NCBI GenBank assembly: GCA_029862085.1
Contig: JAOTXZ010000004.1
Location: 1-64,000 of the forward strand
DNA from: Candidatus Nitrosopumilus sp.
Lineage (GTDB): Archaea; Thermoproteota; Nitrososphaeria; Nitrososphaerales; Nitrosopumilaceae
Direction of reading: 5' to 3'
DNA: 64,000 nucleotides
How positions within the stretch are numbered: the first letter of the stretch is position 1; every line of letters begins with the position of its first letter. Below, piece by piece: positions 1-64,000 of this stretch. The notes under the pieces were generated by a model that was given only the letters and a program-made list of their open reading frames with translations, made no database searches and was not told where the DNA came from. The translations under genes and the position numbers were made by a program.

Positions 1-180
1 GGTTTTGCAGTACCTTTTGGAAGTGTATCCTTCTTTGGTTCTGCTGGCTTGGTCTCAGCTGGTTTTGCAGTACCTTTTGGAAGTGTATCCTTCTTTGGTT
101 CTGCTGGCTTGGTCTCAGCTGGTTTTGCAGTACCTTTTGGAAGTGTATCCTTCTTTGGTTCTGCTGGCTTGGTCTCAGCT
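1..180. repeat. Perfect 60-bp tandem repeat, 3 copies, in frame (20-aa unit)
   Basis: Positions 1-60, 61-120 and 121-180 are identical. Confidence 0.97.
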
Positions 181-302
181 GGTTTTGGTTTTGTCTCAGC
201 TGGTTTTGCTTCCATTTTTGTAGATAGTTTGTTTAGTTTAGCTTCTAATTCGGCAATCTTTACTTCAAGATCTTTTTTTGTTTGCTTTTTAGCAGTTGCC
301 AT
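1..302 (-). CDS. Lys/Pro/Ala-rich repeat protein, C-terminus truncated by window edge (MATAKKQTKKDLEVKIAELEAKLNKLSTKMEAKPAETKPKPAETKPAEPKKDTLPKGTAKP...)
   Basis: Open minus-strand frame from ATG at 302 to the window edge; coiled-coil-like N-terminus, then 20-aa repeats. Not in ORF track because it has no stop in the window. Confidence 0.8.
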   Translation of the reverse strand, partial: MATAKKQTKKDLEVKIAELEAKLNKLSTKMEAKPAETKPKPAETKPAEPKKDTLPKGTAKPAETKPAEPKKDTLPKGTAKPAETKPAEPKKDTLPKGTAK

Positions 303-399
303 TTAACGGAGGTGAAGTTTTGGGGTTTATTTAGATTTGGGTGATTTTCAGTAGTAAATTTGATCAAGTTTTATATGCACAAAGGGACAATATGACACA

Positions 400-777
400 T
401 TGGATGATTTTGAGAAGGAATACCCAGGATTTGATTGGAAAAATATTCCAGCATACAAACATCCAGGAGGCAAGGATTGTCCATGTCCAAAACACGAATA
501 CATTAGAGAGCAGATCAAGTTTACAAAACAAGTAAATGAAAAAGGAAATGAAGCATCAAAAATTACTCTAAAATTCTGTCCAGACCATTACAAAGTCTAC
601 ATGGAAGAAGTGATTCCTGCAATGCCTTTAAAGTATAAAATCCTAACTAAGATTGCCCTAAAGTTGGGAGCCATTAAAGTTGAACAACTAAAGTACATGG
701 AATCCGAATTGTGTTTTTACTGTAAATTTGGATCAGGAGGCCATGGAAAAAAGAACGAGCTTCCCCCAGTCCCATAA
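400..777 (+). CDS. Conserved hypothetical protein with Cys motifs
   Basis: 125-aa ORF with CPCPKH and CFYCKFG motifs. Confidence 0.65.
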   Translation: MDDFEKEYPGFDWKNIPAYKHPGGKDCPCPKHEYIREQIKFTKQVNEKGNEASKITLKFCPDHYKVYMEEVIPAMPLKYKILTKIALKLGAIKVEQLKYMESELCFYCKFGSGGHGKKNELPPVP

Positions 778-782
778 AATTT

Positions 783-1013
783 CTATTCAGGGCTAAGTAA
801 AATTTTTGGTTTATTTGGAGTATCATGATGACAACTTTTTCCACATAACGGACAACGTTTTCTATCAAGAAAGATACATTGACAAATATGAGAATCAATA
901 TAGGCTTTGGCAGGTTTGTTTGGTTCACCAGTTCCATTACAAAAAGGACATTCAGAACCTAGTAGTTCAATGACTCCACCTCCCTTACAGACTGCACATT
1001 TATCCTCTGCCAA
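783..1013 (-). CDS. Small zinc-ribbon / DnaJ-type zinc finger-like protein
   Basis: MAEDKCAVCKGGG..CPFCNGTG..CPLCGKSC; CxxCxGxG-type repeats. Confidence 0.7.
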   Translation of the reverse strand: MAEDKCAVCKGGGVIELLGSECPFCNGTGEPNKPAKAYIDSHICQCIFLDRKRCPLCGKSCHHDTPNKPKILLSPE

Positions 1014-1125
1014 TATCTATCCTACCGAAACTTAGAATTAAAATGCATGTGTTGGTTTAATTTCTAAAAAATGCAATATACCTATTTCTAGTTAAGCTTA
1101 TACTTGTTCTCACTTCAGAAAATTT

Positions 1126-2568
1126 GTGGTAATTGAAGATATCCATGATTTCATATCAGAATTAGAAAAAAATAATGAACTTAAACGAGTCCAAACACAA
1201 GTCGATTCAAATTTAGAAATTGCAGAGATAATGAGAAGACAGATGTATTCAAACGGACCAGCAATTCTTTTTGAAAATATCAAAGATTATCAAATGCCCA
1301 TTTTGGCAAATGCCTTTGGGTCAATGAAGAGATTAGAGATAGGTTTGGAAATGACAGATTTTAAAGAAATTGGACAGCGAATTGTAGAAATGACAAAAAT
1401 GGATATTCCTTCAGGCATTCTAAATAAAATAAAAAAACTTCCGGAACTATCAAAAATGACCGAGTCTTTTCCTAAATTTGAAACCAGTGGACCTGTAACT
1501 GAGATTACATCTAGTTCTGCATCCTTTGATGATTTACCAATTTTAAAATCTTGGCCAAATGATGCTGGACGATTCATTACTCTTGGATTAGTAGCTACGA
1601 ACCATCCTCAAACCAAGATAAGAAATCTTGGAGTGTATAGAATACAGATTTTGGATGGTACTCATGCGTTAATGCACTGGCAAAAACACAAACGAGGTGC
1701 ACACCATTCAGAAATATCAAAAGACAAAGGTGAGAAAATTCCAACAGCTATAATTATCGGGGGAGATCCTGCAACTATTTTCTCATCTATTGCTCCAGTA
1801 CCAGAGGGACTAGACAAATTCCTGTTTGCAGGAATTACAAGAAAGAAAGGAATCAAAATGGTCAAATGCAAAACAATTGATTTAGAAGTTCCAGCCAATG
1901 CAGAAATTGTTTTAGAGGGATATGTAGACCCTCAGGACCTAAGAGATGAAGGTCCTTTTGGAGATCATACAGGTTACTATACTCCTGTTGAGCCATTTCC
2001 TACATTTACATTAACCGGAATTATGAAAAGGAAAAACCCAATCTATGTAACCACGGTTGTGGGAAAACCAATTCTAGAAGATGCATACATTGGAAAGGTA
2101 ATTGAGCAATCCTTTTTGCCATTAATTCGTATGTTTCATCCAGAAGTAGTTGATTTTTCAATGCCTGCAGCTGGATGGTTTCAAGGTTTGGCAATAATAT
2201 CTATAAAAAAGAGGTATCCGGGTCAAGCAAAAAAAGTGATGATGGGCCTTTGGGGAATGGGCCAATTATCACTAACAAAAATGTTTGTAGTAGTAGATGA
2301 GGATGTAAACGTCCATGACATGAACGAAGTAATTTGGGCAGTTACTACAAGAGCAGATGCAGCACGAGATACAGTCATCATAGACAACACACCTACTGAC
2401 ACACTTGATCCTGCATCACCCCTTGTTAATTTAGGATCAAAATTAGGAATTGATGCAACCCAAAAAACAAGTGAAGAAGGGTTTGTGCGAGAAATTCAAA
2501 AACAAGTCAAAGTAGATACGGAGACTAAAAATCTTGTTGATTCAAAGTGGGCTAGTTACGGATTATAA
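1126..2568 (+). CDS. UbiD family decarboxylase
   Basis: 480 aa, UbiD-like motifs (EGPFGDHTGYY); GTG start. Confidence 0.9.
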   Translation: MVIEDIHDFISELEKNNELKRVQTQVDSNLEIAEIMRRQMYSNGPAILFENIKDYQMPILANAFGSMKRLEIGLEMTDFKEIGQRIVEMTKMDIPSGILNKIKKLPELSKMTESFPKFETSGPVTEITSSSASFDDLPILKSWPNDAGRFITLGLVATNHPQTKIRNLGVYRIQILDGTHALMHWQKHKRGAHHSEISKDKGEKIPTAIIIGGDPATIFSSIAPVPEGLDKFLFAGITRKKGIKMVKCKTIDLEVPANAEIVLEGYVDPQDLRDEGPFGDHTGYYTPVEPFPTFTLTGIMKRKNPIYVTTVVGKPILEDAYIGKVIEQSFLPLIRMFHPEVVDFSMPAAGWFQGLAIISIKKRYPGQAKKVMMGLWGMGQLSLTKMFVVVDEDVNVHDMNEVIWAVTTRADAARDTVIIDNTPTDTLDPASPLVNLGSKLGIDATQKTSEEGFVREIQKQVKVDTETKNLVDSKWASYGL

Positions 2569-3681
2569 TAAAGACACAGGATTGTAAAAATTATCACGTT
2601 CTTCTACTTGATATCCAATTTGGTGAATTGCATCTACGATTACTTTACCAGTTAATTCTGTAGACCGTGCGCCCGTACAGGATACAACTTCTTCTCCAAT
2701 CAAGGTTCCTCCAAAGTCATCAGCGCCATATTGTAAAGCAAGTTGAGCCATCCCAACTCCGTTTGTTAGCCAAGAGGATTGAATGTGAGGAATCAAACCA
2801 TCAAGAACAAGTCGAGATATTGCAATCATTTTTAGCAACTGAATTCCACCAGAGCCATGCTCTACAATTCCTTCTTCTTTCATCTGGGTATTGTTTGGCT
2901 CAAAATTCCAAGGAATAAATGCCATGAAGCCTTTGGTATTTTCTTGTAGTTTGGTTATTTTGAAAAAATGATCCACAATGTCTTGATTATTTTCTACATG
3001 TCCATACATCATTGTGGCAGAACCAGGAATTCCAAGGGAGTGAGCTTCATTCATTATTCTAATCCAATCATTACTTGAAATTTTCTTTGGACTAATGACA
3101 TCTTTAACTGAATCTACAAGAATTTCGGCTCCTGCTCCAGGGATGGATTGAAGTCCAGAATCCTTTAGTCTTGATAAAATTTCTTTGGTGGATGATTTCT
3201 CTACTCTTGCAATCATGTCAATTTCAGAGGTAGAAAGAGCATGTACCCCAACCATAGGGAATTTTTCTCTTATCATTTTAAAGGCATCTTCATAGTATTC
3301 AATTTTCAAGTTTGGATTATGACCTCCCTGGATGAGAACTTGTCGAATCTTAAACAAATCCCATGCTGATTTTACACGAGCCTCGATTTGATCAAGAGTC
3401 AATGTGTATGAATCATCTGCCCCCGGGGATCTATAAAATGCACAAAACTTACAATCAGTTATACAAACATTGGTATAATTCAAAATAATATTATTTACAA
3501 AGGAAGCTTTTTTTCCAAATTGTTTTTTTGTTAAATGTCCAGAAACAAGCCCCATCAAATAAACATCGTCTGATTTTAAAAGTCTAAGGCATTCTTCAGG
3601 ATTGGGTCTTTTTCCGTTTAACGAATTTTCAAGAATGTCACCAATATCACTTTTGTAAAGTTGTTCAGTAGTTTGACTCAA
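2563..3681 (-). CDS. Radical SAM protein, MqnC/CofH-like (dehypoxanthine futalosine cyclase-like)
   Basis: CITDCKFCAFYR radical SAM CxxxCxxC motif; FIPWNFEP and GADDFGGTLIGEEVV resemble the MqnC family. Confidence 0.8.
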   Translation of the reverse strand: MSQTTEQLYKSDIGDILENSLNGKRPNPEECLRLLKSDDVYLMGLVSGHLTKKQFGKKASFVNNIILNYTNVCITDCKFCAFYRSPGADDSYTLTLDQIEARVKSAWDLFKIRQVLIQGGHNPNLKIEYYEDAFKMIREKFPMVGVHALSTSEIDMIARVEKSSTKEILSRLKDSGLQSIPGAGAEILVDSVKDVISPKKISSNDWIRIMNEAHSLGIPGSATMMYGHVENNQDIVDHFFKITKLQENTKGFMAFIPWNFEPNNTQMKEEGIVEHGSGGIQLLKMIAISRLVLDGLIPHIQSSWLTNGVGMAQLALQYGADDFGGTLIGEEVVSCTGARSTELTGKVIVDAIHQIGYQVEERDNFYNPVSLL

Positions 3682-3863
3682 TGGACTTGTTCACTTTCCT
3701 TTTTAATTTCTATTTAATCCTATATAGAAAAAACGTGTGAAAAATACCTATCAGATGACTAATTTATGCTCAAATAATGAAAAATGGATTTCGAGAATTC
3801 ACGTTATTTTTAAAAGAATATCAGAAAGATGTAACTATAATATTTGATCTATTTAGATTTGAA

Positions 3864-5084
3864 TTAGCCGAAGAGTTTTCCCATTAAATTATCACTTGTT
3901 CGCATTTGAGCTCCCATTGATGGAGAGTTTTCCATTCCGTTTGTCATACTTCCCATCATTTTGTCTACCATTCCTCCAATCATATTTCCCATTTTGGAAT
4001 CACCACCCATGTTAAAGCCCATGCTTCCCATTGCTTGTTCCATTTGTTTTCCAGCTTCTGAAGTACCAAACATTCCACCCATTTGCGTACCTGCTTGACC
4101 TTCACCTACCATTCCTTTTCCCTCCAAAACATTCATCAATTTTTCATTTGACTTTATTTTCTCAAGGGCTTCAGGATTTGCCGATATTCGTTCTATTACC
4201 TGTTCTCTTAATTCACGATTTTGCATAATAGCGGCAATAATGTCATCTAGTTGTTCGGGATGTTTTTCCATTAAATCAAGATCAGCTACACCCCAACCTC
4301 TATCAATAGATCTTAGATAACTGGCAGGAGTAAGACATGCAGCGCTACCAGATTCTCTTACCATTAATACAAAATTTTCATTACAGTCAACGTTGGTTGG
4401 GGCAATTCCAGAGTTCATTTGAGCTCGAGGGGATTTATGGATTGTGTGTAATTCTTCAAATTCTACGGATACTTCTAGACCTGAAATAATGACGTCAATT
4501 GAACTAGGATCATCGGCTCGGATTTGCACTTCAAGTAGATTACAACTGCCAGGGAGGATTGTCCTTTCTTCACCTACAAATTTTGTTAGTAGGACAGTTT
4601 CTTTATCAGAAACTATAGAAATATCGCTTGCGTTAATTGTTTGGTCTCCACTACATCCGTCAAATTCAAACAAAAAGGTTCCTGGAATTTGTAGTTCAGT
4701 TACTGATCTAGGATTTATGTAAAAATTTTCACGACTTTGTTTTAATTCTGTTTCATGTTCTTGTACTAATTCTTCAGATCTTTCTGAAAGTTTTTCATAT
4801 CTATCTGAACCCTCATAGTTCCATAATTCATCCTCAAATAACATTACGCAGTTTCCTGAAATAGAATTGAGTTCATATCTAGTGTAAAAATCAGAATCAG
4901 ATAAAGAAGTGAAATCTTTGTGTATTGATTCACATTCTTGAATTTGTGATTCAGTTAGAGGGTCTAAAACATAAGGAAATGAATAATTCTCAACATAAGC
5001 AGCATTTGCAGTGGCAGTAAATCCTAGGCATATTAAAACAGAAAAAAGAATTTTTTTAGATAAAGAGGCCTGCATAATCTTCAA
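3864..5084 (-). CDS. Secreted protein with Met/Gly-rich C-terminus
   Basis: N-terminal signal peptide; module 'VDCNENFVLMVRESGSAACLTPASYLRSIDRGWG'; C-terminus rich in MGGM/MGSM. Confidence 0.75.
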   Translation of the reverse strand: MKIMQASLSKKILFSVLICLGFTATANAAYVENYSFPYVLDPLTESQIQECESIHKDFTSLSDSDFYTRYELNSISGNCVMLFEDELWNYEGSDRYEKLSERSEELVQEHETELKQSRENFYINPRSVTELQIPGTFLFEFDGCSGDQTINASDISIVSDKETVLLTKFVGEERTILPGSCNLLEVQIRADDPSSIDVIISGLEVSVEFEELHTIHKSPRAQMNSGIAPTNVDCNENFVLMVRESGSAACLTPASYLRSIDRGWGVADLDLMEKHPEQLDDIIAAIMQNRELREQVIERISANPEALEKIKSNEKLMNVLEGKGMVGEGQAGTQMGGMFGTSEAGKQMEQAMGSMGFNMGGDSKMGNMIGGMVDKMMGSMTNGMENSPSMGAQMRTSDNLMGKLFG

Positions 5085-5137
5085 TGATTTGTTTTTATTA
5101 TTCTGTTATTTATCTGCTTTTAGGATAGTTATAGAAT

Positions 5138-5923
5138 ATGGATGATTATAATAAATTAAAAAAATCCTTACGTAATACTCAAATCCTCATTGTAATAATT
5201 ATTGGTCTAGTAGTATTTGGTTTTGCTTTAGACTTTTTAGCAGTACAAAAAACTGTTTCCGTCATTGAAGAAAATGCTCAAGCAAAACCACTTAAAACTC
5301 AATATCTGGTACAGAATCTGAAAGGTGATGCCTTGGAAACATGGTATGCATGGCAACCCCGTGAAAGCCTAAAAATCCAAATTGTTGATAAAGATAATTA
5401 TCCTAAAGAAAAAATTGATGCAATTAAAAAAGCAATAATGTCCACTGAGACAATACAGATTGATAACAGGCTGGTGTTTAAGGGAGATGAAGGAACATCC
5501 ACATATTGGATAGGTTGGAAAGGAGTCATAGATCATCTAAGAGAACTTCGTGGGATTGAAGAACCATTAGAAATTTCTTTCACAGACAAGGATGATGCAG
5601 ATATCATTATCACACTAACAAATTCTAAAAGTGGAGAAGGTTTGTCAGGGGTAACAAATTCGCTGGTAAATGATGATGAAAGGACTATACTAAGATCTTA
5701 CATTACAATTTACGAGGCTGACTTGTTATCCAATGAACATATGGAAATAATTATTCGGCATGAATTTGGACATGTAGCGGGACTTGCACATGCTACTGCT
5801 CCCGAAGACTTGATGTATCCCGTTATTCAGACTCCTGCACCATTTATTTCTGAATGTGATGTGGATGCATTGATGCATCTTTACACAGGTGGGAAGACCA
5901 GCCAAGTAATTTGTGAAAGTTAA
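5138..5923 (+). CDS. Membrane-anchored matrixin-like zinc metalloprotease
   Basis: N-terminal TM segment; HEFGHVAGLAH (HExxHxxGxxH) followed by DLMYPV Met-turn-like sequence. Confidence 0.85.
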   Translation: MDDYNKLKKSLRNTQILIVIIIGLVVFGFALDFLAVQKTVSVIEENAQAKPLKTQYLVQNLKGDALETWYAWQPRESLKIQIVDKDNYPKEKIDAIKKAIMSTETIQIDNRLVFKGDEGTSTYWIGWKGVIDHLRELRGIEEPLEISFTDKDDADIIITLTNSKSGEGLSGVTNSLVNDDERTILRSYITIYEADLLSNEHMEIIIRHEFGHVAGLAHATAPEDLMYPVIQTPAPFISECDVDALMHLYTGGKTSQVICES

Positions 5924-6023
5924 TACCACTTTCTCAAAATGTTTTGTAAACAAGGCTCACTACTAATTCTTGCCTAAGTGCTTCAAGATATTTTTAAGTA
6001 GGGCAGCCAAAAGAGATCCACCC

Positions 6024-6806
6024 ATGGTATCAGGTCATCAAATAAGACTTAATCGAATCTTAAGGAAAGGAAGGATGCTCTGCATTCCAATGGATCATGG
6101 AATTTCAAACGGACCTATTGAGGGTCTAGAAGATCCAGTATCTACAATTTACCAATGTGAAGGACATGGTCTTACAAGTGTGATTATTAACAAAGGAATT
6201 ATCAAGGCATTACATAGGCCGCCAAAAGTAGGGATTTTAGTTCATTTTTCAAGCAGTTCCATATTATCAATGTCACCTAATAGAAAGATGCTAACTGGAA
6301 CTGTAAAAGAGGCATTACGATTAGGAGCAGATGGAGTTTCTCTGCATATCAATATTGGTGGAAAGGAAGAACCAGAAATGTTAGAACAACTCGGACTAAC
6401 TGCTGACCAATGCCACAAATGGGATATGCCACTTTTGGCAATGATGTATCCAAGAGGAGAGAATGTAAAAGATCCGCATGATCCTGAAATTGTAGGACAT
6501 GTCGCAAGAATTGGTGCTGAATGTGGAGCAGACATTGTCAAAACCTTATACACTGGAGATATTGATTCATTTTCAAAAATTGTAAAAAGTACACCAGTGC
6601 CAATTGTAATTGCTGGTGGACCAAAAGCTAAAACAGACTTGGACATTCTACAAATGACTGAAGATGCAATGACGGCAGGTGCAAAAGGAGTAACATATGG
6701 AAGAAACATTTTTGCCCATAAAACTCCAGAAAAAATGGTTGAAGCATTAGCATCGATTATTTTCAAAAAAGAATCCGTCAAGGAAGCAATGAAAAAAATT
6801 GAGTAA
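6024..6806 (+). CDS. 2-amino-3,7-dideoxy-D-threo-hept-6-ulosonate synthase (archaeal FbaB-like aldolase)
   Basis: MDHGISNGP... and class I aldolase-like core; first gene of the aro run. Internal ATG at 6024 preferred over the ORF-track start at 5970. Confidence 0.85.
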   Translation: MVSGHQIRLNRILRKGRMLCIPMDHGISNGPIEGLEDPVSTIYQCEGHGLTSVIINKGIIKALHRPPKVGILVHFSSSSILSMSPNRKMLTGTVKEALRLGADGVSLHINIGGKEEPEMLEQLGLTADQCHKWDMPLLAMMYPRGENVKDPHDPEIVGHVARIGAECGADIVKTLYTGDIDSFSKIVKSTPVPIVIAGGPKAKTDLDILQMTEDAMTAGAKGVTYGRNIFAHKTPEKMVEALASIIFKKESVKEAMKKIE

Positions 6807-7860
6807 AACTCGAGAACTAATCGTCACCCCCAAAGTACCTCAAAGCCAATTATCAAAATTCCTTTCCCAGTTAGAAGGAGAAGGAGTCAAAATGGTTTAT
6901 CTAGATCCAAAAAAAATAGGAACTACCAAAACAAAGCTTGAAACGATATTTCCCTCACCTCAGGCAAAACACGTTATACTTGAAAAAGAAAATGTAAAAA
7001 CACCAAAAGGAAAAAAAATAGGAAGAAAATTTGAGATATTATCAAACAAAGATATTGAAAACATTCTAAGCATTTCAAAAAAAGGTCTAGATTTTGTCAT
7101 AGTAGAGGTAAAGGATTGGAAAATAATTCCTCTTGAAAATATAATTGCAAAACTACACAAAATTCATACCAAAATCTACGCCATAGCAAAAACACCTGAA
7201 GAAGTAAGAAAAATGTTTTCCATTTTAGAAGTAGGAGTAGATGGTGTAATTTTCAGCACCTCATCAATAGGAGAAGTAAGAGAAGTAATGTTATACCTTG
7301 GAAGTAGAACTTTTGACCTGAAAAAAGGTAAGATCATTCAAATCAAAGAAGTAGGAGATGGTGAGAGAGTTTGCGTAGATACTGCATCAATGTTGCATAA
7401 AGGAGAAGGAATGCTAATTGGAAGTAGATCAAACTTTTTGTTTTTAGTGCATAACGAATCAGTTGGATCCTCATTTACATCACCAAGGCCTTTCAGAGTA
7501 AACGCTGGAGCAGTACATTGTTACACTTTATCTCCAGATGGTACCACAAACTATCTTTCCGAAGTAGAAACAGGCTCCGAAGTGCTAATAATAAATTCCA
7601 AAGGGAAAGCAAGAAGAGCAACGGTAGGACGATCCAAAATTGAAAGACGCCCAATGTTAATGATCAAAGCCTCAGTAAATGGTGAAATTGGAGGAATTAT
7701 TGCTCAAGACGCAGAAACCATTCGATTTGTAAAACCAAATGGCCAACTTGTTTCAGTAACTCATCTCAAAAAAGGAGACATTGTAATGGTATACTCCAAG
7801 TCTGCCACAGGAAGACATTTTGGAATGGAAGTAGATGACGAATACATTTTAGAAAAATAA
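6799..7860 (+). CDS. 3-dehydroquinate synthase II (archaeal AroB')
   Basis: Sequence features and context after ADH synthase; TTG start overlapping the upstream gene. Confidence 0.88.
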   Translation: MSKTRELIVTPKVPQSQLSKFLSQLEGEGVKMVYLDPKKIGTTKTKLETIFPSPQAKHVILEKENVKTPKGKKIGRKFEILSNKDIENILSISKKGLDFVIVEVKDWKIIPLENIIAKLHKIHTKIYAIAKTPEEVRKMFSILEVGVDGVIFSTSSIGEVREVMLYLGSRTFDLKKGKIIQIKEVGDGERVCVDTASMLHKGEGMLIGSRSNFLFLVHNESVGSSFTSPRPFRVNAGAVHCYTLSPDGTTNYLSEVETGSEVLIINSKGKARRATVGRSKIERRPMLMIKASVNGEIGGIIAQDAETIRFVKPNGQLVSVTHLKKGDIVMVYSKSATGRHFGMEVDDEYILEK

Positions 7861-7865
7861 TTAAA

Positions 7866-8537
7866 ATGAAATACAAAACATGTGTATCAATTGCCGAGAC
7901 CACTCCTAAAAAACTAAATCAAACTATAAAAAAAGCGTTAAAGAAATCAAAGTATGTCGAGATAAGATTTGATTTTCTAAAAAAAGAAGACATACCCCAA
8001 GTTTTAGACAATGTAAAAAAAAATTTAAAAAATATCGTCTGCACATTAAGACCAAAATTAGAGGGCGGGAAATTTATTGGAAATGAAAAAGAGAGGATAT
8101 CCATACTAAAATTAATTGCAGAGTATAACCCCTTTTTACTAGATGTTGAATTTAACACGATCAAAAAAAATAAGAATTTAGTAAAATATCTAAAAACTAC
8201 AAAAACAAATCTTCTAATTTCTGAGCATGATTTTAAAAAAACTCCTAGTTTTTCTCAATTGTACAAAAAACTAGCACAAATGAGCAAATTCTCATCTAAC
8301 GTAAAAATTGTAACTACGGCAGAATCAACTGATGATTCTGCCAGAGTTTTACAATTATACAATAAAAAGGGAAAAACCAATTTGGTTGCCTTTGCCATGG
8401 GAGATCTAGGCAGAACCTCTAGAATTTTGAGCCTATTTCTTGGTAGCCCATTTACCTATGTGTCGTTAGGAAAGCCAATAGCCCCTGGTCAGTTTAGTGT
8501 TGATGAAATAAATAAAATCATTAATTTAAAAAAATAG
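7866..8537 (+). CDS. aroD: 3-dehydroquinate dehydratase type I
   Basis: YVEIRFDFLK, LLISEHDFKKTP and FAMGDLGRTSRI motifs. Confidence 0.9.
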   Translation: MKYKTCVSIAETTPKKLNQTIKKALKKSKYVEIRFDFLKKEDIPQVLDNVKKNLKNIVCTLRPKLEGGKFIGNEKERISILKLIAEYNPFLLDVEFNTIKKNKNLVKYLKTTKTNLLISEHDFKKTPSFSQLYKKLAQMSKFSSNVKIVTTAESTDDSARVLQLYNKKGKTNLVAFAMGDLGRTSRILSLFLGSPFTYVSLGKPIAPGQFSVDEINKIINLKK

Positions 8538-8646
8538 ATTTTACCGAAAAAACAATTTTAGATAAACTAATTTCCAAAAATAATTTCCTATTTGTTGTAA
8601 AAGCTGAAGTTGAGAGTTTAAATCAATCATGTGAACCAGAAAAAAT

Positions 8647-9468
8647 ATGTCAAAAACATTTGCAGTGATAGGAGATCCTATTAATCATTCACTTTCCCCA
8701 AATATTCACAGTGCAGCTTTTAGAGATTTGAACTTGGATTGCTCATATATTGCATATAGAATTCCCAGAGGAGAATTAAAGGAAGGAATAGAATCACTGA
8801 AAAAAATAAAAATAGATGGATTCAATGTTACCATCCCCCACAAAATAGAGATGATGAAATATTTGGATAAAACTGATGAATCGTGCAGTCTAATTGGAGC
8901 AGTAAACACAGTGATAAATAATGAAGGAATTTTAAAAGGTTACAATACAGACATGGATGGATTTTTAGATCCATTTAAAAAAAAGAAAATCAGAATTCAA
9001 GATACTAAAATTCTTTTACTTGGGGCAGGTGGTGCGGCGAGAGCTATTGTTGCAGGTTTTGCCAAGGAAAAAGCACAGCACATTACCATTGCAAACAGAA
9101 CACTTGAAAAAGCAAATAATTTGAAACAGTTTGCAAATAAAATAGGACTAAACTCAGATTCCATAACCATAGAAAACCTTGGAAGTAACCTAGAGGAATT
9201 CGACATAATTGTAAATGCCACATCAATAGGGTTGAAAAATGAACCCAGTCCTATTTCTTTTGAATCTATTAGACCAGAAACAATTGTTTACGATATTGTC
9301 TACCTGCCAATGAATACTGATTTTTTAAAAAAAGGGAAGCAAAAGGAAGCCACAATAATTTATGGTTACGAAATGTTACTAGGTCAAGCAGCAAGAGCTT
9401 TTGAAATTTGGCATGGCACAGAAGCACCTTATAATGCCATGAAAAAGGCCCTCTTAGGAGGAATATAA
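8647..9468 (+). CDS. aroE: Shikimate dehydrogenase
   Basis: VIGDPINHSLSPNIHSAAF, NVTIPHK and GAGGAARAI motifs. Confidence 0.95.
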   Translation: MSKTFAVIGDPINHSLSPNIHSAAFRDLNLDCSYIAYRIPRGELKEGIESLKKIKIDGFNVTIPHKIEMMKYLDKTDESCSLIGAVNTVINNEGILKGYNTDMDGFLDPFKKKKIRIQDTKILLLGAGGAARAIVAGFAKEKAQHITIANRTLEKANNLKQFANKIGLNSDSITIENLGSNLEEFDIIVNATSIGLKNEPSPISFESIRPETIVYDIVYLPMNTDFLKKGKQKEATIIYGYEMLLGQAARAFEIWHGTEAPYNAMKKALLGGI

Positions 9469-10322
9469 TGGCAAAATCAAAAGCAATTGTTCATGGTGCA
9501 GTTTCACTCGTAAATGCCATAGCAAACAAAAAGGGGGCAACTTTGGGTATCGCACTTAAAGTTGAGGCCATAGTGGAAACAAAGCCTGGAAAAGGAATCA
9601 CCATTCAATCAAAGAATAAGACTCTTAGTTCACGATTAATAAATAAAACCGTAGAAAAAATTTTAACAAAAAAAGAGTTGGAACAAAATAAAATTACGAT
9701 AACTTTAGAATCAGAGATTCCAACGGGTTATGGATTAAAAAGTTCTAGCGCAATATCCTCAGCCATTGCCCTAGCATGTGCAAAAATTTTCAAACCAGAA
9801 TTAACAGATCAAAAGATTTTGCTAGCTGGGGTACAGGCCTCAATAGAATCCAAAGTAAGTATTACTGGGGCATATGATGATGCATGTTCTTGTTATTTTG
9901 GAGGTTTTAATGTAACAGATAATGCCAAGAAACAAATAGTTCGATCAGAAAAAATTCCGACCAATTTAATTGCAATAATTTTTGTTCCCAAAAATCGTAA
10001 ACGTGGAAATTTAAAAAAATTAAAAGTACTATCTGCTGTTTTTTACAATGCATGGAAATTAGCTAAAAATGCCAATTATTGGCAAGCGATGATAATTAAT
10101 GGTTTAGCAACATCGACAATTTTAAATTCAGATCCAAAAATTATAACAAATCTTCTTGAAAAAGGTGCAGTGGCAGCATCAATCTCTGGAAATGGACCGG
10201 CAATAGCTGCCATTGCAAAAAAAGAAGATGAACAAAATGTAAAAAAAGTTTTTTCTTCTCTTGATGGAAACATAATTGTTTCAAAAATAAATAACAAAAA
10301 AGCTGAAGTATATGAGTTGTAA
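9468..10322 (+). CDS. aroK: Archaeal shikimate kinase (GHMP family)
   Basis: GYGLKSSSAISSAIALAC GHMP motif; context in the aro run; start overlaps the aroE stop. Confidence 0.92.
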   Translation: MAKSKAIVHGAVSLVNAIANKKGATLGIALKVEAIVETKPGKGITIQSKNKTLSSRLINKTVEKILTKKELEQNKITITLESEIPTGYGLKSSSAISSAIALACAKIFKPELTDQKILLAGVQASIESKVSITGAYDDACSCYFGGFNVTDNAKKQIVRSEKIPTNLIAIIFVPKNRKRGNLKKLKVLSAVFYNAWKLAKNANYWQAMIINGLATSTILNSDPKIITNLLEKGAVAASISGNGPAIAAIAKKEDEQNVKKVFSSLDGNIIVSKINNKKAEVYEL

Positions 10323-11586
10323 GGTAGAAAAATCAAAACTATCAGGAAATCTAGTTTGTCCACCTAACAAGAGTTATACTCACCGAGCTATTTTTCTAGC
10401 TTCACTTGCAGGAAACAATAGCAAGGTGGATAACGTATTGTTCTCAGATGATACTCGTGCAACTATTAATGCGTGTAAAAACTTTGGAGCCAAAATTGAG
10501 GAAGAAAATTCTTCAATAATAGTAACTCAATCTATAGGAAACGGTAAATTTGTGCCTGAAATTAACGCAGAAAACTCTGGAACTACGATAAGAATAGCAT
10601 CAGGAATCGCCAGTTTATTTTCAGAGAAAACTACCTTAACTGGAGATTCCAGTCTACAAAAAAGACCAATGAAACCTTTGCTAGATGCTCTTGAAAGCAT
10701 GGGTGCAAAATGTTCCTCAACTGAGGGAAAACCTCCCATTACAATTACTGGAAAAATTAAGGGAGGAAATGTTTCAATTCCTGGAAGTTTCTCCAGTCAA
10801 TTTATTTCAGCCTTGTTGATTACTGCCCCATTAACCGAAAATGGAATTCAGTTGGTAATTGAAGGAAATTTAGTATCAAAACCATACCTTGATGCCACCA
10901 TTTCTACGATGAGGCATTTTGGAGTTTCGGTTCAAACATTAATTCCCTATAAACGATACAACATTGAACCTCAAATTTACAAACCATCTGTTTTTACAGT
11001 TCCAATTGATTTTTCTAGTCTAGCTTTACTTTTGTCAGCTGCAGTATTATGCGGAGAAAATTTAGTAGTCATTGGAAGTATTGGGAATTTACCACATGGC
11101 GACGAAGTATTTATTGATATTTTAGAACAGATGGGAGTCAAGGTTACAATTGAGGATGATAAATTATCCATACTATCTCCAGAGAAATTAAACGGTGGAA
11201 AATTTGATCTAAGTAATTCTCCAGATTTACTTCCTCCATTAGCAATATTATCTTTGAAGACATCAAGTCCTATTGAAATCGTCAATGTAAAACATGCCAG
11301 ACTAAAGGAGACAGATAGAATTGCAATAATAGCAAGAGAGATTTCCAAATTAGGAGTTACAGTAGAAGAAAAAGAAGACGGACTGATTTTGAATTTTTCC
11401 AGTAATCTAAAAGGTGGATGTTTGAATTCAGAAAATGATCATCGATTATTTATGGCATTTTGCATTGCAGGGATGTATGTAGGAGATTGTACAGTTTCAG
11501 ATCCTGAATCCGTTAAAGTGTCCTATCCAAATTTTGTAGAAGAAATGAACAAAATTGGAGCTAAAATTTCTAATCCTGAATTATGA
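10312..11586 (+). CDS. aroA: 3-phosphoshikimate 1-carboxyvinyltransferase (EPSP synthase)
   Basis: CPPNKSYTHRA, ENSGTTIR and RLKETDRI motifs. Confidence 0.95.
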   Translation: MSCKVEKSKLSGNLVCPPNKSYTHRAIFLASLAGNNSKVDNVLFSDDTRATINACKNFGAKIEEENSSIIVTQSIGNGKFVPEINAENSGTTIRIASGIASLFSEKTTLTGDSSLQKRPMKPLLDALESMGAKCSSTEGKPPITITGKIKGGNVSIPGSFSSQFISALLITAPLTENGIQLVIEGNLVSKPYLDATISTMRHFGVSVQTLIPYKRYNIEPQIYKPSVFTVPIDFSSLALLLSAAVLCGENLVVIGSIGNLPHGDEVFIDILEQMGVKVTIEDDKLSILSPEKLNGGKFDLSNSPDLLPPLAILSLKTSSPIEIVNVKHARLKETDRIAIIAREISKLGVTVEEKEDGLILNFSSNLKGGCLNSENDHRLFMAFCIAGMYVGDCTVSDPESVKVSYPNFVEEMNKIGAKISNPEL

Positions 11587-11616
11587 TTTTAAAAAATTGT
11601 TAAAATAAAGCAAAAG

Positions 11617-11700
11617 GCGCGACCCTGTATAGAGTGAAAAGCTTTCTCCTCACCCAGAACGCCATTGCGTTAACAACATGTATTTTTCGCAGGGCCGCGC
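11617..11700. ncRNA. Candidate structured RNA in the aroA-aroC intergenic region (strand not determined)
   Basis: GC-rich island in an AT-rich gap. Terminal stem GCGCGaCCCTG (11617-11627) / CAGGGcCGCGC (11690-11700), plus internal hairpins AACGC-CATT-GCGTT (11658-11671) and GTGA..TCAC (11634-11653). Confidence 0.55.
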
Positions 11701-11913
11701 AAATTATTCATTAAAATTTGCACGTTTTATCATATTTAATATAGGATATCATTATATTTAAAATTTATTTGAAATTATTTGATAAAACATTAACAAATAT
11801 TATAATTTTAACAATTACAAGACAAATAATTTCCAGAACCGAGAAAAATTAATCCAAATTTTTGGATTTTTTTAAATGAGGAATTATAAACATCGCCAAA
11901 CCTTCATAGATTA

Positions 11914-13008
11914 TTGCCAGAAAATTCTATTGGTCACCGCTTAGTATTAACCAGTTTTGGGGAGAGTCATGGAGAAACGATTGGCGCTGTTGTTGATGGA
12001 TGTCCAGCGGGACTAGAAGTCAATGAAAAAGATATTCAGAAGATGCTAGACTATAGAAAACCTGGAACATCCCTAATTACTACTCAAAGAAAAGAAGGTG
12101 ACAAGGTAGAAATTATTTCGGGAGTGTTTAGAGGATTTACCACAGGAGCTCCAATTACGATGATAATCTGGAATAGTGACAAAAAATCTCGAGATTATGA
12201 AAATTTGAAAACAAAGCTTCGTCCTGGTCATTCGGATTATCCAGCCATGGTAAAATATAATCACTTTAATGATTATAGAGGAGGGGGCAGATTTTCTGGG
12301 AGATTAACTGCAACCCATGTTATGGGCGGAGCAATTGCACGGAAATTACTCAAAGTCACATTAGGGATTGAAACTAATTCTTATACAAAACAAATTGGTA
12401 AAATTGAAATGAAAAAAGAATTTGATAAAATAATGACAAAATCAATTTACAAAAATGATGTTCGATGTCCTGATGATAACACGGCAAAAAATATGAGGGC
12501 CTCTATTTTGAGTGCAAGAAAGAAAGGGGATTCCCTTGGGGGCATAATTGAATCAATAACTACCAATGTCCCTATAGGTTTAGGTGAACCAATTTTTAGT
12601 TCATTAGAATCGGATTTGAGTAAAGCTATTTTTTCAATACCTTCAGTAAAAGGAATAGAATTTGGTTCAGGATTCGAAGGTTCAAAATTATTTGGTTCTG
12701 AAAATAACGATTTGTATACCATCAAGAGAGGAAAAATAATTACCAAGACAAATAATTCTGGTGGAATTCTTGGAGGAATTTCAAATGGAATGCCAATAAC
12801 AATAAGAATTGCGTTTAAACCTGCTTCATCAATTTCTCAAAAACAGAGTACTGTAGATATTAAAACTAAAAAGATTACGAACCTACAAGTTCAAGGAAGA
12901 CATGATCCATGTGTTGTTCCAAGGGCGCCACCGGTGGTCGATTCTCTTGTAGCGTTAACATTAGCGGATCACGCTCTCTTAGCAGGGCAAATTAAACCCG
13001 TACTGTGA
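11914..13008 (+). CDS. aroC: Chorismate synthase
   Basis: GESHGETIGAVVDGCPAG, RPGHSDYPAMVKY and GRHDPCVVPRAPPV motifs; TTG start. Confidence 0.95.
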   Translation: MPENSIGHRLVLTSFGESHGETIGAVVDGCPAGLEVNEKDIQKMLDYRKPGTSLITTQRKEGDKVEIISGVFRGFTTGAPITMIIWNSDKKSRDYENLKTKLRPGHSDYPAMVKYNHFNDYRGGGRFSGRLTATHVMGGAIARKLLKVTLGIETNSYTKQIGKIEMKKEFDKIMTKSIYKNDVRCPDDNTAKNMRASILSARKKGDSLGGIIESITTNVPIGLGEPIFSSLESDLSKAIFSIPSVKGIEFGSGFEGSKLFGSENNDLYTIKRGKIITKTNNSGGILGGISNGMPITIRIAFKPASSISQKQSTVDIKTKKITNLQVQGRHDPCVVPRAPPVVDSLVALTLADHALLAGQIKPVL

Positions 13009-13012
13009 AAAA

Positions 13013-14383
13013 ATGTCTGATATTAACGAACTTCGTAGTAAAATGGACGAGATCACCATTGAAATGATTAAGATGTTAAAGACGAGAACTGACATCTCCA
13101 GAGAAATTGGGGAAATTAAAAAAAATACTGGAAAGGTAATCACTGATGAAACCAGGGAAGATAACCTACGAATTAAAATTATTTCCTTGTGTAAAGAATT
13201 GAATTTTGAGGAACCTATAGCCACCAAATTTTTGAATTTTCTTCTAAATGAATCTGTAAAAGTACAATCCAATAATAAAGAAACACACCTTTCCATATTC
13301 CTGAAGGCAAAATCTCTGGAATTAGAGGGGAGAAAAATAATTCACATGGAGGTAGGGGAACCGGATTTTTTACCACCACAGATTGTTAAGGATGCACTTG
13401 CTGAAGTGTATGATAAGGGATTTTTGAAATACGGTCAAGCAAAAGGAATGCCTCAATTAAGAGAATCTCTAGCACAGCATGTTTCTAAAAATTTTGAAGT
13501 AGATATTAAACAAGAAAACATCATGGTAACTCCTGGTGCAAGATTTGGGATTTTTACGGCAATCAATACTCTGCTTAATCCTGGAGATGAATTGATTGTT
13601 ATTGAACCAGCTTGGCCTGCATACAAAGATTGTGCATTACATTCAGGAGTAAAGGTAAGAACCATTACCACCACATTAGAAGAAAATTGGGAACCATCTA
13701 TTCCCCAAATAGAAAAAACAATCAATTCAAATACAAAAATGATTTCCCTAAATTATCCAAACAATCCCACTGGAAAAATTCTACCTACAAAATTGCAAGA
13801 TCAAATTGTTAATCTGGCAATAAAAAATAACCTATACATTTTAAGTGATGAAATTTATTCGCAATATGCATACGCAAATTGGAAAAGTATCCTTTCCTAT
13901 AATTATGAAAAAAGCATAGTAACTCAATCGTTTTCAAAATCTCATGCAATGACAGGATTTAGAATTGGATACATTATTGCTCAGAAGAATATTATCAATG
14001 AGTTATCAAAATTCGAGGCGTTATGTCTTACCAATGTTTCAGAACCAATCCAATACGTTGCAATGAAAGCATTAGAGGCAGATACCTCAGATAATACTAA
14101 TACAGTACAGCGAAGATTAGAGTTATTGGCAAAAAAAGCAAACGAAATGAATCTTGAATTTATCGTTCCAGATGGTGCAATGTACATCTTTGCTCGGGTT
14201 AATAAAGAAGGATTTGATGGGATTCAATTTGCAAATAATCTCTTAGATAAGGGATTGGCAGTTGCACCAGGGGAAGGATTCGGGAATTACAAAAATTTTA
14301 TCAGATTATCTGCCTGTCAGGATGAGGAAATACTAACAGAAGGAATGAATATACTTGATGAATATGTGAGAGACATACAATGA
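13013..14383 (+). CDS. Fused chorismate mutase (AroQ-type) / class I aminotransferase
   Basis: N-terminal AroQ-like helical segment (INELRSKMDEITIEMIKMLKTRTDISREIGEIKK), then a PLP aminotransferase (SFSKSHAMTGFRIGY). Confidence 0.88.
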   Translation: MSDINELRSKMDEITIEMIKMLKTRTDISREIGEIKKNTGKVITDETREDNLRIKIISLCKELNFEEPIATKFLNFLLNESVKVQSNNKETHLSIFLKAKSLELEGRKIIHMEVGEPDFLPPQIVKDALAEVYDKGFLKYGQAKGMPQLRESLAQHVSKNFEVDIKQENIMVTPGARFGIFTAINTLLNPGDELIVIEPAWPAYKDCALHSGVKVRTITTTLEENWEPSIPQIEKTINSNTKMISLNYPNNPTGKILPTKLQDQIVNLAIKNNLYILSDEIYSQYAYANWKSILSYNYEKSIVTQSFSKSHAMTGFRIGYIIAQKNIINELSKFEALCLTNVSEPIQYVAMKALEADTSDNTNTVQRRLELLAKKANEMNLEFIVPDGAMYIFARVNKEGFDGIQFANNLLDKGLAVAPGEGFGNYKNFIRLSACQDEEILTEGMNILDEYVRDIQ

Positions 14384-15237
14384 AAAAAGCAATTACAATT
14401 ATTGGTGCCGGGGGACAAATGGGTCAATGGTTTTCAAAATATTTTGCAGATAAAGATTTTCAAGTAACTGGATTTGATGAAGAAAATAAAATTAAGGGAA
14501 AAGACATCATACAGGCAAATTCATTGGTGGGGGCAATTCTAAAAGCAGATTATGTAATTTTATGCATTCCCACAAGAAAAACTCCGGAAATCATTAGATT
14601 AATTGCCAAAGAAATGAAAAGAGGGACATATCTAATTGACATTTCCTCTGAAAAGGCAAAAACGGTACCATCGTTAACCAAGATGCCAGCAAAAATTAAT
14701 CCCATTTGCATTCACCCTATGTTTGGGCCAGGTGTAAAAAATATCAAAGGACAAAACATAATATCAGTTCCAGTAAAAGATGCCAAAAAAGAGCTAACAG
14801 TTGCAAAATCACTTTTTGAAGGAGCAAATTTTGTTACTATCGATGCAGCAGAACATGATAAAAAAATAGCCGTAATACTAGGACTTACTCATCTCCTAAA
14901 TCTAGTGTTTGCAAATATTATTTCAAAAGATGAAAAAATTGCCCTTACAGAAAAAATGTCAGGAACCACATTTAGAATTCAAAAAACTCTTGCAGAAAGC
15001 ATAATGACAGAATCTCCAGAATTAATTGAAACCATTATTGCAAATCCAGAAATTCGAAGGGTAGCAGAAGATCTTTGGAAGGATGTAGGAAGACTTCTTA
15101 CTGCTGTTCAAGAATCAAAAACTGAAGAAGTCATTAGTTACATCAAGTCATGCCAAGAAAGGTTGTCCACTAAAACTGATCTTGATACATCCTACAAAAA
15201 ATTAACCAAAATGGCAAATGCAATTGAGAAGAAATAG
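14380..15237 (+). CDS. tyrA: Prephenate dehydrogenase
   Basis: GAGGQMGQWFSKYF nucleotide-binding motif; HPMFGPG; context; ATGA overlap with the upstream gene. Confidence 0.88.
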   Translation: MKKAITIIGAGGQMGQWFSKYFADKDFQVTGFDEENKIKGKDIIQANSLVGAILKADYVILCIPTRKTPEIIRLIAKEMKRGTYLIDISSEKAKTVPSLTKMPAKINPICIHPMFGPGVKNIKGQNIISVPVKDAKKELTVAKSLFEGANFVTIDAAEHDKKIAVILGLTHLLNLVFANIISKDEKIALTEKMSGTTFRIQKTLAESIMTESPELIETIIANPEIRRVAEDLWKDVGRLLTAVQESKTEEVISYIKSCQERLSTKTDLDTSYKKLTKMANAIEKK

Positions 15238-15242
15238 CAAAA

Positions 15243-15647
15243 ATGCGCTCTACAAAGATAGTTACTTCATTCCTAAAAGATGACGATAAATTTCTTCTTC
15301 TAAAAAGAAGTAGTACAGTAAAAACCATGAAGGGTTTATGGGCAGGTGTAAGTGGAATAATCGAAAATGATGAGTCACCTCTAAGAAGAGCAAAAATAGA
15401 AATTTTTGAGGAATTGGGAATAATTGAGAATAAAATCAAATTTTTAAAAGCAGCTTCTGAAATGAAAGTACACTCACCTCAATATGAAAACCATGAATGG
15501 GAAATTTTTCCATTTCTATTTGAAGTAAATAATCCAATGATTAAACTAAATTGGGAAAACTCTGAATACAAATGGATTTCGATCGATGAATTAAAAAATT
15601 ATGAAACGGTTCCAAGTATTGACAAAGTTTTATTCAGTTTGCTGTAG
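15243..15647 (+). CDS. NUDIX hydrolase
   Basis: GVSGIIENDESPLRRAKIEIFEELGI matches a Nudix box. Confidence 0.85.
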   Translation: MRSTKIVTSFLKDDDKFLLLKRSSTVKTMKGLWAGVSGIIENDESPLRRAKIEIFEELGIIENKIKFLKAASEMKVHSPQYENHEWEIFPFLFEVNNPMIKLNWENSEYKWISIDELKNYETVPSIDKVLFSLL

Positions 15648-16952
15648 GTTTTCTTTTTCATATTTTCTCTGCTGAGGGAGCATAATGTATACACAAGCTC
15701 CTCCACACATCGTACACGGAACACTGTTTCCAGGATGCTGTCCTGTCCTGCTGTGAATTTTTGCTGCTTCCTCCGGATCAATTGATAAGGCTAATTGTTT
15801 TTCCCAATCAAGGGTACGTCTTGCCTCACTCATTGCCATATCCCACTTGATGGCTTTTTCACGAATTTTCACCAGATCTGCGGCATGAGCTGCAATCCTA
15901 TAGGCAATTAAACCTGCTTTGACTTCCTCAGTATTTGGTAAACCTAAATGTTCAGAAGGGGTAAGATAACAAAGTAAATCTACTCCCTCGCTAGCCGATA
16001 CGGCAGCACCTATAGCACTTGCGATGTGATCATGACCTGAGGCCACATCAGTAACTAATGGACCCAGAACATAGTACGGAACATCGCCAATAAGGGATTT
16101 TGCTAGTCTCACATTTGCGGCCACTTCGTTTAATGGTACATGTCCTGGACCTTCTATCATAACCTGAACATCTTTTTCATGAGCTCTTTTTGTCAAATCA
16201 ACCATGTTTATCATTTCTTGAACTTGTAATTCGTCATGAGAATCAAGAATTGAACCAGGTCTTAATGCGTCCCCTAGACTAAAGGTCACATCATATTTTC
16301 GTGCCAGTTCCAGTAAATAATCATAATGAGTAATGTATGGATTTTCTTTATCGTGTTTGAGCATCCAAGCAGCAGTTAACGTACCACCTTTACTTACAAC
16401 CCCACCATATCTTTGAACTTTTAAAATTTTTTTTGCAATTTCCTTTGTAATTCCACAGTGAATTGTGGTATAATCAACACCATCTTTGGCATTATTTTCA
16501 AACGCTTTTAGAAAGTCATCTTCAATTAAGTTCAAAGGATTTTTGTGAACCTCAACACCATAATTATAAGCCTCATAAATGGGAACAGTACCAAAAGTGA
16601 TTGGGGCTTCCTCTAACAAGGTTTGTCTAATTTTTTTTACGTCTCCTCCATCGCTTAGATCCATAATAGTGTCAGCATGATACTTTACTGCAATTTTTGC
16701 TTTTTCAATTTCTTCCTCAAGATTAACATTGAGTGTAGATGTTCCAATGTTCACATTAACTTTTGTTTTTAATCCTTTTCCAATTCCAACGTTGTGAATT
16801 TTTTGTCTCCTTTTATTGTTGCTTGGAATTATTATTGCACCTCTAGCTATTTTTGGCAATAACCATTCAGGAGTGACTTGTTCATCCTTTGAAACAATTT
16901 TCATTTCATCGGTGACAACTCCTCTTCGTGCTGCACTCATTTGAGTACTCAT
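15630..16952 (-). CDS. thiC: Phosphomethylpyrimidine synthase
   Basis: GDALRPGSILDSHDELQ, MIEGPGHVPLNEV and the C-terminal CTMCGGACVY cluster motif. Confidence 0.96.
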   Translation of the reverse strand: MSTQMSAARRGVVTDEMKIVSKDEQVTPEWLLPKIARGAIIIPSNNKRRQKIHNVGIGKGLKTKVNVNIGTSTLNVNLEEEIEKAKIAVKYHADTIMDLSDGGDVKKIRQTLLEEAPITFGTVPIYEAYNYGVEVHKNPLNLIEDDFLKAFENNAKDGVDYTTIHCGITKEIAKKILKVQRYGGVVSKGGTLTAAWMLKHDKENPYITHYDYLLELARKYDVTFSLGDALRPGSILDSHDELQVQEMINMVDLTKRAHEKDVQVMIEGPGHVPLNEVAANVRLAKSLIGDVPYYVLGPLVTDVASGHDHIASAIGAAVSASEGVDLLCYLTPSEHLGLPNTEEVKAGLIAYRIAAHAADLVKIREKAIKWDMAMSEARRTLDWEKQLALSIDPEEAAKIHSRTGQHPGNSVPCTMCGGACVYIMLPQQRKYEKENLQQTE

Positions 16953-17082
16953 GAATATTCTACGATGTGACCTGATTTAAACATCTTGAGAATTTGATAA
17001 AAAACGGATCGCTAAGAAAAATGACTGAATTTTTAATATTAAAACGATCGATCTTATATGTTAGAAAAACCATAAGGAACCA

Positions 17083-17178
17083 GTGAGAACCGTTAGAGAG
17101 TGCAAACATTGTGGGAGAGAATTTCAAAGCTTAAGGGATGACTATTGTTCAAATGATTGTCTCCAACAAATTTCATAA
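17083..17178 (+). CDS. 31-aa zinc-finger microprotein (MRTVRECKHCGREFQSLRDDYCSNDCLQQIS)
   Basis: Short ORF (GTG start) with CxxC...CxxxC; not in ORF track because of length. Confidence 0.6.
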   Translation: MRTVRECKHCGREFQSLRDDYCSNDCLQQIS

Positions 17179-17243
17179 TTTTAGAAAAAATAGATCTGTT
17201 TCTTTAAAGATAAACAAATTAGTCTAAGTTTTAGAAAAAAGTC

Positions 17244-18539
17244 ATGAATTTACTCTCGATTGGTGGGTCTGACCCTTCGTCAGGTGCCGGAATTCAAAGC
17301 GATGTTAAAACATTTGCCACATTAAACGTATATGGATTAACCATAATTACGGCAATAACAAGTCAAAATACTTCAAAGTTTGGAATGATACAACCAGTGT
17401 CAAAAAAACTTTTGAAAGCACAGTTAGACTCCATATTTTCAGATTTTAAAATAGATGGAATTAAAATCGGGATGGTGTACAATGCAGAAAATATTAAACT
17501 AATTTACGATAAAATAAAGAGCCTTTCCGTTCCAATAATCGTGGACCCTGTAATAATTTCATCCACAGGTGGAAAATTAATTCAAAAATCTGCAATCAAA
17601 GATTTTAAAAAATATTTAATTCCTATCGCCACGGTGATTACTCCCAACAAATTTGAGGCTGAATTTATCTCCAAGATTAAGATTCATTCAAAAAAATCAC
17701 TTCAAAAAGTAGTAAAAGAATTTCAGGGAATGGGAACCAAAAGTATCATAATAACAGGATTAGAATTAAAAAAAAATATTATGACGGATTTTGTGGTGAC
17801 TGAAAATCAATATTTTATGGAAAATAAAAAAATAAACATGTCAAATCACGGAAGTGGTTGTAATTATTCTGCATCGATGTTATTTGCTTTGGCTCAAGAT
17901 AAATCAATTTTAGAATCAGCAAAGTTCGCAAAGAGGTTTACCTTTGATTCGATCAAAAATGCACAAAAAATTGGAGGAGGATTACACATTACACAAAAAC
18001 AATCAGATAAATTACATTCAGAATTATCAAACGCAATAAACAATTTCATTGAGATTAAAAATATTTTTCTTAGAATACCTGAATGTCAATCAAATTTTGT
18101 ATTTTCAAAAAAGTCACCCAAATCCATCACAGATATCCTTGGAATTTCTGGCAGAATTGTAAAAACAGGGGAAAAAGTAACCAAAGTGGGAAATTTGGAA
18201 TATGGCGGATCCAAACATGTTGCAACAGCGATCCTTACAATGAATAAAAAATTTCCCCACATACGTTCGGCTATTAATCTCAAATTTCAAAAAGAAACAA
18301 TTGCCAAATTAGAAAAAAATCGATTTATTGTAAAAAATTATGATAGGGTAAAAGAACCCATTACGAGTAAAAGCAAGGAAGGATCATCGATAAAATGGGG
18401 AATAACCGAATCTTTGAGAGATTCCAAAGAACCACCAGATGCAATTTTTCATAAAGGAGATTTTGGAAAAGAACCAATGATCATAATTTTTGGAACAAAT
18501 CCTAAATCAGTTATCGAAAAAATTTCCAAAATATTTTAA
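17244..18539 (+). CDS. Bifunctional HMP-P kinase (ThiD) / archaeal ThiN-type thiamine-phosphate synthase
   Basis: IGGSDPSSGAGIQSDVKTF and HGSGCNYSASM (ThiD); C-terminal ThiN-like domain. Confidence 0.88.
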   Translation: MNLLSIGGSDPSSGAGIQSDVKTFATLNVYGLTIITAITSQNTSKFGMIQPVSKKLLKAQLDSIFSDFKIDGIKIGMVYNAENIKLIYDKIKSLSVPIIVDPVIISSTGGKLIQKSAIKDFKKYLIPIATVITPNKFEAEFISKIKIHSKKSLQKVVKEFQGMGTKSIIITGLELKKNIMTDFVVTENQYFMENKKINMSNHGSGCNYSASMLFALAQDKSILESAKFAKRFTFDSIKNAQKIGGGLHITQKQSDKLHSELSNAINNFIEIKNIFLRIPECQSNFVFSKKSPKSITDILGISGRIVKTGEKVTKVGNLEYGGSKHVATAILTMNKKFPHIRSAINLKFQKETIAKLEKNRFIVKNYDRVKEPITSKSKEGSSIKWGITESLRDSKEPPDAIFHKGDFGKEPMIIIFGTNPKSVIEKISKIF

Positions 18540-18600
18540 AGATTATAGTTTATTTCAAACACACACTTGAACATAAATAGAGAAAATTGAGAGGTTTCTT

Positions 18601-19302
18601 GTGAAAGCAGTTATTTTGGCGGGGGGTTTGGGAACTAGATTACAACCATACACCACATTTCTTCCAAAACCAATGATGCCGCTAGGGGAAAAACCCATTT
18701 TGGAACACCTTATAGAGTGGTCCAAAAAAAACGGAATAAAATCAATCGTCTTATGTGTAAGCTACCTACGAAGAACCATAGAAGACTATTTTGAGGACGG
18801 AAAACAATTTGGAGTAAATATCGAGTACGCAATAGCTAACAAGCCTCTTGCTACTGCAGGACAATTAAAGACAGCAGAAAAATTCATTGATGATACTTTT
18901 GTCTGTATGTATGGAGATTCAATTTATGGTTTTAATTTAGCTAATATGATAAAGCAACATAAACGAAAAAATTCATTTGTAACAATAGGTTTGCATGAAT
19001 ACAAAACTAATTTACCCTATGGAGTAATTGAGACTACAAAAAATGACAAGGTTACAAAATGGAAGGAAAAACCAGAAATCAAGGCAAATATCAACATGGG
19101 ATGCTATGTTATGGAAAAAGATATTCTGAAATTAATTCCTAAAAATAAACCATATGGAATGGATGATGTAATTAACAAAGTAATGAAAAAGAAAAAATTA
19201 GTAAGCAGTTTTATCGGTAAAAATGGGTTCATCGATATTGGAAATAAAGAATCATACGAAAAAGCAAATAACGAATATATTCAAAAGCTTGGAAAAATAT
19301 AG
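18601..19302 (+). CDS. Sugar-phosphate nucleotidyltransferase
   Basis: MKAVILAGGLGTRLQPYTTFLPKPMMPLGEKPILEH. Confidence 0.93.
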   Translation: MKAVILAGGLGTRLQPYTTFLPKPMMPLGEKPILEHLIEWSKKNGIKSIVLCVSYLRRTIEDYFEDGKQFGVNIEYAIANKPLATAGQLKTAEKFIDDTFVCMYGDSIYGFNLANMIKQHKRKNSFVTIGLHEYKTNLPYGVIETTKNDKVTKWKEKPEIKANINMGCYVMEKDILKLIPKNKPYGMDDVINKVMKKKKLVSSFIGKNGFIDIGNKESYEKANNEYIQKLGKI

Positions 19303-19309
19303 TTAAAAA

Positions 19310-19747
19310 ATGAATGACATCATTATTAGAGAACTAAGAAAAGAAGATTTATGGAATGGGTTTTTTACTTCGTTAGATTCCCTTCGTCAAACAAGCAATA
19401 TAGATCAAAGAACTGCCAATAACATTTTTGAAAAAATCCAAAATAATTCAGAACACATCATAGTAGTGGCGTTAATAGATGAAAAAGTAGTTGGAGCTGC
19501 GACTCTATTGATAGAGTTCAAATTCATACACAACGGTGGTAAAGTAGGTCATATTGAAGATGTTGCAGTTAATAAAAATTATCAAGGGCAAAAAATAGGG
19601 GAGAAAATTATCAAAAATTTGTTAGACTTGGCCAAAACAAAAGGATGCTACAAAACAATCTTAGACTGTGTTGATGATGTAAAACTCTTTTATGAAAAAT
19701 TAGGATTTAGGCATAATGCAAATGCATTAAGATTTGATCATATCTAA
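19310..19747 (+). CDS. GNAT family N-acetyltransferase
   Basis: HIEDVAVNKNYQGQKIGEKII motif; resembles Gna1-type glucosamine-6-P acetyltransferases. Confidence 0.82.
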   Translation: MNDIIIRELRKEDLWNGFFTSLDSLRQTSNIDQRTANNIFEKIQNNSEHIIVVALIDEKVVGAATLLIEFKFIHNGGKVGHIEDVAVNKNYQGQKIGEKIIKNLLDLAKTKGCYKTILDCVDDVKLFYEKLGFRHNANALRFDHI

Positions 19748-20184
19748 AAATATTCTTTTTTTGGTCTTCTTTTTTTTATTTTTAGCAACGAAGCACCTAC
19801 TACCATAACCGGTACAGATAAGATCATAAAGAGAATTGGCGTGTATGTTACAGTATCTGTAATGAATGCCTCTTCAATTTTATCGACAAGAGTATAACAG
19901 TATGCCATTCCAACAAGCAATACAACACCACCTGCAAGGATAAGGTAACCAATTGGTTTTGAACCATAACGTCTAGACATCAAATATGGAAGACCAGCCA
20001 TAATAGCAGCTGGGGCAACACCAATTGAAATAAACTGAAAAATTTTAGGATCTGGATCAAAGTCCAAACCAAAATCAAAATTTTCGGGAACATCAGTCAT
20101 AAATACGTAAATCGAAATCATTTCCCCAACAAACATTAGAAATAAACCTAAACTGGTAACTGCAATCCATTTTTCAATTCCCAT
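19744..20184 (-). CDS. Hypothetical integral membrane protein
   Basis: 146 aa with several hydrophobic segments. Confidence 0.7.
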   Translation of the reverse strand: MGIEKWIAVTSLGLFLMFVGEMISIYVFMTDVPENFDFGLDFDPDPKIFQFISIGVAPAAIMAGLPYLMSRRYGSKPIGYLILAGGVVLLVGMAYCYTLVDKIEEAFITDTVTYTPILFMILSVPVMVVGASLLKIKKRRPKKEYF

Positions 20185-20226
20185 TAAATTAACAAATTAC
20201 GGTTGATAAATAAACCATTCAAAAAT

Positions 20227-21267
20227 TTAGATAATACCGACTAGATTGGCCAATTCTTTTCGACATGCAGCACCAAGTTTTTCTGCAGCCTGCTCTGGTG
20301 AAACATCATTTAAGAAAATCCCGTAGCCTCTTTCTAACCCAGACCAGGATTTTGTTATTGGATAAATTTCAATGTGCCAATGAATCTGTCGGCTATTCTT
20401 TTTTTCTGGAGATAAATGAAATACCAAATTATATGAAACATTTTTGATGGTTTTTGATAAACCTCCCAAGGTCGCCCTTAAGATTAGAGACAAATCGTTA
20501 ATTTCTTTTTGAGTTATTTTAGAGAAACTTGTTGTATGTTTTTTTGGGGTTATCCAAAATTCATAAGGATATGATGGGGACCATGGACAAAATGCAATAA
20601 ACCCTTCTGTTTGAAGTACTTGTCTAGCGCTGCCAGTTTCAGCGTTAATAGTTTGACACATAACGCATACTCCTTTTTCATTTAGGATGTTATGAGATGC
20701 TTCTGCCTCAGATTCTATTATTGGTGGAATTGTTGAAAAAGTGATTAAATTCAAATGAGGATGTGGATTGTTATTTCCAGCTTCTACTCCTTGATCGCCA
20801 TAAATCGAAACGTAGGTAACTCCTTTTTGGGTATAAAGCCACCTTAATCTATCCTGGACGACCACTAAAACGTTTGACCATTGTTCAGGATCTATCGTTG
20901 CAAAAGTATCCTTTTGTTTTGGAGAAGCCACAACCACATAATGATATCCATATGCCGGTTCACTGTAATGAGGTTTATCGCTGTATGAATTTTCGGCCTC
21001 TATTGAGACTACAGGATTTTTACTTTCAAAAACTCTGATAGACCAATTTTTGACATACTCATCTTCATTATCCTGAAGACGTTGCAGCATTCCATCCTTG
21101 GCAACCAAAGAAAGGACGGAAGGATTTGTCATAGATTCATTGCCAGGAGCATAGGGCAATTTTTTAGGATCAATTACTTTGTCGTCTTTTTTTGAAATAA
21201 TCATAAAACGTTCAGAAACATAATCTTTTCTCATGTCTCCCATAGTTTTTAATGGCAGAAAACGCAT
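20227..21267 (-). CDS. galT: Galactose-1-phosphate uridylyltransferase-like (HIT superfamily)
   Basis: HPHLNLITFS, CPWSPSYPYEFWITPKKHTTSF and QIHWHIEIYP; start revised to the internal Met. Confidence 0.85.
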   Translation of the reverse strand: MRFLPLKTMGDMRKDYVSERFMIISKKDDKVIDPKKLPYAPGNESMTNPSVLSLVAKDGMLQRLQDNEDEYVKNWSIRVFESKNPVVSIEAENSYSDKPHYSEPAYGYHYVVVASPKQKDTFATIDPEQWSNVLVVVQDRLRWLYTQKGVTYVSIYGDQGVEAGNNNPHPHLNLITFSTIPPIIESEAEASHNILNEKGVCVMCQTINAETGSARQVLQTEGFIAFCPWSPSYPYEFWITPKKHTTSFSKITQKEINDLSLILRATLGGLSKTIKNVSYNLVFHLSPEKKNSRQIHWHIEIYPITKSWSGLERGYGIFLNDVSPEQAAEKLGAACRKELANLVGII

Positions 21268-21446
21268 GTTAAAATGTTTACGCAGATCTAAATTTATGAA
21301 AAATAAAACCAATTTTGAAGCTTGATGGTCTAGAAACTAGTAATTTTCATGAAAGGATAAGAAATCACTAAAACAAATTTCCAGATTCAATCAAAGCGAT
21401 TTTAAATTAATGATCGCAAATTTTTCTGCAAGCTTTAAAGGAGACT

Positions 21447-22760
21447 GTGAAAATTGGAAAATCGAAAAGTAGTATGGATAATTCGGATGTTCATATGGTT
21501 TATGTTCTATTAGATGGAGTAGGTGACCTCCCACATCCAGATTTGGACGGAAAAACACCCCTAGAAGCTGCAAATACTCCAACAATAGATAGAATAGCAA
21601 AAAATGGTTCAATTGGAGAGGTAATCTCTGTTGGAAAAGGAATAGCTCCAGAATCAGATATTGCAGTATTCAACATGTTAGGATACAAATTCCTTCATTC
21701 GGATTATGTGGGAAGAGGAGTAATAGAGGCCATAGGTGTGGGAATTGATTTTAAGGATGGAGATTTGGCTTTGAGGGGAAATTTTTCTACTTTAAATGAT
21801 GAAGGAGCAATTATTGATAGAAGGGCAGGAAGACAAATAGAGAAAAAAGATGCTCAAGAGATTGCAAAAGAGATTGAAAACAAAATAAAATTTTTCCAAC
21901 CAAATTCATCGGTGGTCGTAGCTCCCACAATAGGACATCGTGTTACAGTTAGAATAAGATCCGATGGGATCATACTTTCATCAGAAATTACCAACACAGA
22001 CCCTGCATATGCCCGAGTGGCTGGAATGGGAGTTGCAAAGGCAGTGGGAGACTTTATGCGAATTGAAAAATGTCTTCCCTTAGAGGAAACAGAGAGTTCA
22101 AAAATCACAGCAAATTTAGTAAATGAATTCACAGATCAATCTTTGCAAATAATGAAAGAAAGTCCTGTAAATCATAGGCGAGAGTATTCAAACCAAAAAA
22201 AATTAAGTTGTATATTGTTGCGAGATGCTGGAAATAAATATCCAAATGTCATTCCAATCAATGAAAAATATTCTATGAATTTTTCTTGTATTGTAGATAT
22301 GCCTGTAGAATTGGGAATTTCAAATGTGCTAAAAATGCAGGCCTTTGAAGCAGGGGGATTGACAGATTATGAAGAAAAGGCTAGAGTGGCAGCAAAAGCT
22401 ATGGAAACTCAAAATGCAATTTATGTACATCTGAAAGGCCCTGATGAATTTGGTCATGACGGAGATGCGGTAGGAAAAATGAAAAACATTGAAGAGATTG
22501 ATCAAAGATTTTTTAAGACATTATTAGAAAATATTGATTCAAAAAACGTGGCCATAGTTATTTCTGCAGATCATTCCACTCCTTGCATAAATAAGGGTCA
22601 CAGTGATGACCCGGTGCCAGTATTAGTTTCAGGAGATTTCATTAAAAATGATGGAACTACTAGAATGACAGAAGAACAAGCTAAAAAAGGCAGTATAGGT
22701 TTGTTGCAGGGTGCCGAAGTAGTCCCAACTGCTCTAAATTTAATTAAATCTCAAATTTAG
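21447..22760 (+). CDS. apgM: 2,3-bisphosphoglycerate-independent phosphoglycerate mutase, archaeal type
   Basis: LLDGVGDLPHPDLDGKTPLEAANTPTID and GHDGDAVGK...SADHSTPC motifs. Confidence 0.92.
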   Translation: MKIGKSKSSMDNSDVHMVYVLLDGVGDLPHPDLDGKTPLEAANTPTIDRIAKNGSIGEVISVGKGIAPESDIAVFNMLGYKFLHSDYVGRGVIEAIGVGIDFKDGDLALRGNFSTLNDEGAIIDRRAGRQIEKKDAQEIAKEIENKIKFFQPNSSVVVAPTIGHRVTVRIRSDGIILSSEITNTDPAYARVAGMGVAKAVGDFMRIEKCLPLEETESSKITANLVNEFTDQSLQIMKESPVNHRREYSNQKKLSCILLRDAGNKYPNVIPINEKYSMNFSCIVDMPVELGISNVLKMQAFEAGGLTDYEEKARVAAKAMETQNAIYVHLKGPDEFGHDGDAVGKMKNIEEIDQRFFKTLLENIDSKNVAIVISADHSTPCINKGHSDDPVPVLVSGDFIKNDGTTRMTEEQAKKGSIGLLQGAEVVPTALNLIKSQI

Positions 22761-23316
22761 TCAAAGTATTAGATTTTTGCATAGAAATTATCTTACTTCG
22801 AATCATATCCACATCAATGTTATAATACATTGCTGGAGAATTACCAAGCTTCTCTAAAGCACGGCCAAGCATTCCAAGACCAATCAAATAATCATTTTTT
22901 TGAGAATGAGCAAAAGCTACTGCCAATAATATTATTCCTTGTACTAATTCTTTTTCTCTGCCATGGCAATCTTTCCAAACTCCCTCAAAAGATTCATGAG
23001 ATTCCCAAAATCTTTCATGGTTAAAATAAAAAATACCGTCCTTAATGCCTGTCTCCTTTTCTATTTTCTCTTCAACAATATGTCTGGCACTAGCTAAATT
23101 TCCAATTGGATTTAATTTCTCAATTAGTAAATCTAATTCTTCTTTTTCAACTTCAATATCAAACTCTATAAAATTACTGGCTACTCGAGCAACTCTTACT
23201 GATGCCTTCATGTTTGAGCAAAGATCTCTTGCTTTATGTACTAGTTCACGTGAATCAGATGGCACATATTTTTCATTTTTAAGATGTAACATGAATCTAG
23301 CCATAAGGATAACCAC
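22744..23316 (-). CDS. DUF309 domain protein with N-terminal extension
   Basis: HERFWESHESFEGVWKDCHGREKELVQGIILLAVAF is DUF309-like. Confidence 0.75.
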   Translation of the reverse strand: MVILMARFMLHLKNEKYVPSDSRELVHKARDLCSNMKASVRVARVASNFIEFDIEVEKEELDLLIEKLNPIGNLASARHIVEEKIEKETGIKDGIFYFNHERFWESHESFEGVWKDCHGREKELVQGIILLAVAFAHSQKNDYLIGLGMLGRALEKLGNSPAMYYNIDVDMIRSKIISMQKSNTLTKFEI

Positions 23317-23387
23317 CTGTTATTTCTTAAATTTGTTCTTGGGTTTCAATCAAGGTTTATATGAAATATGAAGGGGATTTTCGATAC

Positions 23388-23828
23388 ATGTCCTTAATCC
23401 AGACCGTTAGTGATGTAAACAACACATTTCTTTCTAGAAGAGAGATTACCTGTAATTTTACAGGATTAGCAGGAAAGCTAAAAAAACTTGAGGCCATAGA
23501 AATGATAAACAAGGAATTTAGTTTGGGAGAAAAGGTCATCATCCCAATGAGATTAAAGAACCATGCAGGAAAATCTATAATCACAGGTACTTTCTTTGTC
23601 TATGATGACGAAGGGTTAGCAAAAAAACACGTCAACCCAACTATATTTTCAAGATTAGAAAAATCAAAAACCAAACTAGCTGAAGCAGAAAAAGCAGCAG
23701 AAGCATCAGCTGAAGGAACCGAGGGAAACACAAAAGATGCAGAGGAATCAACAGAAACACCAACTGAGGGAACCGAGGGAAAAACAGAAGAAACAATAGA
23801 AAAATCCAAAGAGGAAAAATCTGAATAA
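23388..23828 (+). CDS. rps24e: 30S ribosomal protein S24e with acidic Thr/Glu-rich C-terminal tail
   Basis: SRREITCNFTG core; directly followed by S27ae; start revised to ATG 23388. Confidence 0.72.
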   Translation: MSLIQTVSDVNNTFLSRREITCNFTGLAGKLKKLEAIEMINKEFSLGEKVIIPMRLKNHAGKSIITGTFFVYDDEGLAKKHVNPTIFSRLEKSKTKLAEAEKAAEASAEGTEGNTKDAEESTETPTEGTEGKTEETIEKSKEEKSE

Positions 23829-24001
23829 TGGCAGGAAAAAAGGGATCTAGTCCTAATGTTTACAAATATTTCAAAGTAGATGGGGATAAATTAACCAGGT
23901 TAAAAAAAATTTGTTCCAGATGTGGTAAAGGAATCTACATGTCCGAACACAAAGATAGACATACTTGTGGAAAATGTGGATTGACCGAATTTAACCAGTA
24001 A
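23828..24001 (+). CDS. rps27ae: 30S ribosomal protein S27ae (57 aa)
   Basis: MAGKKGSSPNVYKYFKVDGDKLTRLKKICSRCGKGIYMSEHKDRHTCGKCGLTEFNQ; missing from ORF track because of length. Confidence 0.9.
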   Translation: MAGKKGSSPNVYKYFKVDGDKLTRLKKICSRCGKGIYMSEHKDRHTCGKCGLTEFNQ

Positions 24002-24213
24002 AATCACAATCATAAAAAATACTTTACAAGTATTTATTCAATAATAATTGAATTTAACCCTTATAGTCATCATACCTTTTTAATTTTTCAAATCCATTCA
24101 AATTTAGAAAATTTTATTGAAGAAATTTTAACAAATAGGATTTAAAATCCATTAATAATCAAATTATTATACAAAATGTAAATATATCAAAAAAGAAATT
24201 CCCATAATTGTCA

Positions 24214-24342
24214 ATGGAATTAAAATGCCCCCGTTGCAATTGTCTTCCTTCGGAATGCAAAAACAGTGAAACACCATACGATTGTCCAAAATGTACATGG
24301 AAACAGTGTGATTGTTGGGAAGAAAATAATAACTTGAAATAA
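24214..24342 (+). CDS. 42-aa Cys-rich microprotein (MELKCPRCNCLPSECKNSETPYDCPKCTWKQCDCWEENNNLK)
   Basis: Short ORF with 8 Cys in CPRCNC / CPKC / CDC arrangement. Confidence 0.6.
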   Translation: MELKCPRCNCLPSECKNSETPYDCPKCTWKQCDCWEENNNLK

Positions 24343-24455
24343 ATCGTTTTTGGCTCCACCACAAAATAATTTTACTATTAAAGAAAATTTTAAATTCCAA
24401 ATAAATCACAATTGTAAAAACAAAATTATTTAGTTTTCACGCTAATGTAATTAAT

Positions 24456-24608
24456 TTATTTTTCTTCAATTCCGCAGTTGATACACATTTTTTTTGATTG
24501 GATTTCAAACCAAGTAAAAGTATGAATATATCCCTTCTTACATTCCATAGGAACATCATTAGTAATTCGATGAATTTGAAAATTATTGTCAACAATAATA
24601 TCGATCAA
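24456..24608 (-). CDS. ~50-aa zinc-finger-like microprotein (…HRITNDVPMECKKGYIHTFTWFEIQSKKMCINCGIEEK)
   Basis: Minus short ORF, possible TTG start; C..H and CINCG pattern. Confidence 0.45.
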   Translation of the reverse strand: MIDIIVDNNFQIHRITNDVPMECKKGYIHTFTWFEIQSKKMCINCGIEEK

Positions 24609-24637
24609 ACATTGAAAAATTAAAACAAAAAGATCTT

Positions 24638-25012
24638 CTAAGGAAAATCAAGAAAATATTTGTTTTTCCAAACCATTAGTTTATTAAAAATCTCCAGATA
24701 ATTTTTGGAGTTGGTAGTTATATGTACATGAGCATTAATATTTTTAAATTGACCTTCAAATACCATTCTGGTTTCAGTTTTAAATAAAGGTACTGTCACA
24801 CCAACTTTTTTGATTTTATTAAATTCATAATTGTTGATCCTAATTTTTTGTTCTTCGATCAAAATATTTTTTTTCTCAGGATTATCATTTAATTCAAGAT
24901 CTATCATTTTTTTTGTTGATTCACTCCAAACAGAAGAAGTTAAAGGCCAATGATGAACATGAATTTTATTTGCAGAGAAATTAATTTTTGGATATTGATT
25001 ATTTTCAGTCAT
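24638..25012 (-). CDS. Hypothetical protein
   Basis: 124-aa ORF overlapping the start of its minus-strand neighbour region. Confidence 0.55.
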   Translation of the reverse strand: MTENNQYPKINFSANKIHVHHWPLTSSVWSESTKKMIDLELNDNPEKKNILIEEQKIRINNYEFNKIKKVGVTVPLFKTETRMVFEGQFKNINAHVHITTNSKNYLEIFNKLMVWKNKYFLDFP

Positions 25013-25505
25013 TTGTGTTCGATTTATTTTCCATTAAATTTTTTTCATGAGCAGTTTTTTCAAAAAAGTATTCCTGTTTTTTCAAATCAGTTTCTTGTAT
25101 TATTCTACATTTTCTAATTGGAACAAGTCTAGATATTTGCTCATATGTGCTGAGTACTCTTACATCAGAGGCAAAAGCAATCTGAAGAAGAGGAGATTTT
25201 TCTTCAATCATGGGTTTTACTTGTTCATATCCTGATGCTTGCCTCATTCCAGACCGATAAAGTCCCAAGTTGATTTGGCTTTTTGAAATTTGTGGGTCTT
25301 GATAACAGCATATGGCATATTCGTCATTATTTTTTTCAATTATCGTCATTCTTGTAAACTTGTCACTCCAAGTTTCAACCTCTTTTGCCAATCGTAGAGC
25401 TTGATCCTTATTCTCAAAAACCGTCGAAACGACTAGTCTGTCTTTTTCGTAAGCCCAATAAATTCCGTAAAAATCACCACACCAATCAATATCAAAAGAA
25501 GTCAT
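25005..25505 (-). CDS. Hypothetical protein
   Basis: 166-aa ORF, 4-bp-scale overlap with the downstream ORF suggests an operon. Confidence 0.6.
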   Translation of the reverse strand: MTSFDIDWCGDFYGIYWAYEKDRLVVSTVFENKDQALRLAKEVETWSDKFTRMTIIEKNNDEYAICCYQDPQISKSQINLGLYRSGMRQASGYEQVKPMIEEKSPLLQIAFASDVRVLSTYEQISRLVPIRKCRIIQETDLKKQEYFFEKTAHEKNLMENKSNTND

Positions 25506-25588
25506 ATGTCATCTCAAAATCAGTAAAATTAAGACCTTTTGATTAACTACAAAATCTAATTTTCAAATTTGTATTATTGGATTGTTTG

Positions 25589-26299
25589 TCAATAAAGCTT
25601 TTTTTTGCGAATTTTTCCACTTTTATGTTCTAGTTCATCTATTTTTTTTAGAAATTTTGAATCAATTTTTATTTTTGAAAGAGATTCTATTGATAATTTT
25701 ACGGTATTAGAATCAAGGGAAACATTGGTTTGGGGAAGATCTTTATCAATCCAATATTTTATTACCTTATCTTCTAATTTATAGTCACGAAATCCAGAAG
25801 GGAATCTTTTGGTAATATGATCAAGCAAAGTTCTATCCTGAAAAACTGCACGTGGTTCAAACAATCTAGTTTCATCTGCATAAACATTTTCAAACAAATT
25901 TCCGGTGATCTCATCAGACAGTAAATCCATTTTAGATATTTTACGAATCAGTTCGAGATAATGTAAAAATTCATGTGCCAATATTGCATGTATTGTTCCC
26001 TTTAGGCCATAAGCAACCAGTGGTGCTGAAATTTGAATTACGACTTGAAATTTATCTTCAAACACTACTGGAATAGTACGAGCAAATAAAATCCCAAATT
26101 CATAAGAATGTGGACTAGAAGATGAGATTACTGCTGTGGGCTCCACATATGCCACCGGATATCGTATTTTGGAGGCTTTCTCAATTCGATTTATCCCCCC
26201 TACTGCAATAGGAAATCGTTTTAAAACCAGATTATAGGTATCGTCTGGAATTAATCCTTTATGATGAGATTCTTTAAATCTAATTAAAGGGTCCAACAT
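25589..26299 (-). CDS. Hypothetical protein with HExxH-type motif (putative metallopeptidase)
   Basis: IHAILAHEFLHYLELIRK contains HExxH. Confidence 0.6.
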   Translation of the reverse strand: MLDPLIRFKESHHKGLIPDDTYNLVLKRFPIAVGGINRIEKASKIRYPVAYVEPTAVISSSSPHSYEFGILFARTIPVVFEDKFQVVIQISAPLVAYGLKGTIHAILAHEFLHYLELIRKISKMDLLSDEITGNLFENVYADETRLFEPRAVFQDRTLLDHITKRFPSGFRDYKLEDKVIKYWIDKDLPQTNVSLDSNTVKLSIESLSKIKIDSKFLKKIDELEHKSGKIRKKKLY

Positions 26300-26436
26300 A
26301 CCTCCTCGAATTAAGTGATTGTAAAAAGGTTGCCAGTTTTCAATTTAGATCTTTGAAAATAAATTTTAAGAATAAAAGAAATAATTGATGAATTTGGGAG
26401 ACATTATTACACCATCCTTTGAAAGTCTCTAAGAGT

Positions 26437-26494
26437 TTGTTCAGGTCAAAAAGAACAACATTATTGTTTAAACTGAACAAACATTAGTTATAAT
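26437..26494 (+). promoter_or_regulatory. Inverted repeats TTGTTC-N10-GAACAA and TTGTTT-N5-GAACAA plus TATA-like TTATAAT upstream of response regulator
   Basis: Read directly: 26437-26442/26453-26458, 26464-26469/26475-26480, TTATAAT 26488-26494; start codon 25 bp after the TATA-like element. Confidence 0.6.
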
Positions 26495-26518
26495 CACTTT
26501 AGCTAAAAAGTAAATTTT

Positions 26519-26875
26519 GTGAAAGTACTTCATATTGACGATAATCAAAATATTACAAATTTGATCTCAGAAATGATTTCATCTTTAGGTTTTGAATATT
26601 GTGTGACAAATGATTCCAAAGAGGGATTAGAACGTATTAAAAAGGAAAAGTTCGACAGGATTCTTTTAGATATGCACATGCCCACATTAAGTGGAATCGA
26701 TGTTATTGAAACTTTAGAAAGAGAGAACATTCTAAAAGACCAAAAAATTGTAATACTTTCTGGATTTCCCTTTACTTATAATCAAAAAGAGGAGTTATTA
26801 AAAAAGAAAGGAATTCATAATTGTTTAAAAAAACCAATTGAGTTTGATGATCTTGTATATGCAATTAAAAACTAA
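26519..26875 (+). CDS. Stand-alone response regulator receiver (CheY-like)
   Basis: VLHIDDNQN, LLDMHMP, VILSGFP, LKKPI conserved receiver residues; GTG start. Confidence 0.9.
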   Translation: MKVLHIDDNQNITNLISEMISSLGFEYCVTNDSKEGLERIKKEKFDRILLDMHMPTLSGIDVIETLERENILKDQKIVILSGFPFTYNQKEELLKKKGIHNCLKKPIEFDDLVYAIKN

Positions 26876-27017
26876 AAAATTGGCATTCTTTGACATTGTT
26901 GAAATTAATTGCTATCAAGATAGATGAACCTTTAACTACAGTCACTAGATTGTTTGATACCATAAATCGATGAATTTGAAATGGATAAATTCAAAATTTG
27001 AAGGAAAACAGGTTTGA

Positions 27018-27119
27018 TTAACCAGATTTTGGCTTTCCACGTTTTGAAAGTTTTGATTTTCGGCGATTAGCTCGCTGATCTGCCCACCTTGCATGCTTAC
27101 CTTTTTTTCTTAACGGCAT
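27018..27119 (-). CDS. 33-aa very basic microprotein (MPLRKKGKHARWADQRANRRKSKLSKRGKPKSG)
   Basis: Short ORF upstream of nothing else on this strand; extremely Lys/Arg-rich composition. Confidence 0.6.
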   Translation of the reverse strand: MPLRKKGKHARWADQRANRRKSKLSKRGKPKSG

Positions 27120-27139
27120 AAACATTCAAAGAAGAGGCA

Positions 27140-28297
27140 CTAGTTATTTGTTATCATTTTAATTTCCCTAAAATCAAATTCTTCACATTTACAATTATTC
27201 TCAATTGTTTGACTGATTCCTGGAACCACATTATCACCTTTCACAAATCTTTTGATGGGTAGTCCACCTTCTGCGTTTATCACTAAATTGAATTTATTAT
27301 TGGAAATTTTTTTGTATTTTATCTTAAAAATTTTTTTTTCTGATCTTTTACCAGAATTTTCATATACAAAAACCGGATTTGTTAGGAGTTTTTTTAAATT
27401 TTTAAGACTATAAGGCTTTATTTCTTTTTCAGTAATAATTCTCATTTCTATCAGAGAGTTAAAACCCAATGGTTTTTTTGGCACATGAGAAATTATTTTA
27501 CAATTAGTGATAATTATAGAATCAATAGTAACGGTTTTGGGCAATCTAACTTTTCGCTTATTTGGATTTTGGATTCGCACAAAAAAAGGTCTTCCTGATC
27601 CTAGGACTAGACTAGATTTATCTTCTCCTCCAATCCATGTGAATTTTGCAATTGTCCCCCCAAATTTTTTAAAAAGAAATTTTGAGATTTTTCCCTCCAC
27701 ACTATCATAAATAGTCAATCCATGAAAATCACAAACTCTACATCCTTTCCCCTCGCAATTTTCACAAGATTTTTGTTTTTGAGAAAAACCTCTTTGGATT
27801 TTATTATATCTTCCTTGCAATGAAATCTGCTTTGAACGTAAATGACATGTTTTTTCTTTCATGTTAATAGTAAAGGTCACATCTGGATCCAAAAATTCAA
27901 AAGTTTTTTTGGTCTTTCTTGCAAATTGTTTTGATATCTCTCGCGTTATATCGGTTTTAACGCTATCAATTCCTCGTAATTGATATTTAGATCTTATAAA
28001 GTCATCTCGATCAATTATTGAGGGTTTTAATATCGCACCCACAACAAAGGTAGAAAAACTATAACTCGATGAACTCTCTTGCATCAATTCCAAGTAAGGT
28101 GAAAAATTATCAAATAGATTTTTACAAATATAACATTTTTTCCTAATTGAAATATTTTGTTTTAATTTTTTGCCCAAAATTCTGTTAGACGATACCTTTA
28201 ATTTTTTTGAAAACAATCTGCCAAGGCAACTATCACATAAAGAATATTTTCTTGTTATTTTTTTTGCAATAAAAGATACTTCTTTAATGCCGGTCAT
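27140..28297 (-). CDS. pus10: tRNA pseudouridine synthase Pus10
   Basis: CDSCLGRLF..CYICKNLF zinc motif; GRYNKIQRGFSQ; C-terminal GGLPIKRFVKGDNVVPG. Confidence 0.85.
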   Translation of the reverse strand: MTGIKEVSFIAKKITRKYSLCDSCLGRLFSKKLKVSSNRILGKKLKQNISIRKKCYICKNLFDNFSPYLELMQESSSSYSFSTFVVGAILKPSIIDRDDFIRSKYQLRGIDSVKTDITREISKQFARKTKKTFEFLDPDVTFTINMKEKTCHLRSKQISLQGRYNKIQRGFSQKQKSCENCEGKGCRVCDFHGLTIYDSVEGKISKFLFKKFGGTIAKFTWIGGEDKSSLVLGSGRPFFVRIQNPNKRKVRLPKTVTIDSIIITNCKIISHVPKKPLGFNSLIEMRIITEKEIKPYSLKNLKKLLTNPVFVYENSGKRSEKKIFKIKYKKISNNKFNLVINAEGGLPIKRFVKGDNVVPGISQTIENNCKCEEFDFREIKMITNN

Positions 28298-28330
28298 GAT
28301 TTATTTCAGAATTTTAGCAAAGCGGGATTT

Positions 28331-29656
28331 TTATCCAAAGCCCATTCTACGAAGATTTCCTTGCATCTGTCTTCCTTTAGATGCTTTCATCATATTCTTG
28401 GAATTTTTGTAGTTTTTTACCAGCTCTTTGACTTCATGCTCTGACCATCCAGAACCCCTCGCTATTCGTTTTATCCTGGAGGAATTCAATAAATCTGGAT
28501 CAGCCTTTTCATCTGTTGTCATGCTTTGAATAATGAATCGCCATTTTGAAACCCTATCCTCCATTTGATCAAGCTGATCATCTTTTACCATCCCTGAAAG
28601 TCCTGGCATGTTATCAAGAAAACCTCTCAAAGATCCAACTTTTGTAACTTCTTCTAATTGATAGAAAAAATCTTCCATGTTCATTTTTCCGGTTGAAATT
28701 CGTTTTAATCGTACATCATCGCCCTCATTTTCTAATCTTTTAGCAAGATCCAAAACGGCCTGAATATCACCCATACCAAGTAAACGTCCCACAAATCTAG
28801 TAGGAGAGAATTTTTCTAGATCATCTATTCTCTCTCCAGTTCCAATATACATAATTTGAGCACCAGTAGCTGCAGACGCGGCAATAGCACCACCACCCTT
28901 AGCTGAACTATCTAATTTGGTAACAATTATTCCTCCAACAGGCAAAGTATTGTGAAAGGCTTTGGCTTGATTAAAACACTGTTGACCAATGGTACCATCA
29001 ATAACAAGCAAAGCAAGATCAGGAGCAGCCACTTTGTTTATTCGCTCCATCTCATCAAGAAGATCTTGTTCTTCCTTGTGTCGTCCCGCAGTATCAATAA
29101 GAATTATGTCCAGAGGTAATTTTTCATAATGTTTTAATCCATTTTTTACAATTTCAGGGGAATCTTTGTTATTTTCTTCTCCGTATACTTCCACATTGGA
29201 TTTTTCACACATAGTACGTAATTGAACCAGGGCACCAGGTCGATACGTATCAGCACCTATAACACCAACAGAGTATCCCTGTTTTGTTAGAAATTTTGCA
29301 AGTTTTGATGTAACGGTTGTTTTTCCACTTCCTTGAATTCCGAGAAGAATAACCTTATTTTGCTTTCCAGGTTGAAAATTAAAATCAGTTTCATTTCCCA
29401 GCAATTTGGAGAGTTCATCATATAGAATCTTTACAATATGATCCTTTCTTGAAAGTCCAGGTGGAGGAGTTTCATTTAAGGAACGCTCCTCAAGATTTTT
29501 TGTAATCTCTAACACTAATCGCACATTCACATCAGACTGAAGCAAGGCCCTTTGGACGTCTTTGGATAATTCTTTGATTAATTCCTCATCAATCCCTGAA
29601 GATTTTACAATTTTCTTAATAGCATCTCTAAGATTATCCTTAAGATTATCTAACAT
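28331..29656 (-). CDS. srp54: Signal recognition particle protein SRP54
   Basis: [33 protein letters not shown], Met-rich M domain. Confidence 0.96.
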
Positions 29657-30338
29657 CGTAATTTAGCCTCGCCTCTAATATTTCAAACCTTCCCCGATAA
29701 CCATCCCAAATTTTTTTACCCTCAAGAATTTCAATTGAATACGAAAACAAGGGGCAATTTGTCACAAAGGTTTCAGCCTCACCACCTTCAAAATTTAAAT
29801 TAAATCCAAATTTTTTTGATAAGGATCGTAATTGAATAATATCACTGGCTTCAATTTTTTTACCTAGCCAAGAATCATCTAGACCATCTGAAGAAACACT
29901 TACAATAATGTAATCAAAATTGGCAGAAACCAAATCATTCATGTAATTTGATGGATCCAAATCCCATAAAGGAGAAATTATTTCTAAATCTAAAGTACTG
30001 CATACATTTTGAAATGTGTCTTTTTGAAATTGGCTTTTGATTCCTCCATGAACAATTCCCTCAATTTCAAAATCACTCTTTGCTTGTTGTAAAATCTTTT
30101 TCATTATTTCTATTTCCTCACTACCATCATCGGATTGTGAATTAATTGTTAATTGAGGTATTTTCATTGATTTAGATTGTAAATTGGTCCATTTCAGATT
30201 TGGATGATGTAATAAATGACTTTCATCGGATTTAGGAAAAATACTTACAAGGCATCTAATGTCATGTCCCTGATTTTTTGCCAAATAGGTAGAGTAAGTA
30301 CTGTCTTTTCCTCCAGAAAACAAAGATGCTAATTTCAT
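29646..30338 (-). CDS. Dph6-like ATP-pyrophosphatase (diphthamide synthase family)
   Basis: LFSGGKDSTYSTYLA PP-loop; GEGG-like 'EGGEAETFV'. Confidence 0.85.
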   Translation of the reverse strand: MKLASLFSGGKDSTYSTYLAKNQGHDIRCLVSIFPKSDESHLLHHPNLKWTNLQSKSMKIPQLTINSQSDDGSEEIEIMKKILQQAKSDFEIEGIVHGGIKSQFQKDTFQNVCSTLDLEIISPLWDLDPSNYMNDLVSANFDYIIVSVSSDGLDDSWLGKKIEASDIIQLRSLSKKFGFNLNFEGGEAETFVTNCPLFSYSIEILEGKKIWDGYRGRFEILEARLNYDVR

Positions 30339-30406
30339 ATTTCCATCAGAAGGTGAGTTTGCAAGACAAAATAAAATTAACTAAAATGAAATTATCAGAT
30401 GCTTCA

Positions 30407-30475
30407 TTACTCATAATCCTCATCATAGATCAGACGGCTTTTCCGCTCATCATCAGCATCCAGGATAAATGTCAT
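30407..30475 (-). CDS. Possible 22-aa acidic micro-ORF (MTFILDADDERKSRLIYDEDYE)
   Basis: ATG to TAA open frame; only composition supports coding. Confidence 0.25.
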   Translation of the reverse strand: MTFILDADDERKSRLIYDEDYE

Positions 30476-30605
30476 TATAGATTATTTTAGTATAGTTTTT
30501 TGTTTTTTCTAGTTATAGTGTATAGTTTTTTTGAAAAAAATTAAAAATTACCACAAGTAGGAATCAATGATCTAGCTTTTATTCTATTAGTGCCTATATC
30601 ATGTA

Positions 30606-30713
30606 GGAAGCTGATACGATATTTTCACTATCGCATCAATACTGGCATCGGTTTACTGGTGAAGAATACGGTCGACACTACGTAAAGGATGCAGCCAGCA
30701 TTAGTCAGCTTCC
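30606..30713. ncRNA. Candidate structured RNA in the dph6-like / DLH intergenic region (strand not determined)
   Basis: Nested helices: P1 GGAAGCTGA (30606-30614)/TCAGCTTCC (30705-30713); P2 CGATA/TATCG (30617-30633); P3 CTGGC/GCCAG (30642-30646/30694-30698) and TTTAC-TGGTG/CACTA-c-GTAAA (30652-30661/30676-30686). Confidence 0.6.
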
Positions 30714-30781
30714 GAATTATTCTAACTAGGAAAGAAATTATTAAATTTGATTTGGTGTATTTTTTTGGTTTCTGAGAAGAA

Positions 30782-30853
30782 TTATTCTTCATCAAGAATA
30801 ATCCATGATAGACCTCTTACTTCTTCCCATGATTCTTTCTTGGAACGTGTCAT
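30782..30853 (-). CDS. Possible 23-aa micro-ORF (MTRSKKESWEEVRGLSWIILDEE)
   Basis: ATG to TAA open frame adjacent to the RNA candidate; protein-like composition. Confidence 0.3.
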   Translation of the reverse strand: MTRSKKESWEEVRGLSWIILDEE

Positions 30854-30994
30854 ATCTATAATAGTGAAATTTCATTTAAAAGCAGTACGAATGATTTGTT
30901 CACTTTGATGATTGGGGTAGAATCAAAATTATTAAGATCTTTAATTATCAAATTTTTCAAAAATTATAAATTTCATTAGAATTAAAATAAAAAA

Positions 30995-31993
30995 GTGAAA
31001 TGTAAATTATTCAAAGTTTACCTGTGGGGAATGATTGTTATCTTTCCACTTCTCATGTTTAGTCTAACTGAAAACTATTTTCCAAATGCATCTGCAATTG
31101 CATATTTTCCACCACCCTTAAAACAAATTGAAGATGGAGTAAATCCTAGAAATGTCACCTGTACAGAGGGATTAGAACTAGTCCTAAAACAATCTACGGG
31201 TAACCCTGCCTGTGTAAAATCTTCCAGTGTTTCAAAATTGATTGAACGTGGTTGGGCAATACATGTTCTACCAGACTATACTGCAGATAATAATAATTCT
31301 GAAATTTTCTCGTTAGGACAATACGAAATTGAAACAAGGACAGTATCTTATTTTGACGAATCCCTAGGTTTTCTGGCAAAGCCCTCTGCAACAGGGGAAT
31401 TTCCTGCTATTATTATGATTCATGAATGGTGGGGATTAAATGAGAACATAAAAGAAATGGCTGAAAAACTTGCATCCCATGGTTACATTGTTCTTGCGGT
31501 GGATCTCTACAACAATCAAGTGGGGACTAATTCAGAGGAGGCACGACAGTTGGTAACCTCATTTGACAGTAAAGTTGGAATGGAAAATATGAATTCTGCC
31601 ATATCATTTTTGAAAACAGAATATTCTACAGAAAGCATTGGATCGGTTGGATGGTGTTTTGGAGGAGGGCAATCCCTTAATCTTGCAATGAATAATTCAG
31701 AGCTTGATGCCACAGTAATGTATTATGGGCAAGTTTCATCAGATTCTGAAAAATTATCAAATATTTCCTGGCCCCTTTTAGGAATATTTGCTGAGGAGGA
31801 TAAGGGAATTACTGTGGATTCAGTTACACAATTTGAAACTCAATTAAATGACTTGGGAATTACTAATGAAATTATTATTTACCCAGGAGTTGATCATGCC
31901 TTTGCAAATCCCTCCGGAGATAGATATGCTCCAGAAGAATCAAAAGATGCTTGGGATAAAACCCTACTTTTTTTCAAGAACAATTTAAAATGA
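30995..31993 (+). CDS. Secreted dienelactone hydrolase family protein with N-terminal 'C..K.SGNPACVK' module
   Basis: Signal peptide; IMIHEWWGLNENIKEMA, GSVGWCFGGGQSLNL, YPGVDHAFANP (DLH motifs). Confidence 0.88.
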   Translation: MKCKLFKVYLWGMIVIFPLLMFSLTENYFPNASAIAYFPPPLKQIEDGVNPRNVTCTEGLELVLKQSTGNPACVKSSSVSKLIERGWAIHVLPDYTADNNNSEIFSLGQYEIETRTVSYFDESLGFLAKPSATGEFPAIIMIHEWWGLNENIKEMAEKLASHGYIVLAVDLYNNQVGTNSEEARQLVTSFDSKVGMENMNSAISFLKTEYSTESIGSVGWCFGGGQSLNLAMNNSELDATVMYYGQVSSDSEKLSNISWPLLGIFAEEDKGITVDSVTQFETQLNDLGITNEIIIYPGVDHAFANPSGDRYAPEESKDAWDKTLLFFKNNLK

Positions 31994-31995
31994 AA

Positions 31996-32415
31996 TTAAT
32001 GCAAAACTCTGGGAATTTTCTTAGCAATGTGAGCAATAGAAACTCTTCCTGGTCCTGCAACAATTATTACTAATAAGGCTGCGAGAAGGACCAAATCTAA
32101 TTCATATGCTCCTTCCCCGGTTAGATTTGCCGCATTTTTTACATAAAATATCGCTCCAAGCATTACAATTGATAAAAGTGACGCAGAAATTCTTGTTAAA
32201 ACTCCAATAATTAACAAAATCCCTGGGATTGTCTCAGCTAAAGCAATGGGAATTTGCATTTCCGGTGGGAATCCAAGAGGTCCTGTAAGAAACCCTACAA
32301 AACCTGGATTAAATTTACCCGTTCCATGAGCTATGAAAATTACTCCTATAGCTGTTCTCAAACCCATAAAGGCAATATCATGTAATTTGCTATTGGAAAA
32401 TTGCGCACCACTCAT
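31996..32415 (-). CDS. DoxX family membrane protein
   Basis: LRTAIGVIFIAHGTGKF..ETIPGILLIIGVLTR DoxX-like. Confidence 0.82.
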   Translation of the reverse strand: MSGAQFSNSKLHDIAFMGLRTAIGVIFIAHGTGKFNPGFVGFLTGPLGFPPEMQIPIALAETIPGILLIIGVLTRISASLLSIVMLGAIFYVKNAANLTGEGAYELDLVLLAALLVIIVAGPGRVSIAHIAKKIPRVLH

Positions 32416-32598
32416 TAATTTCCCTCCCTAGAGGAGTAATAAATACCATAATCATAAAGGATAGTGAAAAGGCACATTAGAAATAAGATAACTAAAAAAT
32501 ATAGATTAAGTCGATGACAAAAAGTCATTTACAAAATAGTGTCACTTGTTCAAATTACACATAACCAGCAATAAATACAATAAACCAAGCGATCCTTT

Positions 32599-33627
32599 GT
32601 GAAGATAAAAATTAACTTTATTTTAATGTCAATTCTTGTTTTGGGTTTAATTGGTAATTCTATAATTATTTCAGACCTTGCATTTGCAGATAAACCAGAT
32701 TTAGAAGCTGCAAAAGAAGCTAGAGATGCTGCAAAAGAAGCAAAAAAACAAGCAAAAGAAATTAAAAAAGAAGCAAAAGAAGCTGCAAAAGAAGCTAGAG
32801 AAGAAATTAAGGAATTTGATGGAGCAATAGTTAGTAATTCATCAGAATCACCCACTACGGTTTCAGATATTGAAACTTCAGGTAAAGCAACAATTTGCCA
32901 CATTCCGCCTGGAAATCCAGCCAATGCTCATACAATCACAGTTGGTCGTCCTGCAGTTTCGGCACATTTAGCTCATGGTGATATTGATGAATCATGTGAA
33001 ACTGCAGACTTGGATATTGTAGAAAAAAGTAAAGTAGAAAAAGAATCACGGGCATCTGAAGACTCGTCTCAAAAAGAATCCAAAGCATTAGAAAGAGCTT
33101 TACGTCTAATCGAACAACTCGAACAAAAGATGTCTAATCTAGAGGAAAGATTACAAAATATCCTTGACAAATATGAGTCAGGTGAATATTATGGTAATAT
33201 CTCAACTGCAGATGCTGTAACCAACTCTTATGTAATTTCCTTTGAGGGGTTGGCAACTTCGATTTATGATGACACAGTAACAACTGAAATGTCTGGAGAG
33301 TTATTTATGGAAAACCAAGTAACAGCATCGGATACTTCAAAGTTTAAGATTTTATCCGGTGAGGTAAAAATTGGAAATAATTATTATGATGCTCTTTTTG
33401 GAAAAGCAAGAACATCGTCTGCAGGAGAGCAAGATTCTATGGTCATAGTCTTGCAAACAATGGACTCTGAGGACAATGACAATACCATAAAGATGACTCT
33501 AGGATTTAATCCTCCACTTGAGGGAGAATTTGGAATACCTTCTGAAGAATTTGAAATTCTAGAAAACAGCAAAGTTTCAGGACAATGGGAATTAGATGGT
33601 AGCGGTCAATTATCCCGAGGATCTTAG
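32599..33627 (+). CDS. Secreted protein with Ala/Lys/Glu coiled-coil segment and CHIPPGNPANAHT motif
   Basis: Signal peptide; KEAKKQAKEIKKEAKEAAKEAREE; ATICHIPPGNPANAHTITVGRPAVSAHLAHGD. Confidence 0.8.
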   Translation: MKIKINFILMSILVLGLIGNSIIISDLAFADKPDLEAAKEARDAAKEAKKQAKEIKKEAKEAAKEAREEIKEFDGAIVSNSSESPTTVSDIETSGKATICHIPPGNPANAHTITVGRPAVSAHLAHGDIDESCETADLDIVEKSKVEKESRASEDSSQKESKALERALRLIEQLEQKMSNLEERLQNILDKYESGEYYGNISTADAVTNSYVISFEGLATSIYDDTVTTEMSGELFMENQVTASDTSKFKILSGEVKIGNNYYDALFGKARTSSAGEQDSMVIVLQTMDSEDNDNTIKMTLGFNPPLEGEFGIPSEEFEILENSKVSGQWELDGSGQLSRGS

Positions 33628-33649
33628 ATTAAACTAAAAAGATTCCCAA

Positions 33650-34120
33650 TTACTTTTTTGTAAGGCTAGCAAAATATTCTTCGCCTGCTTTTCTCATCCC
33701 TTCAGGAGTCATATCGATTTTATGTGTCGCAATGGCCCACGAGTGACCATAGGGATCCATCACTGTTCCAAATCGGTCACCCCAAAACGCGTCCATAATG
33801 GGCATAGTAATTATGGCTCCGGCCTCAACGGCTTGTTTGAAGGTCTTATCAGCATCTTCTACGTAAAGATGTAACGTGACGGCAGTTCCACCCAATGTTT
33901 TAGGAGAACTCATACCCATGGCTGAAAATTCATCAGACATCATGATAAAGGAATCACCAATCTGAATCATTGCGTGCAAAATTTTTCCATCAGGTGTGGG
34001 GAATTTGTAAATTTCATTTGCCCCAAAAGCTTTTTTGTAAAATTCTATGGCTTCATTTGAATTACTTACAACAAGTGAAGGAGTTGCAGTATGAAAACCA
34101 TCCGGAATTGGTTTTGTCAT
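33650..34120 (-). CDS. VOC/glyoxalase superfamily protein (PhnB-like)
   Basis: TPSLVVSNSNEAIEFYKKAFGANEI..FWGDRFGTVMDPYGHSWAIATH. Confidence 0.9.
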   Translation of the reverse strand: MTKPIPDGFHTATPSLVVSNSNEAIEFYKKAFGANEIYKFPTPDGKILHAMIQIGDSFIMMSDEFSAMGMSSPKTLGGTAVTLHLYVEDADKTFKQAVEAGAIITMPIMDAFWGDRFGTVMDPYGHSWAIATHKIDMTPEGMRKAGEEYFASLTKK

Positions 34121-34202
34121 TATTTTAGTTAATCAATTCCCATACATAAACTATATTTTTAAAAACAAAAAGAATTTAGAGGATTATTATTTAAAAAACG
34201 AC

Positions 34203-34595
34203 ATGTCAAATATTCCAAATGAAGAATCTAATGACGCTTGGAAAACGTATGTTGGATCTCTTACAAAATGGAAGCTTGCCTTTGAATTGTGGCAAAAAGC
34301 AGGAATAGAGGCAATGATGAACTATAACAAAGCCATAGCAAGTGGAAAAATAAACAAAGAACTATCCCAACAAATGTCAGATGTTATGAAAACATCCTGG
34401 ATGGAATCTGGAATGGAGCAGATTTCACAATTTCAAAAAGAATGGCAAAACATGGTAAAGGCCAGTGGATTAGAGTCAATGAGTTATTTTGATGATAAAT
34501 GGGCCAAATTTTGGAGCTCGATGGAACCGGCCACAACTTATGCTGATGCATTAAAACAATTTACTGAAACTTGGCAAAATATGTGGAAAAAATAA
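34203..34595 (+). CDS. Hypothetical helical protein (PhaE/phasin-like composition)
   Basis: 130 aa, all-helical, Trp/Met-rich; similarity to PhaE-like proteins is only suspected. Confidence 0.55.
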   Translation: MSNIPNEESNDAWKTYVGSLTKWKLAFELWQKAGIEAMMNYNKAIASGKINKELSQQMSDVMKTSWMESGMEQISQFQKEWQNMVKASGLESMSYFDDKWAKFWSSMEPATTYADALKQFTETWQNMWKK

Positions 34596-34658
34596 TTTAA
34601 ATTTTTTAATAATAGAATAAAACCAGACTTATTGGTTTTTAATTTTACAAATTAGAAA

Positions 34659-35030
34659 TTAGAAAGAGTTTTTTATTTTCAGAAAATCATTTACAAATGA
34701 GCAATGGTCCACTTCAGGTTCAGTTGTAACATATACAATATGAGAATTATTTAGAGGAAATGTAAATCGTTTGACTTTATCATATTCAACCATGGCATAT
34801 TTTCCATCTCCAAGCCCTGAAGAACATTGATTCCTGCTAAACCATGCATCGGTAACATGTTTAATGGATTTTTTCTGATCCTCCTCAGAAAGATAATTTT
34901 TTATTCCTTCTCTTTGTCCTCCAAAAAGAACTGTTCCTGCTTTATCAAGAATTGACACAAATCTTACTTTAGAATCCAAATTCATTATTGTATTGTAGAG
35001 AGTGTAAAAATTTTCACGGTTTGACATCAT
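34659..35030 (-). CDS. Conserved hypothetical protein (sensory/roadblock-like)
   Basis: 123 aa; 'KVRFVSILDKAGTVLFGGQREG' resembles small sensory-type domains. Confidence 0.6.
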   Translation of the reverse strand: MMSNRENFYTLYNTIMNLDSKVRFVSILDKAGTVLFGGQREGIKNYLSEEDQKKSIKHVTDAWFSRNQCSSGLGDGKYAMVEYDKVKRFTFPLNNSHIVYVTTEPEVDHCSFVNDFLKIKNSF

Positions 35031-35089
35031 GTCGATCCAAAGCTAAACTTCTATTAAAATAGTGTTATATGATAATCATAAATTTTTCT

Positions 35090-35368
35090 TCAGGGAGTAG
35101 TTAGTTCGAATTGAATACCAAAATCATTTGTTTCTGAACTAGTTTCCCATTCGGTAATAATATTCAAATTATCAGAGAACATTAGGAAAGATGTAAAAAT
35201 AGATATTTCAAAAATATTAAAAATAATTCCTAGAATCAAACAGTTTTTAGCTAGTCTCCCATCATGAGCCCTTAGGGCAAACCAAGCGATAACACCACCA
35301 ATTATTCCTAGAAAAATTGAAAGGGCATACCACCACAGGCTTCTAATTTTTGGAGATTGTGAACTCAC
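35090..35368 (-). CDS. Small membrane protein
   Basis: 92 aa with two hydrophobic segments. Confidence 0.6.
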   Translation of the reverse strand: MSSQSPKIRSLWWYALSIFLGIIGGVIAWFALRAHDGRLAKNCLILGIIFNIFEISIFTSFLMFSDNLNIITEWETSSETNDFGIQFELTTP

Positions 35369-35501
35369 GTTGAAAATTCCCGTAGAGCTAGCAGAAATAG
35401 TTTCCCACTAATTCATTCAAAATTTTTTTGATAATTGTCCAATTTGAGAGGAAAGCATTTCAAAAAACAGTCTAGAAAAAGTTTTAAAATTTTGTTAAAG
35501 T

Positions 35502-35912
35502 CTAGCCCTTTATACGCATAATTTTTGTTTTATCCATTACAACCCAATATTCAACATTTTGACCATTTTCTAATTTTCCCTTTACTTCATCATCAATTAA
35601 AATAATATCGATGGTTTCAAAGGTTTCAGAATCCATTACTTGAACTGTATCACCAGTAATGGAGATAATTTGGCCTACTTTTTTGTTGATTAATGGTACA
35701 TGTATTTGCATACTGACCGGACCTACGTGCGGTCTTTTTTGCCCATCAAAAATTCCTTCTGCAACTATTCTGGCCTTTGCAGCTCCATGTTTTCCAGGTT
35801 TTGACGTATCATATTCAACAATTCTGCATGGCTCCCCACTGGGTTGATCAGAATGAGGCAAGAGAATGTATGAACCGATTTTTAAAGAACCAAGATCACT
35901 CGGCTTACTCAT
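35502..35912 (-). CDS. eif5A: Translation initiation factor IF-5A
   Basis: SKPGKHGAAKARIVAEGIFDG hypusine-loop motif. Confidence 0.95.
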   Translation of the reverse strand: MSKPSDLGSLKIGSYILLPHSDQPSGEPCRIVEYDTSKPGKHGAAKARIVAEGIFDGQKRPHVGPVSMQIHVPLINKKVGQIISITGDTVQVMDSETFETIDIILIDDEVKGKLENGQNVEYWVVMDKTKIMRIKG

Positions 35913-36090
35913 GGTGAAGCAGGTTTTTGTCGAATATTTAACTTTTACAGCGGGAAAACAAGTAAAAAATTGAGAAAATAATCAAAGATGATAAATTAAA
36001 AACAAGATCAATTTAAGCTCCTGGTTTTGAAATTATTTTGGGGAGGGATGAGAATACTGATTTCTTTTCTTAAGGAATACGCGATTAATT

Positions 36091-37143
36091 TTAAAACCTG
36101 GCTTGCATAGTGGATTTTTCAATTACTAGTTGTGCAATTTTCTCTTGTTCTAACATTTTTTCTTTAAATTCATCAGTAATTCGTTCTCCTAATATCATAT
36201 CAATTGTATAGCTATCAGGAAGTTTGGATATTATTTTACTTGAATCAAAAATATTCAAAGCTTTTTTTTGCTCATTGTCAATTATTTCACTAAATCCTGA
36301 ATGTAATCGTGTGTTTGGATCTCCTCTATCTTGGAATCTCTTAAATTTTATACCAATCTCATCAAAGGTTCCAAATTCATTATTTTCAAACATTCTTCCA
36401 TCTTCGCTTTGCCAGTAAGAGCTATATTTTTCCACTTGAGTTACTGGAATCAATCCTTCATACTTTTTTGGAGATGGAATCATCTTTATGGTTTTAGGGT
36501 TTAGTGCTTGTCCAGAAATATCAATTCCCTCATTAAGATAGGTTATCTGATATCGATTTTCAAAGTCGATTGCTTTTATTGCAATTATTTTTTCCTTTAG
36601 GGGTTCAAGGAAAATTATTGAAATCTTAATGTTATCACAGTTTTGCTCATCATCTGATTCTTGACATTTTATTTTTTCATGATGAAAGATAACATGTTGC
36701 GCATCAATTACGTCAGAATCCTGAACTACTTTAAAATTTTTAAATTGTCCATCCAATCCAAACCAAACTTCAATCCTAAGTTCAGCCAAATGTGCATCTC
36801 CAACTTCAGGTATACCAAAAAGAAATTCTTGAATTTTTAATCCTTTTGGAGCGTAAACAGTAGATTCAAATGAATTTATATTTCCAATTTCTATTTTGTA
36901 GTCTTCAAATGGAGTATGAAAATTATTTGTGATGTCAAATGCCTGGTCATTAATTTTAAAACCTTCATCAATAATTTGTTCACTGTTCTCGTGATCTAAC
37001 CCAAAAGTTGGTTTTGTATTGAATTCAAAAAGAGGATCTTCATCATCCACGTCCAAATAGTGTTCAGCCTGTGCTAAACCTAATGATGAAAAAACTATTA
37101 CAGTAAATAACGCCCACCAAATGGTTACCACCCTATAGATCAT
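36091..37143 (-). CDS. Hypothetical secreted protein
   Basis: 350 aa with N-terminal signal peptide. Confidence 0.65.
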   Translation of the reverse strand: MIYRVVTIWWALFTVIVFSSLGLAQAEHYLDVDDEDPLFEFNTKPTFGLDHENSEQIIDEGFKINDQAFDITNNFHTPFEDYKIEIGNINSFESTVYAPKGLKIQEFLFGIPEVGDAHLAELRIEVWFGLDGQFKNFKVVQDSDVIDAQHVIFHHEKIKCQESDDEQNCDNIKISIIFLEPLKEKIIAIKAIDFENRYQITYLNEGIDISGQALNPKTIKMIPSPKKYEGLIPVTQVEKYSSYWQSEDGRMFENNEFGTFDEIGIKFKRFQDRGDPNTRLHSGFSEIIDNEQKKALNIFDSSKIISKLPDSYTIDMILGERITDEFKEKMLEQEKIAQLVIEKSTMQARF

Positions 37144-37369
37144 AAAATTCTACTATTGCAATTTCTGCTAAAAACACTTGTATGTCAAATACTTGTATTA
37201 CACTTTATAATTTCACTATGCATTAACGAGTAATAAAATAGGATGTTCATATTAATGCAGATAACAAGAGATACCTAGTTACAAATTATTTTTTTGGAAA
37301 AAGTGTTAGCTAAAGTGTAGTCATTATTACTAACAAGATCTTATTACAAGAAATAATAACAAAAAGAAA

Positions 37370-37492
37370 ATGAGTAAATCAACTGATGAGAAAACCTCTT
37401 CTGTGGAGCTAAATTGTGGCTGTATAATTGGGGTTTCGGGAGAAATAAACCAAGAATGTGTTCCTCACAGCCAAAGTAATTTTATTCAGTAG
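37370..37492 (+). CDS. 40-aa Cys/His microprotein (MSKSTDEKTSSVELNCGCIIGVSGEINQECVPHSQSNFIQ)
   Basis: Short ORF with CxC..CxxH pattern. Confidence 0.5.
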   Translation: MSKSTDEKTSSVELNCGCIIGVSGEINQECVPHSQSNFIQ

Positions 37493-37696
37493 CACATTCC
37501 TTTTTATTTTTATTTTTTAAAATTATTTTTTGAGTTGGATAAAAATTTGTTTAAAAAAAATAATTATTTCAAACAAATTTAATTGAGATATTCATACTTT
37601 TAAAATTATTTTTTCAAAGGATGAAACAGAAATGAAAAAAGATCGCAAGTAGCAATATATAGTAATTCTTTAAATCCATTGAATCAACATTAATCA

Positions 37697-37954
37697 ATGG
37701 TCTGGACGTATCGAATACTCGATAAACAATCACGGCAAACGAAGATTATCGAAGATAAACAAACAAAGTACCTCATTAAATCGTTGGTAATATTAGTGCC
37801 AATGGTAATTACCCCTCTGGTAAGTTATGATTTTTTGATTTTTTATTTTAAACACTCTACTGTGATATTTTCAGGTATGATATTTGGTTTAATGGTAGGT
37901 ATAATTTTATTATATGTTAGTGAAAAGGTACCCAAGAAAATTTTACGGATGTAA
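37697..37954 (+). CDS. Small membrane protein
   Basis: 85 aa with two hydrophobic segments. Confidence 0.55.
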   Translation: MVWTYRILDKQSRQTKIIEDKQTKYLIKSLVILVPMVITPLVSYDFLIFYFKHSTVIFSGMIFGLMVGIILLYVSEKVPKKILRM

Positions 37955-38026
37955 CTAGCTAGTTTGAAGTTAGTTTTTAGGAAATATAGGAATTTAATAT
38001 TTTAATGGTTTTTTTACTTTGAGTGT

Positions 38027-38386
38027 TTATGAGTTTCTTTTATTTTGCAAATTAAAATAATTTTTTACAATAGAATATCCACATAGTTCTATTGATGACA
38101 AAAGTAAAAACTGATCATAAGAAGAATCCACCTCGAGGAGCTTCCTGACTTTATTATCTATTTTTTCAAAATCAGATTTTGAGAGCGAGAAAATCCCATC
38201 CTTTGGATGATAAATCGAAACCTTATTTTCAGATGAATCAAATGTGTAAAAAATTTTCCCCTGATAAAGTGGGACAGAAATTCTCATTAATTTTGTTTGA
38301 GTTTTTATTGTTTTCCAGAATTTTTTGTATTTTTCTTCTTGTGTCACACCATCAAAACAGACATTATTGTTTAAACCTCTTTCCAA
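38027..38386 (-). CDS. Hypothetical protein
   Basis: 119-aa ORF with coding-like composition. Confidence 0.5.
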   Translation of the reverse strand: MERGLNNNVCFDGVTQEEKYKKFWKTIKTQTKLMRISVPLYQGKIFYTFDSSENKVSIYHPKDGIFSLSKSDFEKIDNKVRKLLEVDSSYDQFLLLSSIELCGYSIVKNYFNLQNKRNS

Positions 38387-38402
38387 CTAACCAACGCTCG
38401 CC

Positions 38403-38501
38403 ATGTCTTTAATTAATGCACAAAAATTACGGCTAGGAAAGGGCGAATACTCTTTTACTGACAATCCAAAAGATGGTTTACAATTTAGTAGAGATCCTTA
38501 A
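38403..38501 (+). CDS. 32-aa micro-ORF (MSLINAQKLRLGKGEYSFTDNPKDGLQFSRDP)
   Basis: ATG to TAA open frame preceding 38526 ORF. Confidence 0.4.
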   Translation: MSLINAQKLRLGKGEYSFTDNPKDGLQFSRDP

Positions 38502-38525
38502 AGAAGATAAATCAAGAAAAAGCCC

Positions 38526-38744
38526 ATGCCGGAATACGCACAAACTTGGAGAAAAAAATTGAGATTAAAGGTACTTGTAGATATTGCAAAAGATGAACTT
38601 GAATTGGGTAGAGAAATTAACCAGGTTTACCACACCTTAGAGGAAGAGATGAAAATGCGGTGGAAGTTAGTCTATAGTACCAGAAGGCAATACCTTAATG
38701 ATATAAACAAAATATTAACAAATCAATATGTTCTAGTCATTTGA
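38526..38744 (+). CDS. Small hypothetical helical protein
   Basis: 72-aa ORF. Confidence 0.5.
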   Translation: MPEYAQTWRKKLRLKVLVDIAKDELELGREINQVYHTLEEEMKMRWKLVYSTRRQYLNDINKILTNQYVLVI

Positions 38745-38834
38745 AAGAATTTGATCTAAAATCGATAATTTGGATTTCAAATAACCTTATGAGAAAATTT
38801 ACTATTAAAAACCCAGTTGGTAAATTTAACTTTT

Positions 38835-39446
38835 TTACTTTAGACTATCAAGAATTGAAAGGCTTACCAAACTTGTCATAGTCATTCCTTTGCGATTAGC
38901 ATCCTTTCTCGTTTGATCACAATATTTTTTCACACTTTGGTGACTCTTTTCACTTGAAACTTCTAGTACCAGAATGCTTTGAGAATATGGAAATGTGAAT
39001 TTTGAAGGAGTATTACAAAAAGTTTCCATATGACCATATCCTGCAACCTCTATCTTATCTCGGTTGATAAGCAATGATGCTAATTCTCTTACGTCTTCTT
39101 CTGACTCACCATACTCTAGATAGTATACAGAAATGAAATTTGTAGTCTCTTCTGTTTCTATCTGAAACAAATCATCTTTAATGTCAAAAACAAAAGAAAT
39201 TTTATCTTGATTAAATTTTTCAAGGTTTTTTGCTATTTCATGATTATCTCTAAATTTTGCAACAAGGTAGTGATTTGTAGATTCTGCAAAATACGGTTTA
39301 CTATCACTAGAAAAAGTTCCAGTAGCAAAATATAATTTTTCAATATTTTTTGATTTCATCCACAAATCTTTTAATTCAACAGATCGATGATCATGGAGGT
39401 AAGGTGCACAAACATATCCTGAATAAGAGAGTGCAAGCTCTGACAT
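38835..39446 (-). CDS. Hypothetical protein
   Basis: 203-aa ORF with coding-like composition. Confidence 0.6.
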   Translation of the reverse strand: MSELALSYSGYVCAPYLHDHRSVELKDLWMKSKNIEKLYFATGTFSSDSKPYFAESTNHYLVAKFRDNHEIAKNLEKFNQDKISFVFDIKDDLFQIETEETTNFISVYYLEYGESEEDVRELASLLINRDKIEVAGYGHMETFCNTPSKFTFPYSQSILVLEVSSEKSHQSVKKYCDQTRKDANRKGMTMTSLVSLSILDSLK

Positions 39447-39557
39447 AACAAAAAATTTTGATGGAGAGTATTTATTGGTTATTGGGTAGGCATGATAATT
39501 GTAACATTTTGAGTGGTTCGATAGTTATTTAATACTAAAAGACCCCGATTTTTTTGT

Positions 39558-39684
39558 CCCAAGTTAGCTCAGCCTGGTAGAGCTTCCGGCTGTAGTTGTT
39601 GGCTTTAGATGGCTGACCGAATAACAGCATATCAGGCATACAGAAACCGGGTTGTCGAAGGTTCAATTCCTTCACTTGGGACCA
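39558..39684 (+). tRNA. tRNA-Tyr(GTA) with 50-nt intron at 39596-39645 and encoded CCA
   Basis: Acceptor CCCAAGT/ACTTGGG, D arm GCTC..GAGC, anticodon stem TCCGG/CCGGG with loop CTGTAG|A, T arm GAAGG-TTCAATT-CCTTC, discriminator A then CCA; C1-G72 as expected for archaeal tRNA-Tyr. Confidence 0.93.
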
Positions 39685-39945
39685 CAAATTTAGTTAAAGT
39701 CCATAATGAGTAGTTATTGAATAAATAAAAAACATACAGAAAAAACATTTGTATTAGAAATTTATTATTTTTCAAATTCATCAACATAGAATTAAACAAA
39801 AAGTTTGATTTTCCCTTTTTGGTTCGAATTTTTTTTGAAAATCTAACCCCAAATATTCAGTAGTTAAAATTCTTTTCTAATAATTTGTTGGTGAAAATAT
39901 TTATTGAATCAAATCAAATTTTTAATTACTTTTTAGAGAGATTTA

Positions 39946-40001
39946 GAACAGTTCAAAAAATATTGAAATGCTACAACATTTGTCATATCTGTTTGAAACA
40001 G
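39946..40001. promoter_or_regulatory. GAAC/GTTC-type inverted repeats upstream of polysaccharide cluster
   Basis: GAACAGTTC at 39946-39954 and CTGTTTGAAACAG at 39989-40001. Confidence 0.4.
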
Positions 40002-40048
40002 TTCTTACACACATTACTTTAACAATAAACTGTTGAACCTTTCAAAGT

Positions 40049-40921
40049 ATGTTTGAAACAATTGAAAAAGAAATTTTAGCATCCCAAAAAGAAACCAAAA
40101 AAATTTTGATAATAGGATTAGGTCAGATAGGATACAGTAATGCAGAATACATGACCAAATTAGGCCTTCATGTTGAAGGATTAGATATTAACAAAGAAGC
40201 AATACATAGAGCGTTACAACATAATGTAATTCAAAAAGAGGCCACTAATTTTTATGGATATGATTATTACATTATTTGTATTTCAACTCATAATCCAGAA
40301 AATATGTTCATGCCATTTCTGGAGGGAATATACAGTATTGTAAAACGTATCTCCAAAGAAGGAAAAACAGGTGCACTTGTTGGCATAGATAGCACGATAA
40401 CAAGAGGAACATCCAAAAAATTAGAATCAATTTTAGGTCACCGTTTGCATGTAGTTCATGTACCTCATAGATTCTACATCCATGAGAAAGAGACTCATGG
40501 AGTTAATCAACCGCGGGTAGTAGGGGGATGTAGGCCATGTTGCACTGAAGCTGCATTTGGATTTTATCAAAAAATGTTAAAAATCCCCTTGCAAACCGTA
40601 AATTCCGTTGAGATAGCTGAAATGACAAAGATTGTAGAAAATTCTTATCGATTTATGGAAATTGCATTTGCTGAAGAATTAAAAATTATCTGCGATAGAA
40701 CAAATATCGATTTTGAGGGATTACGACAGGCAGTAAATTCAAAGTGGAATATCAATGTATTAGAAGCAAAGGAAGGGATTGGGGGACATTGTCTCCCAAA
40801 AGATAGTCAGATGTTGTTAAATATTTCAAACGAAATTCTGCCTTACAGCATAATAGAAACAGCAAAGAAAATTGATTCTAATTATCGTTTGCACAAAAAC
40901 CCCAAATTGGAAATTCAGTAG
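40049..40921 (+). CDS. UDP-sugar dehydrogenase-like protein, short form
   Basis: GLGQIGYSNAEYMTKLGLHVEGLDINKEAI, VENSYRFMEIAFAEEL, GIGGHCLPKDS; lacks the usual C-terminal domain. Confidence 0.85.
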   Translation: MFETIEKEILASQKETKKILIIGLGQIGYSNAEYMTKLGLHVEGLDINKEAIHRALQHNVIQKEATNFYGYDYYIICISTHNPENMFMPFLEGIYSIVKRISKEGKTGALVGIDSTITRGTSKKLESILGHRLHVVHVPHRFYIHEKETHGVNQPRVVGGCRPCCTEAAFGFYQKMLKIPLQTVNSVEIAEMTKIVENSYRFMEIAFAEELKIICDRTNIDFEGLRQAVNSKWNINVLEAKEGIGGHCLPKDSQMLLNISNEILPYSIIETAKKIDSNYRLHKNPKLEIQ

Positions 40922-40928
40922 ATTAAAA

Positions 40929-41684
40929 ATGAAACTCGTTTATCTTGGAGGAATTTCCACTAGCATAGTCTTAATTTTAGGATTGATTATGGTTCTTCCC
41001 CCTTTTTTGCAGCCGGAACCAAAACAACAGGTATTACTGTCTTTTTCAATTTCAGATAGTGAAAATCTTTCCCATTGGTGTGATGAATTATCTTCAATTT
41101 TATTTAAAGAAAAAATAAAAGCAGCTGTTTTCATTTCAGGTGAATTTGCTAAGGAATTTCCGCAGTGTGTGACTTCATTTTCTAATGACATAGATATTGG
41201 AAGTCAGGCATTTCATTATTCTCCGATTACAAAAATCTCAGCATATTCACTTCAGCTTGATGAAATACAAAAAGGTAAGAAAACTATTGATGAAATTGGA
41301 AATCTTGATACTAAATTATTCAAAGCACCCTATGGAAAAACTGATGACAATATCTATTCACTTCTAAGTCATTCTGATATTCAGGCAGATTTTTCTTATA
41401 AAGACCAATACAACAAATTTCATGAAGATCAATTCATTTGGTTTAAAATAAAATCATATGATTCTTCAGATTATGCAAATTCAATAACCCCCATTATTTC
41501 AAATATTGAATCTCAAGGAAAACAAATTCCCATAGTAATTAATTTTGATGAGAAAATTTCAATTGAGGAAATTGACGAAATATTAATTGATTTAAAATCG
41601 AAAAATTTTGAGTTTGTCAATGCTTCTGACCTAGTGGGTTATGATTTGACCAAAAGAAATGATGGACAAAGGGAATCAACATGA
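40929..41684 (+). CDS. Membrane-anchored NodB-like polysaccharide deacetylase (divergent)
   Basis: N-terminal TM; VLLSFSISDSE.., FKAPYGKTDDNI; metal-ligand motif looks degenerate. Start ATG at 40929 preferred. Confidence 0.72.
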   Translation: MKLVYLGGISTSIVLILGLIMVLPPFLQPEPKQQVLLSFSISDSENLSHWCDELSSILFKEKIKAAVFISGEFAKEFPQCVTSFSNDIDIGSQAFHYSPITKISAYSLQLDEIQKGKKTIDEIGNLDTKLFKAPYGKTDDNIYSLLSHSDIQADFSYKDQYNKFHEDQFIWFKIKSYDSSDYANSITPIISNIESQGKQIPIVINFDEKISIEEIDEILIDLKSKNFEFVNASDLVGYDLTKRNDGQREST

Positions 41685-43138
41685 GTAATCTAGTAGAATT
41701 AAAAAATAAACTTGATGAAATCAAGCCTGAGCAACAGATTTCAGATAGTGGAAAAATCAAAATAGGCAAAAAAGGAATTGCTTTAAGAATTTTAACTCTT
41801 GGAGGAATTGGAATTGCAATGAGTTATAGTATTTTATTAGGAATTGAGTTAAACCAACCTTTGGTTGTTTTTTCTGCCATTTTACCAATGCATTCTTTTC
41901 TGGTTTTGTTTGTAGGTTGGTTTTTTTACAAAAATCCCGCAACAAATGGAAAAGCAAAAAACGCTCTGGTTTCAGTTATCGTTCCAGTATATAATCAGAA
42001 AGAAATGATAAGAAATGTATTAGAAGCCATATTAAACTCATCATACAAAAAAATTGAGATTATCGCAGTAAATGATGGAAGTGATGATGGGAGTGAAAAG
42101 ATCCTTGATGAAATGGCGAAACAGTATGGAACCAGATTAAAAGTTTTCCACAAAAAAAATTCTGGAAAGAGAAGAGCACTTGCGAATGGATTCAAAATTG
42201 CAAAAGGAGATTATTTTGTTTTAATTGATTCAGATAGTATAATTGATCAAAATGCAATTGAGGAGTTTGTTAAGGCATTTTCCAAGGATGTAAAGCTTGG
42301 AGCCCTCGTTGGACATGCAAAGGTATGGAATTCTAAAAAAAACATATTGACCAAATTTCAAGATGTTTGGTATGATTATTTTTTCAATATTCGTAAAACA
42401 ACGGAAAGTACATTTGGTTCTGTTTTGTGTTGTTCTGGATGTCTGGCTGCATATAGACGAGAATCTTTAGAACAATTTATTCCATACTGGGCCGAATCCC
42501 CAATCCATTATGGAGACGATAGAGAATTAACATCATATGCCCTTGCACCAAAGTGGGCAAAAGATCAGATCGCAAGTTTGTATGTGCATAAAAATGGAAA
42601 AGAAATTTCTCCACTTACAAAAAAAACAATGAAAGCTATGTCAGAATATGATGATGCAGAGGATAGGGCCTTAACCGCACAGGCATTTATTGCTTGGAAA
42701 ACGGGGTATGTTGCAAGTGCAATAGTATATACTGACGTGCCTGAGTCATGGAAGATTTTCATAAAACAACAAAAAAGATGGAAAAAAGGTACACTGAGAG
42801 TAAATTTCTTTGTTAGTACATTCTTTTGGAAAAAACATCCATTGATGGCTTCTATATTTTATCTCGATTTTATGTCCATGTTTTCAATGCCGATGATAAT
42901 CCTAACAGTATTTTTATACGTACCAATTGTTTTACACAATTTTTCTTTACCCTTATTGTATTTTGCAGGAATGGTTTTACCGGGAATAGCTCATGGTTCA
43001 GACTATAAGTTTCGTGATTGTAAATCCAAAACCTGGATGTTTAAGCCTTTAATGGATCTTTTGACAACCTTTGTTACTTCTTGGTTAATATTCCCAGCAA
43101 TTTGGGGATTCAGAAAAAATGAGTGGTTGACAAGGTAA
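41681..43138 (+). CDS. Processive family 2 glycosyltransferase (hyaluronan/chitin/cellulose synthase-like)
   Basis: VIVPVYNQ, VNDGSDDGS, DSDS, YGDDRELT, QQKRW; N- and C-terminal TM segments. Confidence 0.9.
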   Translation: MSNLVELKNKLDEIKPEQQISDSGKIKIGKKGIALRILTLGGIGIAMSYSILLGIELNQPLVVFSAILPMHSFLVLFVGWFFYKNPATNGKAKNALVSVIVPVYNQKEMIRNVLEAILNSSYKKIEIIAVNDGSDDGSEKILDEMAKQYGTRLKVFHKKNSGKRRALANGFKIAKGDYFVLIDSDSIIDQNAIEEFVKAFSKDVKLGALVGHAKVWNSKKNILTKFQDVWYDYFFNIRKTTESTFGSVLCCSGCLAAYRRESLEQFIPYWAESPIHYGDDRELTSYALAPKWAKDQIASLYVHKNGKEISPLTKKTMKAMSEYDDAEDRALTAQAFIAWKTGYVASAIVYTDVPESWKIFIKQQKRWKKGTLRVNFFVSTFFWKKHPLMASIFYLDFMSMFSMPMIILTVFLYVPIVLHNFSLPLLYFAGMVLPGIAHGSDYKFRDCKSKTWMFKPLMDLLTTFVTSWLIFPAIWGFRKNEWLTR

Positions 43139-43139
43139 A

Positions 43140-45575
43140 ATGATCAAAATAATATTTTTATTTTTATTCTTAGGAATTTTTTTAATCCCTAGTTTAAGTG
43201 ATATTGTATATGCAGAGGAAATATCAATACAACTTGAATTAACTTATCCAAATGGAGATAGAATGTCACTTGGAAACTCAAAAATTCAAATTAATTCTGA
43301 AGATAAAGAGGTTAATTTAGAATTAATTGGAAAACATTCAGAACATTATTTTAAAACGGAATTACCTTTTGGAAAAAATTACAAGATTTTAGTATATTCT
43401 AATGATATGTTAGTGGGAACAAAATATTTCTCGTTAGAAAAAAAAATATACGAAGTTATTAAAATTCCAGTAAATCCTTCTATTGGAATGAAATTTTTTA
43501 CTTATTACAATGATGGAAGAACTCCCATTGAAAATGCTGTTTTAAAAATTTATTCACATAAGGGAAACGAAATTCAAACGACAAAAACAGATGCTGAAGG
43601 AAAAACCCAGAGATTTTGGCTACCAGCTACAATTTCAGAGGGAGATTTCTACCAGGTACAGGTTTCGATAGATGATAGCATAGTATACGAATATTCATCA
43701 ATAAGACTTGCATCAGGTAGTCATGATTTTAAAATTGTTACCGACTGGCCAGATATAGTCGATTATATTACTATCAGAACCACCACAGGAACTACTTCTA
43801 ATCATTTTTGGGGAGAAAATTATTTCGCAGAAATTTATAATAAAAAAGAGTTCAAAAAATCCTTAAAATTCAACAGAGGGGTAGCCCACATTTCTGAATT
43901 AACGGTAGGTAAATATGAAATTTTTATCTTTGAAGAAAAAAATCCTTTTGAAATCCTTGCAAGAACTGAAATTTCTATTGATGGAAGTTCATTAGATTAT
44001 AACATTTCATTAGACAATACACCAATTTCAAGAAAAAATTTAGGATATCCACAAATTGTTGAATATGTAAATCTCCCCAAAAATAATCCTCAAGATTTGA
44101 ATAATCCTTCCAATTTAACTTGGATAAAGCAATCTTCTTCAGGAATTCAAAAAATCAATAATAATTCAGATTACTTTTTGGAGTTAGAAACTGAGGGAAA
44201 TGGAAAAGTAGTTTTTACTCGAAGTAAATCATTTGAACCATTCAATTTATTTAATAACGAAATTCAATTGACATACAAGATTGACCAGCCTTCATCGGTG
44301 AATGAGTTTTGGATTTATTTTTCTAATGATAATTTTGAAAATTCTTGGTACACCCTAAAAATTCCTAATAACAGCATCCCAATCAATAAAAAATCAACCC
44401 AAATTTTTGATTTACTAGATGCTGACATTACGGGTAAAGTTGATCCTACAAAAATAACCCAAATTCAATTTAGAATCAAAGATCAATCAAATGAAAAAAT
44501 AAATTTACAAATTTCCGAATTAAAAATAATCGATTTAAAAGATTCAATGAGATCCATAAAAAATGTTGAAAAGAAATCATCCCCAGAACCTTGTAATTGT
44601 GTAGCCTTTAGGTTGGATGACATTCAAGATCATTTTCTTGATGATGTTCAAATGGAAATTATTAACAGTTTTCTGGAAAAAGATGTGGAACTTACAATAG
44701 GTGTAATTGGAGATAAAATTGGAAATGATCAAAAGTTAGTTTCCTACTTGAAATATAATAAAAATAACCCCTATCTGAAATTTGCAAATCATGGATGGGA
44801 ACATGAAGATTTTTCTCATTTTTCAAAAGAAAATCAGGAAATGCTAATTTTACGTACAAATGAGAAAATTACAACTCTGTTTGGAGTTGAGTCCAAAGTG
44901 TTTATTCCACCTTTTAATAGTTACAACGAAGACACGATTTCTGCACTAAAATCTCTCAAATTTACTCATCTCAGTTCCGAGTTAGATGCAGCTACTCCCC
45001 CCTTTCCATTATCCGGACAAAAATTGTATCATTTTCCTGAAACCGCATTTACCGGAGATTTGAATAAAGATGATATGAAGTTTTTAGGCGTCTCCCATCA
45101 AACTACTTTAAAGCAAATCAACGAAAGTATTGAAGAATTTGGTTTTGCAGTTGTTACTTTACATCCTCAAGAATTCTCTAAATTCTACGATGGTAGTTAT
45201 CAGAATGAAATTAATCCTCAACAATTTAAGGAATTGAATCTTTTATTGTCCAAATTGAAAGATGAAAATATCAAAATTACCTTTTTAGACGAAATAAATT
45301 CAGAATATTTGCTAGTTCCTACATGGTTAAAACACAATGCAAAATGGTGGGCAGAAGAAAAAATTAATGACATTACCTTTGTAAATGGAATCCATTTTTT
45401 AATTGATGAAGACATAATTCAGGTAAATCCAACTGAGCAAAATGAATCTAATCTAACTCAAATCCCATCTTGGATAAAAAATAATGCCAGATGGTGGTCA
45501 GAAGATTTACTGTCTGATGAAGAGTTTGTAAAAAGTATTCAATATTTAATAAATCAGAGAATAATTAGCATCTAA
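43140..45575 (+). CDS. Large secreted polysaccharide deacetylase-like protein with C-terminal W-rich repeats
   Basis: Signal peptide; AFRLDDIQDHF, NHGWEHEDFS, FIPPFNSYNED; two repeats 'P(T/S)W(L/I)K(H/N)NA(K/R)WW(A/S)E...'. Confidence 0.85.
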   Translation: MIKIIFLFLFLGIFLIPSLSDIVYAEEISIQLELTYPNGDRMSLGNSKIQINSEDKEVNLELIGKHSEHYFKTELPFGKNYKILVYSNDMLVGTKYFSLEKKIYEVIKIPVNPSIGMKFFTYYNDGRTPIENAVLKIYSHKGNEIQTTKTDAEGKTQRFWLPATISEGDFYQVQVSIDDSIVYEYSSIRLASGSHDFKIVTDWPDIVDYITIRTTTGTTSNHFWGENYFAEIYNKKEFKKSLKFNRGVAHISELTVGKYEIFIFEEKNPFEILARTEISIDGSSLDYNISLDNTPISRKNLGYPQIVEYVNLPKNNPQDLNNPSNLTWIKQSSSGIQKINNNSDYFLELETEGNGKVVFTRSKSFEPFNLFNNEIQLTYKIDQPSSVNEFWIYFSNDNFENSWYTLKIPNNSIPINKKSTQIFDLLDADITGKVDPTKITQIQFRIKDQSNEKINLQISELKIIDLKDSMRSIKNVEKKSSPEPCNCVAFRLDDIQDHFLDDVQMEIINSFLEKDVELTIGVIGDKIGNDQKLVSYLKYNKNNPYLKFANHGWEHEDFSHFSKENQEMLILRTNEKITTLFGVESKVFIPPFNSYNEDTISALKSLKFTHLSSELDAATPPFPLSGQKLYHFPETAFTGDLNKDDMKFLGVSHQTTLKQINESIEEFGFAVVTLHPQEFSKFYDGSYQNEINPQQFKELNLLLSKLKDENIKITFLDEINSEYLLVPTWLKHNAKWWAEEKINDITFVNGIHFLIDEDIIQVNPTEQNESNLTQIPSWIKNNARWWSEDLLSDEEFVKSIQYLINQRIISI

Positions 45576-45608
45576 AAAATAGGCGTAATAGTCAAGTTTT
45601 ACCCCAGT

Positions 45609-45638
45609 TTGTTTAAATGAACATACAATTGTTATAAT
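45609..45638 (+). promoter_or_regulatory. TTGTTTAAATGAACA element and TATA-like TTATAAT upstream of response regulator
   Basis: TGAACA 45618-45623, 8-bp gap, TTATAAT 45632-45638, start codon 25 bp downstream. Confidence 0.6.
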
Positions 45639-45662
45639 TATTTTATTTCATAAGGATAGGTT

Positions 45663-46028
45663 ATGAAGGTCCTCCATATCGATGATTCACCCCAAATTTG
45701 TGAATTGTATCAAGACATGTTTACTGCAGATAATCACTCAATTACAAGCATTAATGACGGAAAAGATGGATTAAAACTTGTGGTAAAAAATGATTACGAC
45801 TTAATCCTACTTGATATGTGTATGCCAAAATATAGTGGTTTAGATTTTCTCCGCGATTTAAAAATACAAAGACCGTCAGAATTAAAAAAAGTTGTAGTGG
45901 TAAGCGTGTTGGAATTCAACGAAGCTCAAACCCAGGAATTGTTGGAATTTGGAGTCCATTCAGTTGAAGAAAAACCTCCAAACCTTCCAAGTCTTATTAA
46001 TATGCAAAAAAATATGGTTTTTAAATAA
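45663..46028 (+). CDS. Stand-alone response regulator receiver (CheY-like)
   Basis: VLHIDDSPQ, LLDMCMP, VVVSVLE, EEKPP. Confidence 0.9.
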   Translation: MKVLHIDDSPQICELYQDMFTADNHSITSINDGKDGLKLVVKNDYDLILLDMCMPKYSGLDFLRDLKIQRPSELKKVVVVSVLEFNEAQTQELLEFGVHSVEEKPPNLPSLINMQKNMVFK

Positions 46029-46114
46029 TTTTAAAGATTAATTTGAAATAATTTTTTTGAACTACTTTGAGAACAAGCTAAAAGTTAAAACCTAATTTTG
46101 TTAAAATTAGATAA

Positions 46115-46366
46115 ATGCCTCATGATGATTTTTTTGAAGCTACACTAATAGAATTTACGCAATTAATTGAAGGGAAAGAAAAGATAATTGTCAAATATGA
46201 CAGGTTTGAAGATTTGCCTTCTCATTTGATGAATCAATTCAAAACAAATTCAGATTCTAAAATTTTATTGCAAGGAAAAAAATGGAAGGTCTTAGAGATA
46301 AACAAGGATCTTCGTTCTCACGGGAAGGGAATGCATGTCAAAGTTAGATTAGAAGTTGATCATTAA
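46115..46366 (+). CDS. Small hypothetical protein
   Basis: 83-aa ORF with coding-like composition. Confidence 0.5.
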   Translation: MPHDDFFEATLIEFTQLIEGKEKIIVKYDRFEDLPSHLMNQFKTNSDSKILLQGKKWKVLEINKDLRSHGKGMHVKVRLEVDH

Positions 46367-46464
46367 TTTTAAATTTAATTTTTTTCCTCTCGAACCAATG
46401 CTAACAAAATGGATATATTTCTAACCTGCAACAAAAAGCCAAAATGAAAAATCACTATAAAAAA

Positions 46465-46980
46465 TTACCAAGGAGGATGTTCATGTTCTGCAAGATATTC
46501 GTTGTATTCTCGGCAAAGTTTGCGGGAATTAACCACTTGCCAGATAAAAAGAATCAAAACACCAATTCCGACTACTACAAGACCACTCAACATACCAATT
46601 ATCACTGTAGGATCAGAGGGGTCTTCCTCAAAATCCCCAATCACCCCTAATATTGCAAAAGGAATGAAAAAAGCAGCCCAACTGGCAATTCCAATTATTA
46701 AGATGATGACTCCTCGCTTTACTCTGCCAATGTAAATGTGACCAACCCCCATTATCCCCATTAATCCAACAACTAAAGATAGCACCAACGTCATTCCTTC
46801 ACTTTTGGATTTACTTAGGGCGATGGTTGTTTTCTGTTGTTCAATCATTTTTTCTTCCATTGTTTCAATTTTTTCACTGGCTTTTTCAAGCTGTTTTTTT
46901 AGGGAATCTACTTCATCTTTAGGAGAATTGGTTGATTCTGATTTGTCAGAGTTTTTATCAGGATTTGAATTGTCAGACAT
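46465..46980 (-). CDS. TM2-like membrane protein with N-terminal coiled coil
   Basis: Charged coiled-coil N-terminus; 'MGVGHIYIGRVKRGVIILIIG' TM2-type motif. Confidence 0.75.
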   Translation of the reverse strand: MSDNSNPDKNSDKSESTNSPKDEVDSLKKQLEKASEKIETMEEKMIEQQKTTIALSKSKSEGMTLVLSLVVGLMGIMGVGHIYIGRVKRGVIILIIGIASWAAFFIPFAILGVIGDFEEDPSDPTVIIGMLSGLVVVGIGVLILFIWQVVNSRKLCREYNEYLAEHEHPPW

Positions 46981-47224
46981 ATTTTACTATGCTATCTTAT
47001 CCTCCCACTAAAAACTACTTTCATACCAACTAGTTTTTGAAATTATTTTTTAGAAAATACAAAAATTAAGAACTCATACTAATTTTGGGATTTTTTATGC
47101 CTAAATGTGTTAAATTTTTTGTCTTATTTGACGAATAATTCTTTTTTATTATTACCAAAGATACGATTAACCAAAATGGATTTTTAACAAAATTAGAGAA
47201 TTAAAAAAAATGGAATGACTTTAA

Positions 47225-47368
47225 CTATAATTTACGGAGATCAGATAGATGACTTTTCGTTTGAAAAATTGACTTGCAAGATGGGCAGACTCTAGAATCA
47301 CCATCTGTTACCAAGGGAATATTTTTTTTGATTTTCGCACAATTAGGGCATATAAAAAATCTTGGCAT
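47225..47368 (-). CDS. 47-aa zinc-ribbon microprotein (MPRFFICPNCAKIKKNIPLVTDGDSRVCPSCKSIFQTKSHLSDLRKL)
   Basis: Short ORF with CPNC...CPSC; not in ORF track. Confidence 0.7.
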   Translation of the reverse strand: MPRFFICPNCAKIKKNIPLVTDGDSRVCPSCKSIFQTKSHLSDLRKL

Positions 47369-47518
47369 AAAATTACCAGGATTCTATTTATTTAATTTCA
47401 TGTTAGTTAGAATTCTTTCATACCATTTTCTCCGATCAGTTTTTCTGATCTTTTTTGGATTTGAATTATTTTTATCATGCGCATATTTTATTTACAAAAG
47501 ATTTTTTTGTAAAATAAT

Positions 47519-47938
47519 ATGAAAATTATTTCCAAAATACTTCTTTTGATTATTCCTATTATAGTAATTTCAATCATCTTTGTTTCAAATTACTCAAAAG
47601 AACCAGAAATAGAACCATATTATAAAATCGGGTTTTCCGGATTAAAAGAACAATATTTAGTTGATGACGCACTAACAGTTTCACTATTTCTAAATGGATA
47701 TGGTAGTGATTGTGGCTCTTACGAGATTCTAATAAAAAAAGACAATAATCAAATCGAAGGACAATCAATAGATATTGATTGCACAAAAGAAATCAGTCAG
47801 GATTTTGAAATTATCAATATTGATATCACCACTTTGACATTAATTTTGACTGAATCTGGCAGCTATACGGTAATAGGAGAGTTTTCAAATAATAGTGGAG
47901 AAAAATTTCAAGAACAAAAGACTTTCAGAGTGATTTAA
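47519..47938 (+). CDS. Membrane-anchored hypothetical protein
   Basis: 139 aa with N-terminal TM segment. Confidence 0.55.
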   Translation: MKIISKILLLIIPIIVISIIFVSNYSKEPEIEPYYKIGFSGLKEQYLVDDALTVSLFLNGYGSDCGSYEILIKKDNNQIEGQSIDIDCTKEISQDFEIINIDITTLTLILTESGSYTVIGEFSNNSGEKFQEQKTFRVI

Positions 47939-48007
47939 AATCGGTTTTGGGGCAGTTAAAACAAAAATTTCAGTTTTTGGAATTTTATAAAAAGTAGAGA
48001 AAAAGGA

Positions 48008-48160
48008 TTACTCCTTTTGAAGATCCTTTATTCTTTCTGAAACTCCTTGTGCTTCTTTTTCGAGATAGTCTTTATATTCAGTTAACATCCCTACTCTTTC
48101 TTCTTTTGTGAGGAAGCTTCTTGCTCTTTGTTGACTTACTCCACAACATCCATTACCCAT
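48008..48160 (-). CDS. 50-aa Cys/coiled-coil microprotein divergent from PadR (MGNGCCGVSQQRARSFLTKEERVGMLTEYKDYLEKEAQGVSERIKDLQKE)
   Basis: Short ORF preceded on its strand by GGAAAGGAGGTGATTG-ATG, a strong Shine-Dalgarno. Confidence 0.8.
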   Translation of the reverse strand: MGNGCCGVSQQRARSFLTKEERVGMLTEYKDYLEKEAQGVSERIKDLQKE

Positions 48161-48181
48161 ACAATCACCTCCTTTCCATTA

Positions 48182-48242
48182 ATATCGGACATACGATATG
48201 TATAATTTAAAATGTATTTATATATATCGGATGACCGATATA
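48182..48242. promoter_or_regulatory. PadR operator candidates: ATATCG-N6-CGATAT (48182-48199) and TATATCGG-N4-CCGATATA (48223-48242)
   Basis: Two inverted repeats in the divergent promoter, centres 42 bp apart. Confidence 0.8.
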
Positions 48243-48259
48243 ATTAGTGAAACACAAGA

Positions 48260-48553
48260 ATGGATGAAGAGTGCTGCGACATGAGAGGAATGCTCGGGTT
48301 TCTTATTTTATTTCTAGTGTCAAAAAAACCAATGCATGGCAAAGAAATTGCAGATGAGATAACAAAAAGAAAAGGAGAAAAACCAAGTCCAGGAACTCTT
48401 TATCCTGCAATTAAAAATTTAAGAGAAGCAGGATTTTTAGATGAACAAAAAGAAGGCAAGGCCATCACATACACTCTCACCCCGTCTGGAAAAAAAGCCC
48501 TTACTGTTGCAAAGAGAAAGTTTTGTAAAATTTTCCTGGGAGTTTTTCCATGA
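48260..48553 (+). CDS. PadR family transcriptional regulator
   Basis: GMLGFLILFLVSKKPMHGKEIADEI..SPGTLYPAIKNLREAGFL. Confidence 0.93.
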   Translation: MDEECCDMRGMLGFLILFLVSKKPMHGKEIADEITKRKGEKPSPGTLYPAIKNLREAGFLDEQKEGKAITYTLTPSGKKALTVAKRKFCKIFLGVFP

Positions 48554-48657
48554 TACACAAAGGATAGAATACTAATCTAAAAAAACAATGGCGAGATACG
48601 AAGGAATGCCGATGAATTAAAATTCAACTTTGTTGAAAAATTATAAAGTTTTGAAAT

Positions 48658-48762
48658 TTAACCTGAACGCAAATGGAAATTGCTGCAGCATAAACATTCT
48701 TTTTTAATGCACTCGGTTTCAATTTGATGTCGACAAACACCGCATTCACAATGAATTACCAT
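48658..48762 (-). CDS. 34-aa Cys-rich microprotein (MVIHCECGVCRHQIETECIKKECLCCSNFHLRSG)
   Basis: Short ORF with CxCxxC and CxxxxCxCC pattern. Confidence 0.55.
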   Translation of the reverse strand: MVIHCECGVCRHQIETECIKKECLCCSNFHLRSG

Positions 48763-48920
48763 GAATTAATTACATCGTTTTCAGATATAACGGATCTGTA
48801 TTTTTTATGGCAAAATATCATGTTTGTGGCATCCTAGGGACAAATCATCGAAAAAATAGCTGATTTAGACCTAATTTTTGACGAGAATGAACATGTTTTA
48901 GAAATAAAAAAAGAGAGGTT

Positions 48921-49130
48921 TTAATCTGACTTTGCTTTGTCAATACCTGCTTTCGCTGTGTCTTTTGCTTTGTCAACACCTGCTTCTGCAGTGTCTTTTG
49001 CTTTGTCAAAGCCTTTTTGACCAAGATCGGTTCCTTTTTCGACTGCGTCTTCTAGTCCTTCTTTTCCTTTCTCGATTCCTTCTTTGACTGTATCTTCAGC
49101 TTTTTCTTTTATTTTGTCTAAAAATCCCAT
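48921..49130 (-). CDS. LEA-like amphipathic repeat protein
   Basis: 69 aa with 11-aa-type repeats (DKAKDTAEAGVDKAKDTAKAGIDKAK). Confidence 0.75.
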   Translation of the reverse strand: MGFLDKIKEKAEDTVKEGIEKGKEGLEDAVEKGTDLGQKGFDKAKDTAEAGVDKAKDTAKAGIDKAKSD

Positions 49131-49244
49131 ATTCCTACTCGTCTCTTCTCATAGATAAACCGATCCTGTTTTGTAAAAATTGTTAAAATAAAATATTACG
49201 AGGATAAAAAAAGAAAAATATTTCAATAATTTTTTGGTTTTTTT

Positions 49245-51632
49245 CTATTCAGACACCCATACTAATGCGACAGTTTTAATGTCTATATCAGATCGTCTAG
49301 GTTTTATCTCCTTTACAACAAGTTCTTCTAAAAGCGGGTCATATCTTTCCTCTAGTTTGTCTATTTCTTGCTGAAGATCACTATTTACGCTATTAATTTT
49401 CTCGATAATCGCATCCACGGTTTCTCCTGCACGATTGACGTCCCCAAATTCTTTGCGTTGGCTTACAACACTACTTGCCGCAGTCGTAGCTCTACTTAGA
49501 GTTGACATGTTGAGGCCCCCTCCTCCGGAAAAAGCAGAAAGTAACGAAGCCCCAATTTTAATTGCAGTTTGTAATTTTCGTCCCTTTGATTGCTCCTTTT
49601 CTTTTTCGATTCTTTGTTTAGCTTTTCGAAGCTGCTCGCTTAGAGTCTCTGTTTTTAATTTGTATTTTTTTCGGAGTTTTTCTGTTTCTTCATCACGTTT
49701 TTCTCTTGCCGCTTCTCCAAGTCTAATGCGAAAATCACGTTCGCTTTCTAGAGGTTTTGAGGTCATTTTGAAATTTTTACTTTCAAAAAATTCAATTCCT
49801 TTGGCCCTGTAAAGAAAATTACTAAACTCTTTTTTCCACTTTGTATAGCTTCTAGCTTTTGTTGCTTGAGTTGGAAGAGAGGTAAACGTACCTCGTTTTG
49901 GACCTTGTTTTTTAAGTCGTTTTTCTATCATTATTTCTTCTGCCTCCTCCCAGTCTACATCTAACATATCATCATCCAAATAAACAGATAAGCAAATTTT
50001 CTTGGTGTGAATTTTTTTCTTTGTTTTTGAATTTACAAAATGAACCGTGGCAATTCCAACAAGAGTGGCTTGAAAATTATTAATAGAATCTTTTGGAAAT
50101 ACAAAAAATTGGGGAACCCCAGGGGGAAGAATCGGACGTGGAGAATGTTCCGTCAATTCATTTTGTATCTTTGGTTTAGATGGCATTGAATAAGAAACCG
50201 CCTTAGATTCCAAATAAGGAATATTTTTTTTGCTTTTCATAAGAATTTTGATTTGATTTCTAGTTAGCGGTCCTCGAAGATACGACATTGCCCAGCGCGT
50301 ATGAAAAATAACTGGACCTTTTTCATGTACATTGTGTAGTAGAAAAACTCTTTTTCCAAGGCTTGAAATAGTTTTATCAATATTCTTCCTATCAAAATTT
50401 GAGCCGCTCGAAATTCCTTCAAGGCCATCAAGCATTCTGGCTTTGTCTCTTTCAGTTTGAAGGCGACCAATAAACCACGTTCCAGTATTCGAAAGCCCCT
50501 TGTAATCTAAATCTGCAGGATTCTGAGTTGCCAACACTAATCCCACCCCATATGCCCGGGCTTGTTTAAGTAAAGTTAACAGGGGTTTTTTCGATGGAGG
50601 TTGAGCAACTGGAGGCATGTATCCGAAAATTTCATCCATATAGATTAAGGTCCTTAGGCTATTTGTGCCCGAACGGGTACGCATCCAACTTAGAATCTGG
50701 TTAAGTAACAATGAGACAAAAAACATGCGTTCTGTTTCAGTAAGGTGTGCAATCGAAAAAATCGCTACCCTAGGTTTTCCTTCTGGAGTATAAAGAATTT
50801 GATCAATATCAAGAGGTTGACCTTTGAGCCAACCCTGAAATCCTGGTGCAGCAAGTAGATTGTTTATTTGCATGGCAAATTTAAAACGCTCCTTTTCTGG
50901 GAAAAATGTTTCAATTTGCAAAAATCCTATTTTTTGAATTGGGGGATTTTGAATCGATTGAATTATTGTTCCAAGATCAACTGGGATTCCTTGACGCCAC
51001 AAATGATCAAATAGTGTAGAAAGTAGAATATGTTCACGACTTTGTATTGGATCAGCATCGATCCCCAAAAGTACTAGAAGACTAGTTGCTGTAGTAGAAA
51101 TTCTATCTCGAAAAAGATCTGGTTCTTTTAAGACTCCCTCAGAGGGTGCTGAAAATGAAGAAAGTATTGAGACGGGCACTCCCATCTCGCTTCCTGGAGT
51201 GTAAATAACAAAATCAGCTGCATTTTTTACATTTCGAATTCTCTCTTGACTTTGATTGTAACTTGCCAATCCCTTTTTCCACAATTCGGCCTGCTTTTCA
51301 GCAAATTCATCTGGATCAAGATTTTTTCTTCGGGCATCATCTTCGTTTATCCATGGACGAAAGTTTTTAGGAAGAAGATCCGGAAACGTTAGAAGTAGAT
51401 TACCTAAATCACCCTTTGGATCAATTATGATTATAGGAATTTTGTCTAGAATAGCCTCTTCAATGAGAGTAATGCAAAGACCAGTTTTGCCACTTCCAGT
51501 CATCCCCACACAAACTGCATGGGTTGTGAGATTCTTAGCATCATACAATAAAGGAAATTCCTCTTCTTGCTTTTTTGACAAATCGTAATGTTTTCCTAGA
51601 AAAAACTCTCCAAGTTTTTCATAAAATTCCAT
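49245..51632 (-). CDS. HerA-like ATPase (helicase HerA-like/DUF853-related)
   Basis: GMTGSGKTGLC Walker A, IIIDPKGDLGN, YMDEIFGYMPPVAQPP, ATQNPADLDYKGLSN. Confidence 0.88.
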   Translation of the reverse strand: MEFYEKLGEFFLGKHYDLSKKQEEEFPLLYDAKNLTTHAVCVGMTGSGKTGLCITLIEEAILDKIPIIIIDPKGDLGNLLLTFPDLLPKNFRPWINEDDARRKNLDPDEFAEKQAELWKKGLASYNQSQERIRNVKNAADFVIYTPGSEMGVPVSILSSFSAPSEGVLKEPDLFRDRISTTATSLLVLLGIDADPIQSREHILLSTLFDHLWRQGIPVDLGTIIQSIQNPPIQKIGFLQIETFFPEKERFKFAMQINNLLAAPGFQGWLKGQPLDIDQILYTPEGKPRVAIFSIAHLTETERMFFVSLLLNQILSWMRTRSGTNSLRTLIYMDEIFGYMPPVAQPPSKKPLLTLLKQARAYGVGLVLATQNPADLDYKGLSNTGTWFIGRLQTERDKARMLDGLEGISSGSNFDRKNIDKTISSLGKRVFLLHNVHEKGPVIFHTRWAMSYLRGPLTRNQIKILMKSKKNIPYLESKAVSYSMPSKPKIQNELTEHSPRPILPPGVPQFFVFPKDSINNFQATLVGIATVHFVNSKTKKKIHTKKICLSVYLDDDMLDVDWEEAEEIMIEKRLKKQGPKRGTFTSLPTQATKARSYTKWKKEFSNFLYRAKGIEFFESKNFKMTSKPLESERDFRIRLGEAAREKRDEETEKLRKKYKLKTETLSEQLRKAKQRIEKEKEQSKGRKLQTAIKIGASLLSAFSGGGGLNMSTLSRATTAASSVVSQRKEFGDVNRAGETVDAIIEKINSVNSDLQQEIDKLEERYDPLLEELVVKEIKPRRSDIDIKTVALVWVSE

Positions 51633-51762
51633 AAGGGTATTCCATTCTTTTTAGCCTAAAAGTCTTATTTCAGGGTCAAAAACGTCTAAATAATTTTTAA
51701 AATGGTATAAAAATTCCATCAGAATAAGAGTTTCTGCAAAAAAAAATAGAAGAAAAATAATT

Positions 51763-51960
51763 CTATTCTACAACAAATCCAATTTTGACATTTGCACGAT
51801 ATTCGGTAATACTACCATTTTTTACAACGGCTGTTTGGGCCATCACATCTACCCCTACAATATCTTTTACACTTTCTTGTGCTTTGGCTACTGCCTCTTT
51901 TGTTGCCTCTTCCCAACTTTTAGGGGAAGAACCTACAAGTTCTATAACTTTTACAACCAT
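51763..51960 (-). CDS. Dodecin family protein
   Basis: KVIELVGSSPKSWEEATKEAVAKAQESVKDI...YRANVKIGFVVE. Confidence 0.92.
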   Translation of the reverse strand: MVVKVIELVGSSPKSWEEATKEAVAKAQESVKDIVGVDVMAQTAVVKNGSITEYRANVKIGFVVE

Positions 51961-52091
51961 AGTTAGGGGTCCATATGTTCCGGATAAAATCTTTTCTAAT
52001 AATATTAAATTTAATCAATCTTTTTTTTAAAATCAACAATTGATAGAATAAAATCAGCTAGTTCATTGAAAAAAAATAAAAAATTGTAGGC

Positions 52092-52502
52092 CTAGTATTC
52101 TATCATTCTAGGGAGAGTTTTTGCCTCTTCTACCCAAGCGGTTACTTGGTCACTTGTAGGGGTTTTTCGAACCAGTTTTTTCTCTTCGTTTACCTCTTGC
52201 ATTTTTTTTTGCAAGTTCTCGGCGTTTCTAGTAGCGAGTTCAACTACTGTATCAACTCCTGCTGCTTCAAGAAGGTCAGAGTATTCTTCGCCAACACCCT
52301 TTATTCTAATTAAATCACATAGGTTTATCCACTCCATAATTAATTTGGAGGAAATACCAGTTTTTTCTGCCAAGTCTTTTCGTCCTTGTGGTGTTTTTCC
52401 GTGCTCTAACAATTCATCGGAATTATGCATTCCAGCTGATTCTAGTTTTTCTGCATAGGTTGGTCCTATGCCTTCTATTTCTATAATTTTTAAAGTCGTC
52501 AT
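52092..52502 (-). CDS. Helix-hairpin-helix protein (DUF4332-like)
   Basis: IEGIGPTYAEKLESAGM and IKGVGEEYSDLLEAAGVDT; start at internal Met preferred. Confidence 0.85.
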   Translation of the reverse strand: MTTLKIIEIEGIGPTYAEKLESAGMHNSDELLEHGKTPQGRKDLAEKTGISSKLIMEWINLCDLIRIKGVGEEYSDLLEAAGVDTVVELATRNAENLQKKMQEVNEEKKLVRKTPTSDQVTAWVEEAKTLPRMIEY

Positions 52503-52588
52503 TTTGTTCTTAATTTTATTCAAATTGGACCTCTATAAATTATTTTTTGGGAATTTCTGAGTTTCCTATAATTCGAACCAAGGATTAG

Positions 52589-53437
52589 TTAGTTTTTTTC
52601 TAAAGCCATACAGATATCCCATGGGCTTATCACTCGGTCATCGTGAATAATAAGAGGTTGAGACATGCTGTACATTATTTTTGAAACATCTGAGAGATTC
52701 AAATCCTCAGAAATCATTTTTGCATCTTCCAGAGTAACTACATTTACTGGGATTTCTAAAAAATTATCCCGTCCTAGTAGAAAATTAAATTTTTCAATTG
52801 TTTCAATTATTATGCGGTCGTTGATAAATTGATTCGTTCCTTCAAGTAGTATTTTCCTAGTTTTATTTTCCAACATTAATTTCATTACATCTCCAAATTT
52901 GGCTTCATTATCAATGGTTACAATTTTCTTTTTAGGGATTTCAGATATGTGAAAATCAAAATCATTGTTCATTCCAATCTCAAGTAACTTTTTTACGGAA
53001 ATCACAGAATAGTCATCATTTCCAACATTAATTACTGCAAATGCTCTTCCTACTTTTTTCCACATGGCGATTAGTTCTTTGAGACTTGAATCAGATGTAA
53101 CCACATTAAGTCTAGTATCAGTTATTTCTTCGACAAATTTCATCTCGAAAAAATCTGAAGTTGGGTTTTTGAACACACCTTGAATTATTTCTCTTCCCCC
53201 AATTACTCCTATTGGTTTAGTATCATCACGAACTACCACAGAGTCTGTAAATGACTCTAGGTACTGAACAAGCATTCCAGCTACGACTCTAACTTTAGCA
53301 TTTTTTCTAACATTTACACAGGGAGTTGAGGTAAGTGAATTTTCCAACAGCTCGCTAAGGGGGCGATTAGAAATGTTTGAACTTGGATTTGACAAGATTA
53401 TCGATTTGAGTTTAGGATCAATGTATTTGAAATACAA
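52589..53437 (-). CDS. CBS domain protein
   Basis: 282 aa, several CBS-like segments (VRDDTKPIGVIGGREII; LKELIAMWKKVGRAFAVIN). Confidence 0.75.
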   Translation of the reverse strand: MYFKYIDPKLKSIILSNPSSNISNRPLSELLENSLTSTPCVNVRKNAKVRVVAGMLVQYLESFTDSVVVRDDTKPIGVIGGREIIQGVFKNPTSDFFEMKFVEEITDTRLNVVTSDSSLKELIAMWKKVGRAFAVINVGNDDYSVISVKKLLEIGMNNDFDFHISEIPKKKIVTIDNEAKFGDVMKLMLENKTRKILLEGTNQFINDRIIIETIEKFNFLLGRDNFLEIPVNVVTLEDAKMISEDLNLSDVSKIMYSMSQPLIIHDDRVISPWDICMALEKN

Positions 53438-53502
53438 TTACAAAAATCAATCCTGAAAATCATTATTACTTAATAAGCACCTTGATTTAAAAGTCTAGCA
53501 AG

Positions 53503-54840
53503 ATGGTAGATATACCAAATCATCCCCTAAAAAACAAGATTCAAGAATTACTAGTATCAAATGATATTGAAAAAACCGCAATTTATAACAAAATGCTAAA
53601 TTATACTATTGAGATATTTGAGACTCAGGGACTTGGAAGGGATTATTATGGATATCACAATATTGATCATGAATTAGAGGTAACCTATGTTACAATGTTA
53701 GCTGCAACATGGGAGAAAAAAATACAAAAATTCAATCATAGTGACATTGAATATCTTTTCACTGCTGCCTTGTTTCATGACTTTGATCCACAAAAATCAG
53801 TAGACAGACCACACGAAGAAAGTGTAATCCAATTTATCTCACTCGATAAAGAATTAAAAAAATTAATCGATGAGGCCGGACTCGATATGGATATTATAAT
53901 GGCTTTAATTTTAAGAACATCATATCCGTGGACAGGAGAATTTAAGACAAAACCGGAAAAACAAATGCAAGAATGTTTTAATCGCTCAGAAATCACAAAA
54001 AACAAACCTGAGCTGCAATCCCATTATGGGGAATTAGGGTGGTTTTTGTCTGTTGCAGACAGAATTGGGGGATATGCAGTAGGAGATTTTTCCGAGGCCA
54101 TGGAAAAAGCCAAAAAGAACGCTCATGCCTTTGCTTGGCATCAATCCGCTATAGTGAGAATGTCAGTTAACTATTTTGAAACTCTCCTAAACAAAGAGGC
54201 CCCTATGTGCCGACGAGTACTGCATGCATTACCACCTGAAATGAGAAAAAATTTTATGGATACAGTCCTTTCTTTTATGAATCTCCGTCAGGAAGAAATT
54301 CGCATTGAATCCAAATTTGAGTACGAAAATCAAAAATTTCAAGCAAAGTCCGATTCAATAGAGGAAAGAAAAACTGATGACTACATTAATTCTTTAACAT
54401 TAATTTACAAAGAATTACCCCAGCCATTACAGTTACAAAAATTTGGGTTTGCGAAATCTATCTTAGATCCTAGCACTATTGTTACTACTTTGAGATTAAG
54501 TGACAACGATAATACTATTGTGGGTTATGCAAAAGGAGGACCTCTTGAGAACTATGAATTGTATGCAGGAGTTGAGGATGAAAATTTTGGGGAAAAAAAT
54601 ACAATATTTTTAGAGCCAATTGCAATGAAGATGGGTTATTGGGGTCTTGGTGGAGGAACTCGCCTCAGAAAGACATTCTCGTTGATGGCAAATTCCAAAA
54701 GATATCGTTATCTGACAAGTTTTGCATTGCGGGATTTAATTCAGAAAAAAATGGGTTCTGAAAATGTCGAATTTGTTACGATGATTGATCCCGAACACTG
54801 GGATTATTACAGAGTTGATCTTTTAGCTGGAATCGTGTAA
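53503..54840 (+). CDS. HD-domain protein with C-terminal acyltransferase-like region
   Basis: NIDHELEVTYV...ALFHDFDPQ HD-type motif; C-terminal half has GNAT-like 'RLRKTFSLMANSKRYRYLTSFAL'. Confidence 0.65.
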   Translation: MVDIPNHPLKNKIQELLVSNDIEKTAIYNKMLNYTIEIFETQGLGRDYYGYHNIDHELEVTYVTMLAATWEKKIQKFNHSDIEYLFTAALFHDFDPQKSVDRPHEESVIQFISLDKELKKLIDEAGLDMDIIMALILRTSYPWTGEFKTKPEKQMQECFNRSEITKNKPELQSHYGELGWFLSVADRIGGYAVGDFSEAMEKAKKNAHAFAWHQSAIVRMSVNYFETLLNKEAPMCRRVLHALPPEMRKNFMDTVLSFMNLRQEEIRIESKFEYENQKFQAKSDSIEERKTDDYINSLTLIYKELPQPLQLQKFGFAKSILDPSTIVTTLRLSDNDNTIVGYAKGGPLENYELYAGVEDENFGEKNTIFLEPIAMKMGYWGLGGGTRLRKTFSLMANSKRYRYLTSFALRDLIQKKMGSENVEFVTMIDPEHWDYYRVDLLAGIV

Positions 54841-54945
54841 TCTCAAAAAAGAATCTTGAAATTATTAATTAATCCTAGAAATTTGCTTTTATCCAAAAAG
54901 AATGGATTTATTTGAATCGCCTAGTGCTACCTAATTTTTTAGCAG

Positions 54946-55050
54946 TTATTGCAAGAATAAATTTCCCAAGTGAATATAGCCGCAGTCTTGAGAACAAAAA
55001 CTAGAGTTTTTTGGAACCACATCATCTCCACAGTTGATACATTTTGACAT
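54946..55050 (-). CDS. 34-aa zinc-finger microprotein (MSKCINCGDDVVPKNSSFCSQDCGYIHLGNLFLQ)
   Basis: CxxC...CxxxC short ORF, not in ORF track. Confidence 0.6.
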   Translation of the reverse strand: MSKCINCGDDVVPKNSSFCSQDCGYIHLGNLFLQ

Positions 55051-55137
55051 GTTAAATTCATCATTTTTTTGTTAATAAGGAGATGTAAGTCCGGATTGTG
55101 ACAAGGACTTTGTTCAATCATGTATTTGGAAATTAAA

Positions 55138-55601
55138 TTAACAAACTATCATAACTGGACATTTTGCATTTTCTGAAACCCTCCTACTCACACTCCCTAA
55201 TGCCTTTAATTTTCCAAATCCACTTAGACCCTCACTTCCTAAAAAATGAGATCTATGTTATTTGCCTTGGCATAATCAAGAATAGCCTCATCAGGATTAC
55301 CTTTCATTGCATGGTGATGTACTCCGATTTTTTCTTTTTCATAGTTTTTTGCAAGTTTACTTGTAATTTTTTTAGCAATTATTACTTCAGATTTAATGAA
55401 TTTTTGTACTGTATCTTTTACCGTGTAATCATCCTCTAATTCTGCGAGTAACACTCCATGAAGATATTCATGTTCATCAATCACTGTCAATAGATACATA
55501 GTCGCATCAAATTTGCTAGCCATCTCCTTTGCATAGAATATTGCTTTTTTAGAATATTTAGAACCATCATAAGGAACCAAAATACTCTTTATCATAAACA
55601 A
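55138..55601 (-). pseudogene. Universal stress protein with apparent single-base frameshift
   Basis: ORF (55239-55601) stops at '...ANNIDLIF*'; one extra T in the T6 run (plus-strand A6 at 55241-55246) restores 'DLIFLGSEGLSGFGKLKALGSVSRRVSENAKCPVMIVC*' to 55138. Confidence 0.85.
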
Positions 55602-55646
55602 AAATATACGATCTTTTTATTTTTAGGTTTCTTGTAAAACCAAACT

Positions 55647-55868
55647 CTAGAATTCCTGTCTAGCTTTTTTCATCAACAATAATCTCCGTTTTAATTTTGT
55701 TCCTCGTGGTTTAGTTCTTAATAAATATCCACAGCAAGGACACCAAAGTCCTTCCCATTTTATGTAAATTTCACACCGGTTACATCGTTTTTGGCCTTGT
55801 TCGTAACGTCCTCCCTCTCGAGAATTGCTAGTTGCCCTGTAATTCTTACAAGAACCATTACATTGCAT
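55647..55868 (-). CDS. Small zinc-ribbon protein
   Basis: CNRCEIYIKWEGLWCPCCGYLL. Confidence 0.75.
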   Translation of the reverse strand: MQCNGSCKNYRATSNSREGGRYEQGQKRCNRCEIYIKWEGLWCPCCGYLLRTKPRGTKLKRRLLLMKKARQEF

Positions 55869-56040
55869 AATGTTCTTGTTGAAAATAACTTATAGAATAA
55901 ATTTTTCATAAATTTGCGAATAGAAACTGTAATTTTTTAAATTTTAATTATTCAACTGGTAGATCTCAAAATACATACTATTTTGGGAATAAATAAAAAA
56001 TTAAGTTAATGTTTAAATAAGGAAATCTTATAATCATAAT

Positions 56041-56187
56041 ATGAGCAAAAGGATTACCATAATGCTTGATAATGATTTAGACAAAAAAATGAGAGTATTA
56101 CAGGCAAAAATGATTCAGAATTCATCAAGTTCAGTTAGCTTTTCAAGTGTCCTAAATCAGGTACTAAGAGAAAGTCTCAAAAAATAG
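56041..56187 (+). CDS. 48-aa ribbon-helix-helix-like protein (MSKRITIMLDNDLDKKMRVLQAKMIQNSSSSVSFSSVLNQVLRESLKK)
   Basis: Short ORF with RHH-like strand-helix-helix layout (RITIMLDNDL..KKMRVLQAK..SFSSVLNQVLRESL). Confidence 0.7.
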   Translation: MSKRITIMLDNDLDKKMRVLQAKMIQNSSSSVSFSSVLNQVLRESLKK

Positions 56188-56278
56188 AAAAAAAATGATA
56201 AATGATTTTTAGAAACATTTCTTTAATCAAAAAATATTCTGGTATTTGTTACAAATCAAGGTGAAAATTTTGGGTATT

Positions 56279-56353
56279 CTACAACATCAATTGGATTCCA
56301 ATTGCTAAAGTGATTAAGACAAAAACGGTTGCAATCATTTTGTTTTCATTCAT
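56279..56353 (-). CDS. 24-aa single-TM microprotein (MNENKMIATVFVLITLAIGIQLML)
   Basis: ATG preceded by GGAG at SD distance (CGGAGCGATATG); one hydrophobic helix. Confidence 0.45.
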   Translation of the reverse strand: MNENKMIATVFVLITLAIGIQLML

Positions 56354-56481
56354 ATCGCTCCGATTTTTGATATAGATATAAAATTTTGGTTTTATTCACG
56401 AATAGATTATTCAATTCCTTCGTAGAAAAAATTTTTCCGTAATTCAGAGATTTTATTTAAAACGAGAAATAATCTAAAGAT

Positions 56482-56958
56482 ATGTTTTCTAAAGATAGAA
56501 AATTAATAATTATCGCAATTATTGTAGGTGTTTTTGGATTGGCTTCAATGATAGGATTTATTGGACAGGGAAATGTACGACATGTAGAAATTTTTTGGCA
56601 GGAAAAAGTTGAACAGACAGTATCTTTTGAAGATGTCAATGGACAGGTTCATCTTCAAGGAACCTTAGGAGTCATCGGAGATCCGAATCCTCATTTAATT
56701 AGCAGGACAAGTTTTGCCTACATTCTAACTGTAATAAATAATGGCGATAAACATCATCGACTTTACATTGAAGGATTAGAAATTCAAACCAATCTTTTAG
56801 AGCCAGGAGAGCAGGACGTTATTACAATTTATCCAAACGAGGAAGGCATCTACAAATATTATGATAAACGTGAAAGACTAGAACCTTTGGGAATTCTTGA
56901 AATAAGAACTGTTGTTCCAAGTGATGAATTTACGGGGTTTTGGAGAGATTTGATTTAA
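56482..56958 (+). CDS. Membrane-anchored protein, cupredoxin-like C-terminal half
   Basis: N-terminal TM; 'LLEPGEQDVITIYPNEEGIYKYYDKRERLEPLGILEIRTV' resembles cupredoxin layout. Confidence 0.55.
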   Translation: MFSKDRKLIIIAIIVGVFGLASMIGFIGQGNVRHVEIFWQEKVEQTVSFEDVNGQVHLQGTLGVIGDPNPHLISRTSFAYILTVINNGDKHHRLYIEGLEIQTNLLEPGEQDVITIYPNEEGIYKYYDKRERLEPLGILEIRTVVPSDEFTGFWRDLI

Positions 56959-57065
56959 TGTTTTGACAAAAATTTCATATTTATCAATAGAGTTTGAAAA
57001 AAAATAAAAAATTGACTAATTTAAGAAAATAAAAATAAGCTCTTAAATTAACAAAAACTTCTCAT

Positions 57066-57257
57066 CTATTCTGATTTTTTTACTTTTTGTGCAGCTGGTC
57101 CTTTCTTACCTTCGCCTACTTCGAAATCGACTTTATCGCCTTCATTGATGAATCCTTCAACATCTGTTTTGTGAACAAACAGATCATCGCCAGATTCTCT
57201 TTCGATAAAACCAAAGCCTTTAGTTCGGTTGAACCACTTTACTGTGCCTTGTTCCAT
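57066..57257 (-). CDS. Cold shock protein (CspA family)
   Basis: [32 protein letters not shown]. Confidence 0.96.
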
Positions 57258-57362
57258 TTGATCTACTGAAAAAAGACTCCGTATATTAAGATAAGTATAA
57301 AATTTGAGCAGACTATAATGTCAATCTATTTTTAGAAAAATCTAATTTGATTTTGAGTGGAT

Positions 57363-57674
57363 TTAGAAATCTTTTGGAATATGACCATTTTGTTTTAGCC
57401 AATCTACCTGTGGCAAGGTAAATCTCCAGACAATATCTCCCCTCTCGGATTCTTTAAAATCCCAAGGAGCAATAATTACAATATCATTATCCCGAATCCA
57501 AACTCGTCTCTTTAGTTTTCCCCTAATTCTTCCTCGTCTAGTAATGCCGTCAGTACATTTTATCATTACATTTTCCCCTCCGAGCATTTTTAGTACCCTT
57601 CCAAAGAGTTCCCCTTCTTCAGGGATACGAATTTCTTTTAGTGCACTCTCATTTTTTACTTGACGCTTTCCCAT
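57363..57674 (-). CDS. eif1A: Translation initiation factor IF-1A
   Basis: ELFGRVLKMLGGENVMIKCTDGITRRGRIRGKLKRRVWIRDNDIVII; start at internal Met preferred. Confidence 0.93.
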   Translation of the reverse strand: MGKRQVKNESALKEIRIPEEGELFGRVLKMLGGENVMIKCTDGITRRGRIRGKLKRRVWIRDNDIVIIAPWDFKESERGDIVWRFTLPQVDWLKQNGHIPKDF

Positions 57675-57783
57675 ACTATGAATAATTATTTTAACCATAT
57701 AACTGTGGGGTTTTATGTCAATTCAAAAAATTTCATAAAACAACAATAAAATCAATTTTATGTAAAGAGAGGTAAAACAATTC

Positions 57784-58353
57784 ATGGAGTTTAGATGCAT
57801 TCAAGAGTGTTCACAATGCTGCATCGAACGAGAATACTATCCCAGAAAAAAATATGGAAAAATCGGTGTCTTAATACTGCCAGAAGAAAAAGAGAAAATA
57901 AAAAATTTGGCAAAAAAATATGAGTTAAAAGTTTTAATTTTACCTAGAATCGGAATATCCAAAGAAAAAGATTCCACATCGATAGAAATTTTAGCATATC
58001 AAATGATGGGAATAGAAAAAAATGGCAACACCTGTCCATTTCTGGACACAAAGTCTACAAAAAGATCTCCCCATGGAGGATTTCCATGTAAAATTTATGA
58101 TGATAGACCACTGGCATGTAGGGCATATCCACTAATCGAATCAGAACCTATAACTCTTGATCAAAAATGTAAATTTTGTAAAGAGTATAAAACCGCAGAT
58201 GATAATCTAAATTCTGAAATAGAATCATTGTTAAAAATTAAAAACAAAATGAATGTAGATACTCCCTTTGTATGGAGATATGCAACAGGAGTTGGTGAAA
58301 TCGAAGATGAATCTCAAATTAGAAAAGGCTGGATTTTAGAGGAACAAAATTGA
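57784..58353 (+). CDS. YkgJ family cysteine cluster protein
   Basis: CIQECSQCCIE..CPFLD..CKIYDDRPLACRAYPL. Confidence 0.9.
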   Translation: MEFRCIQECSQCCIEREYYPRKKYGKIGVLILPEEKEKIKNLAKKYELKVLILPRIGISKEKDSTSIEILAYQMMGIEKNGNTCPFLDTKSTKRSPHGGFPCKIYDDRPLACRAYPLIESEPITLDQKCKFCKEYKTADDNLNSEIESLLKIKNKMNVDTPFVWRYATGVGEIEDESQIRKGWILEEQN

Positions 58354-58354
58354 A

Positions 58355-59431
58355 TTAAGGATTGATAACAGCTCGTCCAATAATTTTTCGTGCTTTAAGA
58401 TCTTCCAAGGCAGTATTTGCCTCATCTAGAGCATATCGTTTTGAAATAACTGGTTTGATTACACCTTTTTTTGCTAACTCTATCAATTCAACCATATCCT
58501 TATAGTTACCAGTATACGCTCCCTGAATAGTAATTGATTTGAGTGGAATTGTTACAAGGGATAATTCTATAGAGCCACCAAAAAGTCCAACTAGCACCAA
58601 GTTTCCTCTTTTTCGTAAAACCGCAAGTGCTGTTTTTACCGTTTGAGGAGCATTTACAAAATCAATAACGCTGTCAGGTCCTTTTCCGTTAGAAATTGAA
58701 ATTATTTTTTCAGAGGGAGTTCCACCTCCAGATGAAATTGATCCCGTTACATTTGTATTTACGACAAAATCTGCACCCATCTTTTTTGCAGTATCAAATT
58801 TTTTGTCGTCGTTATCAATGCAGATAATTTTGGCTTGAGATATTGCTTTTGCAATTTGGATTGCCATCAACCCTAATCCTCCAGCCCCAATTATCAATAA
58901 ATATTCAGGAGAATTTACAATTGCTTTTTTGACAGCATTGTATGCAGTTAGTCCTGAACAAGCAAGTGAAGTTGCAGAGTCCAGGTTAACACCATCAAGT
59001 TTTGCCAAATATTTGGAATTGGGAACTAAGGCATAATCAGAATAACCGCCATCTTGAAAGACGCCCATTGATCTAGGAGCATCACATAGATTTTCGTTTT
59101 CGGCTCTACATGCAGGACATTCTCCACAACCTATCCATGGAAAAACTAGTACTTCATCCCCAGTAGAAACTCCAGAAACACCATCACCTACTTCTTCAAC
59201 GGTTCCAGCAATCTCATGTCCCGGGGTTACGGGATATTTTACACCTCTATCAGTTACTTTCATGAATTGGCCATCACCTAGATCATACCCGCCTTCCCAC
59301 AGATGCAAATCACTATGACACACCCCCACGGATTTTACCTTAACTACAACTTGTTTTCCCTGAGGTTTTGGGGTTTCAGATTCAGAAACTGCAAGTGGCT
59401 CATTAGGACCTAGGATTCTAGCAGATTTCAT
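58355..59431 (-). CDS. Zinc-dependent alcohol dehydrogenase
   Basis: GVCHSDLHLWEGGYD, GHEIAGTVEEVGDGV, CGECPACRAENENLC; start revised from 59602 to ATG at 59431. Confidence 0.92.
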   Translation of the reverse strand: MKSARILGPNEPLAVSESETPKPQGKQVVVKVKSVGVCHSDLHLWEGGYDLGDGQFMKVTDRGVKYPVTPGHEIAGTVEEVGDGVSGVSTGDEVLVFPWIGCGECPACRAENENLCDAPRSMGVFQDGGYSDYALVPNSKYLAKLDGVNLDSATSLACSGLTAYNAVKKAIVNSPEYLLIIGAGGLGLMAIQIAKAISQAKIICIDNDDKKFDTAKKMGADFVVNTNVTGSISSGGGTPSEKIISISNGKGPDSVIDFVNAPQTVKTALAVLRKRGNLVLVGLFGGSIELSLVTIPLKSITIQGAYTGNYKDMVELIELAKKGVIKPVISKRYALDEANTALEDLKARKIIGRAVINP

Positions 59432-59525
59432 AGGGTGATTTTCTGACTTGACAATATAAGAGTTGACTGGAAATGAGAAAAAAATAGAGCGCCTAGATAT
59501 TATGGAATAAAAAGACAAAACATCT

Positions 59526-60203
59526 GTGAGTGAGGAAGGAAAGCCAACTAGTATTTCACAAGAACCAGTCAGCATTCTTTTTAATCCAAATTCAGTTGTC
59601 AAAAAAGATGTTTGGGAGATAGATCTTATAGAAATTCTAAATCTACTAATTAGAATTCTAGAAAAAGCGGAGAAAAAAGACCTCCGAGTTGCGGGAATGG
59701 CAGCATTATCATCATCGTTAATTTACCGAATGAAAGTAGAAAGTATTTTTGCATTACAAAGAGCTGCCATGGAGAAAAAACCTATTCGTCAAAGGACAGA
59801 TATAGATATTGAATTAATTGATATACCCTACCGTCATGAATCCACCTACCCCGTATCCTTAGATGATCTGTTAGGTTTACTTCAGAATCTAATTGGCTCA
59901 ATAGCAAATCCCCAATCGAGAAGAAGTAAACAGCTAGACATCGAACCAATTGAACCTCCTGATTTTCAAGAATATTTTATTTCGCTTGAGAATATTATTG
60001 GAAAATATGAAGATCTAATACTTCGAAAGATTTCAAACCAAGGATTTGGAATGCTTCAAAACATTATTTCAGATTTGGACACTATCGATTCCATACGATG
60101 TTTCTTTGCAATTTTGTTTTTAGCAAGAGATGAAAAATTAGACATTGAACAAATCGGAGAGGATATCAAAATCACAATAATAAACCAAAATTCAACAAAA
60201 TGA
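59526..60203 (+). CDS. scpA: Segregation and condensation protein A
   Basis: ScpA-like architecture and context with scpB. Confidence 0.82.
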   Translation: MSEEGKPTSISQEPVSILFNPNSVVKKDVWEIDLIEILNLLIRILEKAEKKDLRVAGMAALSSSLIYRMKVESIFALQRAAMEKKPIRQRTDIDIELIDIPYRHESTYPVSLDDLLGLLQNLIGSIANPQSRRSKQLDIEPIEPPDFQEYFISLENIIGKYEDLILRKISNQGFGMLQNIISDLDTIDSIRCFFAILFLARDEKLDIEQIGEDIKITIINQNSTK

Positions 60204-60257
60204 TCAAAAATGAAGGATAAATTTCTTAAAGTATACTTGAAAATGGATATGAGATAA

Positions 60258-60833
60258 TTGGTAAAAATAGAAGATGAAAATGAGGCAACGGCTCGAATTG
60301 AAGCTGCATTATACTCTGCTGGAAGACCTCTTAAAATTGAAGAATTAATTAGGGCCTCAGGCACAGAATCGCGAACAAAAACAAACAATATTCTCAATAA
60401 TTTAATGAAAAAATCAAAATCAGCCTTCAAAGCAATAGAAATCGTAACCCTTCCAGATGGCTCATATGTTTTTCAATTAAAACCAGAATACAGTGCTACT
60501 GTCAAAAAATATGCATCAAAACCTGTTTTGCCAAAAGCAACACTAAAGACTTTATCATACATTGCATACATGCAACCCATTTCATCAAAACAATTATTGG
60601 AAACGAGAGGTTCTGGAGTTTATTCTCACCTTAAAGAATTGAAACAGTTAGATTTTATCCATCATCAAAATGTTGGAAGATTGAGAATTTTCACTACCAC
60701 CGACAAATTCCAAAAATATTTCGGAATACATGGAGATGTAGAAAATCTCAAACAAAAACTATTTTCAAAAATTCGCAAGACTGCACAAACCAAATCAAAT
60801 CCTGAATCACAGGTTATTCAAGAACTTGTCTAG
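60258..60833 (+). CDS. scpB: Segregation and condensation protein B
   Basis: ARIEAALYSAGRPLKIEELIRASG..TLSYIAYMQPISSKQLLETRGSGVYSHLKEL. Confidence 0.88.
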   Translation: MVKIEDENEATARIEAALYSAGRPLKIEELIRASGTESRTKTNNILNNLMKKSKSAFKAIEIVTLPDGSYVFQLKPEYSATVKKYASKPVLPKATLKTLSYIAYMQPISSKQLLETRGSGVYSHLKELKQLDFIHHQNVGRLRIFTTTDKFQKYFGIHGDVENLKQKLFSKIRKTAQTKSNPESQVIQELV

Positions 60834-60897
60834 GAAATTTTGTTTTATGGCCAAAATGTTGCGTTTTGTATAAATTAGAGTAATTTCAAGATTTTCC

Positions 60898-61278
60898 GTG
60901 AGAAAATCAGTAGAAAACCTTGCAACAAGTAAAACCACTGGTGGAAGAAGACACCCATTAAGAATTAGAAGAAAATATGAAACAGATAGGTTTCCAAATG
61001 AACCAATTAACGGTGCACAAATTACAGTAACAAGAAATGTTCGTGGTAAAAACACAAAAACAGCTTTGAAAGCAATTGATTTTGTAAATTTAGCAACAAA
61101 AGGGGACAAAGTAAAGAAAACAAAAATTCTCAAAGTGTTAGAAAATGCAACAAACAATGATTATCAAAGAAGAGGAATTATTACAAAAGGTGCAATATTA
61201 GAAACACAAGAAGGAAAGTGTAGAGTTGTATCAAGACCTGGACAATCCGGAACAGTTAACGCAGTTTTAATAAAGTGA
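60898..61278 (+). CDS. rps8e: 30S ribosomal protein S8e
   Basis: TTGGRRHPLRIRRKYETDRFPNEP..NDYQRRGIITKGAILET. Confidence 0.95.
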   Translation: MRKSVENLATSKTTGGRRHPLRIRRKYETDRFPNEPINGAQITVTRNVRGKNTKTALKAIDFVNLATKGDKVKKTKILKVLENATNNDYQRRGIITKGAILETQEGKCRVVSRPGQSGTVNAVLIK

Positions 61279-61282
61279 TTTA

Positions 61283-61582
61283 ATGAAAGATTACGAACAT
61301 GTCGTAATCTGGTTGGATTATTTCAACAAGACCTTGCCAAGAGCCAAAGGAAGAAGATTAGAAAAAGAAAAATGTGTTTTTGATCCGTCGTTAAAAGAAT
61401 TAACAGAAGCTGCCCAAGCTGCAGGTTTTGAAATTAAAGAAACTGAAGAAAAAGTAAGATATCCTAGAAGACCATTTGTAAGATCCGGATACATTGTTTT
61501 GCCAAAAGGATCCCCCAAGACAAAAATTTTAAACAAAATTTCGGAAAAATTACTTTTGAAAAGGACAAAACAATCCAAATAA
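61283..61582 (+). CDS. srp19: Signal recognition particle SRP19
   Basis: VVIWLDYFNKTLPRAKGRRLEKEKCV..YPRRPFVRSGYIVLPKGSPKT. Confidence 0.92.
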   Translation: MKDYEHVVIWLDYFNKTLPRAKGRRLEKEKCVFDPSLKELTEAAQAAGFEIKETEEKVRYPRRPFVRSGYIVLPKGSPKTKILNKISEKLLLKRTKQSK

Positions 61583-61655
61583 GATCAAATCTAGCTTTTA
61601 GCTAAAGTATTCTTGACAGAAGTCTATGAAAAGAATATGAACATTATTTTTTTAA

Positions 61656-61922
61656 TTGCAGGAGGTAGGCGAAATATTGCACCTTGCCGGGAGCGGCAGA
61701 GTGATCATTCAACTATCAGATGAATTATCTGAGGGAGTGATTCTTTGTGACGAAAAAGGAACAAAGGTTGCAAAAGTAATGGAATTGATTGGTCCAGTAA
61801 AAAGACCATTCGCATCCGCTACTCCATTAACCAACAACATCAAAAAATATATCGGCAAAGCTGTTTTCGCCGTTGAATTTTCTCCTGCTAAGAAAGAAAA
61901 ATTTAGGAGAAGAAAAAAATGA
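61656..61922 (+). CDS. gar1: H/ACA RNP protein Gar1
   Basis: VMELIGPVKRPFASATPLTNNIKKYIGKAVFAVE; TTG start. Confidence 0.85.
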   Translation: MQEVGEILHLAGSGRVIIQLSDELSEGVILCDEKGTKVAKVMELIGPVKRPFASATPLTNNIKKYIGKAVFAVEFSPAKKEKFRRRKK

Positions 61923-62875
61923 ACATACTAGAACCACAAAGCTGTCCTGAATGTGAATCATCACTAGTAGATGACATTCAGAACGGTGAAATAATCTGTT
62001 CTGGCTGTGGCGTAGTAGTTGCAGATCAAATAGCAGATTCTGGTCCAGAAACAAAAAGTTCGAATCTCGAAGACAAAATGAAGCTGGCAAGAGCAACAGG
62101 ACAAACATCTTATTCTCAACATGATTTGGGGATAGCCACTGAGATTTCAATCAGCTCAAAAGACTTTAGTGGAAAATCAATTAATCACGAAGTCGTAAAC
62201 CAAATGCACAATCTCAGAAAATGGCAACAGAGAGTTCGTGTTTCCTCACCAAGAGAAAGAAGACTAGCTAATGTTTTAGCCAAAATGGGTGAAACATGTA
62301 ATGGTTTATCCCTTTCAAAAAATGTTTTGGAAACTGCCTCTATCATATACAGAAACTTGGATGAACATATCGAGGTGAAAGGAAAATCAGTAGTTAGTAT
62401 TACTGCAGCTACGATTTACATGGCCTGTAAACAATGTCATGTAGTTAGATCACTTGAAGAAATTGTTCGAGGAATATGTGTACCAAAAGATGTCAAATCA
62501 AAAACAAAACTTGCAGCAAAATATTATAGAACCATGGTAATGGAGATGGGCCAAATTACAGCCCCAATTGTTACAATGGACAAATACATCTCAAAAATTG
62601 CAAACATGACACAAACCGAGGTAAGGGTTGAAAGACTAGCCTTGGAAATTGCAGAAAAAACCAAAGATAGTAGCATTACTGACGGAAAAGCACCAAATGG
62701 GATTGCAGCAGCGTATCTGTATGTTGCCTCTGTTTTGCTCGGTCAAAGCATCTTACAACGAGATGTTTCAAGCATCGCTGGAGTCACTGAAGTTACTATC
62801 AGAAATAGATGTAAAGAGATTCTAACTAGTTACAAACTCAAAATTGCTTTGAGACCCTCTCTGGCCAAAATTTAA
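61919..62875 (+). CDS. tfb: Transcription initiation factor TFB
   Basis: CPECESSLVDDIQNGEIICSGCGVVVADQIAD zinc ribbon and two cyclin-like repeats. Confidence 0.97.
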   Translation: MNILEPQSCPECESSLVDDIQNGEIICSGCGVVVADQIADSGPETKSSNLEDKMKLARATGQTSYSQHDLGIATEISISSKDFSGKSINHEVVNQMHNLRKWQQRVRVSSPRERRLANVLAKMGETCNGLSLSKNVLETASIIYRNLDEHIEVKGKSVVSITAATIYMACKQCHVVRSLEEIVRGICVPKDVKSKTKLAAKYYRTMVMEMGQITAPIVTMDKYISKIANMTQTEVRVERLALEIAEKTKDSSITDGKAPNGIAAAYLYVASVLLGQSILQRDVSSIAGVTEVTIRNRCKEILTSYKLKIALRPSLAKI

Positions 62876-62961
62876 TCCCCCCCCTCTTTTCATTTTATTA
62901 AATACATTAGGATTAGCTAAATTTCGTCGGTATTAAATATAGAAACCAAACAAATGGGTTC

Positions 62962-63732
62962 ATGGCAGTGCTAGAAATCAAAGACCTTCATGTAAAAAGA
63001 GAAGGAAAAGAGATTCTAAAGGGAGTGAATTTGAAAACAGGTCCAGGAGAAGTACATGCTATAATGGGACCAAACGGTTCTGGAAAAAGTACTCTAGCTT
63101 ACACTCTGCTTGCACATCCAAAGTATGAAGTAACACAAGGGGACATTCTTTTAGATGGTGAAAGTATTCTAGGTTTAACTGCAGATGAACGTGCAAAAAA
63201 AGGGTTGTTCTTAGGATTTCAATATCCCACTGAAGTTTCAGGTGTAGGATTTTCTCATTTTCTTAGAACAGCTTACAATTCACTTAGTAAAGCACTGCAA
63301 GGAGATGACAGAGAAGTTTTCATTACAGTTAGAGAATTTCAAAAATATCTCAAAGAAAATTTGAATAAAGTTGGATTAAAGGAAGAATTTCTTTCAAGGT
63401 ATCTAAACGAGGGATTTTCTGGAGGAGAGAAAAAGCGCGCAGAAGTTTTACAAATGGCAGTACTAAAACCAAAAATTTCAATCTTGGATGAACCAGATTC
63501 TGGTTTAGATATTGATGCAGTTCAATCAGTTGCAAAAGCAATTAGCGAAGTTGCCGGAAAAGATGCAACTATTATTATCATTACCCACTATGCAAGAATC
63601 TTAAAATTCTTAAATAAACTTGATTTTGTTCACGTCTTTGCAAGAGGACAGGTCTTAAAAACAGGAGATGCTTCACTTGCAGATAAATTAGAATCAGAGG
63701 GTTATGAATGGGCCCTAGAGCAAACTGTTTAG
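62962..63732 (+). CDS. sufC: Fe-S cluster assembly ATPase SufC
   Basis: GPNGSGKSTLAYTLLAHPKYEVTQGDILLDG..FSGGEKKRAEVLQMA..LDEPDSGLDIDAV. Confidence 0.96.
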   Translation: MAVLEIKDLHVKREGKEILKGVNLKTGPGEVHAIMGPNGSGKSTLAYTLLAHPKYEVTQGDILLDGESILGLTADERAKKGLFLGFQYPTEVSGVGFSHFLRTAYNSLSKALQGDDREVFITVREFQKYLKENLNKVGLKEEFLSRYLNEGFSGGEKKRAEVLQMAVLKPKISILDEPDSGLDIDAVQSVAKAISEVAGKDATIIIITHYARILKFLNKLDFVHVFARGQVLKTGDASLADKLESEGYEWALEQTV

Positions 63733-63788
63733 GAACAAATTCTCGTTTTACCCAACAAGTTTAAGCAAAATAAATTTTCACTTTTTGT

Positions 63789-64000
63789 GTGCTGTATGAA
63801 ATAACAGTAAAATTTCAAAGAGATCTTTCGGAAATATCAAAAAATCAAATTACCCTTGGCATAGAATCAAAACCAATGAAAGGTGACGCAAATAAAGAAA
63901 TTATTAAAAAGTTATCAAAGCATTTCAAGATACCTATATCCAGCATTCAAATAAAATCAGGACATAAATCTAAAAGAAAATTTGTAGAAATTCAATCCTA
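63789..64000 (+). CDS. DUF167/YggU-like protein (3' end truncated by window edge)
   Basis: ITVKFQRDLSEISKNQITLGIESKPMKGDANKEIIKKLSKHFKIPISSIQIKSGHKSKRKFVEI; GTG start. Confidence 0.8.
   Translation, partial: MLYEITVKFQRDLSEISKNQITLGIESKPMKGDANKEIIKKLSKHFKIPISSIQIKSGHKSKRKFVEIQS

Follow-up and report, generated by a model that had tools for sequence, protein, structure and literature searches.

A conserved three-way-junction RNA of one archaeal family, probably encoded by a stand-alone small RNA gene

Background

The question raised by this locus is whether a block of 108 bases in an intergenic gap of Candidatus Nitrosopumilus sp. encodes an RNA and, if so, whether that RNA belongs to a known class, controls a neighbouring gene or acts on its own. 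In the sea, few cells are as abundant as the ammonia-oxidizing archaea of this family, and no regulatory RNA family was found described for them in the literature. The block lies at 30606-30713 of the window, by which we mean the whole 64,000-nucleotide stretch of DNA that was analysed. A first reading of the window, made from its letters alone (the sequence-only reading), had listed the block as a structured RNA candidate.

Results

Location and fold of the block

Sequence and coordinates of the block were as the sequence-only reading had given them. The gap, put there at about 650 bp, measures 656 bp from the dph6-like gene to the next large ORF. The dph6-like gene, which lies on the - strand, matches Diphthami_syn_2 (PF01902, E 1e-52), and the other flank of the gap is formed by a + strand gene of the dienelactone hydrolase family. 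Two further items lie near the block. Directly upstream of the dph6-like gene, about 150 nt from the block, is a C/D-box sRNA candidate at 30402-30457 (-), matched by Rfam sR41 with 32.3 bits (E 1.1e-5; cut-off 54 bits) and by several other C/D models; many genomes of the archaeal family share the conserved stretch 30398-30462. A mini-ORF of 23 codons at 30782-30853 (-) was read by eye as MTRSKKESWEEVRGLSWIILDEE. Several genomes of the genus have DNA similar to it on other contigs, so it may stand for a family of small proteins or for what is left of one.

The whole conserved block (30606-30713, +) folds as a three-way junction. As had been described, it is closed by a 9-bp helix, P1, in which GGAAGCTGA at 30606-30614 pairs with TCAGCTTCC at 30705-30713, and contains a hairpin, P2 (30617-30633, +), with CGATA at 30617-30621 paired to TATCG at 30629-30633. 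The long arm, P3 (30645-30692, +), is made up of GCATC/GATGC (30645-30649/30688-30692), TTTAC/GTAAA (30652-30656/30682-30686), TGGTG/CACTA (30657-30661/30676-30680) and an apical stem-loop, GA-ATACGG-TC (30664-30673), all on the + strand. The description of this arm had to be amended. Its inner GCATC/GATGC pairing is backed by relatives, but the outer CTGGC/GCCAG pairing is not, being optional in the window sequence and disrupted in a same-genus relative (G008, ATCGC). At the tip, where a 14-nt loop had been drawn, relatives back a 2-bp GA/TC stem around a 6-nt loop. The statement that almost every base pairs was too strong, as about 70 of the 108 bases are paired in the minimum-energy fold. 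A pseudoknot between the loop of hairpin P2 and P3 was judged by eye and set aside, not being conserved across clades.

On its own the block has a fold energy of -35.0 kcal/mol, whereas dinucleotide shuffles average -21.6 kcal/mol (sd 3.3), which gives z -4.1; none of 200 shuffles reached the block's value. With 10-nt flanks, z was -3.3 on the + strand and -4.6 on the - strand, the latter being slightly better. Since both strands fold well, the strand cannot be read from fold energy alone.

Distribution of the block

The gap region matched nine other genomes of the genus, and all ten carry the block with an identical 9-bp closing stem. Mean pairwise identity among the ten was 0.89 for the block, 0.79 for an upstream element described below and 0.58-0.67 for the flanks. 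A covariance model built from these ten sequences matched at full length in 76 of 251 genomes from the archaeal family; models refined on 70 and 90 sequences did so in 102 and 104, respectively, of 400 genomes of the order. All carriers among these 400 belong to one family (f1, the Nitrosopumilus/Nitrosarchaeum group) and fall into 6 of 66 genera. The RNA thus occurs in roughly a quarter of the searched genomes of the order, and it is new to Rfam 15.

A DNA pattern search of named genomes matched 43 stretches. Forty lay in records titled Nitrosopumilus, Nitrosarchaeum, Thaumarchaeota and similar, and Candidatus Nitrosopumilus salaria and Candidatus Nitrosomaritimum khambatensis are among the records matched; the remaining three were bacterial, about the level estimated for chance. 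Viral contigs gave no match to a three-part pattern that covers part of the RNA family only.

Carrier genomes hold one to six copies. One copy was seen in the window's own genome (79% complete), and throughout the window's genus the RNA is single-copy and at one site. In some genomes (G170, G172, G174) two copies in divergent orientation lie 0.4-2.7 kb apart. Copies sharing a genome have diverged and are not recent. A complete genome of the genus Nitrosopumilus (1,645,259 bp) gave no match to the RNA; this absence, together with the patchy distribution, indicates that the RNA is dispensable. When sites at the UDG-like gene were compared, genomes lacking the RNA carried other sequence there and no clean insertion boundary was found. 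At two loci of this kind (L236, L238) a conserved intergenic stretch lies beside the RNA copy, about 200-400 nt past the UDG-like stop codon; it has GACGAGG and CCTCGT near its ends and GCTGAAATTCAGAG and AAACTTTGAGGAAG inside, gave no Rfam match and is possibly a further new RNA.

Covariation and strand

Within the genus, covariation was scarce among the ten genomes, with 1 of 31 pairs compensatory plus a few G-U changes. Across the family, compensatory changes were abundant and bore out the structured RNA candidate. In the 70-sequence alignment 94.2% of pair cells were standard, 20 of 31 pairs had both-side changes, and cells with both-side changes numbered 225 against 75 in shuffles; in the 90-sequence alignment the values were 92.4%, 27 of 31, and 411 against 121. 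On no measure did any of 500 shuffles match the observed values, and in the 90-sequence alignment a shift of the partner by 1-3 columns lowered pairing to 36-44%. Both alignments (A5, A6) were fitted to the structure of the model, so their pair counts lean towards that structure, and the shuffles ignore relatedness; for these reasons the covariation figures are not to be read as probabilities. Folds of single sequences, made free of the model, gave the same three-way junction for three relatives (L044, L099, L114), and for a fourth (L128) the closing helix was kept while the interior differed.

The pair counts of the 90-sequence alignment extend over all parts of the structure. Both strands of P1 are supported, with both-side changes at 8 of 9 pairs and 95.8% of cells paired; in P2 they were found at 5 of 5 pairs (87.9% of cells paired), and in P3 (helices 3 and 4) at 12 of 15. 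The apical 2-bp stem had 93.7% of cells paired. The commonest form of this stem-loop in the family is GC-(A)UAC..-GC, and a U in it (alignment column 89) is invariant in 87 sequences.

G-U cells numbered 274 and A-C cells 53. Because G-U so far outnumbers A-C, the + strand is the RNA. The analysis establishes a conserved RNA structure together with its strand, copy number and phylogenetic range. Members of the family are 90-108 nt long, and of 88 loci 87 have no ORF of at least 100 aa spanning the RNA; both points argue against coding. Very probably, the block is the gene of a non-coding RNA that folds and is about 108 bases long.

Promoter-like element and 3' end

A BRE/TATA-like element, GATCTAGCTTTTATT, lies at 30569-30583 (+), with its GATC starting at -37. 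In most loci the GATC starts 36-38 nt 5' of the RNA, with a T-rich, TATA-like box after it (GATC...TTTTAT). GATC was present in this upstream region in 66 of 89 loci (3.7 in shuffles), and GATC plus TTT in 59 of 89 (0.6 in shuffles). Within the genus the element is 79% identical, compared with 58% across the upstream 80 nt. It was not enriched in the window's own genome as a whole over its reversed control. The GATC element is absent upstream of the RNase P and SRP RNA genes; the SRP RNA genes carry a box of the ordinary AAATATA type there.

On the 3' side, a run of four T within 15 nt of the closing stem was found in 52 of 88 loci (15.5 in shuffled sequence). In the window's genus, a T7 tract at 30760-30766 (+), 47 nt beyond the closing stem, is a possible transcription end. 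The GATC/TATA-like element and the T-tract would be the putative promoter and terminator.

Comparison with known RNA classes

No Rfam 15 family matched the block at the gathering cut-off, and relatives at divergent loci were likewise free of matches. The absence of tRNA and C/D features from the block, proposed earlier, agrees with these searches. ARAGORN found no tRNA or tmRNA in the window, and the Rfam C/D models matched at 30393-30483 (-) and weakly at 30721-30777 (+), never in the block. Rfam's tRNA model matched the window only at 39558-39681 (+), outside the block. That match (124 bases, 49.7 bits) exceeds the 71-position model, ARAGORN was silent on it, and it probably carries an intron.

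No ACA box follows P1, as had been noted: the window reads GAATTATTCTAAC there, and the aligned 3' flanks, mostly T-rich, have none that is conserved. The literature held no description of this RNA that we could find, in a search that covered few subscription papers and preprints, so a prior description may exist. The main text of the 2010 paper on 104 motifs names neither Nitrosopumilus nor Cenarchaeum. Since neither a Rfam match nor a description was found, the RNA is filed as a new family of stand-alone structured small RNA.

Discussion

The varied surroundings of the RNA bear on whether it serves as a cis-acting 5' leader, that is, a riboswitch or protein-binding leader which controls the gene downstream, such as DUF72, and whose closing stem and T-tract form a terminator. 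In many Nitrosopumilus genomes, those of the DUF72 clade, a DUF72 gene begins about 33 nt downstream of the RNA; in another genus (g18) a TFE-like gene lies 5-46 nt downstream; and in 23 of 88 loci an ORF starts on the same strand within 150 nt, as a leader would show. These 23 are, however, the only such loci, the nearest downstream ORF is convergent in 35 of 88, and the downstream gene varies by clade. In the window's genus the dph6-like gene is divergent from the RNA, and the next large ORF is 127-631 nt off and of varying identity, or convergent. UDG-like, histidine-kinase-like, AsnC-domain, MFS-, TFB-like and TFE-like genes are the neighbours at other loci (some named from Pfam matches, the rest read from their sequences). 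A fixed place on the same strand before one gene or regulon, the mark of a riboswitch or leader, is found in the DUF72 clade only and not family-wide. The varied context favours a context-free, trans-acting gene; the RNA may serve as a leader in the DUF72 clade, and as an account of the whole family we consider a leader unlikely.

Guide RNAs of about this length are numerous in Archaea, and a C/D sRNA candidate lies nearby, so an unusual modification guide or a divergent member of a known archaeal class (C/D, H/ACA, 5S, SRP, RNase P) beyond the reach of Rfam deserves mention. We regard it as quite improbable: the block and its relatives at six divergent loci gave no Rfam match even at relaxed thresholds, RNase P and SRP RNA are located elsewhere in the same genome, and a conserved ACA box after P1 is missing. 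Several copies at different sites in some genomes, and a block that folds on both strands, would also suit a spreading DNA element that folds when single-stranded, such as an attC-like integron site, a MITE or a REP-type palindrome. Such an element, if attC-like, should show no preference for G-U pairs on one strand, whereas the G-U bias here is strong and favours one strand; the promoter-like element stands at a near-fixed distance, copies within one genome have diverged, and the window's genus has one copy at one site. To this last reading we attach very little credence.

The block is probably a stand-alone gene for a small non-coding RNA that folds as a three-way junction and acts in trans, and whose family is new and restricted to a single archaeal family. 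Trans action is most likely because the unit of promoter, RNA and T-tract has neighbours that change from clade to clade and, in some genomes, is present more than once. The + strand would be transcribed from its own promoter, putatively the GATC and TATA-like box some 37 nt 5' of the RNA. As covariation shows, the RNA folds into closing helix P1, short hairpin P2 and long arm P3; the internal loop of P3 is asymmetric, and its apical loop is conserved and contains UAC. The transcript would end at the T-rich sequence past P1. In trans, it would serve either as a regulatory RNA or as the RNA component of a small ribonucleoprotein, and the internal and apical loops of P3 would be its likely contact sites. 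These archaea have several transcription factor B paralogues. A more specific proposal, which we put forward only tentatively, is that the RNA is the core of a new family-specific ribonucleoprotein with a dedicated GATC plus TATA-like promoter type, maybe read by a TFB paralogue. With members in cultivated genera, strong covariation and a promoter-like element that is conserved, the family is open to testing by RNA-seq.

Among known systems, sRNA162 of Methanosarcina mazei (PMC3510493) and sRNA132 of Haloferax volcanii (PMC6560208) are archaeal trans-acting intergenic sRNAs with experimentally supported targets. They resemble the present RNA as intergenic archaeal sRNA genes acting away from their own locus, which for our RNA is a prediction; they differ in that their case rests on experimental targets and ours on family-wide covariation over a three-way junction, and the likeness implies no sequence or structural relation. 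Tan1, an abundant 229-nt ncRNA of marine group II Euryarchaeota whose expression has been demonstrated (PMC5069720), is likewise a lineage-specific structured ncRNA of marine archaea without an assigned function. It is twice as long, belongs to another phylum and is expressed, whereas the present RNA is known from sequence, and the two are likened by description.

In 5S rRNA-type three-way junctions the two ends form a closing helix, and there are two arms. The block shares this outline and nothing further, as it has no Rfam 5S match and its arms differ in size.
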